Source of the DNA: Spirochaetota bacterium
Lineage (GTDB): Bacteria; Spirochaetota; UBA4802; UBA5550
Length of the DNA stretch: 49,568 nucleotides
NCBI GenBank assembly: GCA_003246895.1
Contig: QKCL01000079.1
Coordinates: 1 to 49,568, forward strand
Direction: 5' to 3'
Each line of letters opens with the position of its first letter. Position 1 is the stretch's first letter. Shown here piece after piece: positions 1 through 49,568 of the stretch. The notes under the pieces were generated by a model. The model was not told the DNA's origin and did not search any database. It worked only from the letters and a program-made list of their open reading frames with translations. A program made the translations under genes and the position numbers.

Positions 1-480
1 GGTAATTCCCAGGAAGATGTTCTTTCAAAGGTGGTTTCGGTGAATAAAAATGATTTAATCGTAAAGAGACAGGATATTCAGAAGTTTGCTGCTTCGGAAT
101 TTGCCAGCGAGAACAGGGAAATAATTGAGGTGAAGGAGAAGCCCAAACCTGTCATAGTTAAAATACAGAAGGTAATAGAGAAAACAATTACAGAGCCGAA
201 ACCGGAGGGAAGGCTTCTTGTTACAAGATATGATGTCTACTTTATAAAAGACGGAAAGATTAAGTGGGAAGGGAAACTCCTCGATAATCCTGTGCGTGTG
301 GGGAAAAAACTCTTTGTTGCTTCGGATGATTACATTTTTTGCGCAGAGGAGGAGGGGCCCGTTATCTGGAAAAAGAATATTATAAATGACGGTACAATCA
401 GGGTTGAGCAGGGAAAAGTGAAGATAAAGGCCGGCGGCAGTGAAGTTATTCTTAATCCTTTAAACGGTGAAAAAATGTAG
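1..480 (+). CDS. C-terminal part of a PQQ-repeat-like protein (partial)
   Basis: The frame is open from the first base of the window, so this is the 3' end of a longer gene; the GTG at 31 is probably internal. The visible 159 residues have a charged, Pro/Lys/Val-rich linker (about residues 40-70) and then beta-rich repeats with the pattern 'DGKIKWEGKL' and 'GPVIWKKN', which resemble the W-containing blades of PQQ-like beta-propellers. That family assignment is an inference from short repeats only. No catalytic motif, membrane segment or signal is visible in this part. A 147-bp AT-rich gap separates it from typA. Confidence 0.6.
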   Translation, partial: GNSQEDVLSKVVSVNKNDLIVKRQDIQKFAASEFASENREIIEVKEKPKPVIVKIQKVIEKTITEPKPEGRLLVTRYDVYFIKDGKIKWEGKLLDNPVRVGKKLFVASDDYIFCAEEEGPVIWKKNIINDGTIRVEQGKVKIKAGGSEVILNPLNGEKM

Positions 481-627
481 AGTTGATTTTAGATTTAAGT
501 TTATCCCTATGTGCATGTTTTATGATTATGTTAAAATTTAAATATAATAAAAATTTACTTGTATAAAACAGGGGTCTAATATGATTCAGTAACAGACCAT
601 TGGTAAATTTAAATTCTGGATAAAATA

Positions 628-2436
628 ATGAAAAAAATCAAAAATATAGCAATTATTGCTCACGTTGACCACGGAAAAACAACCCTTGTTGACGGTATGC
701 TCAGACAGGCCGGGGTATTCAGAACCAACCAGAAGGTTGACGAGAGGGTAATGGACTCAAACGACCTTGAGAAGGAACGGGGAATAACCATACTTTCAAA
801 AAACGCCTCAATAAGCTATAAAGGCTTTAAAATAAATATAGTTGATACTCCGGGCCACGCGGACTTCGGAGGAGAGGTTCAGAGGATCATGAAGATGGTA
901 GATTCTGTGCTGCTTCTTGTTGACGCCTTTGAAGGCCCCATGCCGCAGACAAAATATGTTCTGAAAAAATCACTGGAACTTGGAATTAAACCGATCGTTG
1001 TTGTAAACAAAATCGACCGTCCCAACTGCCGGCCCAACGAAGTTCTTGACATGGTCTTTGACCTCTTTGTTGAACTTAACGCCACAAATGAACAGCTCGA
1101 TTTTCCTGTTGTATATGCATCCGCAAAGAACGGAATTGCCCAGTATGAAGTTGAGGATGAGGGTGTAGACCTTGAACCTCTTTTCAAGACAATTATTGAT
1201 AACGTTGATGAACCTGAAGGAGAGATAAGCCTTCCTCTTCAGTTTCTTGTTTCTGCGATCGAGTATGACAATTATCTGGGAAGAATGGGAACAGGACGTA
1301 TCCATAACGGCCAGGTTTCAGAGGGTGATGATGTTCTTCTTCTGAAACGTGACGGCTCGCAGGTGAAGGGCAGGGTCACAAAGATATTCTCCTACGAAGG
1401 CATGAAGCGTTCTGAAATCAAAAAGGCATATGCAGGAGATATAGTTACAATTGCCGGCCTCGACGGAGTTGACATTGGTGAAACCATCTCCGACAAGGAA
1501 TTCCCCAATCCTCTACCGCTTATAGATATTGATGAACCTACACTGGCAATGACATTCATGCAGAATGATTCGCCTTTCATGGGACAGGAAGGAAAATATG
1601 TGACAGCAAGGCATATCTGGGACAGGCTTCAGAGGGAGATTCTGACCAATGTCAGTATCCGTGTTGAAAAGTCTGAAAATGGTGATGAATTTGTTGTAAA
1701 GGGCCGGGGAGAACTGCAGCTTTCCATACTCATCGAGAATATGAGAAGGGAGGGCTATGAATTCCAGGTTTCCAAACCCAAGGTTATATACAGGGAACTG
1801 AACGGCAAGAAGACAGAGCCTATTGAACTTGCGGTAATAGACGTTGCAGACGAGTTTTCCGGAGTTGTTATTGAAAAGCTCGGAGTAAGAAAGGGTGAAA
1901 TGACAAACATGAAACAGGGCGGTGACGGATATACCCGTATGGAATTCAGGGTTCCGGCACGGGGACTCATCGGTTTCAGGAATGAGTTCCTCACTGAAAC
2001 ACGCGGTACCGGTATACTGAACCATTCATTTTATGAATATGAGTACTTCAAGGGAGATATTCCTTCCAGAAACAGGGGGGTTCTCATTGCAAACGAACCT
2101 GGAATGTCAAACGGCTATGCCCTTGACGGGCTCCAGGACAGGGGTGACATGTTCATTAATCCCGGAATAGCAGTATATGAGGGAATGATTGTGGGAGAGC
2201 ATAACCGCGAAAATGACCTTACTGTTAATGTCTGTAAAACAAAGAAACTTTCAAACGTCAGGGCGGCAGGATCAGATGATGCTGTAAAACTTGCACCTCC
2301 AAGACTTTTCAGTCTGGAACAGGCCCTTGAATATATTGGAGATGACGAACTTCTTGAGATAACTCCTGAATCGATCCGCATGAGGAAAAAAATACTCAAT
2401 GAGATCGAAAGGAAAAAAGCTTCAAAGAAAAACTGA
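628..2436 (+). CDS. typA: Ribosome-associated GTPase TypA/BipA
   Basis: A 602-residue translational GTPase of the EF-G-like family that binds the ribosome and helps 50S assembly and stress adaptation. Seen in the sequence: G1 AHVDHGKTT (residues 11-19), switch motif KERGITI, G3 DTPGHAD, G4 NKID and G5 SAK near residue 169. EF-G-like domains II, III and V follow, with the typical 'RVPARGLIGFRNEFLT' stretch and the TypA-specific C-terminal domain ending in a basic tail. Length is normal for the family. The ribosome binding site in front of the ATG is weak. The next gene follows closely, within 25 bases, so co-transcription is likely. Confidence 0.96.
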   Translation: MKKIKNIAIIAHVDHGKTTLVDGMLRQAGVFRTNQKVDERVMDSNDLEKERGITILSKNASISYKGFKINIVDTPGHADFGGEVQRIMKMVDSVLLLVDAFEGPMPQTKYVLKKSLELGIKPIVVVNKIDRPNCRPNEVLDMVFDLFVELNATNEQLDFPVVYASAKNGIAQYEVEDEGVDLEPLFKTIIDNVDEPEGEISLPLQFLVSAIEYDNYLGRMGTGRIHNGQVSEGDDVLLLKRDGSQVKGRVTKIFSYEGMKRSEIKKAYAGDIVTIAGLDGVDIGETISDKEFPNPLPLIDIDEPTLAMTFMQNDSPFMGQEGKYVTARHIWDRLQREILTNVSIRVEKSENGDEFVVKGRGELQLSILIENMRREGYEFQVSKPKVIYRELNGKKTEPIELAVIDVADEFSGVVIEKLGVRKGEMTNMKQGGDGYTRMEFRVPARGLIGFRNEFLTETRGTGILNHSFYEYEYFKGDIPSRNRGVLIANEPGMSNGYALDGLQDRGDMFINPGIAVYEGMIVGEHNRENDLTVNVCKTKKLSNVRAAGSDDAVKLAPPRLFSLEQALEYIGDDELLEITPESIRMRKKILNEIERKKASKKN

Positions 2437-2457
2437 TTAAATGTGAGAGATATGCCC

Positions 2458-2829
2458 ATGGAAGACAGGAAAACAGTGGTTGTGGGTGCAAGCCCGAACA
2501 GTTCAAGGTTTTCATATAAGGCTGTGAGTCTTTTAAATGATTACGGACACACTGTTGTTCCTCTGGGCATCGTTTCCGGTGAAATTTCAGGCATAGGGAT
2601 TGTTGACCTTCTTTCAAAGCCTGAAATTGATAATGTTCATACAGTTACAATGTATATAAATCCTTCGCATCAGAAGGAATGGTACGACTATATTTTTTCC
2701 CTTTCTCCACAAAGAATTATCTTTAATCCGGGTACTGAAAACAGTGAATTCGGCCAGATGGCAAAGAAGAAGGGGATTGAAGTTGAGTACGGTTGTACTC
2801 TTGTGATGCTGAGAAGCGGTATTTTTTGA
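2458..2829 (+). CDS. CoA-binding domain protein (YccU-like)
   Basis: A small single-domain Rossmann protein of about 123 residues, resembling the CoA_binding family (YccU type). The N-terminal nucleotide-binding motif reads VVVGASPNSSRFSYKA, and the family's C-terminal signature is present as 'FNPGTENSEF' followed by 'GCTLVMLRSG'. The cellular role of these proteins is not established; they are thought to bind CoA or a related nucleotide. I prefer the ATG at 2458, which has GAGAG seven bases upstream; ATG 2452 and GTG 2443 are also in frame. It sits just downstream of typA and may share its transcript. Confidence 0.85.
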   Translation: MEDRKTVVVGASPNSSRFSYKAVSLLNDYGHTVVPLGIVSGEISGIGIVDLLSKPEIDNVHTVTMYINPSHQKEWYDYIFSLSPQRIIFNPGTENSEFGQMAKKKGIEVEYGCTLVMLRSGIF

Positions 2830-2836
2830 TACCCTT

Positions 2837-2865
2837 TTAACTGAAATTTTAGTATTTTATATAAT
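2837..2865 (+). promoter_or_regulatory. Probable sigma70-type promoter of copA
   Basis: A perfect -10 TATAAT (2860-2865) lies 17 bases downstream of TTAACT (2837-2842), which matches four of six -35 positions. It is the best promoter match in the 63-base gap in front of copA, and a 7-bp-arm palindrome follows it at 2879-2894. Confidence 0.5.
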
Positions 2866-2878
2866 AGTAATGAATTAA

Positions 2879-2894
2879 AATAACCGGGGTTATT
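2879..2894 (+). promoter_or_regulatory. Palindrome in the copA leader, candidate operator
   Basis: AATAACC-GG-GGTTATT is a perfect inverted repeat with 7-bp arms and a 2-base centre. It starts about 14 bases after the -10 element and covers the ribosome binding region of copA (GGGG, nine bases before ATG 2899). A repressor bound here would block both early transcription and, as RNA, a hairpin could mask the binding site. The layout is like a copper-responsive repressor operator (CsoR or CopY type), but no regulator gene is in the window and the sequence does not match a known consensus exactly. Confidence 0.4.
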
Positions 2895-2898
2895 GTTT

Positions 2899-5088
2899 AT
2901 GAACAGCGATCATGAAAGTAATGAAGAGAAAAGGTTCACTTTCGGTGTCGAGGGAATGACCTGTGTATCCTGTGTAAGAATAGTTGAGAGAAATCTGAAT
3001 AAACTTGATAAGGTTCATTTTGCATCGGTAAACCTGGCTACTGAGAAGGCCTATGTCATTGCTGATGGAGATACAGGCATTGAGGAAATACGGGAAGCTG
3101 TTGAGAAAAGCGGTTATGGATTTATCGAAAAATATGAGGAGAAGTCACTTCTTGAGAAGGATTTTAATGAGGCACTTAAATCACTTAAGGTTTCGTTTCT
3201 CCTTTTCTTCCCTGTTACTGTTCTGATGATATTCCATATGGCCGGCGTGAAAGTTCCAGGATATCATATAATTGAATTTGTTTTCGGAATTGCAGCATTT
3301 CTCCTGCCCGGCAGAAAAATATTCAGAAGTGCCTTTATCGCGGCCGCACACGGGCACTCGAACATGGATACTCTTGTTGCCCTGGGGGCTTTCTCCGCCT
3401 GGCTCACTTCGGGAATAAAACTTGCAGGAGCGAATATTGTATCTTTCGGGGCGCTTTCAGTCATGCTGGTCTTTATCCACATTCTGGGAAGATACATTGA
3501 ATCGCGGCTGAAATACAGTGCTTCGGTTGAAATAAGGTCACTCATGTCCATGAGGTCCACACATGCCACGCTTGTTTACGGCGATGAAACCATTGAGGTT
3601 CCGGTTGAGTCTGTTAAGGTTGATTCACTGGTTGCCGTGCGCAGCGGTGAGAGAATTCCTCTTGACGGAGAGATTGTAGAGGGAAAAGGCTATGCCGATG
3701 AGTCCATGCTTACTGGTGAGCCGGACCGGGTGAAAAAATATTCAGGAGCTGAGGTCACAGGCGGGACGGTCCTGGAAAGCGGGTTCATAAAATTCAGGGT
3801 TACAAGGGCAGGAGAGGATACCTTTCTGGCCCGGATGATAAAGATGGTCGAGGATGCCCAGTCGTCCAAGGTGCCGCTTCAGGCCCTGGCGGACAGAATA
3901 ACGGTCTATTTTGTTCCGTTGATTTTCATTTTTGCTGTGGTGTCATCTCTGATCTGGTTTTTTCTATATGATGTCTTTAATCCGGTTTTGAAAGAGGCAG
4001 CCCATTATCTTCCATGGATTCCGGTTGATTCGGAGCCTCTTTCCATGGCAGTTTTTGTATTTGTCGCTGTGCTTGTTATTGCATGTCCCTGCGCGCTTGG
4101 CCTTGCGACTCCAATGGCTCTTATTGCCGGTACGGGTGCAGCTGCTTCAAGGGGGCTTCTCATAAAAAACGGTGAAGCCATGCAGAGGGCAGGTGAAATA
4201 GAAAAGATATTTCTGGATAAAACCGGAACTCTAACCAGAGGTGAACCGTCAGTTGTTTTCGCTACTATCTCTGAGGAAGACTCAAAAGTGGTTTATTTAA
4301 TGGAGGAGATGTCTGTTCATCCCATTGCCGGAGCGGTTCTAAAATATTATTCCAGGTTTAAAAACGGAAATACCATGGAAGCAAGCGAAGTAAAAGAAAC
4401 AGCAGGAGAGGGTATGTCATGTTTCTGTAATGGAGAGCATTACTTCTTTGGAAGGCCGGAGAATCCTGAGCTCTATTCGGTTATGATGAAAAGAGGGGAA
4501 ACCGTTGTTGAACTGAGAAAGTCAGGAAGGGTTTCCGGCTATGTTTCAATTGCAGACCCTTTAAAAGATGATGCCCACGAAGCGGTTGAAAGAATAAAAG
4601 CCTCAGGGATTGTGCCTGTCATGCTCACGGGGGATAATGAAGAGACTGCAAAATCTGTTGCTTCAAGCCTTGGCATTGAAGAAGTTTTTGCCGGTGTCAA
4701 GCCTCATGAAAAACTTTTTGCCGTTCAGAATGAACAGAAAAATGGGAAGCGTGTAGCCATGGTTGGAGATGGAATCAACGATGCCGCAGCACTTAAGGCT
4801 TCGGATATGGGCATTGCAATCGGCTCCGGAACAGACCTGTCCATTGAAAGTGCTGATATAATTATTACAGGCGGTGAACTTGTATCAATAATAAAGGCCA
4901 TTGAAATATCAAAGTATACCATCAGAAAAATTAAGCAGAACCTTTTCTGGGCATTTTTCTACAATTTACTGGCTATACCTTCTGCTGTTGCAGGCCTGCT
5001 CAGCCCTGTCATAGCCGAGTCGTGCATGATATTCAGTTCAATTAATGTAATTCTGAATTCGAAGCGAATAAAAAATAAAGAATTTTAA
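2899..5088 (+). CDS. copA: Copper-exporting P1B-type ATPase
   Basis: A 729-residue inner-membrane Cu(I) efflux pump. Domains in order: one N-terminal heavy-metal-associated domain with the ligand pair C22-VS-C25; paired membrane helices from about residue 95; the actuator domain with TGEP; the metal-binding transmembrane motif CPC (396-398); the phosphorylation site DKTGT (D440); the nucleotide-binding HP motif (HPIAG); and GDGIND (623-628). The last two helices carry YN and M-x2-SS, the Cu(I)-specific signatures. The extracytoplasmic loop before the CPC helix is rather long, about 28 residues. ATG 2899 is chosen over TTG 2893 because of the GGGG binding site. A CopZ-like chaperone follows nine bases downstream. 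Confidence 0.95.
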   Translation: MNSDHESNEEKRFTFGVEGMTCVSCVRIVERNLNKLDKVHFASVNLATEKAYVIADGDTGIEEIREAVEKSGYGFIEKYEEKSLLEKDFNEALKSLKVSFLLFFPVTVLMIFHMAGVKVPGYHIIEFVFGIAAFLLPGRKIFRSAFIAAAHGHSNMDTLVALGAFSAWLTSGIKLAGANIVSFGALSVMLVFIHILGRYIESRLKYSASVEIRSLMSMRSTHATLVYGDETIEVPVESVKVDSLVAVRSGERIPLDGEIVEGKGYADESMLTGEPDRVKKYSGAEVTGGTVLESGFIKFRVTRAGEDTFLARMIKMVEDAQSSKVPLQALADRITVYFVPLIFIFAVVSSLIWFFLYDVFNPVLKEAAHYLPWIPVDSEPLSMAVFVFVAVLVIACPCALGLATPMALIAGTGAAASRGLLIKNGEAMQRAGEIEKIFLDKTGTLTRGEPSVVFATISEEDSKVVYLMEEMSVHPIAGAVLKYYSRFKNGNTMEASEVKETAGEGMSCFCNGEHYFFGRPENPELYSVMMKRGETVVELRKSGRVSGYVSIADPLKDDAHEAVERIKASGIVPVMLTGDNEETAKSVASSLGIEEVFAGVKPHEKLFAVQNEQKNGKRVAMVGDGINDAAALKASDMGIAIGSGTDLSIESADIIITGGELVSIIKAIEISKYTIRKIKQNLFWAFFYNLLAIPSAVAGLLSPVIAESCMIFSSINVILNSKRIKNKEF

Positions 5089-5097
5089 GAGGTGACT

Positions 5098-5298
5098 ATG
5101 AAACTAAGATTTACTGTACCGGACATGTCCTGCGGTCATTGCAAAAAGAGAATAGAAGAAGCCCTGGTGTCACGGAAAGGGATAGAATCTCTATCTGTGG
5201 ATCTTGATTCCAAAACCGTAACTGTTGAAACAGAACTCAGCCCGGAAGAGATTATATCTGTAATCGATGAAGCCGGATATGATGCAACAGAGCTGTAG
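5098..5298 (+). CDS. copZ: CopZ-like copper chaperone (HMA domain)
   Basis: A 66-residue free heavy-metal-associated domain with the ferredoxin-like beta-alpha-beta-beta-alpha-beta length. The metal-binding motif is MSCGHC (C12 and C15), and the C-terminal 'IDEAGYDATEL' is typical of the family. Such proteins bind Cu(I) in the cytosol and pass it to the matching domain of CopA. The gene begins nine bases after copA, with AGAGGTG as ribosome binding site for ATG 5098 (the in-frame GTG at 5092 is part of that site), so the two are surely translated from one transcript. The symbol is given by analogy with copAZ operons. Confidence 0.88.
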   Translation: MKLRFTVPDMSCGHCKKRIEEALVSRKGIESLSVDLDSKTVTVETELSPEEIISVIDEAGYDATEL

Positions 5299-5358
5299 CA
5301 GCTTCCTTTTTTAAGGCTGTTAAGAGTAAACTGTTTGTTACAGTTGTGTGCATAAACA

Positions 5359-5387
5359 TTGAATTTCCTGTATATTCAGTGTAAATA
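5359..5387 (+). promoter_or_regulatory. Possible promoter of the chemoreceptor gene
   Basis: TTGAAT (5359-5364) is followed after 17 bases by TAAATA (5382-5387). The match to the -10 consensus is modest. I saw no sigma28 (TAAA-N15-GCCGATAA) flagellar-type promoter in the 196-base gap before the receptor, so expression is not obviously tied to the flagellar regulon. Confidence 0.3.
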
Positions 5388-5494
5388 ATACTAAAAAATC
5401 GTGAGAATAATTTGATCCCATTCACTTTTCTTTATAAAATTTAAAAATATAACTTTTTCAATGGCTTTTAAAATTTAATTTTATGGAGAGAACT

Positions 5495-7636
5495 ATGGGA
5501 TTGTTCAATAGCTCAGTAAAATCGATCGTTAAATCAGGAAAGCCTTTTCTTGAAAGTCTGCCCGGAGGAGTTTTTGTTGTAGATACAGACAAGAAACTGC
5601 AGTATATAAATGATAATGCACTCAGTTTTTTCGGTTATTCCGTAAATGACGTTATCGGAAAAATGTCATGCAGTGATCTCTGTAAAACCGGATTATGCGA
5701 TACTGACAGCTGCTCCATAGAGAGAGCCCTGTTTTCCGGGAAACCCGTAGCCAGGCAGATAGTTGCGGAAAATAAAAATGGAAGAAAACTCCCTGCCAGA
5801 CTATCCATATCCGTCATGAATGACGGAAGCGGAAAACCGGCTGGTGCAATTGCAACCATATCAGACCCCAATCACCTTGACGAAAGATTTATGGAAAACA
5901 TGGCTGAAGCTGTCTTTAGAACAGATGCAAATCTGGTTGTTCAGGGAATAAACGATGCGGCATTGTCTGTCTTCGGATTCACCAGAGAAGAAGTAGTCGG
6001 TAAAATGTCATGTGCAGATTTATGCAAAACTCCCCTCTGCCGAACTTCAGACTGCACCATCAGAAACTGCATGGAAAGAAAAAGTACTGTAACCGGAACA
6101 ACTGTTGCAGAAACAAGAAATGGTTCCAGAGTACCGCTTCGTGCAAGCTGCGGAGTTCTCATGGACAGCTATGGTGAAATAACAGGCGGTTTTGAAATAC
6201 TGTCAAAAGTTACACAGCTTGATGAAGGCTTTCTGAATAATATGCCGGACCCGGCCTTCAGGACAGACATCCATCTCACTATTCAGAACATAAATGATGC
6301 AGCACTTAATGCTCTCGGATACACAAGGGAGGAGGTTATCGGGAAAATGAGTTGCGGTGATCTGTGCAGAACCCCGGTATGCGGTACTCCTGACTGTACA
6401 ATTAAGAACTGTATAAAAACCGGAAGTAATCTCATAGCCGAAACAGAGGCAACCACCAGGGACGGGCGGAAAATTCCAATAAGGGCAAGCTGCGGAGTAC
6501 TGTTTGACGCAAATGGGAATCCCAGCGGAGGTTTTGAAATAATATCAGACAACACTGATCTCATGGAGATGATATCCGGACTTCAGTCGGTTTCAAAGGG
6601 GGATCTGACTGTTGAAATAGACGAATCGGTCAGAAAGAGGACTGATGCTGTGGGGAAAATGGCAGAGGCAGTTGATTTAATGATAAAGAGTCTGTCAGAG
6701 GTCATGAATAGTATAATATATTCTGCAAGAAACCTCAGTCAGGCTGTTCAGGAGATTTCTGCAGGGAACCAGAATCTTTCCCAGAGAACTTCCGAGCAGG
6801 CATCTGCTCTTGAGGAGATAGCATCGGCAATCGAAGAGACAACAGCTACAATAAGACAGAATGCCGCCAATGCTGAAGATGCAAACAGGAGTTCCGTGGA
6901 GGCAAATAATCTTGCTGAAAGCGGCGGCGAAGTGGTGGGCCGTTCTGTTGACGCCATGAATGAGATAAGCCATGCCAGCAAGAAAATAAGTGAAATTATC
7001 TCCGTCATTAATGACATATCTTTTCAGACAAATCTTCTTTCTCTGAATGCTGCGGTAGAAGCGGCGCGTGCAGGAGAGCAGGGAAGAGGCTTTGCTGTCG
7101 TTGCAGGAGAAGTCCGTAATCTTGCGCAAAGGTCAAGCAGTGCTGCGAAGGAGATAGAAAATCTCATCAAGGATTCCATAGAGAAAATTGAAAGAGGCAC
7201 AAAATACTCCAATGAGAGCGGAGAATCATTGAAGGTCATAGTTGATTCCATAAAGTCAGCGTCTCAGCTTGTGTCGGAAATTGCGGCAGCCAGTGAGGAG
7301 CAGCGCAGGGGTATTGAACAGATAAGTACTGCAATAACGCAGATGGATGAGGCCACACAGCAGAACGCATCCCTTGTAGAGGAGACGGCTGCGGCAAGTG
7401 AGGAGATGGCATCCCAGGCCATGGAACTGATGTCAATGACCAGACGGTTCAGGATAAGAGGGCTGGAAGAAGTTAACGAGAAAGAATCCGGTAATCCGGC
7501 TAAAGAAACCGTAAGTGCCGGGAAGCATGCTACAGTGGAGGATAAATCGAATGGCAAAGGCAGGCTTTACAGATCTGGCGGGGAAAGAATAGGCGGTACT
7601 GAGCCTGAAATTGACAAGAGTTTTGATGTTTTCTAG
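5495..7636 (+). CDS. Soluble methyl-accepting chemotaxis protein with three Cys-rich PAS modules
   Basis: A 713-residue cytoplasmic chemoreceptor; no hydrophobic membrane segment is present. Residues about 20-360 are three tandem PAS modules, and the first Cys of each cluster is at residues 59, 173 and 287, an exact 114-residue period. Each carries C-x3-C-x4-C-x4-C right after 'GKMS', and modules two and three have a fifth Cys four residues later. A HAMP-like segment (about 365-410) follows, then the long coiled-coil signalling hairpin with the conserved tip beginning [19 protein letters not shown] at S509. There is no CheR-tethering pentapeptide. ATG 5495 is preferred over ATG 5483 because GGAGA lies six bases before it. 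The ligand is unknown; the Cys clusters suggest metal or redox sensing, which the copper genes next door make attractive but do not prove. Confidence 0.93.
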
Positions 7637-7661
7637 TTAAACTTAAATCTTAAGAATTTTG

Positions 7662-7694
7662 AAACCTCCTTTTACTGCTGTGAAAAGGAGGTTT
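7662..7694 (+). terminator. Hairpin terminator after the chemoreceptor gene
   Basis: A perfect 12-bp stem, AAACCTCCTTTT with AAAAGGAGGTTT, encloses a nine-base loop 25 bases after the stop codon. There is only a short T run, at the end of the stem, so it may work inefficiently or in both directions. Confidence 0.6.
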
Positions 7695-7756
7695 GATTAT
7701 GTACATATCTGATTCGTTCTTTTAGTCTGCCCTGGTCTCATGTTTTGAAGTCATGG

Positions 7757-7930
7757 CTTCGGGAGCAATTCTCCTTCAGAAAAAATGATAAATTTTAAAT
7801 TTCGGGTACCGGTTCAGACGGTCATCCCGAGGCGGATTGCTCCCTGATAATCTCCCAGGGCCATAAGTGCTCAAGGTACTATATTTGTAATAGGATCCCC
7901 CTTTTTTGCCACCGAGAGACCTCGGGATAA
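7757..7930. repeat. Inverted-repeat island in a 612-base non-coding gap
   Basis: The gap 7637-8248 holds no convincing gene. After the terminator it contains two nested or interlaced inverted repeats: GGGAGCAAT (7761-7769) with ATTGCTCCC (7836-7844), and ATCCCGAGG (7824-7832) with CCTCGGGAT (7920-7928). The segment is richer in G and C than the flanking non-coding DNA. This is the look of a dispersed extragenic palindromic element or a decayed miniature transposon, but I see only one copy here, so its repeat nature in the genome is inferred. The rest of the gap (7940-8248) is AT-rich; a possible TATTAT -10 for the TPR gene is at 8182-8187. Confidence 0.4.
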
Positions 7931-8248
7931 TTAAAAATCATGATCTCCTCAATGCATGTGAATTGTAAATGCCTCTTCCGGGGCGGGGCTGTATGCCGGG
8001 CGGTTCAGATATCTGAAATTTTCACTTTTTCATTCTTCTTTTTTTTGCCATATTTGATGAATCTTGTGCTGTTCAGACTGGGCTGGAACATGATATCTGA
8101 CTGTATCGGGTTTTTGGTGTTTGAAGGTTAAAAATGTGTTAAAAAAAGTGCTTTTGTTGAAACATAAACAAAAAATTTATCTATTATTATGCAGTATGTG
8201 TTAAAAAGATGCCGAAATTGACTACAATATCTTTTTTCGAGGTTTGAT

Positions 8249-8641
8249 ATGAGACATGAAAGTTACATTGAAGCTGAGAATTACTATGATATGGCAAGAT
8301 CCTGGATCGGCAATGGTGATAATCAGAAAGCCATGGATTGCCTTAAGCATGCGTTAAGCCTGAATCCGGACTTTATCTATGCCTATATTGATATGGCGGA
8401 GATTTTTGCCAGAGAGGACAACTATTGCGAAGCTCAGCGCGTTATTAAAAATGCCATCTATCATGACATGAAATTTCATAATCTCCATTATCTCATGGCA
8501 AAGTATGCATACAGGGAGAAGAATTTCGGCAAGGCACTGCAGTTTATAAACAGCGCCATAAATATTTCTCCGGAATATCTCTATGAGAGGGTGAAGAGGG
8601 TAATTCAGAGAAGGTATGACCAGGAGCACTGTCTAAAGTGA
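8249..8641 (+). CDS. Small TPR-repeat protein
   Basis: A 130-residue protein made almost wholly of about three tetratricopeptide repeats (about residues 8-110). Typical positions are visible: 'AMDCLKHALSLNPDFIYAYIDMA', split here across the first two helices, and 'ALQFINSAINISPEYLY' in the third unit. There is no signal peptide or membrane helix, so it should be cytosolic and act as a protein-binding adaptor; the partner is unknown. The start ATG has CGAGG nine bases upstream. Its last nine bases overlap the end of the convergent bioA gene, and no terminator separates the two. Confidence 0.75.
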   Translation: MRHESYIEAENYYDMARSWIGNGDNQKAMDCLKHALSLNPDFIYAYIDMAEIFAREDNYCEAQRVIKNAIYHDMKFHNLHYLMAKYAYREKNFGKALQFINSAINISPEYLYERVKRVIQRRYDQEHCLK

Positions 8642-9928
8642 CAGATACTCCCTGATTACCTCTGTCATTGTCTCTGTAAGTGTGTTTAGTTCTTTTTCTG
8701 AAATGATGAAGGGAGGCATTATGTAAACAAGCCTGCCGTATGGCCTTACCCAGATGCCTTTATCTACAAACATTCTCTGAATTTCGGCCATATCAACAGA
8801 ATTTTCAAGCTCAACTACACCTATGGCACCCAGAACACGGATATCTCTTACCCCTAGAACAGTCTTTATGGTAAAAAGATTTTCTTTCATGATGGATTCA
8901 ATTTTAAGAACACGCGCCTGCCAGTCCTCTTCAAGCAGAAGCCTTATGCTTGCAACTGCAACCGCACAAGCCAGGGGATTTCCCATGAATGTGGGGCCGT
9001 GCATGAACACACCGCCGTTTCCGGAAATTCCTTCAGCAACATCTGTTGTGGCAAGCGTCGCTGCAAGTGTCATGTACCCGCCCGTAATTGCTTTTCCAAG
9101 GCACATGATGTCAGGAGTTATGCCTGCCCATTCGCATGCAAAGAGTTTTCCTGTCCTTCCGAAACCTGTTGCGATTTCATCTGCGATGAGCAGAACATTA
9201 AATTCGCTGCACAGCTCCCTGAGTCTTTTTATATAATGGGGTGAGTATATTCTCATGCCGCCCGCACCCTGTACAACAGGCTCAATTATCACCGCGGCTA
9301 TCTGTTCGTGGTTTTCAGCAAGAGCGTTTTTCATTTGGCTTATGTATTTTTCATTCCACTGTGCATCAAATTTGCACTGCGGGGCTTCCACGAAAATATT
9401 TTTTGCCAGTACACCCTCAAACATTGAATGCATTCCGTTTACCGGATCGCACACAGACATTGCCCCGAATGTATCTCCATGGTAGCCGTTCATGACTGTG
9501 AGCATCCGGTTTTTCTCGGGCTTTCCCTTTGCATGCCAGTACTGTATGGCCATTTTCATTGCCACCTCAACCGAGACAGACCCTGAATCAGCAAAGAATA
9601 CATGCTGCAGTTTTTCAGGAGTTATTTTTATCAGGAGCTCTGCAAGTTCAACTGCCGGCCTGTGTGTGAGTCCCCCAAACATAACATGGCTCATTTTATC
9701 CAGCTGTTCATGGGCCGCCCTGTTCAGCACAGGGTTGTTGTAGCCGTGTATCACCGACCACCATGAGGACATTCCGTCTATGAGTTTGCGGCCGTCTTCA
9801 AGCTTTATGTATACTCCTTCACAGCTTTCAACTGTAAAGGCCGGAAGAGGATTCATCATTGATGTGTATGGATGCCATATGTGTCTTTTATCAAATTCTG
9901 TTATTCTGTCTGAGGCGGGTTTATTCAT
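8633..9928 (-). CDS. bioA: Adenosylmethionine-8-amino-7-oxononanoate aminotransferase
   Basis: A 431-residue class III PLP-dependent aminotransferase that makes 7,8-diaminononanoate from 8-amino-7-oxononanoate, with S-adenosylmethionine as amino donor, in biotin synthesis. Visible features: 'HIWHPYTSM' and 'GMSSWWSVIHGYNNP' (BioA-type substrate site), 'ADSGSVSVEVAMKMA' for phosphate binding, 'LIADEIATGFGRTG' with the PLP-binding Asp, and the Schiff-base lysine K279 in CLGKAITGG. It is downstream of bioD with an 8-base overlap and a good AGGAG site seven bases before its ATG, so the two are one operon, bioDA. Neither bioB nor bioF is in the window. Confidence 0.95.
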   Translation of the reverse strand: MNKPASDRITEFDKRHIWHPYTSMMNPLPAFTVESCEGVYIKLEDGRKLIDGMSSWWSVIHGYNNPVLNRAAHEQLDKMSHVMFGGLTHRPAVELAELLIKITPEKLQHVFFADSGSVSVEVAMKMAIQYWHAKGKPEKNRMLTVMNGYHGDTFGAMSVCDPVNGMHSMFEGVLAKNIFVEAPQCKFDAQWNEKYISQMKNALAENHEQIAAVIIEPVVQGAGGMRIYSPHYIKRLRELCSEFNVLLIADEIATGFGRTGKLFACEWAGITPDIMCLGKAITGGYMTLAATLATTDVAEGISGNGGVFMHGPTFMGNPLACAVAVASIRLLLEEDWQARVLKIESIMKENLFTIKTVLGVRDIRVLGAIGVVELENSVDMAEIQRMFVDKGIWVRPYGRLVYIMPPFIISEKELNTLTETMTEVIREYLSL

Positions 9929-10664
9929 TGCAGTCTCCTGTTAATAACGAACGGCATATTTTTTTAAAAGAGGGGTCGAGTTCCGTCCAGAATTCATTCT
10001 CCATGGGATTGAGTCCGTCTATGTATTTTATCTCCCCCAGAACTTTTACTGAGGTGAATTTCTCGATGGTAACGGTGTTGTCGCGTCTGATAAAGTCATT
10101 TTCATCCGTTTCAGGGGAGGTGTTGGTCATGACCACTCCAGCAATTTTAATATGATTATTTTTTAGTATGTATGCTGTATTTATGGCGTCATTTATACAT
10201 CCAAGTCTGTTTGCCGCTACAAGGAGAACAGGGGTATCCAGCTCCTTTATAAGGTCTATGGTGGTAAGGGAATCGGTAATGGGTACACTTACTCCGCCGG
10301 CTCCTTCGACGATTAGAAAATCATGATTATTTGACAGTATTTCCAGAGATTTTTTTATTACTGCCGGGTCAGGATATGGTTTACTTTCAATTTCTGCAGC
10401 AAGATGGGGGGAAGCTGCTGCTCTGTATATGTATGGACAGCTATGGAATTTTTCATTTTCAGGAATGCAGTACCCCGATGCCGCAAGTGCAAGGGAGATG
10501 TCCGGGGAGGAGAGGGTGCCGTCCGGTTCAACAGCGGCTCCTGACTGAACAGGTTTCATTGGGGCTGTGTTTATGCCCATTTTGAGCAGATTGCGCAGAA
10601 TTCCCGCTGTAACTACGGATTTTCCTATATCAGTTCCGGTTCCTGTTATAAATATGCTTTTCAT
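9921..10664 (-). CDS. bioD: Dethiobiotin synthetase
   Basis: A 247-residue ATP-dependent carboxylase that closes the ureido ring of dethiobiotin from diaminononanoate, CO2 and ATP, the step directly after BioA. The P-loop is at residues 8-16 (GTGTDIGKS), with the family's 'KPVQSGA' motif near residue 38 and 'VEGAGGVSVPI' near residue 115. Length is slightly above the usual 220-240. It is the first gene of the bioDA operon. GGAG stands eight bases before the ATG, and a promoter with an overlapping BirA-type operator lies 21-76 bases upstream. Confidence 0.95.
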   Translation of the reverse strand: MKSIFITGTGTDIGKSVVTAGILRNLLKMGINTAPMKPVQSGAAVEPDGTLSSPDISLALAASGYCIPENEKFHSCPYIYRAAASPHLAAEIESKPYPDPAVIKKSLEILSNNHDFLIVEGAGGVSVPITDSLTTIDLIKELDTPVLLVAANRLGCINDAINTAYILKNNHIKIAGVVMTNTSPETDENDFIRRDNTVTIEKFTSVKVLGEIKYIDGLNPMENEFWTELDPSFKKICRSLLTGDCNE

Positions 10665-10684
10665 ATTATTGCTCCGTTTATTTC

Positions 10685-10713
10685 ATTGTCAGAAGCGGTT
10701 GTTTGTTTGTCAA
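10685..10713 (-). promoter_or_regulatory. bioDA promoter
   Basis: On the minus strand a consensus -35 TTGACA (10713-10708) is followed after exactly 17 bases by GACAAT (10690-10685), then by the GGAG binding site and the bioD ATG. The -35 hexamer lies inside the proximal half of the BirA-type operator, so repressor binding would exclude RNA polymerase. Confidence 0.6.
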
Positions 10714-10740
10714 CCTGTTTTGTGGTCGATGGGTTAACAA
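10707..10740 (-). promoter_or_regulatory. BirA-type biotin operator
   Basis: TTGTCAACC (10707-10715), a 16-base spacer, then GGTTAACAA (10732-10740). The two arms are inverted repeats with eight of nine positions matching. Arm sequence and 16-base spacing equal those of the E. coli bio operator (TTGTAAACC-N16-GGTTTACAA), which is bound by biotinyl-AMP-loaded BirA. It lies between the divergent bioD and cobT genes and overlaps the bioDA -35 element. It predicts that a BirA with an N-terminal helix-turn-helix exists elsewhere in the genome. Confidence 0.8.
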
Positions 10741-10831
10741 TTGATCTGTATGTTTCAAATTTATTACTTGAAAAAAAGCATGTAAATTTTTTTCATAAAC
10801 ATATCCAGCATGGGTTTTCAGGGGGGAGATT

Positions 10832-11890
10832 ATGAATCTGCGGGACTATTTGAAGGGTATAAAACTGCCCGATGATGAAATTATGAAAAGGGCTCAGGAG
10901 AAGCTGGGCAATATGGCAATACCAATCGGGAGTCTGGGAGAGCTTGAGGTGATCGTCAGAAGGGTCTGCGGGATTACCGGAAGTATTCTACCATCAGTAG
11001 ATAAAAAATGTATCATAATAATGTGCGCAGATAACGGAGTCACGGACAAGGGTGTGAGTTCGTGCCCAAAGGATGTAACAAAACAGGTTTCAATAAATTT
11101 CACAAGGGGAATAACAACAGTGAATTCCCTTTCGGACCATGCGGGAGCAGACCTTCATGTTGTTGATGTGGGTATTGATGCAGATATAGATGTGCCCGGC
11201 ATCATAAACAAAAAGCTGAGAAAGGGCACCTGGGATATTACCGAGGGCCCTGCAATGACCAGGGAAGAAGCGGTGAGAATAATAGAAACAGGCATAGAGG
11301 CTGTCGGAGAGCTCAAGGCCAGAGGATACAATCTTCTCGGTACCGGCGAGATGGGTATCGGAAATACCACAACTAGCAGCGCGGTGGTTGCCGCCATTAC
11401 AGGCGGGGATATTGAGGAGCTTGTTGGCAGGGGGGCCGGGCTCACTAAAGAGGCCTTTGAATACAAGAAAGAGGTTGTGAAGACAGCACTGCAGATAAAC
11501 GGGCCTGATTCATCAGATGGTATCGATATTCTTGCAAAGGTTGGGGGTTTTGATATTGCCGGCCTTGCGGGTGTGTTTATTGGAGGAGCTTATCACAGGG
11601 TTCCGGTACTAATGGATGGATTTATCTCCGGCGCTGCTGCACTGGCAGCTGTTCTTATTGAACCGAAGGTTAAGGATTATATTTTTCCATCCCATGGTTC
11701 CGCTGAGCCCGGAACAAGGGCTGTGTTCAGGGCACTTGGAATGAAGCCCTATCTTGATCTTGGTATGAGACTGGGAGAGGGAACAGGGGCGGCCCTCGGC
11801 TTTAATATAATTGAGGCTGCCATGGCGACATACAGGCGTGTGGGCACTTTTGATGAGGCCAATTTTGATAAATATGTTCCTCTGGACTAG
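10832..11890 (+). CDS. cobT: Nicotinate-nucleotide-dimethylbenzimidazole phosphoribosyltransferase
   Basis: A 352-residue cytosolic enzyme that transfers phosphoribose from nicotinate mononucleotide to 5,6-dimethylbenzimidazole, giving alpha-ribazole phosphate for the lower loop of cobalamin. Seen: 'PIGSLGELE' near the N terminus, 'GEMGIGNTTTSSAV' around residue 172, and the catalytic glutamate E316 in LGEGTGAAL, corresponding to Glu317 of the Salmonella enzyme. GGGGGGAG precedes the ATG closely. No other cobalamin genes are near, and the 167-base upstream gap is too small for a cobalamin riboswitch besides the bio control region. A bidirectional hairpin follows the stop. Confidence 0.95.
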   Translation: MNLRDYLKGIKLPDDEIMKRAQEKLGNMAIPIGSLGELEVIVRRVCGITGSILPSVDKKCIIIMCADNGVTDKGVSSCPKDVTKQVSINFTRGITTVNSLSDHAGADLHVVDVGIDADIDVPGIINKKLRKGTWDITEGPAMTREEAVRIIETGIEAVGELKARGYNLLGTGEMGIGNTTTSSAVVAAITGGDIEELVGRGAGLTKEAFEYKKEVVKTALQINGPDSSDGIDILAKVGGFDIAGLAGVFIGGAYHRVPVLMDGFISGAAALAAVLIEPKVKDYIFPSHGSAEPGTRAVFRALGMKPYLDLGMRLGEGTGAALGFNIIEAAMATYRRVGTFDEANFDKYVPLD

Positions 11891-11915
11891 CAGGATGTTT
11901 TTTATATAAATGAAT

Positions 11916-11954
11916 AAAATTTCATGGCAGAGGAATCTGCTGCCATGAAATTTT
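11916..11954. terminator. Bidirectional terminator between cobT and the PIN-PhoH gene
   Basis: A perfect 15-bp stem, AAAATTTCATGGCAG with its complement, surrounds a nine-base loop. It starts 26 bases after the cobT stop and ends six bases from the stop of the convergent gene, so it can end both transcripts; each direction ends in a T-rich arm. Confidence 0.8.
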
Positions 11955-11959
11955 CGGTT

Positions 11960-13288
11960 TTACAGCAGGTGGCTTGCAAGTTCCGCAAGATAGCTTCTCT
12001 CTCCCTTTACCAGGTGAACATGTGAGAAAATCTCCTGCCCCTTCATTCTTTCTATTAAGTATGCAAGCCCGTTTGAACATGTATCAAGGTATGGAGTATC
12101 AATCTGTTCTATGTCTCCGCAGAAAACCATTTTTGTCCCTTCTCCTGCACGAGTTATTATGGTTTTTATTTCATGGGGAGTCAGGTTCTGGGCTTCGTCA
12201 ACAATGAAGAATATGTCAGAAAGACTTCGTCCTCTGATATAGGCAAGTGGTGTGATAATAAGTTTGTTCTCCTGGACCATTCTGTCTATCTTTTGATATT
12301 CCTTGCTTTCGCTGGGGAATTTGTTTTTTATAACTGATAAATTGTCAAAAAGCGGCTGCATATATGGGTCTATCTTCTGTGAGATGTCTCCCGGCAGAAA
12401 TCCAAGGTCCTTGTTTGATAGAGGTACAATAGGTCGGGCCAGGAATATCTGTTTGAAAAGTTTTCTCTGGCTCAGTGCCCCGGCAAGGGCCAATAGTGTT
12501 TTTCCTGTACCGGCTTTGCCTGTCATGGTCACAAGCTGTATGTCTTCACGGGTAAGGGCATGGAGTGCAAATGTCTGTTCAGCATTTCGCGGTTCAATGC
12601 CGTAGAAGGATTTTTTTTCAACCCTTTCCATTATTTTCTGGAGAGGATTGAAGTATGCCAGGGCGCTTGACTGGCCGTTCTTCAGGATGAAATATTCGTT
12701 GGCCCATGGAGCTGATTTAAGGGGCACTTCATCAACCGGCAGTCCTTCGGGAGTTGAGTAAAATCTGTTTATGAGATCAGTTGTGAGTCCTCCCTCGCTG
12801 TGTACAGGTTTGTATATTGTGTCTATGTCTGCGATTTTATCGGTCGTGTAATCCTGAGAAAGGATCTGGATGGATTTGGCCTTTACTCTGAGGTTGATGT
12901 CCTTGCTTACAAGAATTACGGGTATCTCAGGGTGTTTTTCCCTGAGAAAGTCTGCAATGGCCAGGATCTTATGGTCTGCGGTTTTTTCGCTGAATGATTC
13001 TTTTATCTTTTCTGAAAAAGGCTTGGCGGTTTCAATATACAGTTTACCAAGTCCCGGGCCAAGAGCAATACCGTTGATGTCAAATTTGTCTCCTGCAATT
13101 TCATCCAGAATTCTTGTGAATTCACGGGCCTGGTAATTGATTGTATCGTGGCCTCTTTTGAATTTATCCAGTTCTTCCAGGGCGACTATGGGAATGATGA
13201 CATCATTTTCCTCAAAGTTATAAATGCACTGATAGTCGTGGAGCAAGACGTTGGTATCCAGAATGAATTTTTTTTTGCTGTTTATCAT
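11960..13288 (-). CDS. PhoH-family ATPase with N-terminal PIN domain (YlaK/PhoL type)
   Basis: A 442-residue protein. The N-terminal part (about 1-150) is a PIN nuclease-like domain with its acidic residues in 'FILDTNVLLHDY', 'ALEELDKF' and 'TADHKILAIA'. The C-terminal part (about 220-440) is a PhoH-type AAA-like ATPase with Walker A GKAGTGKT near residue 260 and Walker B 'IFFIVDEAQN', followed by 'GDIEQID'. PIN-PhoH proteins have been described as RNA helicase/ribonucleases in mycobacteria; the role here is likely RNA metabolism but is inferred. GGAG lies eight bases before the ATG. It is convergent with cobT. Confidence 0.92.
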   Translation of the reverse strand: MINSKKKFILDTNVLLHDYQCIYNFEENDVIIPIVALEELDKFKRGHDTINYQAREFTRILDEIAGDKFDINGIALGPGLGKLYIETAKPFSEKIKESFSEKTADHKILAIADFLREKHPEIPVILVSKDINLRVKAKSIQILSQDYTTDKIADIDTIYKPVHSEGGLTTDLINRFYSTPEGLPVDEVPLKSAPWANEYFILKNGQSSALAYFNPLQKIMERVEKKSFYGIEPRNAEQTFALHALTREDIQLVTMTGKAGTGKTLLALAGALSQRKLFKQIFLARPIVPLSNKDLGFLPGDISQKIDPYMQPLFDNLSVIKNKFPSESKEYQKIDRMVQENKLIITPLAYIRGRSLSDIFFIVDEAQNLTPHEIKTIITRAGEGTKMVFCGDIEQIDTPYLDTCSNGLAYLIERMKGQEIFSHVHLVKGERSYLAELASHLL

Positions 13289-13709
13289 TAGATATACTCC
13301 GGGAAAAAGTTTTTAAGATTTAATAAGGCAGAACGGCAGTCATGTGCTGACTTTCTTGTTGTAAAAAAGTGGAATGCCGCTCCATAGTGAGAAGCGGTAA
13401 GGTTTATTTCCGGAAGAGGATTTGCCGGATAATTGGTATTCTTTCTTTTGATATGACCTCCTGTCTGCTGGAGAACTGTTTAAATATTAGCATTGATTCT
13501 GTGTTTAGACCACTATTTTTTATGTCTCATAAGAAAAATGTATGGAAAATGTTTTTTTCTGAAAAACTTAAGGAGGATATATTTTTTTGTGAATTGTTAT
13601 AAAAGAATTATCCATGTGATTGTGGTGCGATGATTCGGATATGGTTTTTGTCAAGTGAGTTTGAAGATGTATTATGTGCAGGAGGCTTTAAACCTCCTGC
13701 GTTAAAAAA
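13289..13709. other. 421-base gap with no gene
   Basis: AT-rich spacer between two minus-strand genes. No reading frame here has both a binding site and a protein-like composition. It contains a small hairpin (CCGCT, AGCGG arms, 13377-13397) within 110 bases of the PIN-PhoH start, which could sit in that gene's leader, and a perfect 8-bp hairpin at 13678-13700. A TTGACA on the minus strand near 13650 has no matching -10. I could not identify the promoter. Confidence 0.4.
13678..13700 (-). terminator. Hairpin after the UDP-glucose dehydrogenase gene
   Basis: GCAGGAGG and CCTCCTGC form a perfect GC-rich 8-bp stem with a seven-base loop, ten bases beyond the stop of the minus-strand gene. No T run follows on that strand, so it may be a weak terminator or an mRNA 3'-end stabiliser. 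Confidence 0.5.
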
Positions 13710-14876
13710 TTAGTCTCTTGTGAAAAGATCCCTGGTGAAAACTTTTTCTGCAACATCTTCTAGTTCAGGATGGAGCCTGTTTGAAAGTATTACATCAGAT
13801 GCACGTTTGAATTCATCGAGGGAGTCAATTTTCTTTGAGCCGAAAAAGTTATCTTCTTTAAGTACCGGTTCGTAGACGATGCATTCAATGCCCTTTGCCT
13901 TGATTCTTTTCATTATCCCCTGAATTGCCGAGGCCCTGAAATTGTCAGATCCTTCTTTCATAACGAGCCTGAAAATACCTACTTTTTTTGGTTTCATTTC
14001 GATTATCTGGTCAGCCAGGAAGTCTTTTCGTGTTCTGTTTGAGTCAACGATTGCCTTTATTATATTATTTGGAACATTCTCATAGTTTGCACGTAGCTGT
14101 TTTGTGTCTTTGGGGAGGCAGTAGCCTCCGAAACCGAATGAAGGATTGTTGTAATGTTTCCCTATGCGTGGATCAAGGCCTACTCCCTCAATGATCTGTT
14201 TTGTGTCTAGGTTGTGTGTCAGGGCATAACTGTCAAGTTCATTGAAGTAGGCTACTCTCAGGGCAAGATATGTGTTTGAAAAAAGTTTAACGGCTTCAGC
14301 CTCAGTGGAAGATGTGAAAAGTACCGGAGTGTTGCTGTCCAGGGAGCCTTCTTTAAGGATATTGGCTATAGTTTCCCCGTCCTTGGACTTTTCTCCAACA
14401 ATTATTCTTGAAGGGTGCAGGTTGTCATAGAGTGCCTTGCCTTCCCTGAGAAATTCGGGAGAAAAAATCAGCTTCAGTTCCGGAAATTTGATCTTTGTCT
14501 GGGCGGTGTACCCAACGGGCACAGTTGATTTAATGCATACTATTGCATTCCTGTTGTATTTTGATATATCACTGAAAATAAGTTCAATAATTGATGTGTC
14601 AAAGTAGTTATTTTTGGGGTCGTAGTCTGTCGGACCTGCGACAAATATTACTTCTGCGCCGCTGTAGCCCTCTTTTGCGTCGGTTGTTGCCTTTAGGTTC
14701 AGTTCCTTGTTTTTCATGAAATCCTGAATTTCGTGGTCTTCAATTGGGGAGATTCTTTTGTTTATGAGATCCACCTTCTCCTGTATTACATCAACGGCAA
14801 CTACTTCGTGCTTCTGTGAAGCAAGCACTGCAATTGAAAGTCCCACATAACCTGTTCCGGCGACAGCTATCTTCAT
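13710..14876 (-). CDS. ugd: UDP-glucose 6-dehydrogenase
   Basis: A 388-residue NAD-dependent dehydrogenase that oxidises UDP-glucose to UDP-glucuronate, a precursor for surface polysaccharides. The NAD-binding motif is '[11 protein letters not shown]' at the N terminus. '[11 protein letters not shown]' marks the substrate site, and the catalytic cysteine is C253 in GGYCLPKD. The length matches the short E. coli-type Ugd. I start at ATG 14876, where AGAGGTG stands six bases upstream, rather than the in-frame ATG at 14930. No glycosyltransferases are nearby, so its end product cannot be guessed. UDP-mannuronate- or other UDP-sugar-specific relatives are possible. Confidence 0.9.
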
Positions 14877-14920
14877 TTTTTCACCTCTGATTTTTTTTAT
14901 ATCTGAAAAGGACTGCGGAC

Positions 14921-15001
14921 AATAGGTCAATTACTTTTAGCTGCCCGTGTATCCCTATTGTGCAAATTTTGAAATAAGAGCCCGGTTTGTGAATAGGTCA
15001 A
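14921..15001 (-). repeat. Direct repeat TTGACCTATT upstream of ugd
   Basis: The 10-mer TTGACCTATT occurs twice on the minus strand (14930-14921 and 15001-14992), 71 bases apart, in the 126-base gap before ugd. Each copy contains a near-consensus -35 (TTGACC). The distal copy has CTTATT 17 bases downstream. They could be two promoters or two binding sites for one regulator. Confidence 0.35.
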
Positions 15002-15002
15002 A

Positions 15003-15644
15003 CTAATTGATGTTTTCAGGGTTGATTTCAATTTCAGGCGATTCGACCATGCATTTGTATATTTCCAGACAAATCCATGCATCAGTGGCGGCATAATCGA
15101 TCTGTTTCTTTGTCAGGTTGTCTCTTTCCCAGTTTGTTGTCTGGGCGCTTTTGGAAATTCTGATTCCAAGAAAATGTGCAGCAAGAGCCTTTGCCCCTCT
15201 TTTTTTGAATCCGTTATGTCTGGCGATTACTTCAAGGTCGGCAATTCCCTCTTTGGGTCTTTTATCTCTGAAAATCTCTGTAAGTTCCTGTCTCAGTCCG
15301 ATTCCGACCTTGAGAATTCTTCTGTCAGAAAGCAGTCTTCTTATTTCATCGGTCATTCCGGTTTTGTTGACTCTGAAAAGATAGACTGTATCTGGTGTGG
15401 CAATCTGGACAAGGGAAATGGGGTGCTTTTCTCCTTTGTGGAAGCTGGGCCTCGACTCTGTGTCGATTCCTATGATTTTGTGTTCTCTGATCTTTTTTAT
15501 TGCAGGAAACACCTGATCCTGCCTGTCAAGGAGGAGAATTTCTCCTTCATAGCCCGAAAGTGGGAGAGTCTGTATAAATTCATTTGTAATATCGAATCTG
15601 TAGATCTCTTCTTCGGTTTCGTTATTGTTTCTGTTTTCTTCCAT
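15003..15644 (-). CDS. 3'-5' exonuclease, RNase D/WRN-like (DEDDy)
   Basis: A 213-residue single-domain exonuclease of the DnaQ-like superfamily. Exo I is 'GIDTES' (D61, E63) and Exo III is Y-x3-D in 'YAATDAW', which makes it a DEDDy enzyme. At Exo II the aligned position reads 'GIGLRQELTEI', with Glu where the family usually has Asp. It lacks the HRDC domains of true RNase D, so the substrate, RNA or DNA, is unknown. No clear ribosome binding site precedes the ATG. The gene lies upstream of ugd on the same strand. Confidence 0.85.
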   Translation of the reverse strand: MEENRNNNETEEEIYRFDITNEFIQTLPLSGYEGEILLLDRQDQVFPAIKKIREHKIIGIDTESRPSFHKGEKHPISLVQIATPDTVYLFRVNKTGMTDEIRRLLSDRRILKVGIGLRQELTEIFRDKRPKEGIADLEVIARHNGFKKRGAKALAAHFLGIRISKSAQTTNWERDNLTKKQIDYAATDAWICLEIYKCMVESPEIEINPENIN

Positions 15645-15764
15645 ATAAAAAAGATTATATTTGGATTAAAACAGTGCAAGTAAAGAATAAAATGAGTGTT
15701 TTTTGATTTTTTGTTGTAATTTATTTATTAATATAAAGAGAATCTAAATATTCAGAATTAATTG

Positions 15765-15792
15765 TTGACATTACGGCATGCATTTTTTTAAT
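15765..15792 (+). promoter_or_regulatory. Promoter of the tRNA-Thr/rpmG/secE/nusG transcript
   Basis: A perfect -35 TTGACA (15765-15770), a 16-base spacer and TTTAAT (15787-15792, five of six). Transcription would begin about 20 bases before the tRNA, the usual short leader for a stable RNA gene. Confidence 0.6.
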
Positions 15793-15819
15793 CTTACATT
15801 CTGCTTCTAAGATAAAAAT

Positions 15820-15892
15820 GCCCACGTAGCTCAGTCGGTAGAGCATTTGCATGGTAAGCAAAAGGTCACCAGTTCGATTCTGGTCGTGGGCT
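15820..15892 (+). tRNA. tRNA-Thr (anticodon GGT)
   Basis: A 73-base cloverleaf with all arms: 7-bp acceptor stem GCCCACG/CGTGGGC, D arm GCTC/GAGC, anticodon stem TTTGC/GCAAA with loop ATGGTAA (anticodon GGT, reads ACC and ACU), five-base variable loop, T arm ACCAG/CTGGT with loop TTCGATT, and discriminator U. The 3' CCA is not encoded. It starts the cluster, 111 bases before rpmG. Confidence 0.97.
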
Positions 15893-16003
15893 ATGCTAAA
15901 ACTAATTATAACTTTCCCGGAAAAAGTGTATTAAATACTTGACTTGGGAAGGGGTGGGATTAGTTTGCACATGGTTTACTATATATAAGTGTGGAGAATT
16001 GTT

Positions 16004-16156
16004 ATGCGTGATGTGGTTTTACTCATTTGCCAGGAGTGCAAAAGGAAAAACTATTCTTTTACAAAGAATAAAAAGGCTCAATCAGGCAAAATTGAAATAA
16101 AAAAATACTGTAAGTTTGACAGAAGGCATACAGTACATAAAGAAACAAAGGCCTAG
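16004..16156 (+). CDS. rpmG: 50S ribosomal protein L33
   Basis: A 50-residue large-subunit protein near the E site. The sequence has the L33 pattern: basic N-terminal strand, C9-QE-C12, then 'KKYCKFDRRHTVHKET'. Only three of the four zinc cysteines are present: C9, C12 and C36; position 39 is Asp. GGAGA is ten bases upstream of the ATG. It precedes secE by 11 bases in the conserved rpmG-secE-nusG-rplK order. Confidence 0.93.
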   Translation: MRDVVLLICQECKRKNYSFTKNKKAQSGKIEIKKYCKFDRRHTVHKETKA

Positions 16157-16167
16157 AGTAGACCGGG

Positions 16168-16362
16168 GTGGTATCTAAAATAAGGCAGTTTGTTGGTTTT
16201 GTTTCTGAATCTAGGGAGGAACTTCGTAAAGTTACCTGGCCTGACAGGGATGAAGTGACCAGATTTACTGTTGTTGTGGTGGTTGCTGTTGTTCTTGTAT
16301 CTATCTTTTTGTGGCTTGTTGATAGCGGGTTGATGGCACTCGTAAAGGTTGTGATGAACTAA
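16168..16362 (+). CDS. secE: Preprotein translocase subunit SecE
   Basis: A 64-residue single-span subunit that clamps the SecY channel. The conserved amphipathic stretch 'SREELRKVTWPDRDEV' (residues 14-29) precedes one hydrophobic helix (about 32-52). It belongs to the short, one-helix SecE class rather than the three-helix E. coli form. Translation starts at GTG 16168, for which the binding site is poor (CCGGG directly upstream). nusG begins two bases after its stop, so coupling is likely. Confidence 0.93.
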   Translation: MVSKIRQFVGFVSESREELRKVTWPDRDEVTRFTVVVVVAVVLVSIFLWLVDSGLMALVKVVMN

Positions 16363-16364
16363 AT

Positions 16365-16910
16365 ATGTCTAAAAAATGGTATATAATACATACATATTCC
16401 GGCCATGAGAATAAGGTAAAGCTTGCTCTTGAAAAGAAGGTTGAATCTCTTGGTCTCACTGAAGAAATCAGCGAGGTAAGGATTCCTACCATAGAAGTTC
16501 AGGAGGTTAAGGACGGGAAGAAGAAAGTCCGTTCCAAAAAGGTTTTTCCCGGATATGTTCTCGTTCGCATGGTGCTGAATGATGCAACCTGGACTATTGT
16601 AAAAGGTATTCCCAGTGTTACCAATTTTGTCGGAGCATTCGGTTCCAGTAAGCCTAAGCCGCTTTCGGATTCGGAAGTTGCGTCTCTCTTTGATTCGCTT
16701 GGCGGAGAACAGAAAACTGGTGAAAAGCCTGCCTTCGGGGTTGAGTATTCAGTAGGAGAGCATGTCAAGGTTATAGAAGGGCCTTTTAGTAATTTTTCAG
16801 GAATTGTCGAAGAGGTCTATCCAGAAAAGGGAAGACTTAAGGTTAAGGTTGAAATCTTCGGTAGAGCCACGCCGGTTGACCTTGATTTTCTTCAGGTTGG
16901 TAAGTTATAA
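16365..16910 (+). CDS. nusG: Transcription termination/antitermination factor NusG
   Basis: A 181-residue RNA polymerase-binding factor. The NGN domain (about 1-115) begins 'KKWYIIHTYSGHENKVK' and contains 'KVFPGYVLVRMV', which lies over the polymerase cleft. The KOW domain (about 127-175) begins 'GEHVKVIEGPFSNFSG' and links polymerase to Rho or to ribosomal protein S10. Length and domain order are standard, with no insertion. It is translated right behind secE and 47 bases before rplK. Confidence 0.96.
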   Translation: MSKKWYIIHTYSGHENKVKLALEKKVESLGLTEEISEVRIPTIEVQEVKDGKKKVRSKKVFPGYVLVRMVLNDATWTIVKGIPSVTNFVGAFGSSKPKPLSDSEVASLFDSLGGEQKTGEKPAFGVEYSVGEHVKVIEGPFSNFSGIVEEVYPEKGRLKVKVEIFGRATPVDLDFLQVGKL

Positions 16911-16957
16911 TTTTAAATATTAGTTCAGAAATTCTGATTAAATTGTAGGGTATAGAG

Positions 16958-17389
16958 ATGGCAGAAAAGAAAATTATAAAAGAAATTAAATTGCAGATAG
17001 TTGGAGGGCAGGCTAATCCGGCACCTCCGGTAGGACCTGCGCTTGGACAGGCTGGTCTTAATATTATGGAATTTTGTAAGGCTTTCAATGACCGGACAAA
17101 AGAACAGCAGGGGACTATTACTCCGGTTGTTATCACTGTCTATGAAGACAGAACTTATTCATTTGTTACAAAGACTCCTCCTGCTTCAACATTGATTAAA
17201 AAGGCCATAAGTCTTGGCAAGGGGTCGACAGAGCCTAATAAGATTAAAGTTGGCAAAATAACAATGAAACAGTGTGAAGAGATTGCGGAAATGAAAATGT
17301 CTGATCTTAACGCCAATGATGTGCGGGCCGGTGCGAATATTATTGCCGGAACAGCAAGATCCATGGGCGTTGATGTTGTTAATGACTAG
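16958..17389 (+). CDS. rplK: 50S ribosomal protein L11
   Basis: A 143-residue protein of the GTPase-associated centre, binding 23S rRNA helices 43-44 at the stalk base. The proline-rich N-terminal motif '[18 protein letters not shown]' is intact; in E. coli this region is the thiostrepton contact and is needed for RelA activation. The C-terminal rRNA-binding domain is complete. rplA follows after 32 bases. Confidence 0.97.
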
Positions 17390-17421
17390 TCTTCGGTGTA
17401 AGTGATAAAGAGGTAAATGGA

Positions 17422-18105
17422 ATGAAAAGAGGAAAAAATATAGCAGGCGCCAGGGAAAAAGTTGATAAAACTAACCTGTACGGTCTTGAAGAAGCTATTA
17501 CGCTAATGAAAGAAGTAAAATTCGGAAAATTTGACGAGTCAGTTGATCTCTCAATTAAAGTGGTTCATAAAAGCATGCAGAATATCCGTGGATCCGCGGT
17601 TCTTCCTGCCGGTACCGGAAAACAGAAAAAAGTACTCGTACTTTGTAAAGGCGACAAGCAGAAAGAGGCAACTGAAGCCGGTGCAGATTATGTAGGCGCC
17701 GATGATATGATAGACAAGATCAAAGAGGGCTGGATTGATTTTCAGGCTGTTGTTGCTACTCCTGATATGATGAAGGAAGTGGGAAAACTTGGTCCTATTC
17801 TTGGTAAAAAGGGACTTATGCCGAAGCCAAAGGCTGGTACTGTAACCGAAAATGTATCGGATATAGTAAAAGAACTTAAAGGCGGACGTGTTGAGTATAA
17901 AGCTGATAAAACAGGTGTTATCCATATGATGGTTGGTAAATCATCATTTGAAAATGCTTCATTGGCTGATAATATTAAGGCATTTTTTAATCAGGTATTA
18001 AAAGATAAACCTTCTGATGCAAAGGGAAATTATATTAAATCATTGCATGTCAGTACATCAATGGGCCCTGGAATCAAGATTAATCATAAGGGGATAGACA
18101 GATAA
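17422..18105 (+). CDS. rplA: 50S ribosomal protein L1
   Basis: A 227-residue mobile-stalk protein that guides deacylated tRNA out of the E site. Typical segments are 'GKFDESVDLSIKV', 'LGPILGKKGLMPKPKAGTV' and 'KGGRVEYKADKTGVIHMMVGK'. In many bacteria L1 also represses the L11 operon by binding its leader; no clear mimic of the rRNA site was found here by eye. GAGG lies in front of the ATG. The stop TAA shares its last base with the rplJ start. Confidence 0.97.
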   Translation: MKRGKNIAGAREKVDKTNLYGLEEAITLMKEVKFGKFDESVDLSIKVVHKSMQNIRGSAVLPAGTGKQKKVLVLCKGDKQKEATEAGADYVGADDMIDKIKEGWIDFQAVVATPDMMKEVGKLGPILGKKGLMPKPKAGTVTENVSDIVKELKGGRVEYKADKTGVIHMMVGKSSFENASLADNIKAFFNQVLKDKPSDAKGNYIKSLHVSTSMGPGIKINHKGIDR

Positions 18106-18623
18106 TGGCTAAGGATTATAAAGTAGAAGAAGTTGATTCTCTTGTTGAGAAACTAAAAGAAAACGCTAACTTTATTCTTACTGATTATTCAGGAGTAAAG
18201 GTTAATGAACTGGCTGGTCTCAGAAGCAAACTTCGTGAGAAAAACTCTCAGTACAAGGTTGTAAAAAATAACCTTTTTAAGAGAGCTCTTGAACTTGCAG
18301 GTTATCAGAATATTGACGAATATCTAAAGGGACCAATCGGAGTTGCTTTTGCCGGTGAACAGATTGGTGAAACAGCTAAGGTTCTTAAGGAATTTTCTGA
18401 ATCAAAGGAGAAATTCTCCTATTCAATAGGAGTTCTTGATTCAGTTGTTTACAATGAGGCACAGATTAAGAAAATAGCCAGTCTTCCATCTAAGGAAGTG
18501 CTATTGGCTCAGACTATGTCTCTGATAAATGGCCCCACTTCAGGCATTGCCATTGGAATGAATCAGATTATGGCATCGCTTGCAAGAGGTATAAAGGCTG
18601 TAGCAGAAGCAAATAATAATTAA
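18105..18623 (+). CDS. rplJ: 50S ribosomal protein L10
   Basis: A 172-residue stalk-base protein that holds the L7/L12 dimers through its C-terminal helix. The N-terminal domain has 'ANFILTDYSGVKVNELAGLR' split by usual positions and 'NSQYKVVKNNLFKRAL'. The start overlaps the rplA stop by one base, so translation is probably coupled. This leaves no room for the usual rplJ leader site, where L10 represses its own mRNA; any such control would act elsewhere. Confidence 0.96.
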   Translation: MAKDYKVEEVDSLVEKLKENANFILTDYSGVKVNELAGLRSKLREKNSQYKVVKNNLFKRALELAGYQNIDEYLKGPIGVAFAGEQIGETAKVLKEFSESKEKFSYSIGVLDSVVYNEAQIKKIASLPSKEVLLAQTMSLINGPTSGIAIGMNQIMASLARGIKAVAEANNN

Positions 18624-18766
18624 TTATTTGAATATAAAAGTGGTTTAGGTTAAATTCAGGTTATATTCAGTTGTAACCATTTGAATCAATGCCTGACTCT
18701 TTATAGGTTTTTGCGCCATTGAGCGTATTAACTTGAAGTTATTCACTAAGTATAAAGGAGTAAATG

Positions 18767-19150
18767 ATGGCAAAACTAAGTGTTGAAGAATTGCTGGATG
18801 CTATTGGAAGTCTTACACTAATCGAGGCTTCTGAGCTTGTATCTGCAATGGAAGAAAAATTCGGTATCTCAGCAGCAGCTCCTGTAGCTGTAGCAGCCCC
18901 CGCAGCCGGTGGTGATGCAGCTGGTGCTGGAGACGCTAAGAGCGAATTTGATGTAATCCTGACAGGATTTGGTGACGCAAAAGTTGCAGTAATCAAGGAA
19001 GTCAGAGCAATCACAGGTCTTGGTCTGAAAGAAGCGAAAGAGCTTGTTGAGGGCGGCGGAAAAGCTGTGAAAGAAAAAGTTTCTAAAGAAGAAGCTGAAG
19101 AAATTAAGAAACAGCTCGAAGCAGCTGGTGCTACTGTTGAAGTAAAGTAA
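18767..19150 (+). CDS. rplL: 50S ribosomal protein L7/L12
   Basis: A 127-residue multicopy stalk protein that recruits and activates translational GTPases. The N-terminal dimer domain, an Ala/Gly/Pro-rich hinge (about 40-55) and the C-terminal domain with '[14 protein letters not shown]' are all present. ATG 18767 is preferred to ATG 18764 because AGGAG is then six rather than three bases away. The 140-base gap before it is long for this pair and contains GGTTA/TAACC arms (18659-18678) flanked by TTCA/TGAA. Confidence 0.97.
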
Positions 19151-19209
19151 ACCATACCAGATTTGGTTGATTTGAATAACATAGTATTTCTTATAATTTG
19201 CATTAATAG

Positions 19210-19245
19210 CCAATAGGTTTGATCTGTTCAGGTCAAGCCTATTGG
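19210..19245 (+). terminator. Hairpin between rplL and rpoB
   Basis: CCAATAGGTTTGA pairs with TCAAGCCTATTGG: 13 bp including one G-T pair, with a ten-base loop. No T run follows. Position and form suggest a partial terminator or RNase III processing site that lowers rpoBC expression relative to the stalk protein, as known for the rplL-rpoB gap in E. coli. Confidence 0.6.
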
Positions 19246-19363
19246 TATTAGTAAAAGAGTTTTAAATTTTAGCCAGAATTTAACAAAGCTTAGTTGTATA
19301 AATTGTATAATTCAGAAACATACATATCCTTAAATAATAATAAAGGTTAAGGTTCATATATCA

Positions 19364-22300
19364 ATGCACGAGTCAAAGAAAGTCGTCAATTTCGGAAAGA
19401 TTAATTCTAAAATTGACCTTCCGAATCTAATAGAAATTCAATTAACATCCTATGAGTGGTTTTTGCAGTCAAAAGTGGCAAAGAAAAAGCCGCAGGGACT
19501 TCAGGCTGTTTTTGAGGAGATATTCCCAATAGAAAGCCCTCATGATGATGTTGTCCTTGAGTTTGTCAATTATGAGATTGGCGAGCCAAAATATTCAGAA
19601 TATGAATGCAAGGAAAGAGATGTTACCTTTGCCGCGCCTCTGAAATCTACCATCAGATTGATCCGTAAGGAGAGTATGGAGGTCAGGGAACAGTCTGTTT
19701 ATATGGGGGATATCCCGCTCATGACAGAGAGGGGTACTTTTATTATAAATGGCGCTGAAAGGGTAGTTGTAAACCAGCTGCACAGATCTCCGGGAATATT
19801 CTTCTTCTATCAGGAAGATGAGCGTGTTTATAACTCAAGGGTTATACCTGACAGGGGATCATGGCTCGAATTTGAAATGGATAACAAGGGATTTATAGTA
19901 GGTCGTATTGACAGGAAGAAAAAATTTCCTGTTTCTCTGCTGATAAAGGCTCTCGGTTATGAAACTAATGAGGAGATCATAAAGACATTTTATGATATAT
20001 CCAAAGTGGCTCTGGCGGGAGAAGAGGATTATGAATCCCTTAACGGAAGAAGGGTTGCGTCTGACATTTACAGCAAAGAAACCGGTGAAGTCATAATTGA
20101 GGCATCGGAACGTATAAATATAGACATTATAGACAGATTGAAAGAAGAATCTGTAGACTCTGTTGAACTTATTGATTTTCCAAATAAAAAGGAAGATGCA
20201 TATTTGAGTACTACCTTTGCGGTTGAACCGGATTTTATAAAGAAAAATCTTAAGGTTGATGAAAATCATGATTTCACAAATTCAGAACTGGCCATGCTTG
20301 CCCTTCATGCAATATTAAGACCCGGAGAGCCGACAAATATTGAAAATGCACAGGCTGAGCTTGACAGGCTGTTTTTTAATGCAAGAAGTTACAGTCTGAG
20401 TTCTGTTGGAAGATACAAAATCAACAGTAAGTTCGGTTTTGTTGATGAAAATGAAACTCTTACAAAAGATGATATAATACATACAGTAAAATATATTCTT
20501 TATCTTATAGCTGAAGCTCCCGGATATGAGCATGAAGTCAAGGTTGAAGGGAAGAAGGTAAAGAAATATGTGTACACAATCGTTGATGATATAGATCACC
20601 TCGGAAATCGAAGGGTCAGATCTGTTGGTGAACTGATAATGAATCAGATCAAGGTTGGCTTCCAGAGAATGGAGAGGGTAATAAAGGAGAGAATGACAAT
20701 TCAGGATCTTGACGTTATTACACCTCAGGCGCTGATAAGTATCAAGCCAATATCGGCGGTAATAAATGAGTTCTTTGGTTCGAGCCAGTTGTCACAGTTC
20801 ATGGATCAGACTAATCCGCTTGCTGAGCTTACTCACAAGAGAAGGCTGAATGCTCTCGGACCGGGAGGTCTTTCAAGAGAGAGAGCGGGATTTGAAGTCC
20901 GTGACGTACACCCTTCGCATTATGGAAGGATGTGTCCTATTGAAACACCTGAAGGTCCGAATATTGGTCTGATTGTTTCATTAAGTACATTCGGCCGTAT
21001 AAATGAATACGGATTTCTTGAAACTCCCTACCGTAAAGTTGATAAAGGAAGGGTAACGGAGCAGATAGAATATCTGACAGCAAATGTTGAGGATAACTAT
21101 AATATAGCACAGGCGAATGCCATCCTTGACGAAAAGGGTAACTTTGTAAGAAATCTTATTCCCTGCCGTAACAGAGGGAATTTCCCATACAAAAAACCAA
21201 AGGAAATTGAGTATATGGACGTTTCTCCGAACCAGGTTTTTTCTGTTTCAACAAGTCTTATACCATTTCTTGAACATGATGACGCGAACCGTGCACTCAT
21301 GGGATCGAACATGCAGCGTCAGGCTGTTCCTCTCCTGGTAGAGGAAGCTCCGCTGGTTGGTACCGGTGTTGAACCATATGCTGCATATGATTCAGGTGTC
21401 CTTCAGATTGCAAAACGCGGAGGAGAGGTCATCTTTGCCGATGGTTCTCTGGTAAGGGTAAAAACATCTTCAGGTGAAGTTGATGAATATAAACTTCAGA
21501 AGTTTAAAAGAACCAATCAGGGTACATGTTTTAACCAGAAGCCCGTTGTAAAAGAGGGGCAGAAGATAAAAAACGGCACAGTAATCGCCGATGGTCCTGC
21601 CACTGATAATGGTAGACTTGCCCTTGGGAAAAACATTCTGGTTGCCTTCATGCCCTGGATGGGATACAACTTCGAGGATGCGATACTTCTGTCGGAAAGA
21701 CTTGTTGAAGAGGATGTTTATACATCTGTTCATATTGAACAATTCGAGATTGAAGCGCGGGAAACAAAGCTTGGAAGTGAAATTATCACAAGAGACATAC
21801 CAAACCTGAATGACAAGGCTTTCCGTGACCTCGATGAGGACGGAGTTGTAAGAGTGGGAGCATATGTTGAGCCTGACGATATCCTTGTGGGTAAGGTTAC
21901 TCCAAAGGGAGAACAGGATCTGACTCCTGAATATAAACTGCTTTATTCAATATTTGGAGAAAAAGCGAGAGAAGTAAGGGATACATCTCTTCGAGTTCCA
22001 AATGGTGTAGAAGGTATAGTTGTTGATGTTAAGAGATTTTCCAGGGAAAACGGCGATGAGCTTTCTCCAGGTGTTGAAGAGCTGGTTAAGGTGTACATCG
22101 CGGACAAAAGGAAGATACAGGTTGGAGATAAAATGGCCGGTAGGCATGGTAATAAAGGGGTAATTTCAAGAATAGCCCCAATTTATGATATGCCCTATAT
22201 GCCTGATGGTACTCCTGTTGATATAGTTCTTAACCCTCTCGGTATTCCTTCGAGGATGAACCTCGGTCAGCTGCTTGAAACTGAGCTTGGCTGGGCTGCT

Positions 22301-22900
22301 CATGAACTGGATGTCCTCATGGAGACACCTATATTTGACGGTGCCGATGAACAGGATATAAAAGATTCACTTGCAAATGCGGGTCTGCCTACAACATCAA
22401 AGTCAACACTTTATGACGGAAGAAGCGGACAGCCTTTTGAACATGAAGTTATGGTCGGTCATGTATACATGCTTAAGCTTGCGCACATGGTTGATGATAA
22501 AATCCATGCCCGGTCAACCGGTCCTTACTCTCTTGTTACACAGCAGCCGCTGGGTGGTAAAGCTCAGTTTGGAGGCCAGAGACTTGGAGAGATGGAGGTT
22601 TGGGCTCTTGAGGCCTATGGAGCTGCATACACTCTGCAGGAGCTTCTGACAGTTAAATCGGATGATATGCTCGGACGGGCAAGAATATATGAAGCAATAG
22701 TCAAGGGAATCAATGCAACCTCTCCCGGTATCCCTGAGTCATTTAATGTACTTATTCAGGAACTCAGGGGGCTTGCTCTTGATGTTACAATCTTTGACGA
22801 AGGCTGCAATGAAATAAGTCTTTCGGAATGGAGTGAGGGATTCTCTAAACAGAAGAGAAAGATACATATCGAAACTCTTGAGAATGAGGAATCTCTGTAA
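19364..22900 (+). CDS. rpoB: DNA-directed RNA polymerase subunit beta
   Basis: A 1178-residue subunit forming one pincer of RNA polymerase and the rifampicin pocket. Conserved blocks: '[17 protein letters not shown]' (around 471-486), '[19 protein letters not shown]', '[14 protein letters not shown]', and C-terminal '[19 protein letters not shown]'. Residue 496 is Asn where E. coli has Ser531; His526 and Asp516 equivalents (H491, D481) are unchanged. Asn at this place is reported to give natural rifampicin resistance in Borrelia and Treponema. The binding site is weak (AAGG). A TATAAT stands at 19306-19311, but its spacing from the nearest -35 is poor. Confidence 0.97.
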
Positions 22901-22960
22901 AATTATTTGCCGGCAACAACCGGATTATTGATGTAAAAATTTTAATGCTAAGGAACAATC

Positions 22961-25900
22961 ATGAGGGACTTTAACGATTTCAGTTCTATTCAGATTAGAC
23001 TCGCATCACCTGACAAGATGAGAGAGTGGTCATACGGTGAAGTAAAGAAACCGGAAACTATAAATTACAGGACTCTGAAGCCTGAGAGAGACGGACTTTT
23101 CTGTGAGAGAATTTTCGGAACAACCAAGGAATGGGAATGTTACTGTGGAAAATTTAAGTCCATACGATATAAGGGCGTAATTTGTGACAGATGCGGTGTT
23201 GAGGTTACACATTATAAGGTAAGAAGGGAAAGGGGGGGCCACATTGAACTGGCTGCACCCGTCGCTCATATCTGGTATTACAGGTCTGTACCTTCAAGAA
23301 TGGGGCTTCTGCTTGATTTAACAGTCAACGCGCTAAAATCTGTCCTTTACTATGAAAGATATATTGTAATCGACCCGGGCGAAGCGGAAGCTGATGATGT
23401 GAAGGTCGGAGATATCCTTGATGAAGAAGGATACTATGAGCTTTATGAAAAACACGGTGATGCATTCGTCGCAGGAATGGGAGCAGAAGCTATCCGTGAA
23501 ATGCTTGCAAACATTGACCTTGATGAAGCTTCAAGGGCTCTCAGGCAGGAGATTGACGCAAAATCCGCCAAAGAAGTGAAAATTGACAAGAAACTGATCA
23601 AGAGACTTGAAATAATAGAATCATTCAAGGAATCAGGGAACAAACCGGAATGGATGATTCTGGATGTTGTACCGGTAATTCCGCCGGAACTGAGACCTAT
23701 GGTTCAGCTTGACGGAGGAAGATTCGCAACATCAGACCTTAACGATCTTTACAGACGTGTTATTAACAGAAATAACCGTCTCAAGAGACTCCTGATGCTC
23801 CGTGCACCTGAAATAATCGTTAGAAATGAAAAGAGAATGCTTCAGGAAGCTGTTGACGCACTTTTTGATAACAGCAGGAGAAAAAGAGCGGTCAAAGGCA
23901 AGGGTAACCGTCCATTGAAATCGCTCAGTGATATGCTTAAAGGTAAACAGGGAAGGTTCAGGCAGAATCTGCTCGGTAAACGTGTTGACTACTCAGGACG
24001 TTCGGTAATCGTTGTGGGACCTGAATTGAAACTGCATCAGTGTGGTCTTCCCAAAAAGATGGCAATAGAACTTTTCAAACCTTTTATAATGAAGAGGCTT
24101 GTTGATAAGGATTTTGTACAGAATATAAAATCCGCCAAGAAAATGGTGGAAAATGAGAAAGAAGAGGTATGGGAAGTGCTAGAGGAGGTAATCTCCGAAC
24201 ATCCTGTACTTCTAAACCGTGCCCCAACCCTTCACAGACTTGGAATTCAGGCTTTTGAACCAACACTTGTTGAAGGTAAGGCGATAAAACTGCATCCGCT
24301 GGTATGTCATGCATATAATGCAGACTTTGACGGTGACCAGATGGCTGTACACGTACCTTTGTCACCTAAGGCTCAGCTCGAGTGCTGGACACTGATGCTT
24401 GCGACAAATAACCTTCTGTCTCCTGCAAACGGTCATCCGGTTACTACTCCGTCCCAGGATATTGTACTTGGGATTTACTATCTCACAGACATGATAAGCG
24501 GTGGTGTTGGAGAAGGTAAGTATTTTGATGATATTGCAGAAGTAACAAAGGCCATTGACCATAATCAGCTTAAGTATAGAAGCAAAATTAATTTCTATTT
24601 CGGTAATGAGCTTGTGGAAACAACGGCAGGAAGGCTTGTTTTTAATGAGTTCCTGCCTGAGGATTATCCATTTGTGAATGAGGTAATCACAGACAAAAAA
24701 CTATCCGGTATTATTGCTGATGTTTTCAAGGACTATGGCTCCAATACAACAGTTGAAATGCTGGATATGATAAAAAATAACGGATACCGTTTCGCCACAC
24801 ATTTTGCTCCTACAATTTCCATGTCGGATATCATTGTTCCTCAGGCAAAACAGGAAATTGTTGCCGATGAAGACAAAAAAGTAGAGAGCATAGAAAATGA
24901 ATACCGAAACGGTTTCATTACTGATGAGGAAAGATATAACAGGGTAATTAACCTCTGGACAGAGGCAAATGAGAAAATTGCTGATGTTATGTTTGAGGAA
25001 CTTGAAAAGGATCTTGATGGACACAATCCGATTTTCATTATGGCTAAATCAGGTGCAAGGGGTAGTAAACAGCAGATAAGACAGCTTGCCGGAATGAGGG
25101 GACTCATGGCGAAACCAAGCGGTGAGATCATTGAGGTTCCAATCCGTGCAAACTTTAAAGAAGGACTTACTGTACTCGAATATTTTATTTCTACAAACGG
25201 TGCACGTAAAGGTCTTGCAGATACTGCCCTTAAAACAGCGGATGCCGGCTATCTCACAAGACGTCTTGTTGATATTGCCCAGGATGTTCTCATAACAGAG
25301 GATGACTGCGGAACCACGGTAGGTATAGATATTTATCCTATAAAGGAAGGGGATTCAATGATTGAGTCCCTTGGCGCAAGGGTTCTTGGAAGAACTCTTC
25401 TGTATGATCTTATAAACCCTGTAAACGGTGAAGTTCTGGCCAGGGCAGACGAGATTATAGATGAGATTATTGCAAATAAAATAGATGAGATCGAAATTGA
25501 TTCAATTGAAATAAGATCCGTACTAACATGTGAATCTAAATACGGGGTTTGTGCAAAATGTTACGGAAGGAACCTTGCCACTTCAAGGCCGGTAGAAAAA
25601 GGTGAAGCTGTTGGTATTATTGCAGCTCAGTCAATTGGTCAGCCTGGAACACAGCTTACAATGCGTACATTCCATATCGGTGGTATTGCATCTACTTCTG
25701 TTGAAGAGAGTGAAATCAAACTGAATTATCCTGTTTTTCTGAAAGAAATAACATCCAAAATGATTAAAACAGAGGATGAGAAGATAATTACCGTAAGAAG
25801 GGGTTATCTCGTAATTCAGAGAATTATTTCCGAGATGGAAATAGATGCTAAGTCTGAATTTGTTTCTGTTGAAGGTGAAAAGGTCTATGCCGGTAAAGTT

Positions 25901-27247
25901 TTCGCAACCTCATCGAAAGGTGATGAATACAGGGCACCCAATACAGGTCTTCTTAAACTTGATAAAAAGCGTGCTTATATACTCGGTGATCCTCATTCAA
26001 TTCCGATAAATGTAGGTACTGAGATTGTAATTAATCTTGATTTCAATAAAGACACGATGTCATTTGAGCCTGCAAAGATTCCATACTCGGCAAATGAAGT
26101 TCTTGCTCAATTTGACCCATGGTTTGAGCCGATTCTTACAGAGATATCAGGTAGGGTTGAATTCGTTGATGTTGAGCTAAACAAGAGTTTGATCGAAGAA
26201 GTTGATCCTGTTTCAAATGTAATGAAGAGGGTTATAGTAGAGTATAAAACTGAAAAACTACAGCCTAGTGTAAATGTTTATGGTGATTCCAGTGAACCGA
26301 CAACATATCTTCTTCCAAAAGGTGCAAACCTTATGGTTAAGGACGGTGAAGTTGTTAATGCCGGTGTTGTACTTGCTAAAATACCGAGGGGAGCTGAAAA
26401 AACCAAGGATATTACAGGCGGTCTTCCCCGGGTTGCGGAACTCTTTGAGGCAAGAACCCCTAAAGATGCATCAACCCTGTCTGCCATTGACGGTATTGTT
26501 ACAATCGGTGACACGGTTAAGAATAAACGTAAGATAATTATTACTGCTGAGGATGGAACACAGAAGGAATACTCTATTCCTGTGTCAAAATTCCTCAGGG
26601 TGCAGGACAAGGACTGGCTTGCCAAGGGTGAAAAAATTGATGACGGCCCGGTAGATCCGCATGAAATTCTCAAAATCAAGGGACCAAGGGAACTCCAGAA
26701 ATTCCTTGTTAATGAGATTCAGGAGGTGTACAGGCTTCAGGGTGTTGCAATTAATGATAAGCATATTGAAGCAATTGTTCGCCAGATGCTTAGAAAGGTC
26801 AAGGTTACAGACCAGGGTGATTCAAATTTTGTAATAGAGCAGGTTGTTGATAAATTTGATTTTATTGAGGAGAATGAAAGGGTACTTTCAGAAGGTGGTA
26901 AACCTGCCACTGCTCAGCCTGTGCTCATGGGTATAACAAAAGCTGCTCTTAACACAGAGTCATTCCTGTCAGCTGCATCTTTCCAGGAAACAACAAGAGT
27001 TCTGACAGATGCTGCAATTAAGGGAAAACAGGATCACCTGAGAGGACTTAAAGAGAATGTTATTATCGGACACCTGATTCCGGCAGGAACCGGTGCAAGG
27101 ATATACAGAAATATAGATGTTTACCAGGAAGTTCCTGGAGACATGGACAGAGTTGCGTCTGAGGCTGTTGAAGCCGAAGAGGTTCAGGCAGAGGTTAAAC
27201 CTGAAACTGCCGAAATACAAAGTGCTGAAAATGGGGCTGAAAGCTGA
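22961..27247 (+). CDS. rpoC: DNA-directed RNA polymerase subunit beta'
   Basis: A 1428-residue catalytic subunit. The active-site Mg2+ loop NADFDGD is at residues 453-459 (D455, D457, D459). The N-terminal zinc ribbon is 'CYCGKF' and 'CDRCGVEV'; the second zinc site includes '[13 protein letters not shown]'. The bridge-helix and trigger-loop regions ('[18 protein letters not shown]') are intact. The C terminus ends in an acidic Glu/Ala-rich tail of about 30 residues. It follows rpoB by 60 bases, with AAGGA before the ATG. Confidence 0.97.
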
Positions 27248-27355
27248 TAGTCCCATTAATTTCTTGACAAAAAAAGCTTAAAAATAAGCATTACATATTA
27301 AGTCTTTTTTTGTTTAGTTATGAAAATTATTATGTAATAATCTTTAGGAGTTAAA

Positions 27356-27730
27356 ATGCCAACAATTAATCAGTTAATAAGGAATGGCAGGGAGAATAAA
27401 ACCAAAAAATCAAAATCTCCTGCATTGAAACAGTGCCCTCAAAAAAGAGGAGTTTGTACAAGGGTAATGACATTTACTCCAAAAAAACCAAACTCTGCGC
27501 TTAGAAAAGTTGCAAGGGTCAGATTGACTAACGGTATTGAAGTTACAGCTTATATTCCAGGAGTTGGTCACAACCTACAGGAACACTCTGCAGTTTTGAT
27601 AAGAGGCGGTAGGGTAAAGGACCTTCCGGGTGTAAGGTACCACATAATCAGGGGTGCTCTGGATTCTCTTGGTGTTGATGCCAGAAGAAAAGGTAGATCC
27701 AAGTACGGAGCCAAGAGACCTAAGGCTTAA
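27356..27730 (+). CDS. rpsL: 30S ribosomal protein S12
   Basis: A 124-residue decoding-centre protein. The loops '[20 protein letters not shown]' and '[14 protein letters not shown]' carry the lysines equivalent to E. coli K42, K43 and K88, so the protein looks streptomycin-sensitive. TAGGAG stands six bases upstream of the ATG. A TTGACA at 27264-27269 lies in the 108-base gap after rpoC, but I could not find a convincing -10. Confidence 0.97.
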
Positions 27731-27736
27731 TTTTAG

Positions 27737-28234
<498 letters not shown>

Positions 28235-28257
28235 TATAATTATCAGATATTTAAAGA

Positions 28258-28285
28258 CAAATACCAGGCCTACACCTGGTATTTG
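28258..28285 (+). terminator. Hairpin between rpsG and fusA
   Basis: CAAATACCAGG and CCTGGTATTTG form a perfect 11-bp stem with a six-base loop, followed by CTATTTATG rather than a clean T run. It is likely an attenuator or processing site, because the gene order and strand continue into fusA. Confidence 0.6.
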
Positions 28286-28405
28286 CTATTTATGAGGAAA
28301 TCTGTTTTCCTTTGATGGGAATATTTTACTCTCAGAGTTTGTAAATTTATGCAGTAAGATCTGCTTTGTTTTAGAAATGTGATCATATTTAGGTAAGGGT
28401 TTTTT

Positions 28406-30487
28406 ATGGCTAGGAATCTGCCGATCAGCAGAACGCGGAATATAGGGATTATGGCACATATTGATGCCGGAAAAACTACATTGACTGAAAGAATTCTCTA
28501 TTATACAGGAAAGACTCATAAACTGGGAGAAGTTCATGAAGGGACTGCTGAAATGGACTGGATGGTTCAGGAGAAGGAGAGGGGTATAACCATTACCGCT
28601 GCTGCAACAACATGCAGCTGGAAAAACTGCAATATAAACATTATTGATACTCCAGGCCATGTTGATTTTACAATGGAAGTTGAAAGAAGTCTTCGTGTCC
28701 TTGATTCGGCAATTGCAGTTTTTGATGGTGTGGCCGGTGTTGAACCCCAGTCGGAAACTGTCTGGAGACAGGCTGATAAATATCATGTACCCAGAATATG
28801 TTTTGTAAACAAAATGGACCGTATTGGAGCTGACTATTACCGATGTATTGATATGATCAGGGAAAAGCTTAATGCAGATCCACTGCCAATGCATATGCCC
28901 ATCGGCATTGAAAGTGATTTTTCCGGAGTGGTGGATCTTGTTGAGATGAAATCCCTCATATGGGACGATCCAACAGGGAAAAATATAGAAGTACGGGATA
29001 TTGATTCATCATTGCTTGAAAAAGCTTCAAAAATGCATGAAGAACTTGTTGAAAAGGTTTCTGAATTTGATGATGAATTAATGCATAAGTTCATTGAAGG
29101 AGAGGAGTATTCTGTTGAGGAACTTAAGTCGGCCATCCGAAATGCCACTGTTAAAAGTAATCTTTTTCCTGTTTTTTGCGGTACAGCGCTAAAGAACAAA
29201 GGGGTTCAGACTGTACTGGATGCTGTTGTTGACTATCTGGCCTCTCCTAAGGATATACCTGCTGTTGAAGGTCATGATATTAATGATGAAACAGTTATGG
29301 TTAAGCGTGAAGCGGACGACAAAGAGCCTTTTTGCGGCTTAATCTTTAAAATAATGACGGATTCGCATGTTGGAAAACTGTGTTTTATGCGTGTTTATTC
29401 CGGAATGATGAAGTCCGGCGAACAGGTGCTGAATGTATCTCTTGGCAAGAAAGAGAGAATAAACAGATTTTTGAGAATGCATGCGAATCACCGCGAGGAT
29501 GTTACCGATATTTATACCGGCGATATAATTGCTCTCGTGGGTCTAAAAAATGTCAGAACCGGTGATACAATAACTTCTCTTGATTCTCCACTGCTTCTTG
29601 AGAGGATGGATTTTCCAGAGCCGGTTATTTCCATTGCAATTGAATTGAAGTCAAAGGCTGATCAGGATAAGCTCAACAATGCTCTCCAGAGGCTTGAAGA
29701 GGAAGATCCGACATTTAAGAAAGAAGTTAATCCAGATACAGGACAGCTTATAATTTCAGGTATGGGTGAACTTCATTTAGATATTATTGTTGACAGACTT
29801 CTTAGGGAATTTAACATACCTGCAAATATCGGTAAACCGCAGGTAACATATAAGGAAACTGTTACGGCGACTGCTCAGGCTGAGCATCTTTACGATAAAC
29901 CAATTGCCGGAAAAGAAAGTTTTGGGCACGTAAAAATTGCAGTTTTTCCCGGTGTATCAGGTTCAGGTCTGGTAGTGGAAAATGAAATTAAAACATTTCT
30001 ACCAGAGCAGATATTGAAGGAGATAATAGCCGGTTTAAATGATTCCATGCAGGGCGGTGTAATTGCCGGTTATAAGATGGATGATATAAAAGTTGCAGTT
30101 CTCGGTGCAGATTATGATGAGACTAAATCTGTGGATACTGCATACAGAATTGCATCAAATCATGCTCTAAAAGAGGCGGCAAGGATTGCCTCTCCGACTT
30201 TGATGGAGCCTGTGATGAAGCTTGAAGTTGTTCTGCCGGATGAATATACCGGTGATATAATTAACGATTTAAACTCTAGACGTGGTAAGATAGAAAATAT
30301 AGATATAAGAAATGAGTTAAAGGTGATAGATGCACTGATTCCTCTCTCTGAGACCTTTGGTTATGCAACCTCTGTACGATCAATGAGTCAGGGACGCGCG
30401 AGTCACACACTTATATTTTCTCATTATGAACAGGTTCCGGAGACTGTAATGAGCAGAATACTGGGCCGTTTTAGCGGATTAATTTAA
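28406..30487 (+). CDS. fusA: Elongation factor G
   Basis: A 693-residue translocase GTPase. G1 AHIDAGKTT (residues 17-25), switch I '[11 protein letters not shown]', G3 DTPGHVD, G4 NKMD and G5 SAL-like 'GTALKN' are present. Domains II-V follow, including the domain IV tip '[16 protein letters not shown]' region and C-terminal '[14 protein letters not shown]'. It is the full-length canonical type, unlike the more distant TypA upstream in this window. The ribosome binding site is TAAGG. It is the last gene before a 305-base non-coding gap. Confidence 0.95.
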
Positions 30488-30631
30488 AAAAATATATTTT
30501 TTATTTTACAAAACGGAAGCATTTTTTAAGTTTGTTTTATGTAATTTATCAAATAAAACTTTAATCTTTTTTTGAAAAAATACATCTTTATTGTATTATT
30601 GGTAAATAAAGCGAAAATTTCGTATTTTTAC

Positions 30632-30708
30632 TTGACAGAATAACGAGATTTTTTTTTATTTCAAAAACTCGTATGTTTTTTTGACTGCGGGTTAATTGTG
30701 TAGATACA
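30632..30708 (+). promoter_or_regulatory. Promoter region of tuf in a 305-base gap
   Basis: The gap 30488-30792 contains no gene and is very AT-rich. Two promoter matches are visible: TTGACA (30632-30637) with TTTTAT (30654-30659), spacer 16; and TTGACT (30681-30686) with GATACA (30703-30708), spacer 16. A perfect 8-bp hairpin, GCAATTTT-TTTG-AAAATTGC, follows at 30711-30730 in the leader, and AAGGAG stands before the ATG at 30780. An own promoter would suit the high demand for EF-Tu. Confidence 0.45.
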
Positions 30709-30792
30709 GTGCAATTTTTTTGAAAATTGCAGGTTTTAGGCCTCGATAAATGTAATTATGTGTAAACACTAAAAAAGTTAAGGAGACTTATA

Positions 30793-32007
30793 ATGGCTAA
30801 GGAAAAATTTGAAAGGACCAAACCACACGTTAATGTGGGTACAATTGGGCACATTGACCATGGTAAAACTACTTTAACAGCTGCTATAACAAAAGTACTT
30901 CATGTTGAGTATGGTACAGGAAAGGCTGTAAACTTTGACGAGATAGATAACGCGCCAGAGGAAAAACAGAGAGGTATCACTATTGCTACTTCTCACCAGG
31001 AATATGAGACAGATAAGAGACATTATGCTCACGTAGACTGTCCTGGACACGCTGACTATATTAAAAACATGATTACTGGTGCTGCTCAGATGGATGCAGC
31101 GATACTTGTAGTTGCTGCTACGGATGGAGCAATGCCACAAACAAGAGAGCACGTTCTTCTTGCTCACCAGGTAAACGTACCATATATGGTAGTTTTCCTT
31201 AATAAAGTAGATATGCTTGATCCATCTGACAGAGATGAAATGGTTGAGCTTGTTGAAATGGAGATCAGAGAGCTGTTAAGCAGTAATGATTTTCCAGGAG
31301 ATGATGTTCCTGTAATTCCAGGTTCAGCACTTAGGGCTATGGAAGCTGCAGAAGCCGGCAATAAAGATGATGAGTGGTTCAGATCTGTTGTAAAACTTGC
31401 AGAAGCTCTTGATTCATATGTTCCAGAGCCAACAAGGGATACTGATAAGCCATTCCTTATGCCAGTAGAGGACGTTTTCTCTATTACAGGACGTGGTACT
31501 GTTGTAACAGGAAGAATTGAAAGAGGTGTTATTAAAACTGGTGAAGAAATTGAAATTATCGGTTTTAAACCTACTGCTAAATCAGTATGTACTGGTGTTG
31601 AGATGTTCAGAAAAATTCTTGATGAAGGATTTGCTGGAGATAACGTAGGATGCCTTCTTAGAGGTGTGGGAAGAGAAGACGTTGAAAGAGGTCAGGTACT
31701 TGCTAAGCCAGGCTCTATTACTCCTCATACTAAATTTGCTGGCAGGGTTTACGTTCTTAAGAAAGAAGAAGGTGGAAGACACACTCCTTTCTTTGCAAAC
31801 TACAGACCTCAGTTCTATTTCAGAACAACTGACGTTACAGGTAGTATAGAGCTTCCTGCTGGTGTGGAAATGGTTATGCCAGGTGATGACGTTGATGTAA
31901 CTGTAACTCTTATTGTTCCGGTTGCAATGGAAGAAGAACTCAGATTTGCAATCCGTGAAGGTGGAAGAACTGTTGGAGCGGGTGTTGTAACAAAGGTAAT
32001 TGAGTAA
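30793..32007 (+). CDS. tuf: Elongation factor Tu
   Basis: A 404-residue GTPase that delivers aminoacyl-tRNA. G1 GHIDHGKTT (residues 19-27), switch I '[16 protein letters not shown]', G3 DCPGHAD, G4 NKVD and G5 SAL are intact; domains II and III end '[17 protein letters not shown]'. It is about ten residues longer than the E. coli protein, partly from '[15 protein letters not shown]' near residue 185. Codon use differs from the neighbours: by my count 13 of 21 prolines are CCA and none is CCC, which fits very high expression. Own promoter region upstream, hairpin downstream. Confidence 0.97.
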
Positions 32008-32031
32008 TAAATTTACTGAAGATATACCAAA

Positions 32032-32058
32032 CAATTGCCAGGCTTTGCCTGGCAATTG
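32032..32058 (+). terminator. Hairpin between tuf and rpsJ
   Basis: CAATTGCCAGGC-TTT-GCCTGGCAATTG is a perfect 12-bp stem with a three-base loop, 24 bases after the tuf stop and 27 bases before rpsJ. It lacks a strong T run, so partial termination with read-through into the S10 run is likely. Confidence 0.65.
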
Positions 32059-32085
32059 CTATCTAAAAAAAATAGGGTGACAAAA

Positions 32086-32403
32086 GTGACGAAGCTAGCA
32101 GGACAGCGAATCAGGGTAAAGTTGAGATCATATGATGCAAAATTGTTGGATCAGTCAACTGAGAAGATAGTTTCAACTACAAACAGAAGTGGAGCAAAAA
32201 TTGCAGGTCCCATACCATTGCCTACAAAAATTGAAAAGTTTTGCGTATTGAGATCTCCACATGTTAATAAAAAATCGCGTGAGCAGTTTGAGATCAGAAC
32301 TCATAAGAGATTAATCGATATAATTGAACCGAATTCAGATACAGTAGAAGCGTTGATGAAACTTGAACTTCCAGCGGGAGTTTCTGTTGATATTAAATCT
32401 TAA
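32086..32403 (+). CDS. rpsJ: 30S ribosomal protein S10
   Basis: A 105-residue 30S head protein that also binds the NusG KOW domain and NusB. The family pattern '[19 protein letters not shown]' and '[21 protein letters not shown]' (in two parts) is clear. The start is taken as GTG 32086, five bases after AGGGTGA; GTG 32077 is within that binding site, and starts further upstream would run through the tuf hairpin. First gene of the S10-spc-alpha run. Confidence 0.94.
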
Positions 32404-32410
32404 TAAAAGA

Positions 32411-32472
32411 ATTAACTTTTGCTAGTTAATATATATGAATAATAAATGAGTATTCCTGTTTGCAGGATTACT
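32411..32472 (+). promoter_or_regulatory. Two hairpins in the rpsJ-rplC gap
   Basis: ATTAACT/AGTTAAT (32411-32430, perfect 7 bp, six-base loop) is followed by AGTA-T-TCCTG/CAGGA-T-TACT (32449-32472, nine pairs with one T-T mismatch). They lie in the only large gap (107 bases) of the otherwise tightly packed S10 run, just before rplC. Their place suggests a control or processing element. Confidence 0.4.
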
Positions 32473-32510
32473 TAAATGATGAATAATATAAATCAGTGAT
32501 GGGTAAAGTG

Positions 32511-33128
32511 ATGAAAAAGGCACTAATAGGAAGAAAGATTGGCATGACACAATTTATAAAAGAAGATGGAACGGTTGTGCCTGTAACAGCATGTGAATTA
32601 GGTCCATGTGTTGTTGTTCAAAAGAAAACAGAAGAGAAAGATGGTTACTCAGCGTTAAAGCTGGGATTTGTGGATCAGAAAGAAAGCAGACTTACAAAAC
32701 CTATAGCTGCTGATCTAAAAAAGAAAAATATCTCACCTAAGAAATATTTTGCAGAAGTTGGTGATTTCGATAAAGAGTTGCAGGTGGGCAGTGAATTAAA
32801 CTGTACTATTTTTAATGAAGATGAAACTGTGCAGGTGACCGGTGTTTCCAAGGGACATGGTTTTGCAGGTGTAATCAAAAGATACGGATTCGGTGGTGGT
32901 AGAACAACTCACGGTTCTCACTTCCATAGAGCTCCCGGTTCAATAGGTGCTTGTGCCTATCCAAGTGAAGTTTGGAGAGGGAAAAAGATGCCTGGTAGAT
33001 TTGGTAACAAGAATGTAACTGTAAAAAATTTGAAAATTGTTAAAATTATCGCTGAAAAGAATATCGTTCTTATTTCAGGCGCAATACCAGGTACAAGAAA
33101 TTCTTTAATCAAAGTTGCAGAGAAATAG
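32511..33128 (+). CDS. rplC: 50S ribosomal protein L3
   Basis: A 205-residue early-assembly 23S rRNA-binding protein whose loop reaches the peptidyl transferase centre. It begins 'MKKALIGRKIGMTQ' and has the tip sequence 'GGGRTTHGSHFHRAPGSIG'. ATG 32511 gives the normal N terminus; ATG 32499 and GTG 32496 are in frame but have no binding site. rplD follows ten bases after the stop, with GGTAGAAG upstream. Confidence 0.95.
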   Translation: MKKALIGRKIGMTQFIKEDGTVVPVTACELGPCVVVQKKTEEKDGYSALKLGFVDQKESRLTKPIAADLKKKNISPKKYFAEVGDFDKELQVGSELNCTIFNEDETVQVTGVSKGHGFAGVIKRYGFGGGRTTHGSHFHRAPGSIGACAYPSEVWRGKKMPGRFGNKNVTVKNLKIVKIIAEKNIVLISGAIPGTRNSLIKVAEK

Positions 33129-33138
33129 GCGGTAGAAG

Positions 33139-33774
33139 ATGAAAGTTGATAAATATTCAATAAAAGGAGACCTGCTTGGACAGATTGAACTGTCTGATGA
33201 AGTCTTTGGCGCAGAAGTAAATGATGTTCTTATATATGAGTACATTAAAGCTGCAAATGCTAATCTCAGGCAGGGAACACATGCTACTAAGGAAAGAGCA
33301 GCTGTAAGTGGTGGTGGTGCAAAACCATGGAGACAAAAAGGAACTGGTCGTGCAAGAGCAGGTTCTTCAAGATCACCTATCTGGAGAGGTGGTGGTACAG
33401 TATTTGGTCCAAGACCAAGGGATTATGGGATCCAGCTTCCCAAAAAGATGAAAAAAGCTGCATTTATTTCAATATTTTCTCAAAAAGCAAAAGTTGGTGC
33501 TGTAAAGGTTGTTGAGGATTTTTCTATTGCTGATGGGAAAACAAAAGACGTTGCAGTGATCGGAAAGGCTTTATCAATTACAAAGGGGCTTCTCGTTTCC
33601 GGTAAAAATGATACTGACGATTCATTACTGAAAAGAGCTATTAGAAATATATCATGGTTTAAGTACAATAATGTTAACAGACTGTCCGGAAGGGATATAT
33701 TTTACTCAAAAGAGCTTGTTATTACAGAAAGTGCAGTTAATCAAATAAATGAAAAATTTGGCAAGGTGAAGTAA
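33139..33774 (+). CDS. rplD: 50S ribosomal protein L4
   Basis: A 211-residue protein lining the peptide exit tunnel. The tunnel loop 'VSGGGAKPWRQKGTGRARAG' (about residues 56-75) and 'WRGGGTVFGPRPRDY' are conserved. In E. coli, L4 represses the S10 operon by attenuation; a matching leader was not recognised in front of rpsJ, although two hairpins precede rplC. rplW starts one base after the stop. Confidence 0.95.
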   Translation: MKVDKYSIKGDLLGQIELSDEVFGAEVNDVLIYEYIKAANANLRQGTHATKERAAVSGGGAKPWRQKGTGRARAGSSRSPIWRGGGTVFGPRPRDYGIQLPKKMKKAAFISIFSQKAKVGAVKVVEDFSIADGKTKDVAVIGKALSITKGLLVSGKNDTDDSLLKRAIRNISWFKYNNVNRLSGRDIFYSKELVITESAVNQINEKFGKVK

Positions 33775-33775
33775 T

Positions 33776-34060
33776 ATGAATTCAAATGATGTTATTATTA
33801 AGCCGGTTATTTCTGAAAAATCAACTGCGCTTATGGAAGATAATAAATATGTTTTTAAAGTAGCCATGTCATCAAATAAGTTGATGGTAAAGCAGGCACT
33901 TAAGGAGCTTTTTGGAGTTACTCCTGAAAAGGTTAATATCGTAAATGTTCGCGGAAAGAATCGCAGACTTCGTTATAGAGTTGGGAAAAGAGCTGCCTGG
34001 AAAAAGGCAATTGTGACACTGACTGCTGGTGATTCAATTGCAATATTTGATGAAAAATAA
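33776..34060 (+). CDS. rplW: 50S ribosomal protein L23
   Basis: A 94-residue protein at the tunnel exit, the docking site for trigger factor and SRP. It begins with the family pattern 'DVIIKPVISEKSTALMEDNKY' (split at residue 20) and ends in the basic 'GKNRRLRYRVGKRAAWKKAIV'. Length is standard. Translated directly behind rplD, with a 31-base gap to rplB. Confidence 0.95.
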   Translation: MNSNDVIIKPVISEKSTALMEDNKYVFKVAMSSNKLMVKQALKELFGVTPEKVNIVNVRGKNRRLRYRVGKRAAWKKAIVTLTAGDSIAIFDEK

Positions 34061-34091
34061 TTACTTGATGTTATTCTAAAAGGTAAAGAAA

Positions 34092-34919
34092 ATGGCAATA
34101 AAAAAGTTTAGACCGATAACACCAACTCAAAGATACAAGACTGTTCTTGAAAAAAAAGAGATCACTTCTGAGAATCCTCATAAGCCGCTTACTAAAGGAA
34201 AAACAGGTGATGCCGGAAGAGGTTTTAAAGGACAGATCAGTGTTAGAAGAAGAGGTGGTGGTCACAAAAGGAAATTGAGATTAATCGATTTTAAAAGAAA
34301 TAAATTTGGAATTCCAGGGAATGTAGTATCTGTTGAGTATGATCCAAACAGATCTGCCAATATTGCACTGATTTCGTATGTTGACGGTGAAAAAAGATAT
34401 ATAATTGCCCCGGATTCTCTCGCAGTAGGGGATAAGATCGTTTCAGGTGAAACAGTTGAAATTAAGCCCGGCAATGCAATGCCTTTAAAGAATGTCCCGC
34501 TTGGATCTAATATTTACAATATAGAATTGCATAAAGGTAAAGGCGGTCAGATAGCAAGATCCGCCGGTACAACAGCAGTTCTTACTGCTAAAGAAGGTGA
34601 CTATTGCCTGGTCAAACTTCCTTCAGGAGAAATTAGGAAGATTCACAAGGATTGTTACACAACTCTCGGTGAAGTCGGAAACAAAGATCATATCAATGTT
34701 ACTGTTGGTAAGGCTGGACGTTCACGATGGATGAATAAACGTCCAAAAGTCAGAGGTTGTGCCATGAACCCTGTTGATCACCCGCTTGGTGGTGGTGAGG
34801 GTAAATCAGCTGGTAAAAGACATCCAGTGTCTCCTACAGGTGTTCCTGCTAAAGGTTATAAAACCAGAAAGAAACACAAATACAGTGATGATTATATAAT
34901 TAAGAGAAGGAAAGGCTAA
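34092..34919 (+). CDS. rplB: 50S ribosomal protein L2
   Basis: A 275-residue protein needed for subunit joining and peptidyl transfer. Conserved segments: '[18 protein letters not shown]' and C-terminal '[19 protein letters not shown]', which holds the histidine near the catalytic centre, then '[16 protein letters not shown]'. Length is normal. rpsS begins two bases after its stop, using a binding site inside the end of this gene (AGAAGGAAAGG). Confidence 0.97.
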
Positions 34920-34920
34920 T

Positions 34921-35205
34921 ATGGCAAGATCGATAAAAAAAGGACCATATGTAGATCCTAAATTATTCAAGAAAATAGAAGAAATTAATTCCAGTAATTC
35001 AAAGAAAACCATTAAAACATGGTCGAGAAGATCTACAATTTTCCCGGAAATGATCGGGCATACATTAATGGTTCATAATGGAAAGACCTTTGTACCTGTT
35101 TATGTAACCGAAAATATGATTGGTCATAAGCTAGGTGAATTTTCTCCTACAAGAAACTACAGAGGTCATACAAGTAAAGATGATAAAGTAGCTAAGAAGA
35201 GATAG
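34921..35205 (+). CDS. rpsS: 30S ribosomal protein S19
   Basis: A 94-residue 30S head protein contacting S13 and the A-site finger. It starts '[20 protein letters not shown]' and has '[22 protein letters not shown]' in the two usual parts and '[14 protein letters not shown]'. Standard length. The start follows rplB by one base; rplV follows after 15 bases. Confidence 0.97.
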
Positions 35206-35220
35206 ATAAGAGGGTAATAA

Positions 35221-35559
35221 ATGGAAGCATCAGCGGTATCAAAATACAATAGATTGTCAGCTCAGAAAGCAAGACTAGTGGCTAATGAAATAAGAGGTTT
35301 CTCTTTGCCAGAAGCGATTGATGTACTTAAACATATGCCAAAGAAGGGTGCAAAAATTATCCTTAAAGCTCTTCATTCAAGTGGTGCAAATGCAAAAGTT
35401 CAGAATCCTGATATAATTGATGATGCACTTTTTATAAAAAAGATTGCAGTCGATGAAGGTCCTACTCTCAAGAGATTCCAGGCGCGTGCAAGAGGCCGTG
35501 CAAACAGGATCAGAAAGCGTACATGCAATATCACTATAATATTGTCAGATGAAAATTAA
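35221..35559 (+). CDS. rplV: 50S ribosomal protein L22
   Basis: A 112-residue protein that lines the exit tunnel opposite L4. It contains '[15 protein letters not shown]' near the N terminus and the long beta-hairpin '[20 protein letters not shown]', the macrolide-related loop, with no obvious deletion. GAGGG precedes the ATG. Fifteen bases separate it from rpsC. Confidence 0.97.
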
Positions 35560-35573
35560 TTAAGGATAAGAAT

Positions 35574-36254
35574 ATGGGTCAGAAGGTTAATCCAATTGGA
35601 ATCAGATTAGGGATCAATAGAACATGGGATTCTGTTTGGTATGATGAAAAAAAGCAGTACAAATCAAATCTGCATGAAGATCTTAGAATAAAAAAATTTG
35701 TTATTAAAGAAAAGAAAAATGCAGGAATTGCAAAGGTAACAATAGAGAGATTTCCTGATCGTTTAAATGTAAATATTCAGGCTTCAAGACCAGGTGTACT
35801 GATAGGCAAAAAGGGAGCTGATATTGAAGAACTAAAAAACAAGCTTCAGAAACTTGCAAGCAAGACTGTATATATAAATATCGTTGAAGTTAAAAAACCT
35901 GAAAGAAATTCATCTCTCATAGCTCAGCAGATAGCTCAGCAGATAGAATCAAGGTTTCCTTATCGAAGAGCAGTTAAGCAGGCAATAACAAATGCCATTA
36001 GAGGCGGAGCTCTTGGAATAAAAATAGTTATATCAGGCAGACTTAATAATGCTGAAATGGCCAGAACAGAGATATATAAAGAAGGACGAGTTCCTCTTCA
36101 TACTCTAAGAGCAGATATAGATTATGGTTTTGCTGAATCTCTTACTACATTTGGTCTAACCGGAATAAAAGTCTGGTTGTATAACGGAAATGTGCTGTCA
36201 AAAGATCAGGATGATAGTGAAGATAAATATCAAGTAAAAAGAAAAACCAGGTAG
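35574..36254 (+). CDS. rpsC: 30S ribosomal protein S3
   Basis: A 226-residue protein at the mRNA entry channel. It opens '[19 protein letters not shown]', has the KH-domain GxxG motif in '[18 protein letters not shown]', and the C-terminal '[20 protein letters not shown]'. A charged tail of about 18 residues (Asp/Glu then Lys/Arg) ends the protein. AAGGA precedes the ATG. Confidence 0.97.
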
Positions 36255-36270
36255 GTAAGGGTTATTTACT

Positions 36271-36678
36271 ATGTTAATGCCAAAAAGAGTTAAACACAGA
36301 AAAGTACATCGCGGAAGAATGACTGGGCCTGCTGAAAGAGGAACAGACGTATCATTCGGTGAATTCGGCCTTAAATCAGTTGAATCGGGCAAAATCACAA
36401 GCAGACAGATTGAAGCTGCAAGGGTAGCAATAAATAGAAAGGTAAAAAGGGGAGCAAAGCTCTGGATTAGAATTTTTCCTGATTACCCATTTACAAAAAA
36501 ACCAGCAGAAACCAGGCAAGGTAAAGGTAAAGGAAATCCTGAAGGATTTGTTGCAAGAATCAAGCCAGGTAGAATACTTTTTGAAATAGCAGGTGTTGAA
36601 GAGGAGCTTGCAAGAACAGCATTGCTCAGCGCTTCAAATAAACTACCTGTTAAAACAAAAGTAGTTTCTGCTGACTAA
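36271..36678 (+). CDS. rplP: 50S ribosomal protein L16
   Basis: A 135-residue protein near the A site and central protuberance. The N terminus '[19 protein letters not shown]' is typical, so the first ATG (36271) is kept. '[20 protein letters not shown]' and '[18 protein letters not shown]' cover the A-site loop. Standard length; 30 bases before rpmC. Confidence 0.97.
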
Positions 36679-36707
36679 AAAAAGAGTGAGCCAGAGGCAT
36701 AAGAGAT

Positions 36708-36914
36708 ATGAAAGGTAAATTAGAAGAATTAACAAACGAAGAACTTGACAAAAGTCTTGCTGATTCTAAAGAATCACTTCGTAAGGAAAGATTTAAATCT
36801 GTAACTAGTAAAGTTGATAATCCAAAGAAAATTAACTCTCTTAAGAAACAAATTGCAAGAATATTAACATTGAAGAGAGAATATCAACTTGGGAAAAGAA
36901 CCCCAAAAGGGTAA
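36708..36914 (+). CDS. rpmC: 50S ribosomal protein L29
   Basis: A 68-residue two-helix protein near the tunnel exit, part of the SRP and trigger factor platform. The pattern 'ELTNEELDKSLADSKESLRK' and 'ILTLKREYQLGKR' fits L29 well. AGAGATATG gives a short-spaced binding site. rpsQ begins 24 bases downstream. Confidence 0.94.
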   Translation: MKGKLEELTNEELDKSLADSKESLRKERFKSVTSKVDNPKKINSLKKQIARILTLKREYQLGKRTPKG

Positions 36915-36937
36915 ATAATTTGCGGAGATGATATAAA

Positions 36938-37189
36938 ATGGCATCGAATAAAAAACAATTGATTGGAAAAGTAGTTAGTAACAAGATGGATAAAACTATT
37001 GTAGTTGAAATCGAAGATCTTGTTATGCACAGACTTTATAAAAAATCTGTAAAAACTACAAAGAAAGTTAAGGGCCATGATGAAAAGAATGTATGTTCTA
37101 TTGGAGATATTGTAAGAGTTGAAGAAACAAGGCCTTTATCAAAAGATAAAAGATACAGACTGATTGAAATTATAGAAAAGGTTAAATAG
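36938..37189 (+). CDS. rpsQ: 30S ribosomal protein S17
   Basis: An 83-residue OB-fold protein that organises the lower 30S body early in assembly. It shows '[20 protein letters not shown]', '[17 protein letters not shown]' and '[20 protein letters not shown]', all typical. GGAG is eleven bases ahead of the ATG. rplN begins ten bases later. Confidence 0.96.
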
Positions 37190-37198
37190 AGGTTAGTC

Positions 37199-37591
37199 AT
37201 GATACAGCCCCAGACTATACTTGAAGTCGCTGATAACACAGGCGTTAAAAAAGTAATGTGTATTAAAGTCCTTGGTGGGTCAAAAAGGAGATATGCATCA
37301 GTTGGTGATATAATTGTAGTTGCAGTAAAAGACTCCCAACCATCATATGGTCTTAAAGATTCAACAGGAAAAAAAGTTCACAATAAATCTGTTTTAAAAG
37401 CAGTTGTTGTAAGAACAAAAAAACCTGTTAGGAGAAAAGATGGTTCATACATAAGATTTGATGATAATGCTGTTGCAATCATTGATGCTAAAAATGAACC
37501 TAAAGGATCAAGGATTTTTGGTCCTGTTGCCAGAGAGCTTAGAGAAAAAGATTTCATGAAAATTGTTTCTCTTGCTCCTGAAGTACTTTAA
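37199..37591 (+). CDS. rplN: 50S ribosomal protein L14
   Basis: A 130-residue intersubunit-face protein that contacts 16S helix 14 and binds the silencing factor RsfS. Flanking regions are canonical: '[21 protein letters not shown]' in two halves, '[18 protein letters not shown]' and '[19 protein letters not shown]'. Between them the hairpin around residues 45-64 (37331-37390) is about eight residues longer than in E. coli, which explains the extra length over the usual 122-123. Confidence 0.96.
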
Positions 37592-37605
37592 AAGGATTTA
37601 TAAAA

Positions 37606-37947
37606 ATGGAAAAAGTTAAAGTTGTGAACAACAAAACTAAACTTAAGGTAAATGATAACGTAGTAGTTGTCAGTGGTGCTGATAGGGGGAAAAGAGGAAA
37701 AATCCTTAAAATTGATGCAAACAGCAGCAGAGTGATTGTTGAAGGTATCAATAAGAAAACCAAATATTTAAGAGCCACACAGGAAAACCCCCAGGGCGGA
37801 ATGGTAAATATTGAATTCCCCATTCATATTTCAAATGTGATGTTATTTTGTGAGAAAAGCAAGAAACCAACCCGTGTAGGAATCGAAATTACTGATAAAT
37901 CTAAAAACAGAATCAGTAAAAAAAGTGGGAAGAGCATAGATAAGTAA
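37606..37947 (+). CDS. rplX: 50S ribosomal protein L24
   Basis: A 113-residue assembly-initiator protein with a KOW motif: '[20 protein letters not shown]' at residues 12-31. '[20 protein letters not shown]' follows as in other L24 proteins. The C terminus is Lys/Ser-rich. It starts 15 bases after rplN, with AAAAGGA before the ATG. Confidence 0.96.
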
Positions 37948-37958
37948 GGGTATTGACC

Positions 37959-38507
37959 ATGCAAGTAAGATTAAAAGAAGAATATAATAATAAATACAAA
38001 TCAAACTTGATGGAAAAGTTTAATTTTAAATCCATCATGGAAGTTCCAAAACTTGAGAAAATTGTTCTTAATGTTGGTATGGGAGATGCCCATTCTAATG
38101 CAAATTATCTAAATTCAGTTATTGACGAACTCACTGCCATAACAGGTCAAAAAGCTGTTAAGACTGTAGCCAGTAAATCAATAGCCAATTTCAAGATAAG
38201 AGAAGGATATGAAGTTGGATGCCGTGTTACTCTGAGAGGGAATAAAATGTATGAATTCCTTGACAGATTAATCAACATTGCATTACCTCGTGTAAGGGAC
38301 TTTAAAGGAATATCTCCTAAAGCGTTTGATACATCCGGAAACTATAATTTTTCAATAAGAGAGCAGATTATATTTCCTGAAATAAATTTTGATAAGACTG
38401 AAAAAATACATGGCATAAATGTTACGATTGTAACAACTGCTAAAAATAAAGAAGAAGGCTTTGCGCTTCTTAAAGAGTTCAAAATGCCTTTTAAGGAACA
38501 GGGGTAA
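37959..38507 (+). CDS. rplE: 50S ribosomal protein L5
   Basis: A 182-residue central-protuberance protein that binds 5S rRNA and contacts P-site tRNA. Seen: '[16 protein letters not shown]', '[20 protein letters not shown]' and '[19 protein letters not shown]'. ATG 37959 has AAGGG eight bases before it, which is better than TTG 37953. rpsN starts seven bases after the stop. Confidence 0.96.
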
Positions 38508-38513
38508 ACTACA

Positions 38514-38699
38514 ATGGCAAAGACTAGTATGATAGCAAAGCATAGAAGAGATGCTAAATTTCAGGTTAGGCAACACAATAGATGTGGTATTTGTGGAAGG
38601 CCTAGAGGGTACATGAGAAGATTCGATATGTGCCGTATATGCTTCAGAAAGCTTGCCAGTGAAGGACAAATTCCTGGTGTAACAAAGTCATCTTGGTAG
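38514..38699 (+). CDS. rpsN: 30S ribosomal protein S14, zinc-binding type Z
   Basis: A 61-residue short S14 with the zinc knuckle C24-x2-C27 and C40-x2-C43, in '[22 protein letters not shown]'-like order (given here in part). It ends '[11 protein letters not shown]' as usual for the zinc form. Cells with only this form depend on zinc for it; no zinc-free paralogue is in the window. CAGGGG stands before the ATG, overlapping the end of rplE. Confidence 0.96.
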
Positions 38700-38727
38700 A
38701 AAATTAAAGTGGAGAGTGGTAAATAAC

Positions 38728-39129
38728 ATGAGTGCTACTAGTGATCCAATTGCAGATATGCTAACTAGAGTAAGAAATTCTGTTAAGGCAGAACATTTAA
38801 AAGTAGATATTCCTTCATCAAAAATGAAAGTTGCGATAGCTAAAATATTAAAAGATGAAGGTTTTGTTAAAAACTATAAAATTATTGAAGATAATAAGCA
38901 AAAAATTCTTAGGATATATTTAAAATATGGTTCTGATAATCAGTCTGCAATTTTGAATTTAACCAGGATAAGTAAACCTGGGAGAAGAGTTTATATGCAG
39001 GCAAAAGATTTAAAGCCAGTATTAAATAATATCGGTATATGGATATTGTCTACACCAAAAGGTGTTATTACAAATAAGGCCGCTAAAAAGCTGAATGTTG
39101 GTGGCGAGATCTTATGCGAAATATCATAG
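38728..39129 (+). CDS. rpsH: 30S ribosomal protein S8
   Basis: A 133-residue protein that binds the central domain of 16S rRNA and, in E. coli, represses the spc operon. The start 'MSATSDPIADMLTRVRNS' is the family norm, so ATG 38728 is preferred over GTG 38716; GGAGAG lies eleven bases upstream. The rRNA-binding end 'LSTPKGVITNKAAKKLNVGG' is intact. Confidence 0.95.
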   Translation: MSATSDPIADMLTRVRNSVKAEHLKVDIPSSKMKVAIAKILKDEGFVKNYKIIEDNKQKILRIYLKYGSDNQSAILNLTRISKPGRRVYMQAKDLKPVLNNIGIWILSTPKGVITNKAAKKLNVGGEILCEIS

Positions 39130-39146
39130 TGGATGAGTGAGAAATT

Positions 39147-39686
39147 ATGTCTAGAATAGGAAAGAAACCAATAGAAATACCAAATGGTGTAACAGTTTCT
39201 GTAGACGGCCAAAATGTAACTGTAAAAGGCCCGCTTGGGGAAGAGAAAATTGCATTGCTTAACGGTGTTTCGGCAAAAATTGAAGAATCAAATCTGCAAG
39301 TATCGATTGCTGATTTTGATAACAAGCAACAGCGTGCTTATCATGGTCTGTTTAGATCCTTGTTGTCTAATATGGTAACAGGAGTAAGTACAGGATTTGT
39401 AAAAGAACTTGAAATAATTGGTGTTGGTTACAGGGCACAACAGCAGGGTAAGAATATACAGTTTCAGCTCGGATTTTCTCACCCTGTAATTTTTGAAGCA
39501 CCTGACGGAATAACACTAGAAGTTACTGAAGCTACGAAATTTAATGTAAAAGGTAGCGACAAACAGCAGGTTGGACAAGTAGCTGCCAATATTCGTAAAT
39601 TGAGACCACCAGAGCCATATAAAGGTAAAGGAATCAGATACAAAGACGAGTATGTAAGGAAAAAAGCAGGTAAAGCAGGTAAATAA
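39147..39686 (+). CDS. rplF: 50S ribosomal protein L6
   Basis: A 179-residue protein next to the sarcin-ricin loop. 'MSRIGKKPIEIPNGVTV' opens the first of two related domains; the second contains 'ELEIIGVGYRAQQQGK' and the rRNA-binding end 'IRKLRPPEPYKGKGIRYKDE'. Standard length. rplR begins three bases after the stop. Confidence 0.97.
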   Translation: MSRIGKKPIEIPNGVTVSVDGQNVTVKGPLGEEKIALLNGVSAKIEESNLQVSIADFDNKQQRAYHGLFRSLLSNMVTGVSTGFVKELEIIGVGYRAQQQGKNIQFQLGFSHPVIFEAPDGITLEVTEATKFNVKGSDKQQVGQVAANIRKLRPPEPYKGKGIRYKDEYVRKKAGKAGK

Positions 39687-39688
39687 CC

Positions 39689-40054
39689 ATGAATAAGTTA
39701 AAATTAAAAAAAGTAAGATTTACCAGAAAAAGATTAAGAGTAAAAAATAAACTTAAGACTGATAAAACAAAGCTAAGACTCTGTATTTCAAGATCTAATA
39801 AGAACTTTTTTGCTCAAATAATTGATGATCTTAAAGGGCATACTCTAGTATCAATGTCTACTCTTTCCAAGGATTTTCCTGAAATGAAAAATAAGGGAAA
39901 TATTGAAGCGGCAAAAGTACTTGGTAAAATAATAGCTGAAAAAGCTGTTGCTCAGGATATCAAATCTGTAGTTTTTGACAGAAATGGGTTTCTATATCAC
40001 GGCAAAATTAAAGCTTTTGCTGATTCAGCTCGCGAAAATGGTTTGGAGTTCTAG
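39689..40054 (+). CDS. rplR: 50S ribosomal protein L18
   Basis: A 121-residue 5S rRNA-binding protein. It has the basic N-terminal arm, then '[20 protein letters not shown]' and the C-terminal '[20 protein letters not shown]'. Its start lies three bases behind rplF, within AAGCAGGTAAATAACC. rpsE follows after eight bases, with AGGAG. Confidence 0.95.
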
Positions 40055-40062
40055 GAGTTATT

Positions 40063-40575
40063 ATGAAGATAATAAGAAAGAAAGCTAATATTGAAGGAAT
40101 AGAATTAGCAGATAAAGTTGTAATTATAAACAGGGTTGCCAAGGTTGTTAAAGGTGGTAGGAGATTTTCCTTTAATGCACTTTCTGTTGTTGGAGATGGT
40201 GATGGACATGTTGGTGTTGGTTTTGGAAAAGCAAATGAAGTACCTGATGCAATAGATAAGAGCAAAGAAGATGCAAAGAAGAATGTTTTTAAAGTAAACA
40301 TTCATAAAAATACAATACCGCACCAGGTAATCGGGCAGTTTAAATCGGCAAAAGTAATTCTTAAGCCGGCTGCTCCAGGTACAGGTATTATAGCTGGTGC
40401 TACTGTTCGTTCTGTAATTGAAAAAGCAGGTATTCATGATATCCTGACTAAATCCCAGGGATCAAGAAATCCAATCAATATAGTAAAAGCAACTCTCGAT
40501 GGACTTAAACAGTTAAGAAGTTTGCGTGAAGCTTCTGAATCTCGGGAAGTTCCAGTTTCTAAACTTTGGGAGTAA
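40063..40575 (+). CDS. rpsE: 30S ribosomal protein S5
   Basis: A 170-residue protein of the decoding-site periphery, with N-terminal dsRNA-binding-like and C-terminal S5-D2 folds. '[20 protein letters not shown]' and '[20 protein letters not shown]' are conserved, and '[21 protein letters not shown]' (split) shows the interface loop. AGGAG precedes the ATG by six bases. Confidence 0.97.
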
Positions 40576-40580
40576 TAATT

Positions 40581-40763
40581 ATGTCAAAATTAGTAGTTAA
40601 ACAGATTAAAAGTAATATCGGGATTAACCCGAATCAAAAAAAGACTCTTGTTGCGTTGGGTTTGAGAAAGATAAATTCAACAAGACAGCATGATGATAAT
40701 AAAATAATCAGAGGTATGATTAGTAAAGTATCACATCTGGTAGAAGTAAAAGAAATTAATTAA
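40581..40763 (+). CDS. rpmD: 50S ribosomal protein L30
   Basis: A 60-residue small-type L30. 'LVVKQIKSNIGINPNQKKTL' and 'ALGLRKINSTRQHDDN' match the bacterial family. ATG 40581 is five bases after the rpsE stop, with GGAG inside the end of rpsE; an in-frame TTG within rpsE is not used. rplO follows after 20 bases. Confidence 0.94.
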   Translation: MSKLVVKQIKSNIGINPNQKKTLVALGLRKINSTRQHDDNKIIRGMISKVSHLVEVKEIN

Positions 40764-40783
40764 TAAGTCTAGAGAGATCTGTA

Positions 40784-41227
40784 ATGGAAAATTATAGTAT
40801 AAAAAAACCTGATTGTATAAAAAAGAAAAAAAGAGTCGGTACCGGACCTTCAGCTGGCGGTGGAAAAACATGCGGTCGTGGTATGAACGGTCAGATGAGC
40901 AGATCGGGAAGCAAGAGAAGAGCCTGGTTTGAAGGTGGTCAGATGCCTTTACAGAGAAGAGTTCCTAAGAGGGGCTTTAATAATGTATTTAAAAAAGATT
41001 TTTATATTGTTAATATCTCTGATCTTGAGGCTTTTGGTGCTGCGGAAGTAACACCAAGTTTACTGGCTGAAAAGGGTTTAATTGGAAAATCCTGTAAATC
41101 CGTTAAGATACTTGGCAATGGTGATTTGACTAAAGCTATTAAAGTATCAGCAGATGCATTTTCTCAAAGTGCTGTTGAGAAAATAAAAAATGCTGGTGGC
41201 GAAGCTATAGTTATAAATAAAAAGTAA
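40784..41227 (+). CDS. rplO: 50S ribosomal protein L15
   Basis: A 147-residue late-assembly protein. The glycine/lysine-rich N-terminal half 'KKRVGTGPSAGGGKTCGRGM' extends into the ribosome; 'FEGGQMPLQRRVPKRGFNN' is the family signature. The C-terminal globular domain ends 'NAGGEAIVINKK'. secY starts 13 bases after the stop. Confidence 0.96.
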   Translation: MENYSIKKPDCIKKKKRVGTGPSAGGGKTCGRGMNGQMSRSGSKRRAWFEGGQMPLQRRVPKRGFNNVFKKDFYIVNISDLEAFGAAEVTPSLLAEKGLIGKSCKSVKILGNGDLTKAIKVSADAFSQSAVEKIKNAGGEAIVINKK

Positions 41228-41240
41228 TATAGGTAAATAA

Positions 41241-42581
41241 ATGTCAAGTGCCATAGCTAATATACTAAGAATACCCGACCTGAGAAACAGGATTTTTTTC
41301 ACAATTTTTATTTTGGTAGTATACAGGATAGGAGCTCATATTCCTATTCCAGGCATAAATGTTGAAGCTCTTAAAGATTACTTTAGTGAAGCTCAAAGTT
41401 CCGGGATTTTGGATTTTTTTGATCTCTTTGCCGGGGGAGCTTTAAAACGTTTTACAATTTTTGCTCTTGGAATCATGCCTTATATTTCTGCATCTATCAT
41501 AATTGATTTAATGAAGGTCGTTTTCCCCTATCTTGATGAATTGGGGAAAGAGGGACCCGAAGGTCAAAAAAAATTAAGTCAGTATACTAAATATGGTACT
41601 GTACTTTTATGTACTATCCAGGGCTTCGGTTTGACTGTATGGATGAAATCAATGAGGACCAGTACTGGAGCAACAGTTGTTCCTGCCGATGGAGGCATGT
41701 CATTCGTAATTGTAGCGGTTCTAGCCATTGTTACCGGAACAATTGTACTTATGTGGTTTGGTGAAATGGTTACAGAAAGAGGAATTGGCAATGGCATTTC
41801 ACTAATAATAATGGCGGGTATTGTTGTTCGTATGCCGCAGGCATTTACAGAGACTGTAAAAAAGATAAGAGATACCAATGAGCCTATAGTTGGAATAATT
41901 TTAATTGGTATATTTTTCCTTGTCGTTGCCTCTTCAATCCTGCTGACACTTGGCACAAGGCGTGTTCCTGTTCAATACGGAAAGAAAACTGTTGGTACTT
42001 CTCAGACACAGCGTACTAGCCAGTTTATTCCAATTAAAGTTAATGCTGCTGGTGTTATCCCTATAATTTTTGCTTCAGCTATAATTGTATTTCCTTCGCA
42101 AATGATTAGAATGATAGGTTCCAGTTCTAATGTGTTGTTGAATAAATTCCAGTATTGGCTTTCTCCAGGACAGATTCCTTATATTGTAGTATATACTGCA
42201 CTTGTTATATTCTTTTGTTTCTTTTATACCGCACTGAGGTTTAATCCAAATGAGATTTCAGACAATTTGAAGAAGTATGGTGGGTTTATTCCAGGTATCC
42301 GTCCCGGGCAGAATACTACTGAATATTTATCGGGAGTATTGAATAAACTGACATTGTGGGGATCCATTTTCCTGGCTCTTATTTCAATTGTTCCGGATTT
42401 TATTGTAAGAATATGGCCAGAACAGGTGCCTATGCAAATGGCCTATCTTTTTGGAGGAACTTCACTACTTATCATTGTTGGAGTTGCTTTGGATACTCTT
42501 AAGCAAATAGAATCACAGCTTTTGATGAGACATTATGATGGCTTTTTGGGTACTAAGAAAAAACTGCAATCAAGATTTTAA
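41241..42581 (+). CDS. secY: Preprotein translocase subunit SecY
   Basis: A 446-residue inner-membrane channel with ten predicted helices. The N-terminal '[20 protein letters not shown]' starts helix 1, the plug follows near residues 45-65 ('[20 protein letters not shown]'), and C-terminal '[15 protein letters not shown]' is the loop contacting ribosome and SecA. AGGTAAATAA precedes the ATG. It works with SecE, encoded at 16168-16362. infA follows 16 bases later; adk and map, often placed here, are missing. Confidence 0.96.
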
Positions 42582-42597
42582 TTTAAGTGAGAAAAGA

Positions 42598-42816
42598 ATG
42601 GCAAAAGAAGAACCTATTGAAGTAGAAGGAGTTGTTATTGAGCCTTTACCCAATGCAATGTTTAGAGTAAAGCTTGATAATGATCATATAGTTTTGGCTC
42701 ATATTTCTGGAAAAATGAGAATGCATTACATTCGAATTCTACCTGGAGATAAGGTAACAGTGGAGCTCTCACCGTATGATTTAAATAGAGGAAGAATCAC
42801 ATATAGATCAAAATGA
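42598..42816 (+). CDS. infA: Translation initiation factor IF-1
   Basis: A 72-residue OB-fold protein that occupies the ribosomal A site during initiation. '[19 protein letters not shown]' and '[20 protein letters not shown]' and '[13 protein letters not shown]' are canonical. The start is ATG 42598, 16 bases after secY; a longer frame beginning inside secY is discounted. GTGAG is close in front of the ATG. Confidence 0.96.
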
Positions 42817-42893
42817 TAAAAAAAAATTTCAGATTGACAATATAGCAATGTTAACGATATATGGCTATTTGATTGAGTAAGAGGTATTGATAA

Positions 42894-43031
42894 ATGAAAG
42901 TACGTGTATCTGTAAAAAAAATGTGCAGTGAATGCAAGGTTATTAAAAGACATGGTGTTGTTAGAGTAATTTGCAGTAGCAACCCAAGACATAAACAAAG
43001 ACAAAAAATAAGAACTGTAAAAAAACACTAA
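42894..43031 (+). CDS. rpmJ: 50S ribosomal protein L36
   Basis: A 45-residue zinc-ribbon protein, too short for most gene calls. '[19 protein letters not shown]' opens it; the zinc ligands are C11, C14, C27 and H33. The protein runs about seven residues past the usual end after 'KHKQRQ' (a tail ending 'RTVKKH'). AAGAGG lies about ten bases upstream of the ATG. Placed, as usual, between infA and rpsM. Confidence 0.95.
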
Positions 43032-43055
43032 TTATTTATAGTATAAGAGGACTTT

Positions 43056-43430
43056 ATGGCAAGGATAGCAGGGGTTGACTTACCCACTAATAAGCGAGTT
43101 GAAGTAGCACTTACCTATATTTTCGGTATAGGATTAACAACATCTAAAAAGGCACTTAATGATTGCGGGATAAGCCCGGACATAAGAGTTAAAGATCTTA
43201 GTGAAGATGAAGTTGGAAAAATTCGAAATTATATTGAACAAAATTTGAAAGTAGAGGGTGATCTCCGAACTGAGATTGCCATGAATATAAAACGATTGAT
43301 GGACATTGGTTGCTATAGAGGCATCAGGCATCGTAGAGGGTTGCCAGTACGCGGACAGAATACCAAGAATAATGCCAAAACAAGAAAAGGCAACCGTAGA
43401 GTTTCTATCGGCGGAAAGAAAAAGAAATAA
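43056..43430 (+). CDS. rpsM: 30S ribosomal protein S13
   Basis: A 124-residue head protein that forms bridges to the 50S subunit and contacts P-site tRNA. '[20 protein letters not shown]' begins the protein; '[20 protein letters not shown]' and the basic tail reach the tRNA. AGAGGA precedes the ATG. rpsK starts 12 bases after the stop. Confidence 0.97.
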
Positions 43431-43442
43431 GAGGTAACCTAA

Positions 43443-43829
43443 GTGAAACAGAAGAAAGGCAAAAAAAGGGAAAAGAAAAATATCCCTGTGGGTAAAGCAT
43501 TTATTCAAGCAACATATAACAATACAATCGTTACATTAACTGATATGCAAGGGAATGTTATATCATGGGCAACTGCCGGTGGGGAAGGATTTAAAGGTTC
43601 GAGAAAATCAACTCCCTATGCTGCTCAGATGGCTGCCAAGACAGCTGCAGATAATGCTAAGGAAATCGCAGGACTTCAGACTATTGAAGTATATGTCAAA
43701 GGACCTGGAATTGGACGTGAGGCGGCGGTAAGGTCATTGTTTCAGAATGGTCTTAATATAACTAAAATTAAAGATGTTACACCTGTTCCTCATAATGGAT
43801 GTAGACCTAAAAAACGTAGAAGAGTATAA
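43443..43829 (+). CDS. rpsK: 30S ribosomal protein S11
   Basis: A 128-residue platform protein near the E-site mRNA. The lysine-rich start is followed by '[20 protein letters not shown]' and '[20 protein letters not shown]'; it ends '[16 protein letters not shown]' as usual. Translation begins at GTG 43443 behind GAGGTAAC. Standard length. Confidence 0.96.
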
Positions 43830-43843
43830 CGGAGTATTTTATA

Positions 43844-44476
43844 ATGGCAAAATATACTGGACCAAAATGTAAACTATGTAGAAGAGAAATGACACCTCTT
43901 ATGCTCAAGGGGCAGAGATGTCTTACTGATAAATGTCCTTTAAAGGGAAATAAAAAATATCCTCCAGGACCTCCTAAGAAAAGAAGAGCCAAGATGTCTG
44001 ATTATGCGGTACAGCTGAGAGAGAAACAAAAGATTAAAAGAACATACGGACTTCTTGAAAAGCAGTTTAGAATTAATTTTCATCACGCAAACAGTATGGC
44101 TGGTGTAACTGGTGATAATATGATATCTCAGCTTGAAAGACGTCTGGATAATGTTGTTTATAGAATGGGATTTGCTTCTTCAAGGTCTCAAGCTAGACAA
44201 TTAATACAGCATAAACACATTATGCTTAATGATCGTGTTGTTGATATTCCTTCAATAATTGTTCGTGAAGGAAATGAAATAAAAGTAAGAGATTACTTCA
44301 AGGAAAATATTATTCTTGAAGAATCGATAAAACTTTCAAAGGCTATTGCTTCAAAACCGGAATGGGTTGATGTTGATTATGAAGTCAAAGCTGGAAAAAT
44401 TACAAGAATTCCTGTTAGAGCTGATGTAAAAGACAGCTTTAATGAACAACTCGTTGTTGAGCTGTATTCTAAGTAA
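43844..44476 (+). CDS. rpsD: 30S ribosomal protein S4
   Basis: A 210-residue primary assembly protein of the 30S body. The N-terminal domain has an intact zinc motif, C9-x2-C12 and C26-x4-C31. The S4 RNA-binding domain contains 'RLDNVVYRMGFASSRSQARQ' and 'QHKHIMLNDRVVDIPS'. In E. coli S4 represses the alpha operon. It is followed by rpoA after 43 bases. Confidence 0.97.
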   Translation: MAKYTGPKCKLCRREMTPLMLKGQRCLTDKCPLKGNKKYPPGPPKKRRAKMSDYAVQLREKQKIKRTYGLLEKQFRINFHHANSMAGVTGDNMISQLERRLDNVVYRMGFASSRSQARQLIQHKHIMLNDRVVDIPSIIVREGNEIKVRDYFKENIILEESIKLSKAIASKPEWVDVDYEVKAGKITRIPVRADVKDSFNEQLVVELYSK

Positions 44477-44519
44477 TTTTAATTTTTATAGCCGTTATTT
44501 ATAAATTTTGGAGGTAAAG

Positions 44520-45485
44520 ATGGCCCCTAAAAATCTTCTAAAGGGCTTTAAACGACCTAATAAAATAGTCTTTGAGCATGATGAATTGAAGCCTGATTAT
44601 GGTAGATTCATTGCTGAACCTTTTGAAAAAGGATATGGACTTACTGTTGGAAATGCATTGAGACGTGTCCTCCTTTCATCAATTGAAGGTGCAGCAATCA
44701 CAGCTATAAAAATTGAGGGAGTTCCTCATGAATTTTCAACTATTGAAGGTGTTTATGAGGATGTTACACGGATAATTCTGAATCTTAAAAAGCTAAGGTT
44801 CAGATATGAGGGTGAGATCCCAAAGGTTCTGCATATCAAGAAAAGCGGTGCCGGAGAATTGACAGGTGCTGATTTTAATATAGATCCTGATGTACAGGTA
44901 ATGAATATGGATCTAAAGATTGCAACTCTTAATGATTCATGTAATCTTGATATGGAAGTACAGGTTGAGAGAGGAAGAGGGTATATCCCGGCAGAAATGA
45001 ATAAATTGAATATGGAGTCAGTAGGAGTTATTCCAATTGATTCTATTTTTTCACCTATTCAAAAAGTAAATGTAAAAGTTGAAGATACTCGGGTCGCGCA
45101 AAGAACCGATTATGATAAGCTTATTCTTGATATATGGACTGACGGTTCTATTTCGCCTGATGATGCTCTTGCCTACGCGGCAAAAATAATAAAAGATCAT
45201 ATGTCCATTTTTATTAATTTTGAGGAAGAGCTTGAGGAAGAAGTAGAAGTTGTCGATGAAGGACTTGAAAAAATGAAAGTCCTTCTTGCGAAGTCTATTG
45301 ATGAAATTGAGCTGTCTGTAAGAGCATACAATACTCTTAAAAATCAGGATGTATCAATTCTCGAAGAGCTTGTTAGAAAGACAGAGGATGAAATAAGGAA
45401 ATCCAAACATTTCAGCGATGTTGTTTTAACTGAGATAAAAACTAAACTAGAGGCTTATCATTTAAGCCTCGGATTAAAGGATTAA
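44520..45485 (+). CDS. rpoA: DNA-directed RNA polymerase subunit alpha
   Basis: A 321-residue subunit. The N-terminal domain (about 1-225) dimerises and binds beta/beta'; it contains 'PFEKGYGLTVGNALRRVLLS' and 'GVYEDVTRIILNLKKL'. The C-terminal domain (about 245-315) contacts UP elements and activators, with 'SVRAYNTLKNQDVSILEELV' matching its helix pattern. GGAGG lies five bases before ATG 44520, so the TTG at 44508 is not used. Confidence 0.97.
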   Translation: MAPKNLLKGFKRPNKIVFEHDELKPDYGRFIAEPFEKGYGLTVGNALRRVLLSSIEGAAITAIKIEGVPHEFSTIEGVYEDVTRIILNLKKLRFRYEGEIPKVLHIKKSGAGELTGADFNIDPDVQVMNMDLKIATLNDSCNLDMEVQVERGRGYIPAEMNKLNMESVGVIPIDSIFSPIQKVNVKVEDTRVAQRTDYDKLILDIWTDGSISPDDALAYAAKIIKDHMSIFINFEEELEEEVEVVDEGLEKMKVLLAKSIDEIELSVRAYNTLKNQDVSILEELVRKTEDEIRKSKHFSDVVLTEIKTKLEAYHLSLGLKD

Positions 45486-45501
45486 ACGGGGTTTTTTAAA
45501 G

Positions 45502-45888
45502 ATGAGACACAGAAATAGCGTAAGACAACTTGGAAGAACATATTCTCATAGAAAGGCTATGTTCAATAATATGGTAACATCTTTTTTTGAGCATGAAAAA
45601 ATTGTTACAACAAAACAGAAATGTAAAGAACTTAAGAAAATTTCTGAAAAACTTATTACTCGAGCAAAGAAAAGTAATGAGACTGAAGTAAAAGAATCAC
45701 AGCTTCATAATAAAAGAGAAGTTTTAAAGGTTATTAAAGACCGTGATGTTATGACAAAATTATTTAATGATATTGCACCAAGATTCAAGGATAGAAATGG
45801 TGGATATACTCGTATATATCTTCTGGGACAGAGACCAGGCGATGCTGCTGAAATGGCTGTTATCGAACTTGTTGAAAGGAAGAAATAG
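45502..45888 (+). CDS. rplQ: 50S ribosomal protein L17
   Basis: A 128-residue tunnel-exit protein and last gene of the alpha operon. 'MRHRNSVRQLGRTYSHRKAM' and 'NNMVTSFFEHEKIVTTKQKC' are clear family signatures; the C terminus has 'GGYTRIYLLGQRPGDAAEMA'. It is 16 bases behind rpoA. A strong hairpin follows. Confidence 0.97.
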   Translation: MRHRNSVRQLGRTYSHRKAMFNNMVTSFFEHEKIVTTKQKCKELKKISEKLITRAKKSNETEVKESQLHNKREVLKVIKDRDVMTKLFNDIAPRFKDRNGGYTRIYLLGQRPGDAAEMAVIELVERKK

Positions 45889-45911
45889 TTTTAAAATTAC
45901 ATTTCATTTTT

Positions 45912-45955
45912 ATATAAAACAAAACCCGCATGGATATGCGGGTTTTGTTTTATAT
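45912..45955. terminator. Bidirectional terminator at the end of the ribosomal cluster
   Basis: A perfect 20-bp stem with a GGAT loop, GC-rich core CCCGCAT/ATGCGGG and A/T-rich arms that give a T run in both directions. It lies 24 bases after rplQ and 20 bases before the end of the convergent gene. Confidence 0.92.
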
Positions 45956-45974
45956 AGTTTATATTGACTTACTT

Positions 45975-46850
45975 TTAATTTTTAGCAAGCGCCTTTTTCC
46001 TTCTTTCTTCTTCTATCTCCATAAGTAGCTTCCTGTTGTCAATTGCATCGACCTTGTATTTTTCGGGGATTCTATCATCGAAAATAGGAGTTATCTGAGA
46101 CACAGTAATGTTATATTTCTCCAAAATAAGACCAGTGTTGTGGTAGTTGCTGATTCTGTAAATTTCAATGCCGCTTTCTTTGGCAATTCTGCATAATTTT
46201 ATAGCATTAAGATATTTATCAATAATATAGTTAATCCCGAAGGTTTTAATTCTTTTTTTGTTTTTAAGGTACGGTATAACTGAATCATTCATCTGAGCTT
46301 TGGCCATGCTGAGGTGGTAGTATCCATTCTTTAAATATCTTTCGATAGTCTCTGCATCCTTGAAGTAATGAAAGTCTTTAGCCTGGAAATCTTTTGTGTA
46401 GGGCTTTACATCTTTAAGTGGATTGAATGGTTTCTTGAAGTATAGATTATATGAGTTGTTTTTTCCAAAGTTTATAAAAACATCGAGCGATTTGTTTTCA
46501 ATAGATGATGTTTTCAGCAGTTCTGTGGTGCGGGAGATATAATTATTTGCCACTTCTTCCAATAGATTCATTAAATCAATTTTTATATTATAGAATTTCG
46601 CTGTGGAAGAGTCATAATCTCTTGAATAATGTATATGACAGGCATCTTCAAATTTTTTCAGTATTTCGTCATATTTTTTTTCATAATCAGCATTCTTGAA
46701 ATTTCGGATCATAGTTTTCATGTCTCGAATTGTCTCTGTGGTAAACCTGTAGTTCTTGCTCGAAAGTTCTGCTACTGAAATTGAATACAGATTACCTTTA
46801 GTGGTAACCGTGAATAACAGCATCAATATAAAAGATATTATTCTTTTCAT
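45975..46850 (-). CDS. Secreted protein of unknown function
   Basis: A 291-residue protein that I do not recognise. It has a signal peptide: 'MKRII', then a hydrophobic run to about residue 18, with likely cleavage near residues 20-26, so it should be exported to the periplasm; there is no lipobox Cys. The mature part is rich in Lys, Asn, Tyr and charged residues, mostly helical in look, with a long segment around residues 40-105, and ends in a highly charged helix 'EIEEERRKKALAKN'. AAGGA precedes the ATG. It is single, convergent with the ribosomal cluster and divergent from the next gene. Confidence 0.75.
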   Translation of the reverse strand: MKRIISFILMLLFTVTTKGNLYSISVAELSSKNYRFTTETIRDMKTMIRNFKNADYEKKYDEILKKFEDACHIHYSRDYDSSTAKFYNIKIDLMNLLEEVANNYISRTTELLKTSSIENKSLDVFINFGKNNSYNLYFKKPFNPLKDVKPYTKDFQAKDFHYFKDAETIERYLKNGYYHLSMAKAQMNDSVIPYLKNKKRIKTFGINYIIDKYLNAIKLCRIAKESGIEIYRISNYHNTGLILEKYNITVSQITPIFDDRIPEKYKVDAIDNRKLLMEIEEERRKKALAKN

Positions 46851-47002
46851 TATATTATTCCTTTTTCTTTATATAATACCATATTTATTTTCGGCATTGA
46901 TCTGTTCGAACTTTAAAACACAGATTGATGTTAAAAATAAAATATAATTGAAAAAAAAGCCATAAATTAAATAATATACAATATGATTTTATGGAGTATG
47001 TG

Positions 47003-47860
47003 ATGGAAAACAAGAAGATTACATTCAGACAAAAGAATCCGCTAACCTGTCCCGTTTGCAGACATCAGTTTTATCGTGAGGAGATGTTCACTGGAGGGGG
47101 GCGTTTGATTGCTGACAGACTCACTGATGAGTTAAGGAGGGAATATAAGGAGAGTAAGAAGTATGGGAAGATATACCCTCTTGTATATTTACTCAACGTA
47201 TGTCCATCATGTCTTTATACTTCATATCCAAAGGATTTTGAAAACCTCAAGGATCCTGAAATAATTAAATTGCAGACTTCAAAAGCTGCAAGATCAGGAG
47301 CAATAGAAAAATTTTTTGGGGTTCTTGATTTTTCCAATGATAGAAATCTTGAACTAGGAGCCGCATCGTACATGCTGGCTGTAGATTGTTATAATTCAAG
47401 AGAGAAATATGCTGCTCCTACCTTTAAAAAGGCGGTTTCTTCTTTAAGAGGTGCATGGCTTTTTAATGATTTGTCTAAAGAATATCCTGAAAAAAATTAC
47501 AAGAAGATCTCTCTGTTTTTCTATAAGAAGGCCTATGAGTATTATCTCAGATTGCTGGATGTCCTTCAAAGCGGGGCAGAGCCGGCTGATGCTGCAGGGA
47601 ATATGGGGCCTGATGCTGATAAAAACTGGGGATATGAAGGGATTCTTTATGTTTCTGCAATCCTCACTGTTAAATTTGGCGCAAGAGAGAAGGATGTTAA
47701 CAAAAAAATTGAAAATTTTAATACCAGCAAAAAGTATTTAAGCAGATTGTTCGGTATTGGAAAATCTTCAAAATCTACCCCCAGCGATCTATTGGAAAAA
47801 ACGAGGATTCTGTATGATAAGATCAATGAACTGCTTAAAGAGTGGGAAGATGCTGTCTGA
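47003..47860 (+). CDS. DUF2225 family protein
   Basis: A 285-residue protein resembling DUF2225, known from spirochaetes and Firmicutes, with no established function. The N-terminal part has two cysteine pairs, C16-PV-C19 and C67-PS-C70, probably one zinc ribbon. The rest is helical with TPR-like character ('AASYMLAVDCYNSR', 'KKAYEYYLRLLDVL'). No signal peptide, so cytosolic. ATG 47003 is preferred to ATG 46991 because GGAG is six bases upstream of it. Its TGA stop overlaps the truA start by one base. Confidence 0.85.
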   Translation: MENKKITFRQKNPLTCPVCRHQFYREEMFTGGGRLIADRLTDELRREYKESKKYGKIYPLVYLLNVCPSCLYTSYPKDFENLKDPEIIKLQTSKAARSGAIEKFFGVLDFSNDRNLELGAASYMLAVDCYNSREKYAAPTFKKAVSSLRGAWLFNDLSKEYPEKNYKKISLFFYKKAYEYYLRLLDVLQSGAEPADAAGNMGPDADKNWGYEGILYVSAILTVKFGAREKDVNKKIENFNTSKKYLSRLFGIGKSSKSTPSDLLEKTRILYDKINELLKEWEDAV

Positions 47861-48630
47861 TGGGGAGATATGCAATTGAAATTGAATATGACGGATCCAT
47901 GTTTAATGGATGGCAGGCTCAGCCATACGGAAGAACCATACAGGTTGAAATTGAAAAAGCAATCTTTATCCTCACTGGAGAAAATATAAGAATTACAGCT
48001 TCCGGGCGTACAGATGCAGGAGTTCATGCCCTTTGTCAGGTTGCCCATTTTGATATTATAAAAGATGATTTCAATCTTCAAAGAATGGTAAAGGGATTAA
48101 ACGGAATTTTGCAGAAAGATGTTTTTGTTAAAAATGCATACATCGTAAATAGAGATTTTAATGCCAGGTTTTCGGCATGTTCACGTGAATATGAATATAT
48201 AATATACAACGATCATACATCCAGTCCTTTTATAAAAAACAGGGCACTTTGGATAAACAGGCCGCTGGATGTGGAATACCTGAATAGAGCTGTTTCATTT
48301 CTTAATGGTGAACATGATTTTGCGTCATTCTGCAAAAAAATATCTTTGGAAAACGGAACTGTTAGAACAATAGAAACTGTAACTTTCTCCAGACTAAATA
48401 AACATATTTATTTTAATATAAAAGGCAATGCTTTTTTGCATAACATGATCAGGATAATAATTGGGACAGTAATAGAGATGTACTATGATGATAAACCGGC
48501 TGAATATATGAAATATATACTTGAGAAAAAAGACAGGGATTACGCCGGGAAAACAGCTGATCCTTCAGGACTTTATTTAAAAAAGGTTACATATGATCCT
48601 CCTTTATCAAATTATATTTCTGCTTTTTAA
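47860..48630 (+). CDS. truA: tRNA pseudouridine(38-40) synthase
   Basis: A 256-residue enzyme converting U38-U40 in the tRNA anticodon stem-loop to pseudouridine. The catalytic aspartate is D52 in GRTDAGVHA; 'EYDGSMFNGWQAQP' and 'FNARFSACSREYEYIIYN' are typical, as is 'GNAFLHNMIRIIIGT' near the C terminus. The start ATG uses the last base of the preceding TGA; in-frame ATG 47842 would lie inside the DUF2225 gene and adds unrelated residues. Translational coupling with the upstream gene is likely. Confidence 0.95.
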   Translation: MGRYAIEIEYDGSMFNGWQAQPYGRTIQVEIEKAIFILTGENIRITASGRTDAGVHALCQVAHFDIIKDDFNLQRMVKGLNGILQKDVFVKNAYIVNRDFNARFSACSREYEYIIYNDHTSSPFIKNRALWINRPLDVEYLNRAVSFLNGEHDFASFCKKISLENGTVRTIETVTFSRLNKHIYFNIKGNAFLHNMIRIIIGTVIEMYYDDKPAEYMKYILEKKDRDYAGKTADPSGLYLKKVTYDPPLSNYISAF

Positions 48631-48633
48631 TTA

Positions 48634-48662
48634 TTGACATAAAAACAATAACTTACTGTATT
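48634..48662 (+). promoter_or_regulatory. Possible promoter for the outer-membrane protein gene
   Basis: A perfect TTGACA (48634-48639) right after the truA stop, spacer 17, then TGTATT (48657-48662, four of six). It would separate the surface-protein genes from truA transcription. Confidence 0.45.
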
Positions 48663-48695
48663 AAATAAAATTAATGGAGCGTTTCCAGACTTATA

Positions 48696-49265
48696 ATGAA
48701 ATTAAGAATTCAGATTTTACTCCTCTTTTTTATACTTCTCAGCTTTTCTGATCTGTTTGCATACAGTTCGAGAAAAAATTATTTTTCAAGACCGCAGGTA
48801 GGTGTCTGGTATGGACCAATTACACCTGTCTATGAGACAAGCGATGTTGTAGATACCGGACTTGGAGGAGGTGCTTTTTTCAGGTACAATCTTCCATTTC
48901 AGAACTGGAAACTTGGTCTGGAGGCATCGTATCAGCCTTATAAATCCGATAAAACATTGAATGAGTTAGATCTTGTGCCGGTATATGGAAATCTACTTTA
49001 TCTGCTGCCTTTAAGATTGCCTTTGAGGTTTCAGCTTAAGGCTGGAGCAGGCGGGTGTCGTGTACATATGGAGCCTGATAATGTTACTCAGTGGGATCCT
49101 CTTTTTACTACTGGTCTGGAGATTTCTTTCCCTGCCGGAAAGCTGCTTAATGTTGCTCTCAGGCTTGACTATCTGCTTGTATATGAAAAGCATATTGAAG
49201 GTGCTGAAAGAAATGGTCACTTTTTCAATGCCGGAATTTCCATGTACCTAAATTTAAATTTATAA
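48696..49265 (+). CDS. Putative beta-barrel outer-membrane protein
   Basis: A 189-residue protein with a clear signal peptide (MKLR, hydrophobic core to about residue 17, cleavage likely after 'LFA' or nearby). The mature chain is built of short alternating strands rich in Tyr, Leu and Gly ('GGGAFFRYNLPF', 'WKLGLEASYQPY', 'LNVALRLDYLLVY', 'GHFFNAGISMYLNLNL'), the look of an eight-stranded barrel. The last residue is Leu rather than Phe. The ATG has no good binding site; GGAG is 16 bases upstream. Function unknown. Confidence 0.7.
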   Translation: MKLRIQILLLFFILLSFSDLFAYSSRKNYFSRPQVGVWYGPITPVYETSDVVDTGLGGGAFFRYNLPFQNWKLGLEASYQPYKSDKTLNELDLVPVYGNLLYLLPLRLPLRFQLKAGAGGCRVHMEPDNVTQWDPLFTTGLEISFPAGKLLNVALRLDYLLVYEKHIEGAERNGHFFNAGISMYLNLNL

Positions 49266-49275
49266 GAAAATAATT

Positions 49276-49568
49276 ATGATTCGAATTATAAAAACATTTA
49301 TCGCAATAACCATTCTGACTTTACTGGGATGTAATGATCCGATTTTTACTGACATAACATCGAGTAACCTGAGGATAATCATAAAGGGAACCCTGGAGAA
49401 TGAGGACATTCCGGCATGGACCCTCTTCTCTCAATCTATAAACGGAAGTTCTTTACAGGACGATTCTGTGGTCGAACTGACATCCTCTTCTGATGATTCA
49501 CATCCGACCAAACTCATGCTTGATATTGCACAGATCAAAATGAACGGTGATGAGATATCAAATTACAG
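49276..49568 (+). CDS. Lipoprotein (partial, runs off the window)
   Basis: The first 97 residues of a lipoprotein, open to the last base. The signal is 'MIRIIKTF', then a hydrophobic stretch and the lipobox LLGC with the acylated Cys at residue 19, followed by Asn-Asp. The exposed part starts acidic and Ser/Thr-rich, and later has 'RIIIKGTLENEDIPAW', suggesting a beta-rich domain. It starts ten bases after the barrel-like protein gene, so the two are probably one surface-protein operon. Function unknown. Confidence 0.8.
   Translation, partial: MIRIIKTFIAITILTLLGCNDPIFTDITSSNLRIIIKGTLENEDIPAWTLFSQSINGSSLQDDSVVELTSSSDDSHPTKLMLDIAQIKMNGDEISNY

Follow-up and report, generated by a model that had tools for sequence, protein, structure and literature searches.

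Biotin synthesis in Escherichia coli is governed by BirA, a biotin ligase with an N-terminal helix-turn-helix (HTH), and this system is our source for the ligand, dimerization, occlusion, and direction of effect considered below. The E. coli operator, bioO, lies between bioA and bioBF. A query of 45 bases from the bioA-bioB intergenic region hit 5357 of 5426 E. coli genomes; in the one record inspected it fell between bioA and bioB, where the operator reads TTGTAAACC-N16-GGTTTACAA. According to the part of PMC545781 available to us, the consensus spacing of BirA sites is 14 or 15 bases, and delta-proteobacterial sites have arms such as TTGTcAACC and GGTTgACAA before bioB and bioF and number one or two per genome. 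A second described system concerns the pimelate precursor: in the available part of PMC10102598, a Desulfovibrio vulgaris pimelate cluster that encodes a dedicated acyl carrier protein is needed without biotin, as judged by mutant fitness, and a nitroreductase-like gene is reported for Syntrophobacter and Desulfobacter.

The predicted BirA operator before bioDA

The window (the whole 49,568-nucleotide stretch of DNA analyzed) contains an exact match to TTGTCAACC-N16-GGTTAACAA, also written TTGTCAACCTGTTTTGTGGTCGATGGGTTAACAA, at 10707-10740. Read on the minus strand, its arms occupy 10732-10740 and 10707-10715 and are separated by a 16-base spacer; the span given in the initial annotation, 10685-10740, also takes in the −10 hexamer discussed below. 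The arms are symmetric at eight of nine positions, and this is the sole place in the window with ≤3 mismatches, against 0.03 expected from 100 shuffles. The site has the form of the inverted repeat by which BirA operators are recognized, close to TTGTAAACC-N14..16-GGTTTACAA. It had been described as keeping both the arms and the exact spacing of the E. coli operator: the spacing of 16 is indeed that of bioO, but the arms are not identical, since 2 of their 18 bases differ, one in each arm (16 alike). The arm variants are the same as those given for delta-proteobacterial BirA sites, whereas the spacer of 16 is longer than the consensus spacing, 14 or 15 (PMC545781, as far as available).

The predicted operator sits between the minus-strand bioDA genes and, unlike in E. 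coli, a divergent cobT (10832-11890, plus strand; PF02277). Both bioD, encoding dethiobiotin synthase (9921-10664, minus strand; TIGR00347, 135.7 bits against a cut-off of 83.3), and bioA (8633-9928, minus strand; TIGR00508 and NF005940) score above NCBIfam equivalog cut-offs, and because they overlap by 8 bp they probably form a single transcript. As the initial annotation had described, the bioD-side arm contains a −35 hexamer, TTGACA (10708-10713, minus strand), that is followed after 17 bases by GACAAT (10685-10690, minus strand), a −10 hexamer by consensus match only, 20 bases before the bioD ATG. The predicted operator thus overlaps the predicted promoter, itself a consensus match, of these biotin synthesis genes. 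Promoter-like matches are cheap here: 301 bases hold four of them, the bioD-side promoter included, compared with a shuffle mean of 1.1. What speaks for the promoter is therefore that it falls within the operator arm, and the putative bioD promoter taken alone is weak evidence.

BirA and BirA-type sites in the genome

The initial annotation had predicted a DNA-binding BirA in this lineage, and both the ligase of the genome and its other biotin loci support this. The one biotin protein ligase gene detected encodes a protein with an N-terminal HTH_11 domain (53.0 bits, cut-off 25) as well as BPL_LplA_LipB and BPL_C, all above cut-off, an arrangement like that of E. coli BirA. The NCBIfam repressor-domain model TIGR00122 gave 51.8 bits, under its cut-off of 70. 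Nearly the whole protein aligns with solved structures: residues 5-312 with chains annotated either as biotin ligase or as the bifunctional ligase/repressor BirA (E values down to 1.1e-44), and residues 9-320 with 1bia, the BirA bifunctional protein of E. coli (E value, 1.1e-37). The gene lies on contig C37, near the bioF operon described below and separated from it by an oppositely oriented gene of the His_biosynth family.

Further copies of the motif, which the initial annotation had proposed looking for, are present before bioB, bioY, and an operon ending in bioF. The pattern TTGTYAACC-N14..17-GGTTRACAA occurs at two places in the 3.57-Mb genome, namely the window site and C37:21005-21037, and its reversed control at none. 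The C37 site (no mismatches, N15) is followed after 36 bases by a series of putative pimelate genes that ends in bioF, and birA is 5.7 kb from this site. A site with one mismatch (N15) lies upstream of bioB on contig C31, at a distance of 19 bases from the earliest candidate ATG and of 43 bases from the ATG that is preceded by a GGAGGG box; upstream of bioY on contig C27, another, with two mismatches (N15), is 48 bases away from the predicted start. When we scanned the whole genome for N15 sites with ≤3 mismatches, we found 22 places (4 for the reversed control), and the only ones with zero, one, and two mismatches were those before the pimelate-bioF operon, bioB, and bioY, respectively; the remaining 19 had three mismatches, and one of these was the window site out of register. 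With the perfect N16 site of bioDA, the motif therefore precedes all four of the biotin synthesis or uptake loci found (spacers of 16, 15, 15, and 15), each with a site of its own, in contrast to the E. coli arrangement. TTGACA forms a −35 in the gene-side arm of the bioDA, pimelate-bioF, and bioB sites, but not in that of bioY; among the 11 sites tabulated in all, the gene-side arm carries TTGACA in 7 and TTGACT or TTGACG in 2 more. BirA probably controls its own gene too: a weaker N16 site (three mismatches) lies 28 bases upstream of birA, although 2 of 300 shuffles were equally good.

From these sequence comparisons, we regard it as very likely that a biotin-sensing BirA repressor uses 10707-10740 as its operator and so controls bioDA. 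By analogy with E. coli, BirA would make biotinyl-5′-AMP and dimerize when biotin is plentiful; the dimer would bind both arms through its N-terminal winged helix and, since the bioD-side arm holds the −35 box, would exclude RNA polymerase and silence bioDA. Once unbiotinylated acceptor protein builds up, BirA would work as a ligase and the promoter would open. The same repressor would also control bioB, the pimelate-type operon, and bioY.

That BirA binds here but mainly or also governs the divergent cobT seems to us quite improbable. The cobT start is 91 bp beyond the operator, and the E. coli operator also stands between divergent genes; against this, the plus strand from operator to cobT has no sigma-70-like site, and the remaining sites of this genome serve biotin genes. 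The side effects on cobT that had been thought possible are thus without support.

BirA-type sites in related genomes

We compared 59 genomes, including that of the window, and found a BirA match in 37. Nine genomes have a BirA with an HTH, each confirmed by Pfam; absence of the HTH was judged by Pfam for G011 and, for the others, from where the match starts and, for some, from reading the N terminus. The strict pattern was found in none of the 58 relatives. A relaxed pattern gave 23 matches in the 59 genomes compared with 12 for its reversed control, so that those outside G000, G028, and G004 are mostly background; the matches in G008 and G021 were rejected as biotin sites, the surrounding genes not being biotin genes. 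Since pattern searches were empty or mostly background, we moved to scoring the regions ∼350 bp upstream of birA, bioD, bioB, and bioY, a scan that misses operon-internal genes and that left out the birA upstream regions of 7 of the 37 BirA genomes. There were 82 regions, 2 of which were too short and were dropped. Sites with ≤3 mismatches occurred in 9 of 20 regions from HTH-BirA genomes (the window's own included) compared with 1 of 60 from the rest, which takes in two genomes where no BirA was found. Counted by hand per BirA genome, sites were present in five of nine with an HTH (again including our own) and in 1 of 27 judged to lack it (Fisher P = 0.002, a guide only, because relatives share history and are not independent).

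Conservation of the motif upstream of bio genes in relatives, on which the initial annotation had let its claim depend, is partial. The motif lies before bioB or birA in several relatives with an HTH-containing BirA, clear cases being those before bioB in G028 (no mismatches, N14) and G051 (two mismatches, N13), and before birA in G004 (one mismatch, N14) and G009 (two mismatches, N14). The birA site of G014 has four mismatches and is too weak to stand alone, but its position is as in its neighbors; in G016 the corresponding stretch is partly N, and one half-site is readable. Near the genes examined in G042 and G058, both of which have an HTH-containing BirA, we saw no operator.

Three relatives show features of their own. 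The 13-base spacers of G051, found before birA-bioY (L123:3348-3378) as well as before bioB (L075:2483-2513), are shorter than the consensus spacing (14 or 15) given in the available part of PMC545781. In G042 (L120:3578-5077), the gene for the HTH-containing BirA is directly followed by bioY with no recognizable operator upstream, and this BirA may read a different motif. G004 has repeated ACGGATTA-type units beside birA (L116:4850-5140).

Farther afield, a search of further genome contigs with bioD yielded no confirmed relative. A search with BirA yielded 80 named, distant loci, the best 45% identical; 9 of these 80 contain the motif (≤2 mismatches, spacers of 10 to 20), compared with one place for the reversed arms.

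That the palindrome belongs to another regulator or arose by chance, and resembles the bio operator of E. coli by coincidence, seems to us very improbable: the genome does hold 18 further N15 places at three mismatches besides the out-of-register window site, but its best places are biotin genes and in relatives the sites accompany the HTH of BirA.

A putative pimelate operon and a birA-linked symporter

The operon behind the perfect C37 site (L004:7006-11896) consists of genes for a 99-residue protein in which a stretch weakly resembles FabZ (E value of 0.03 for the best PDB match), an SDR reductase, an acyl carrier protein, a protein of the nitroreductase family, a FabF-like ketosynthase, a 155-residue protein not assigned to a family, and bioF, whose best match is TIGR00858 (326.9 bits, under the cut-off of 426.45). 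No BioC scored over cut-off in this genome. To judge from its gene content, the operon looks like a Desulfovibrio-type pimelate route placed under BirA. The reductase, acyl carrier protein, FabF-like synthase, FabZ-like piece, and bioF are shared with the Desulfovibrio cluster, and the nitroreductase-like gene is as given for Syntrophobacter and Desulfobacter; unlike in the Desulfovibrio cluster, bioDA and bioB are found in other parts of the genome (PMC10102598, in the part available). The groups named in that part are Desulfobacterota and Chrysiogenetes. The present lineage may represent a different phylum, such that a Desulfovibrio-type pimelate operon may fall outside the groups named there. 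Among the 58 relatives, only G051 and G054 matched the ketosynthase at E values up to 1e-60, with 37% identity, and the G051 match lies, by eye, among ordinary fatty acid genes. The pimelate cluster may have been acquired.

Other genomes of the comparison carry a different gene beside birA. In G004, G009, G014, and G016, a sodium:solute symporter gene directly follows birA (L116:2134-4538, L117:2220-4637, L118:1994-4451, and L119:4042-6446), and upstream of birA there is a BirA-type site, of which only one half is readable in G016. The G014 protein was assigned to PF00474 by profile, and the G004, G009, and G016 proteins align to it. In G023 a symporter gene follows a birA that lacks the HTH, and in G011 one is 6 kb away. 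We found no BioY in any of these six genomes, and no bioB or bioD over cut-off.

The symporter that adjoins birA is therefore a candidate biotin importer, as judged from its gene neighborhood. Among named NCBIfam families below superfamily rank, the one that matches it best is PanF, the pantothenate symporter, at a score well under cut-off; for this reason pantothenate is a live alternative substrate. There was no match to the symporter in the 80 distant BirA loci, nor did the titles and abstract openings of the literature searched hold a description of a BirA-linked symporter. We would put at about even the chance that, in sister genera, BirA regulates birA as well as a biotin-importing PF00474 symporter that replaces both synthesis and BioY, while in the organism of the window this repressor governs a pimelate route based on acyl carrier protein instead.

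The predicted switch before bioDA is an ordinary vitamin switch, known biology in an unusual and little-known bacterial host. It extends the classical biotin repressor, with its predicted operator at four biotin loci, to this lineage, and indicates that an operator with the N16 spacing of E. coli also occurs in other bacteria. In relatives that apparently lack biotin synthesis, the regulon points to a symporter family as a candidate biotin importer; if this is true, the symporter would correspond, in bacteria and under BirA control, to the animal multivitamin transporter SMVT.
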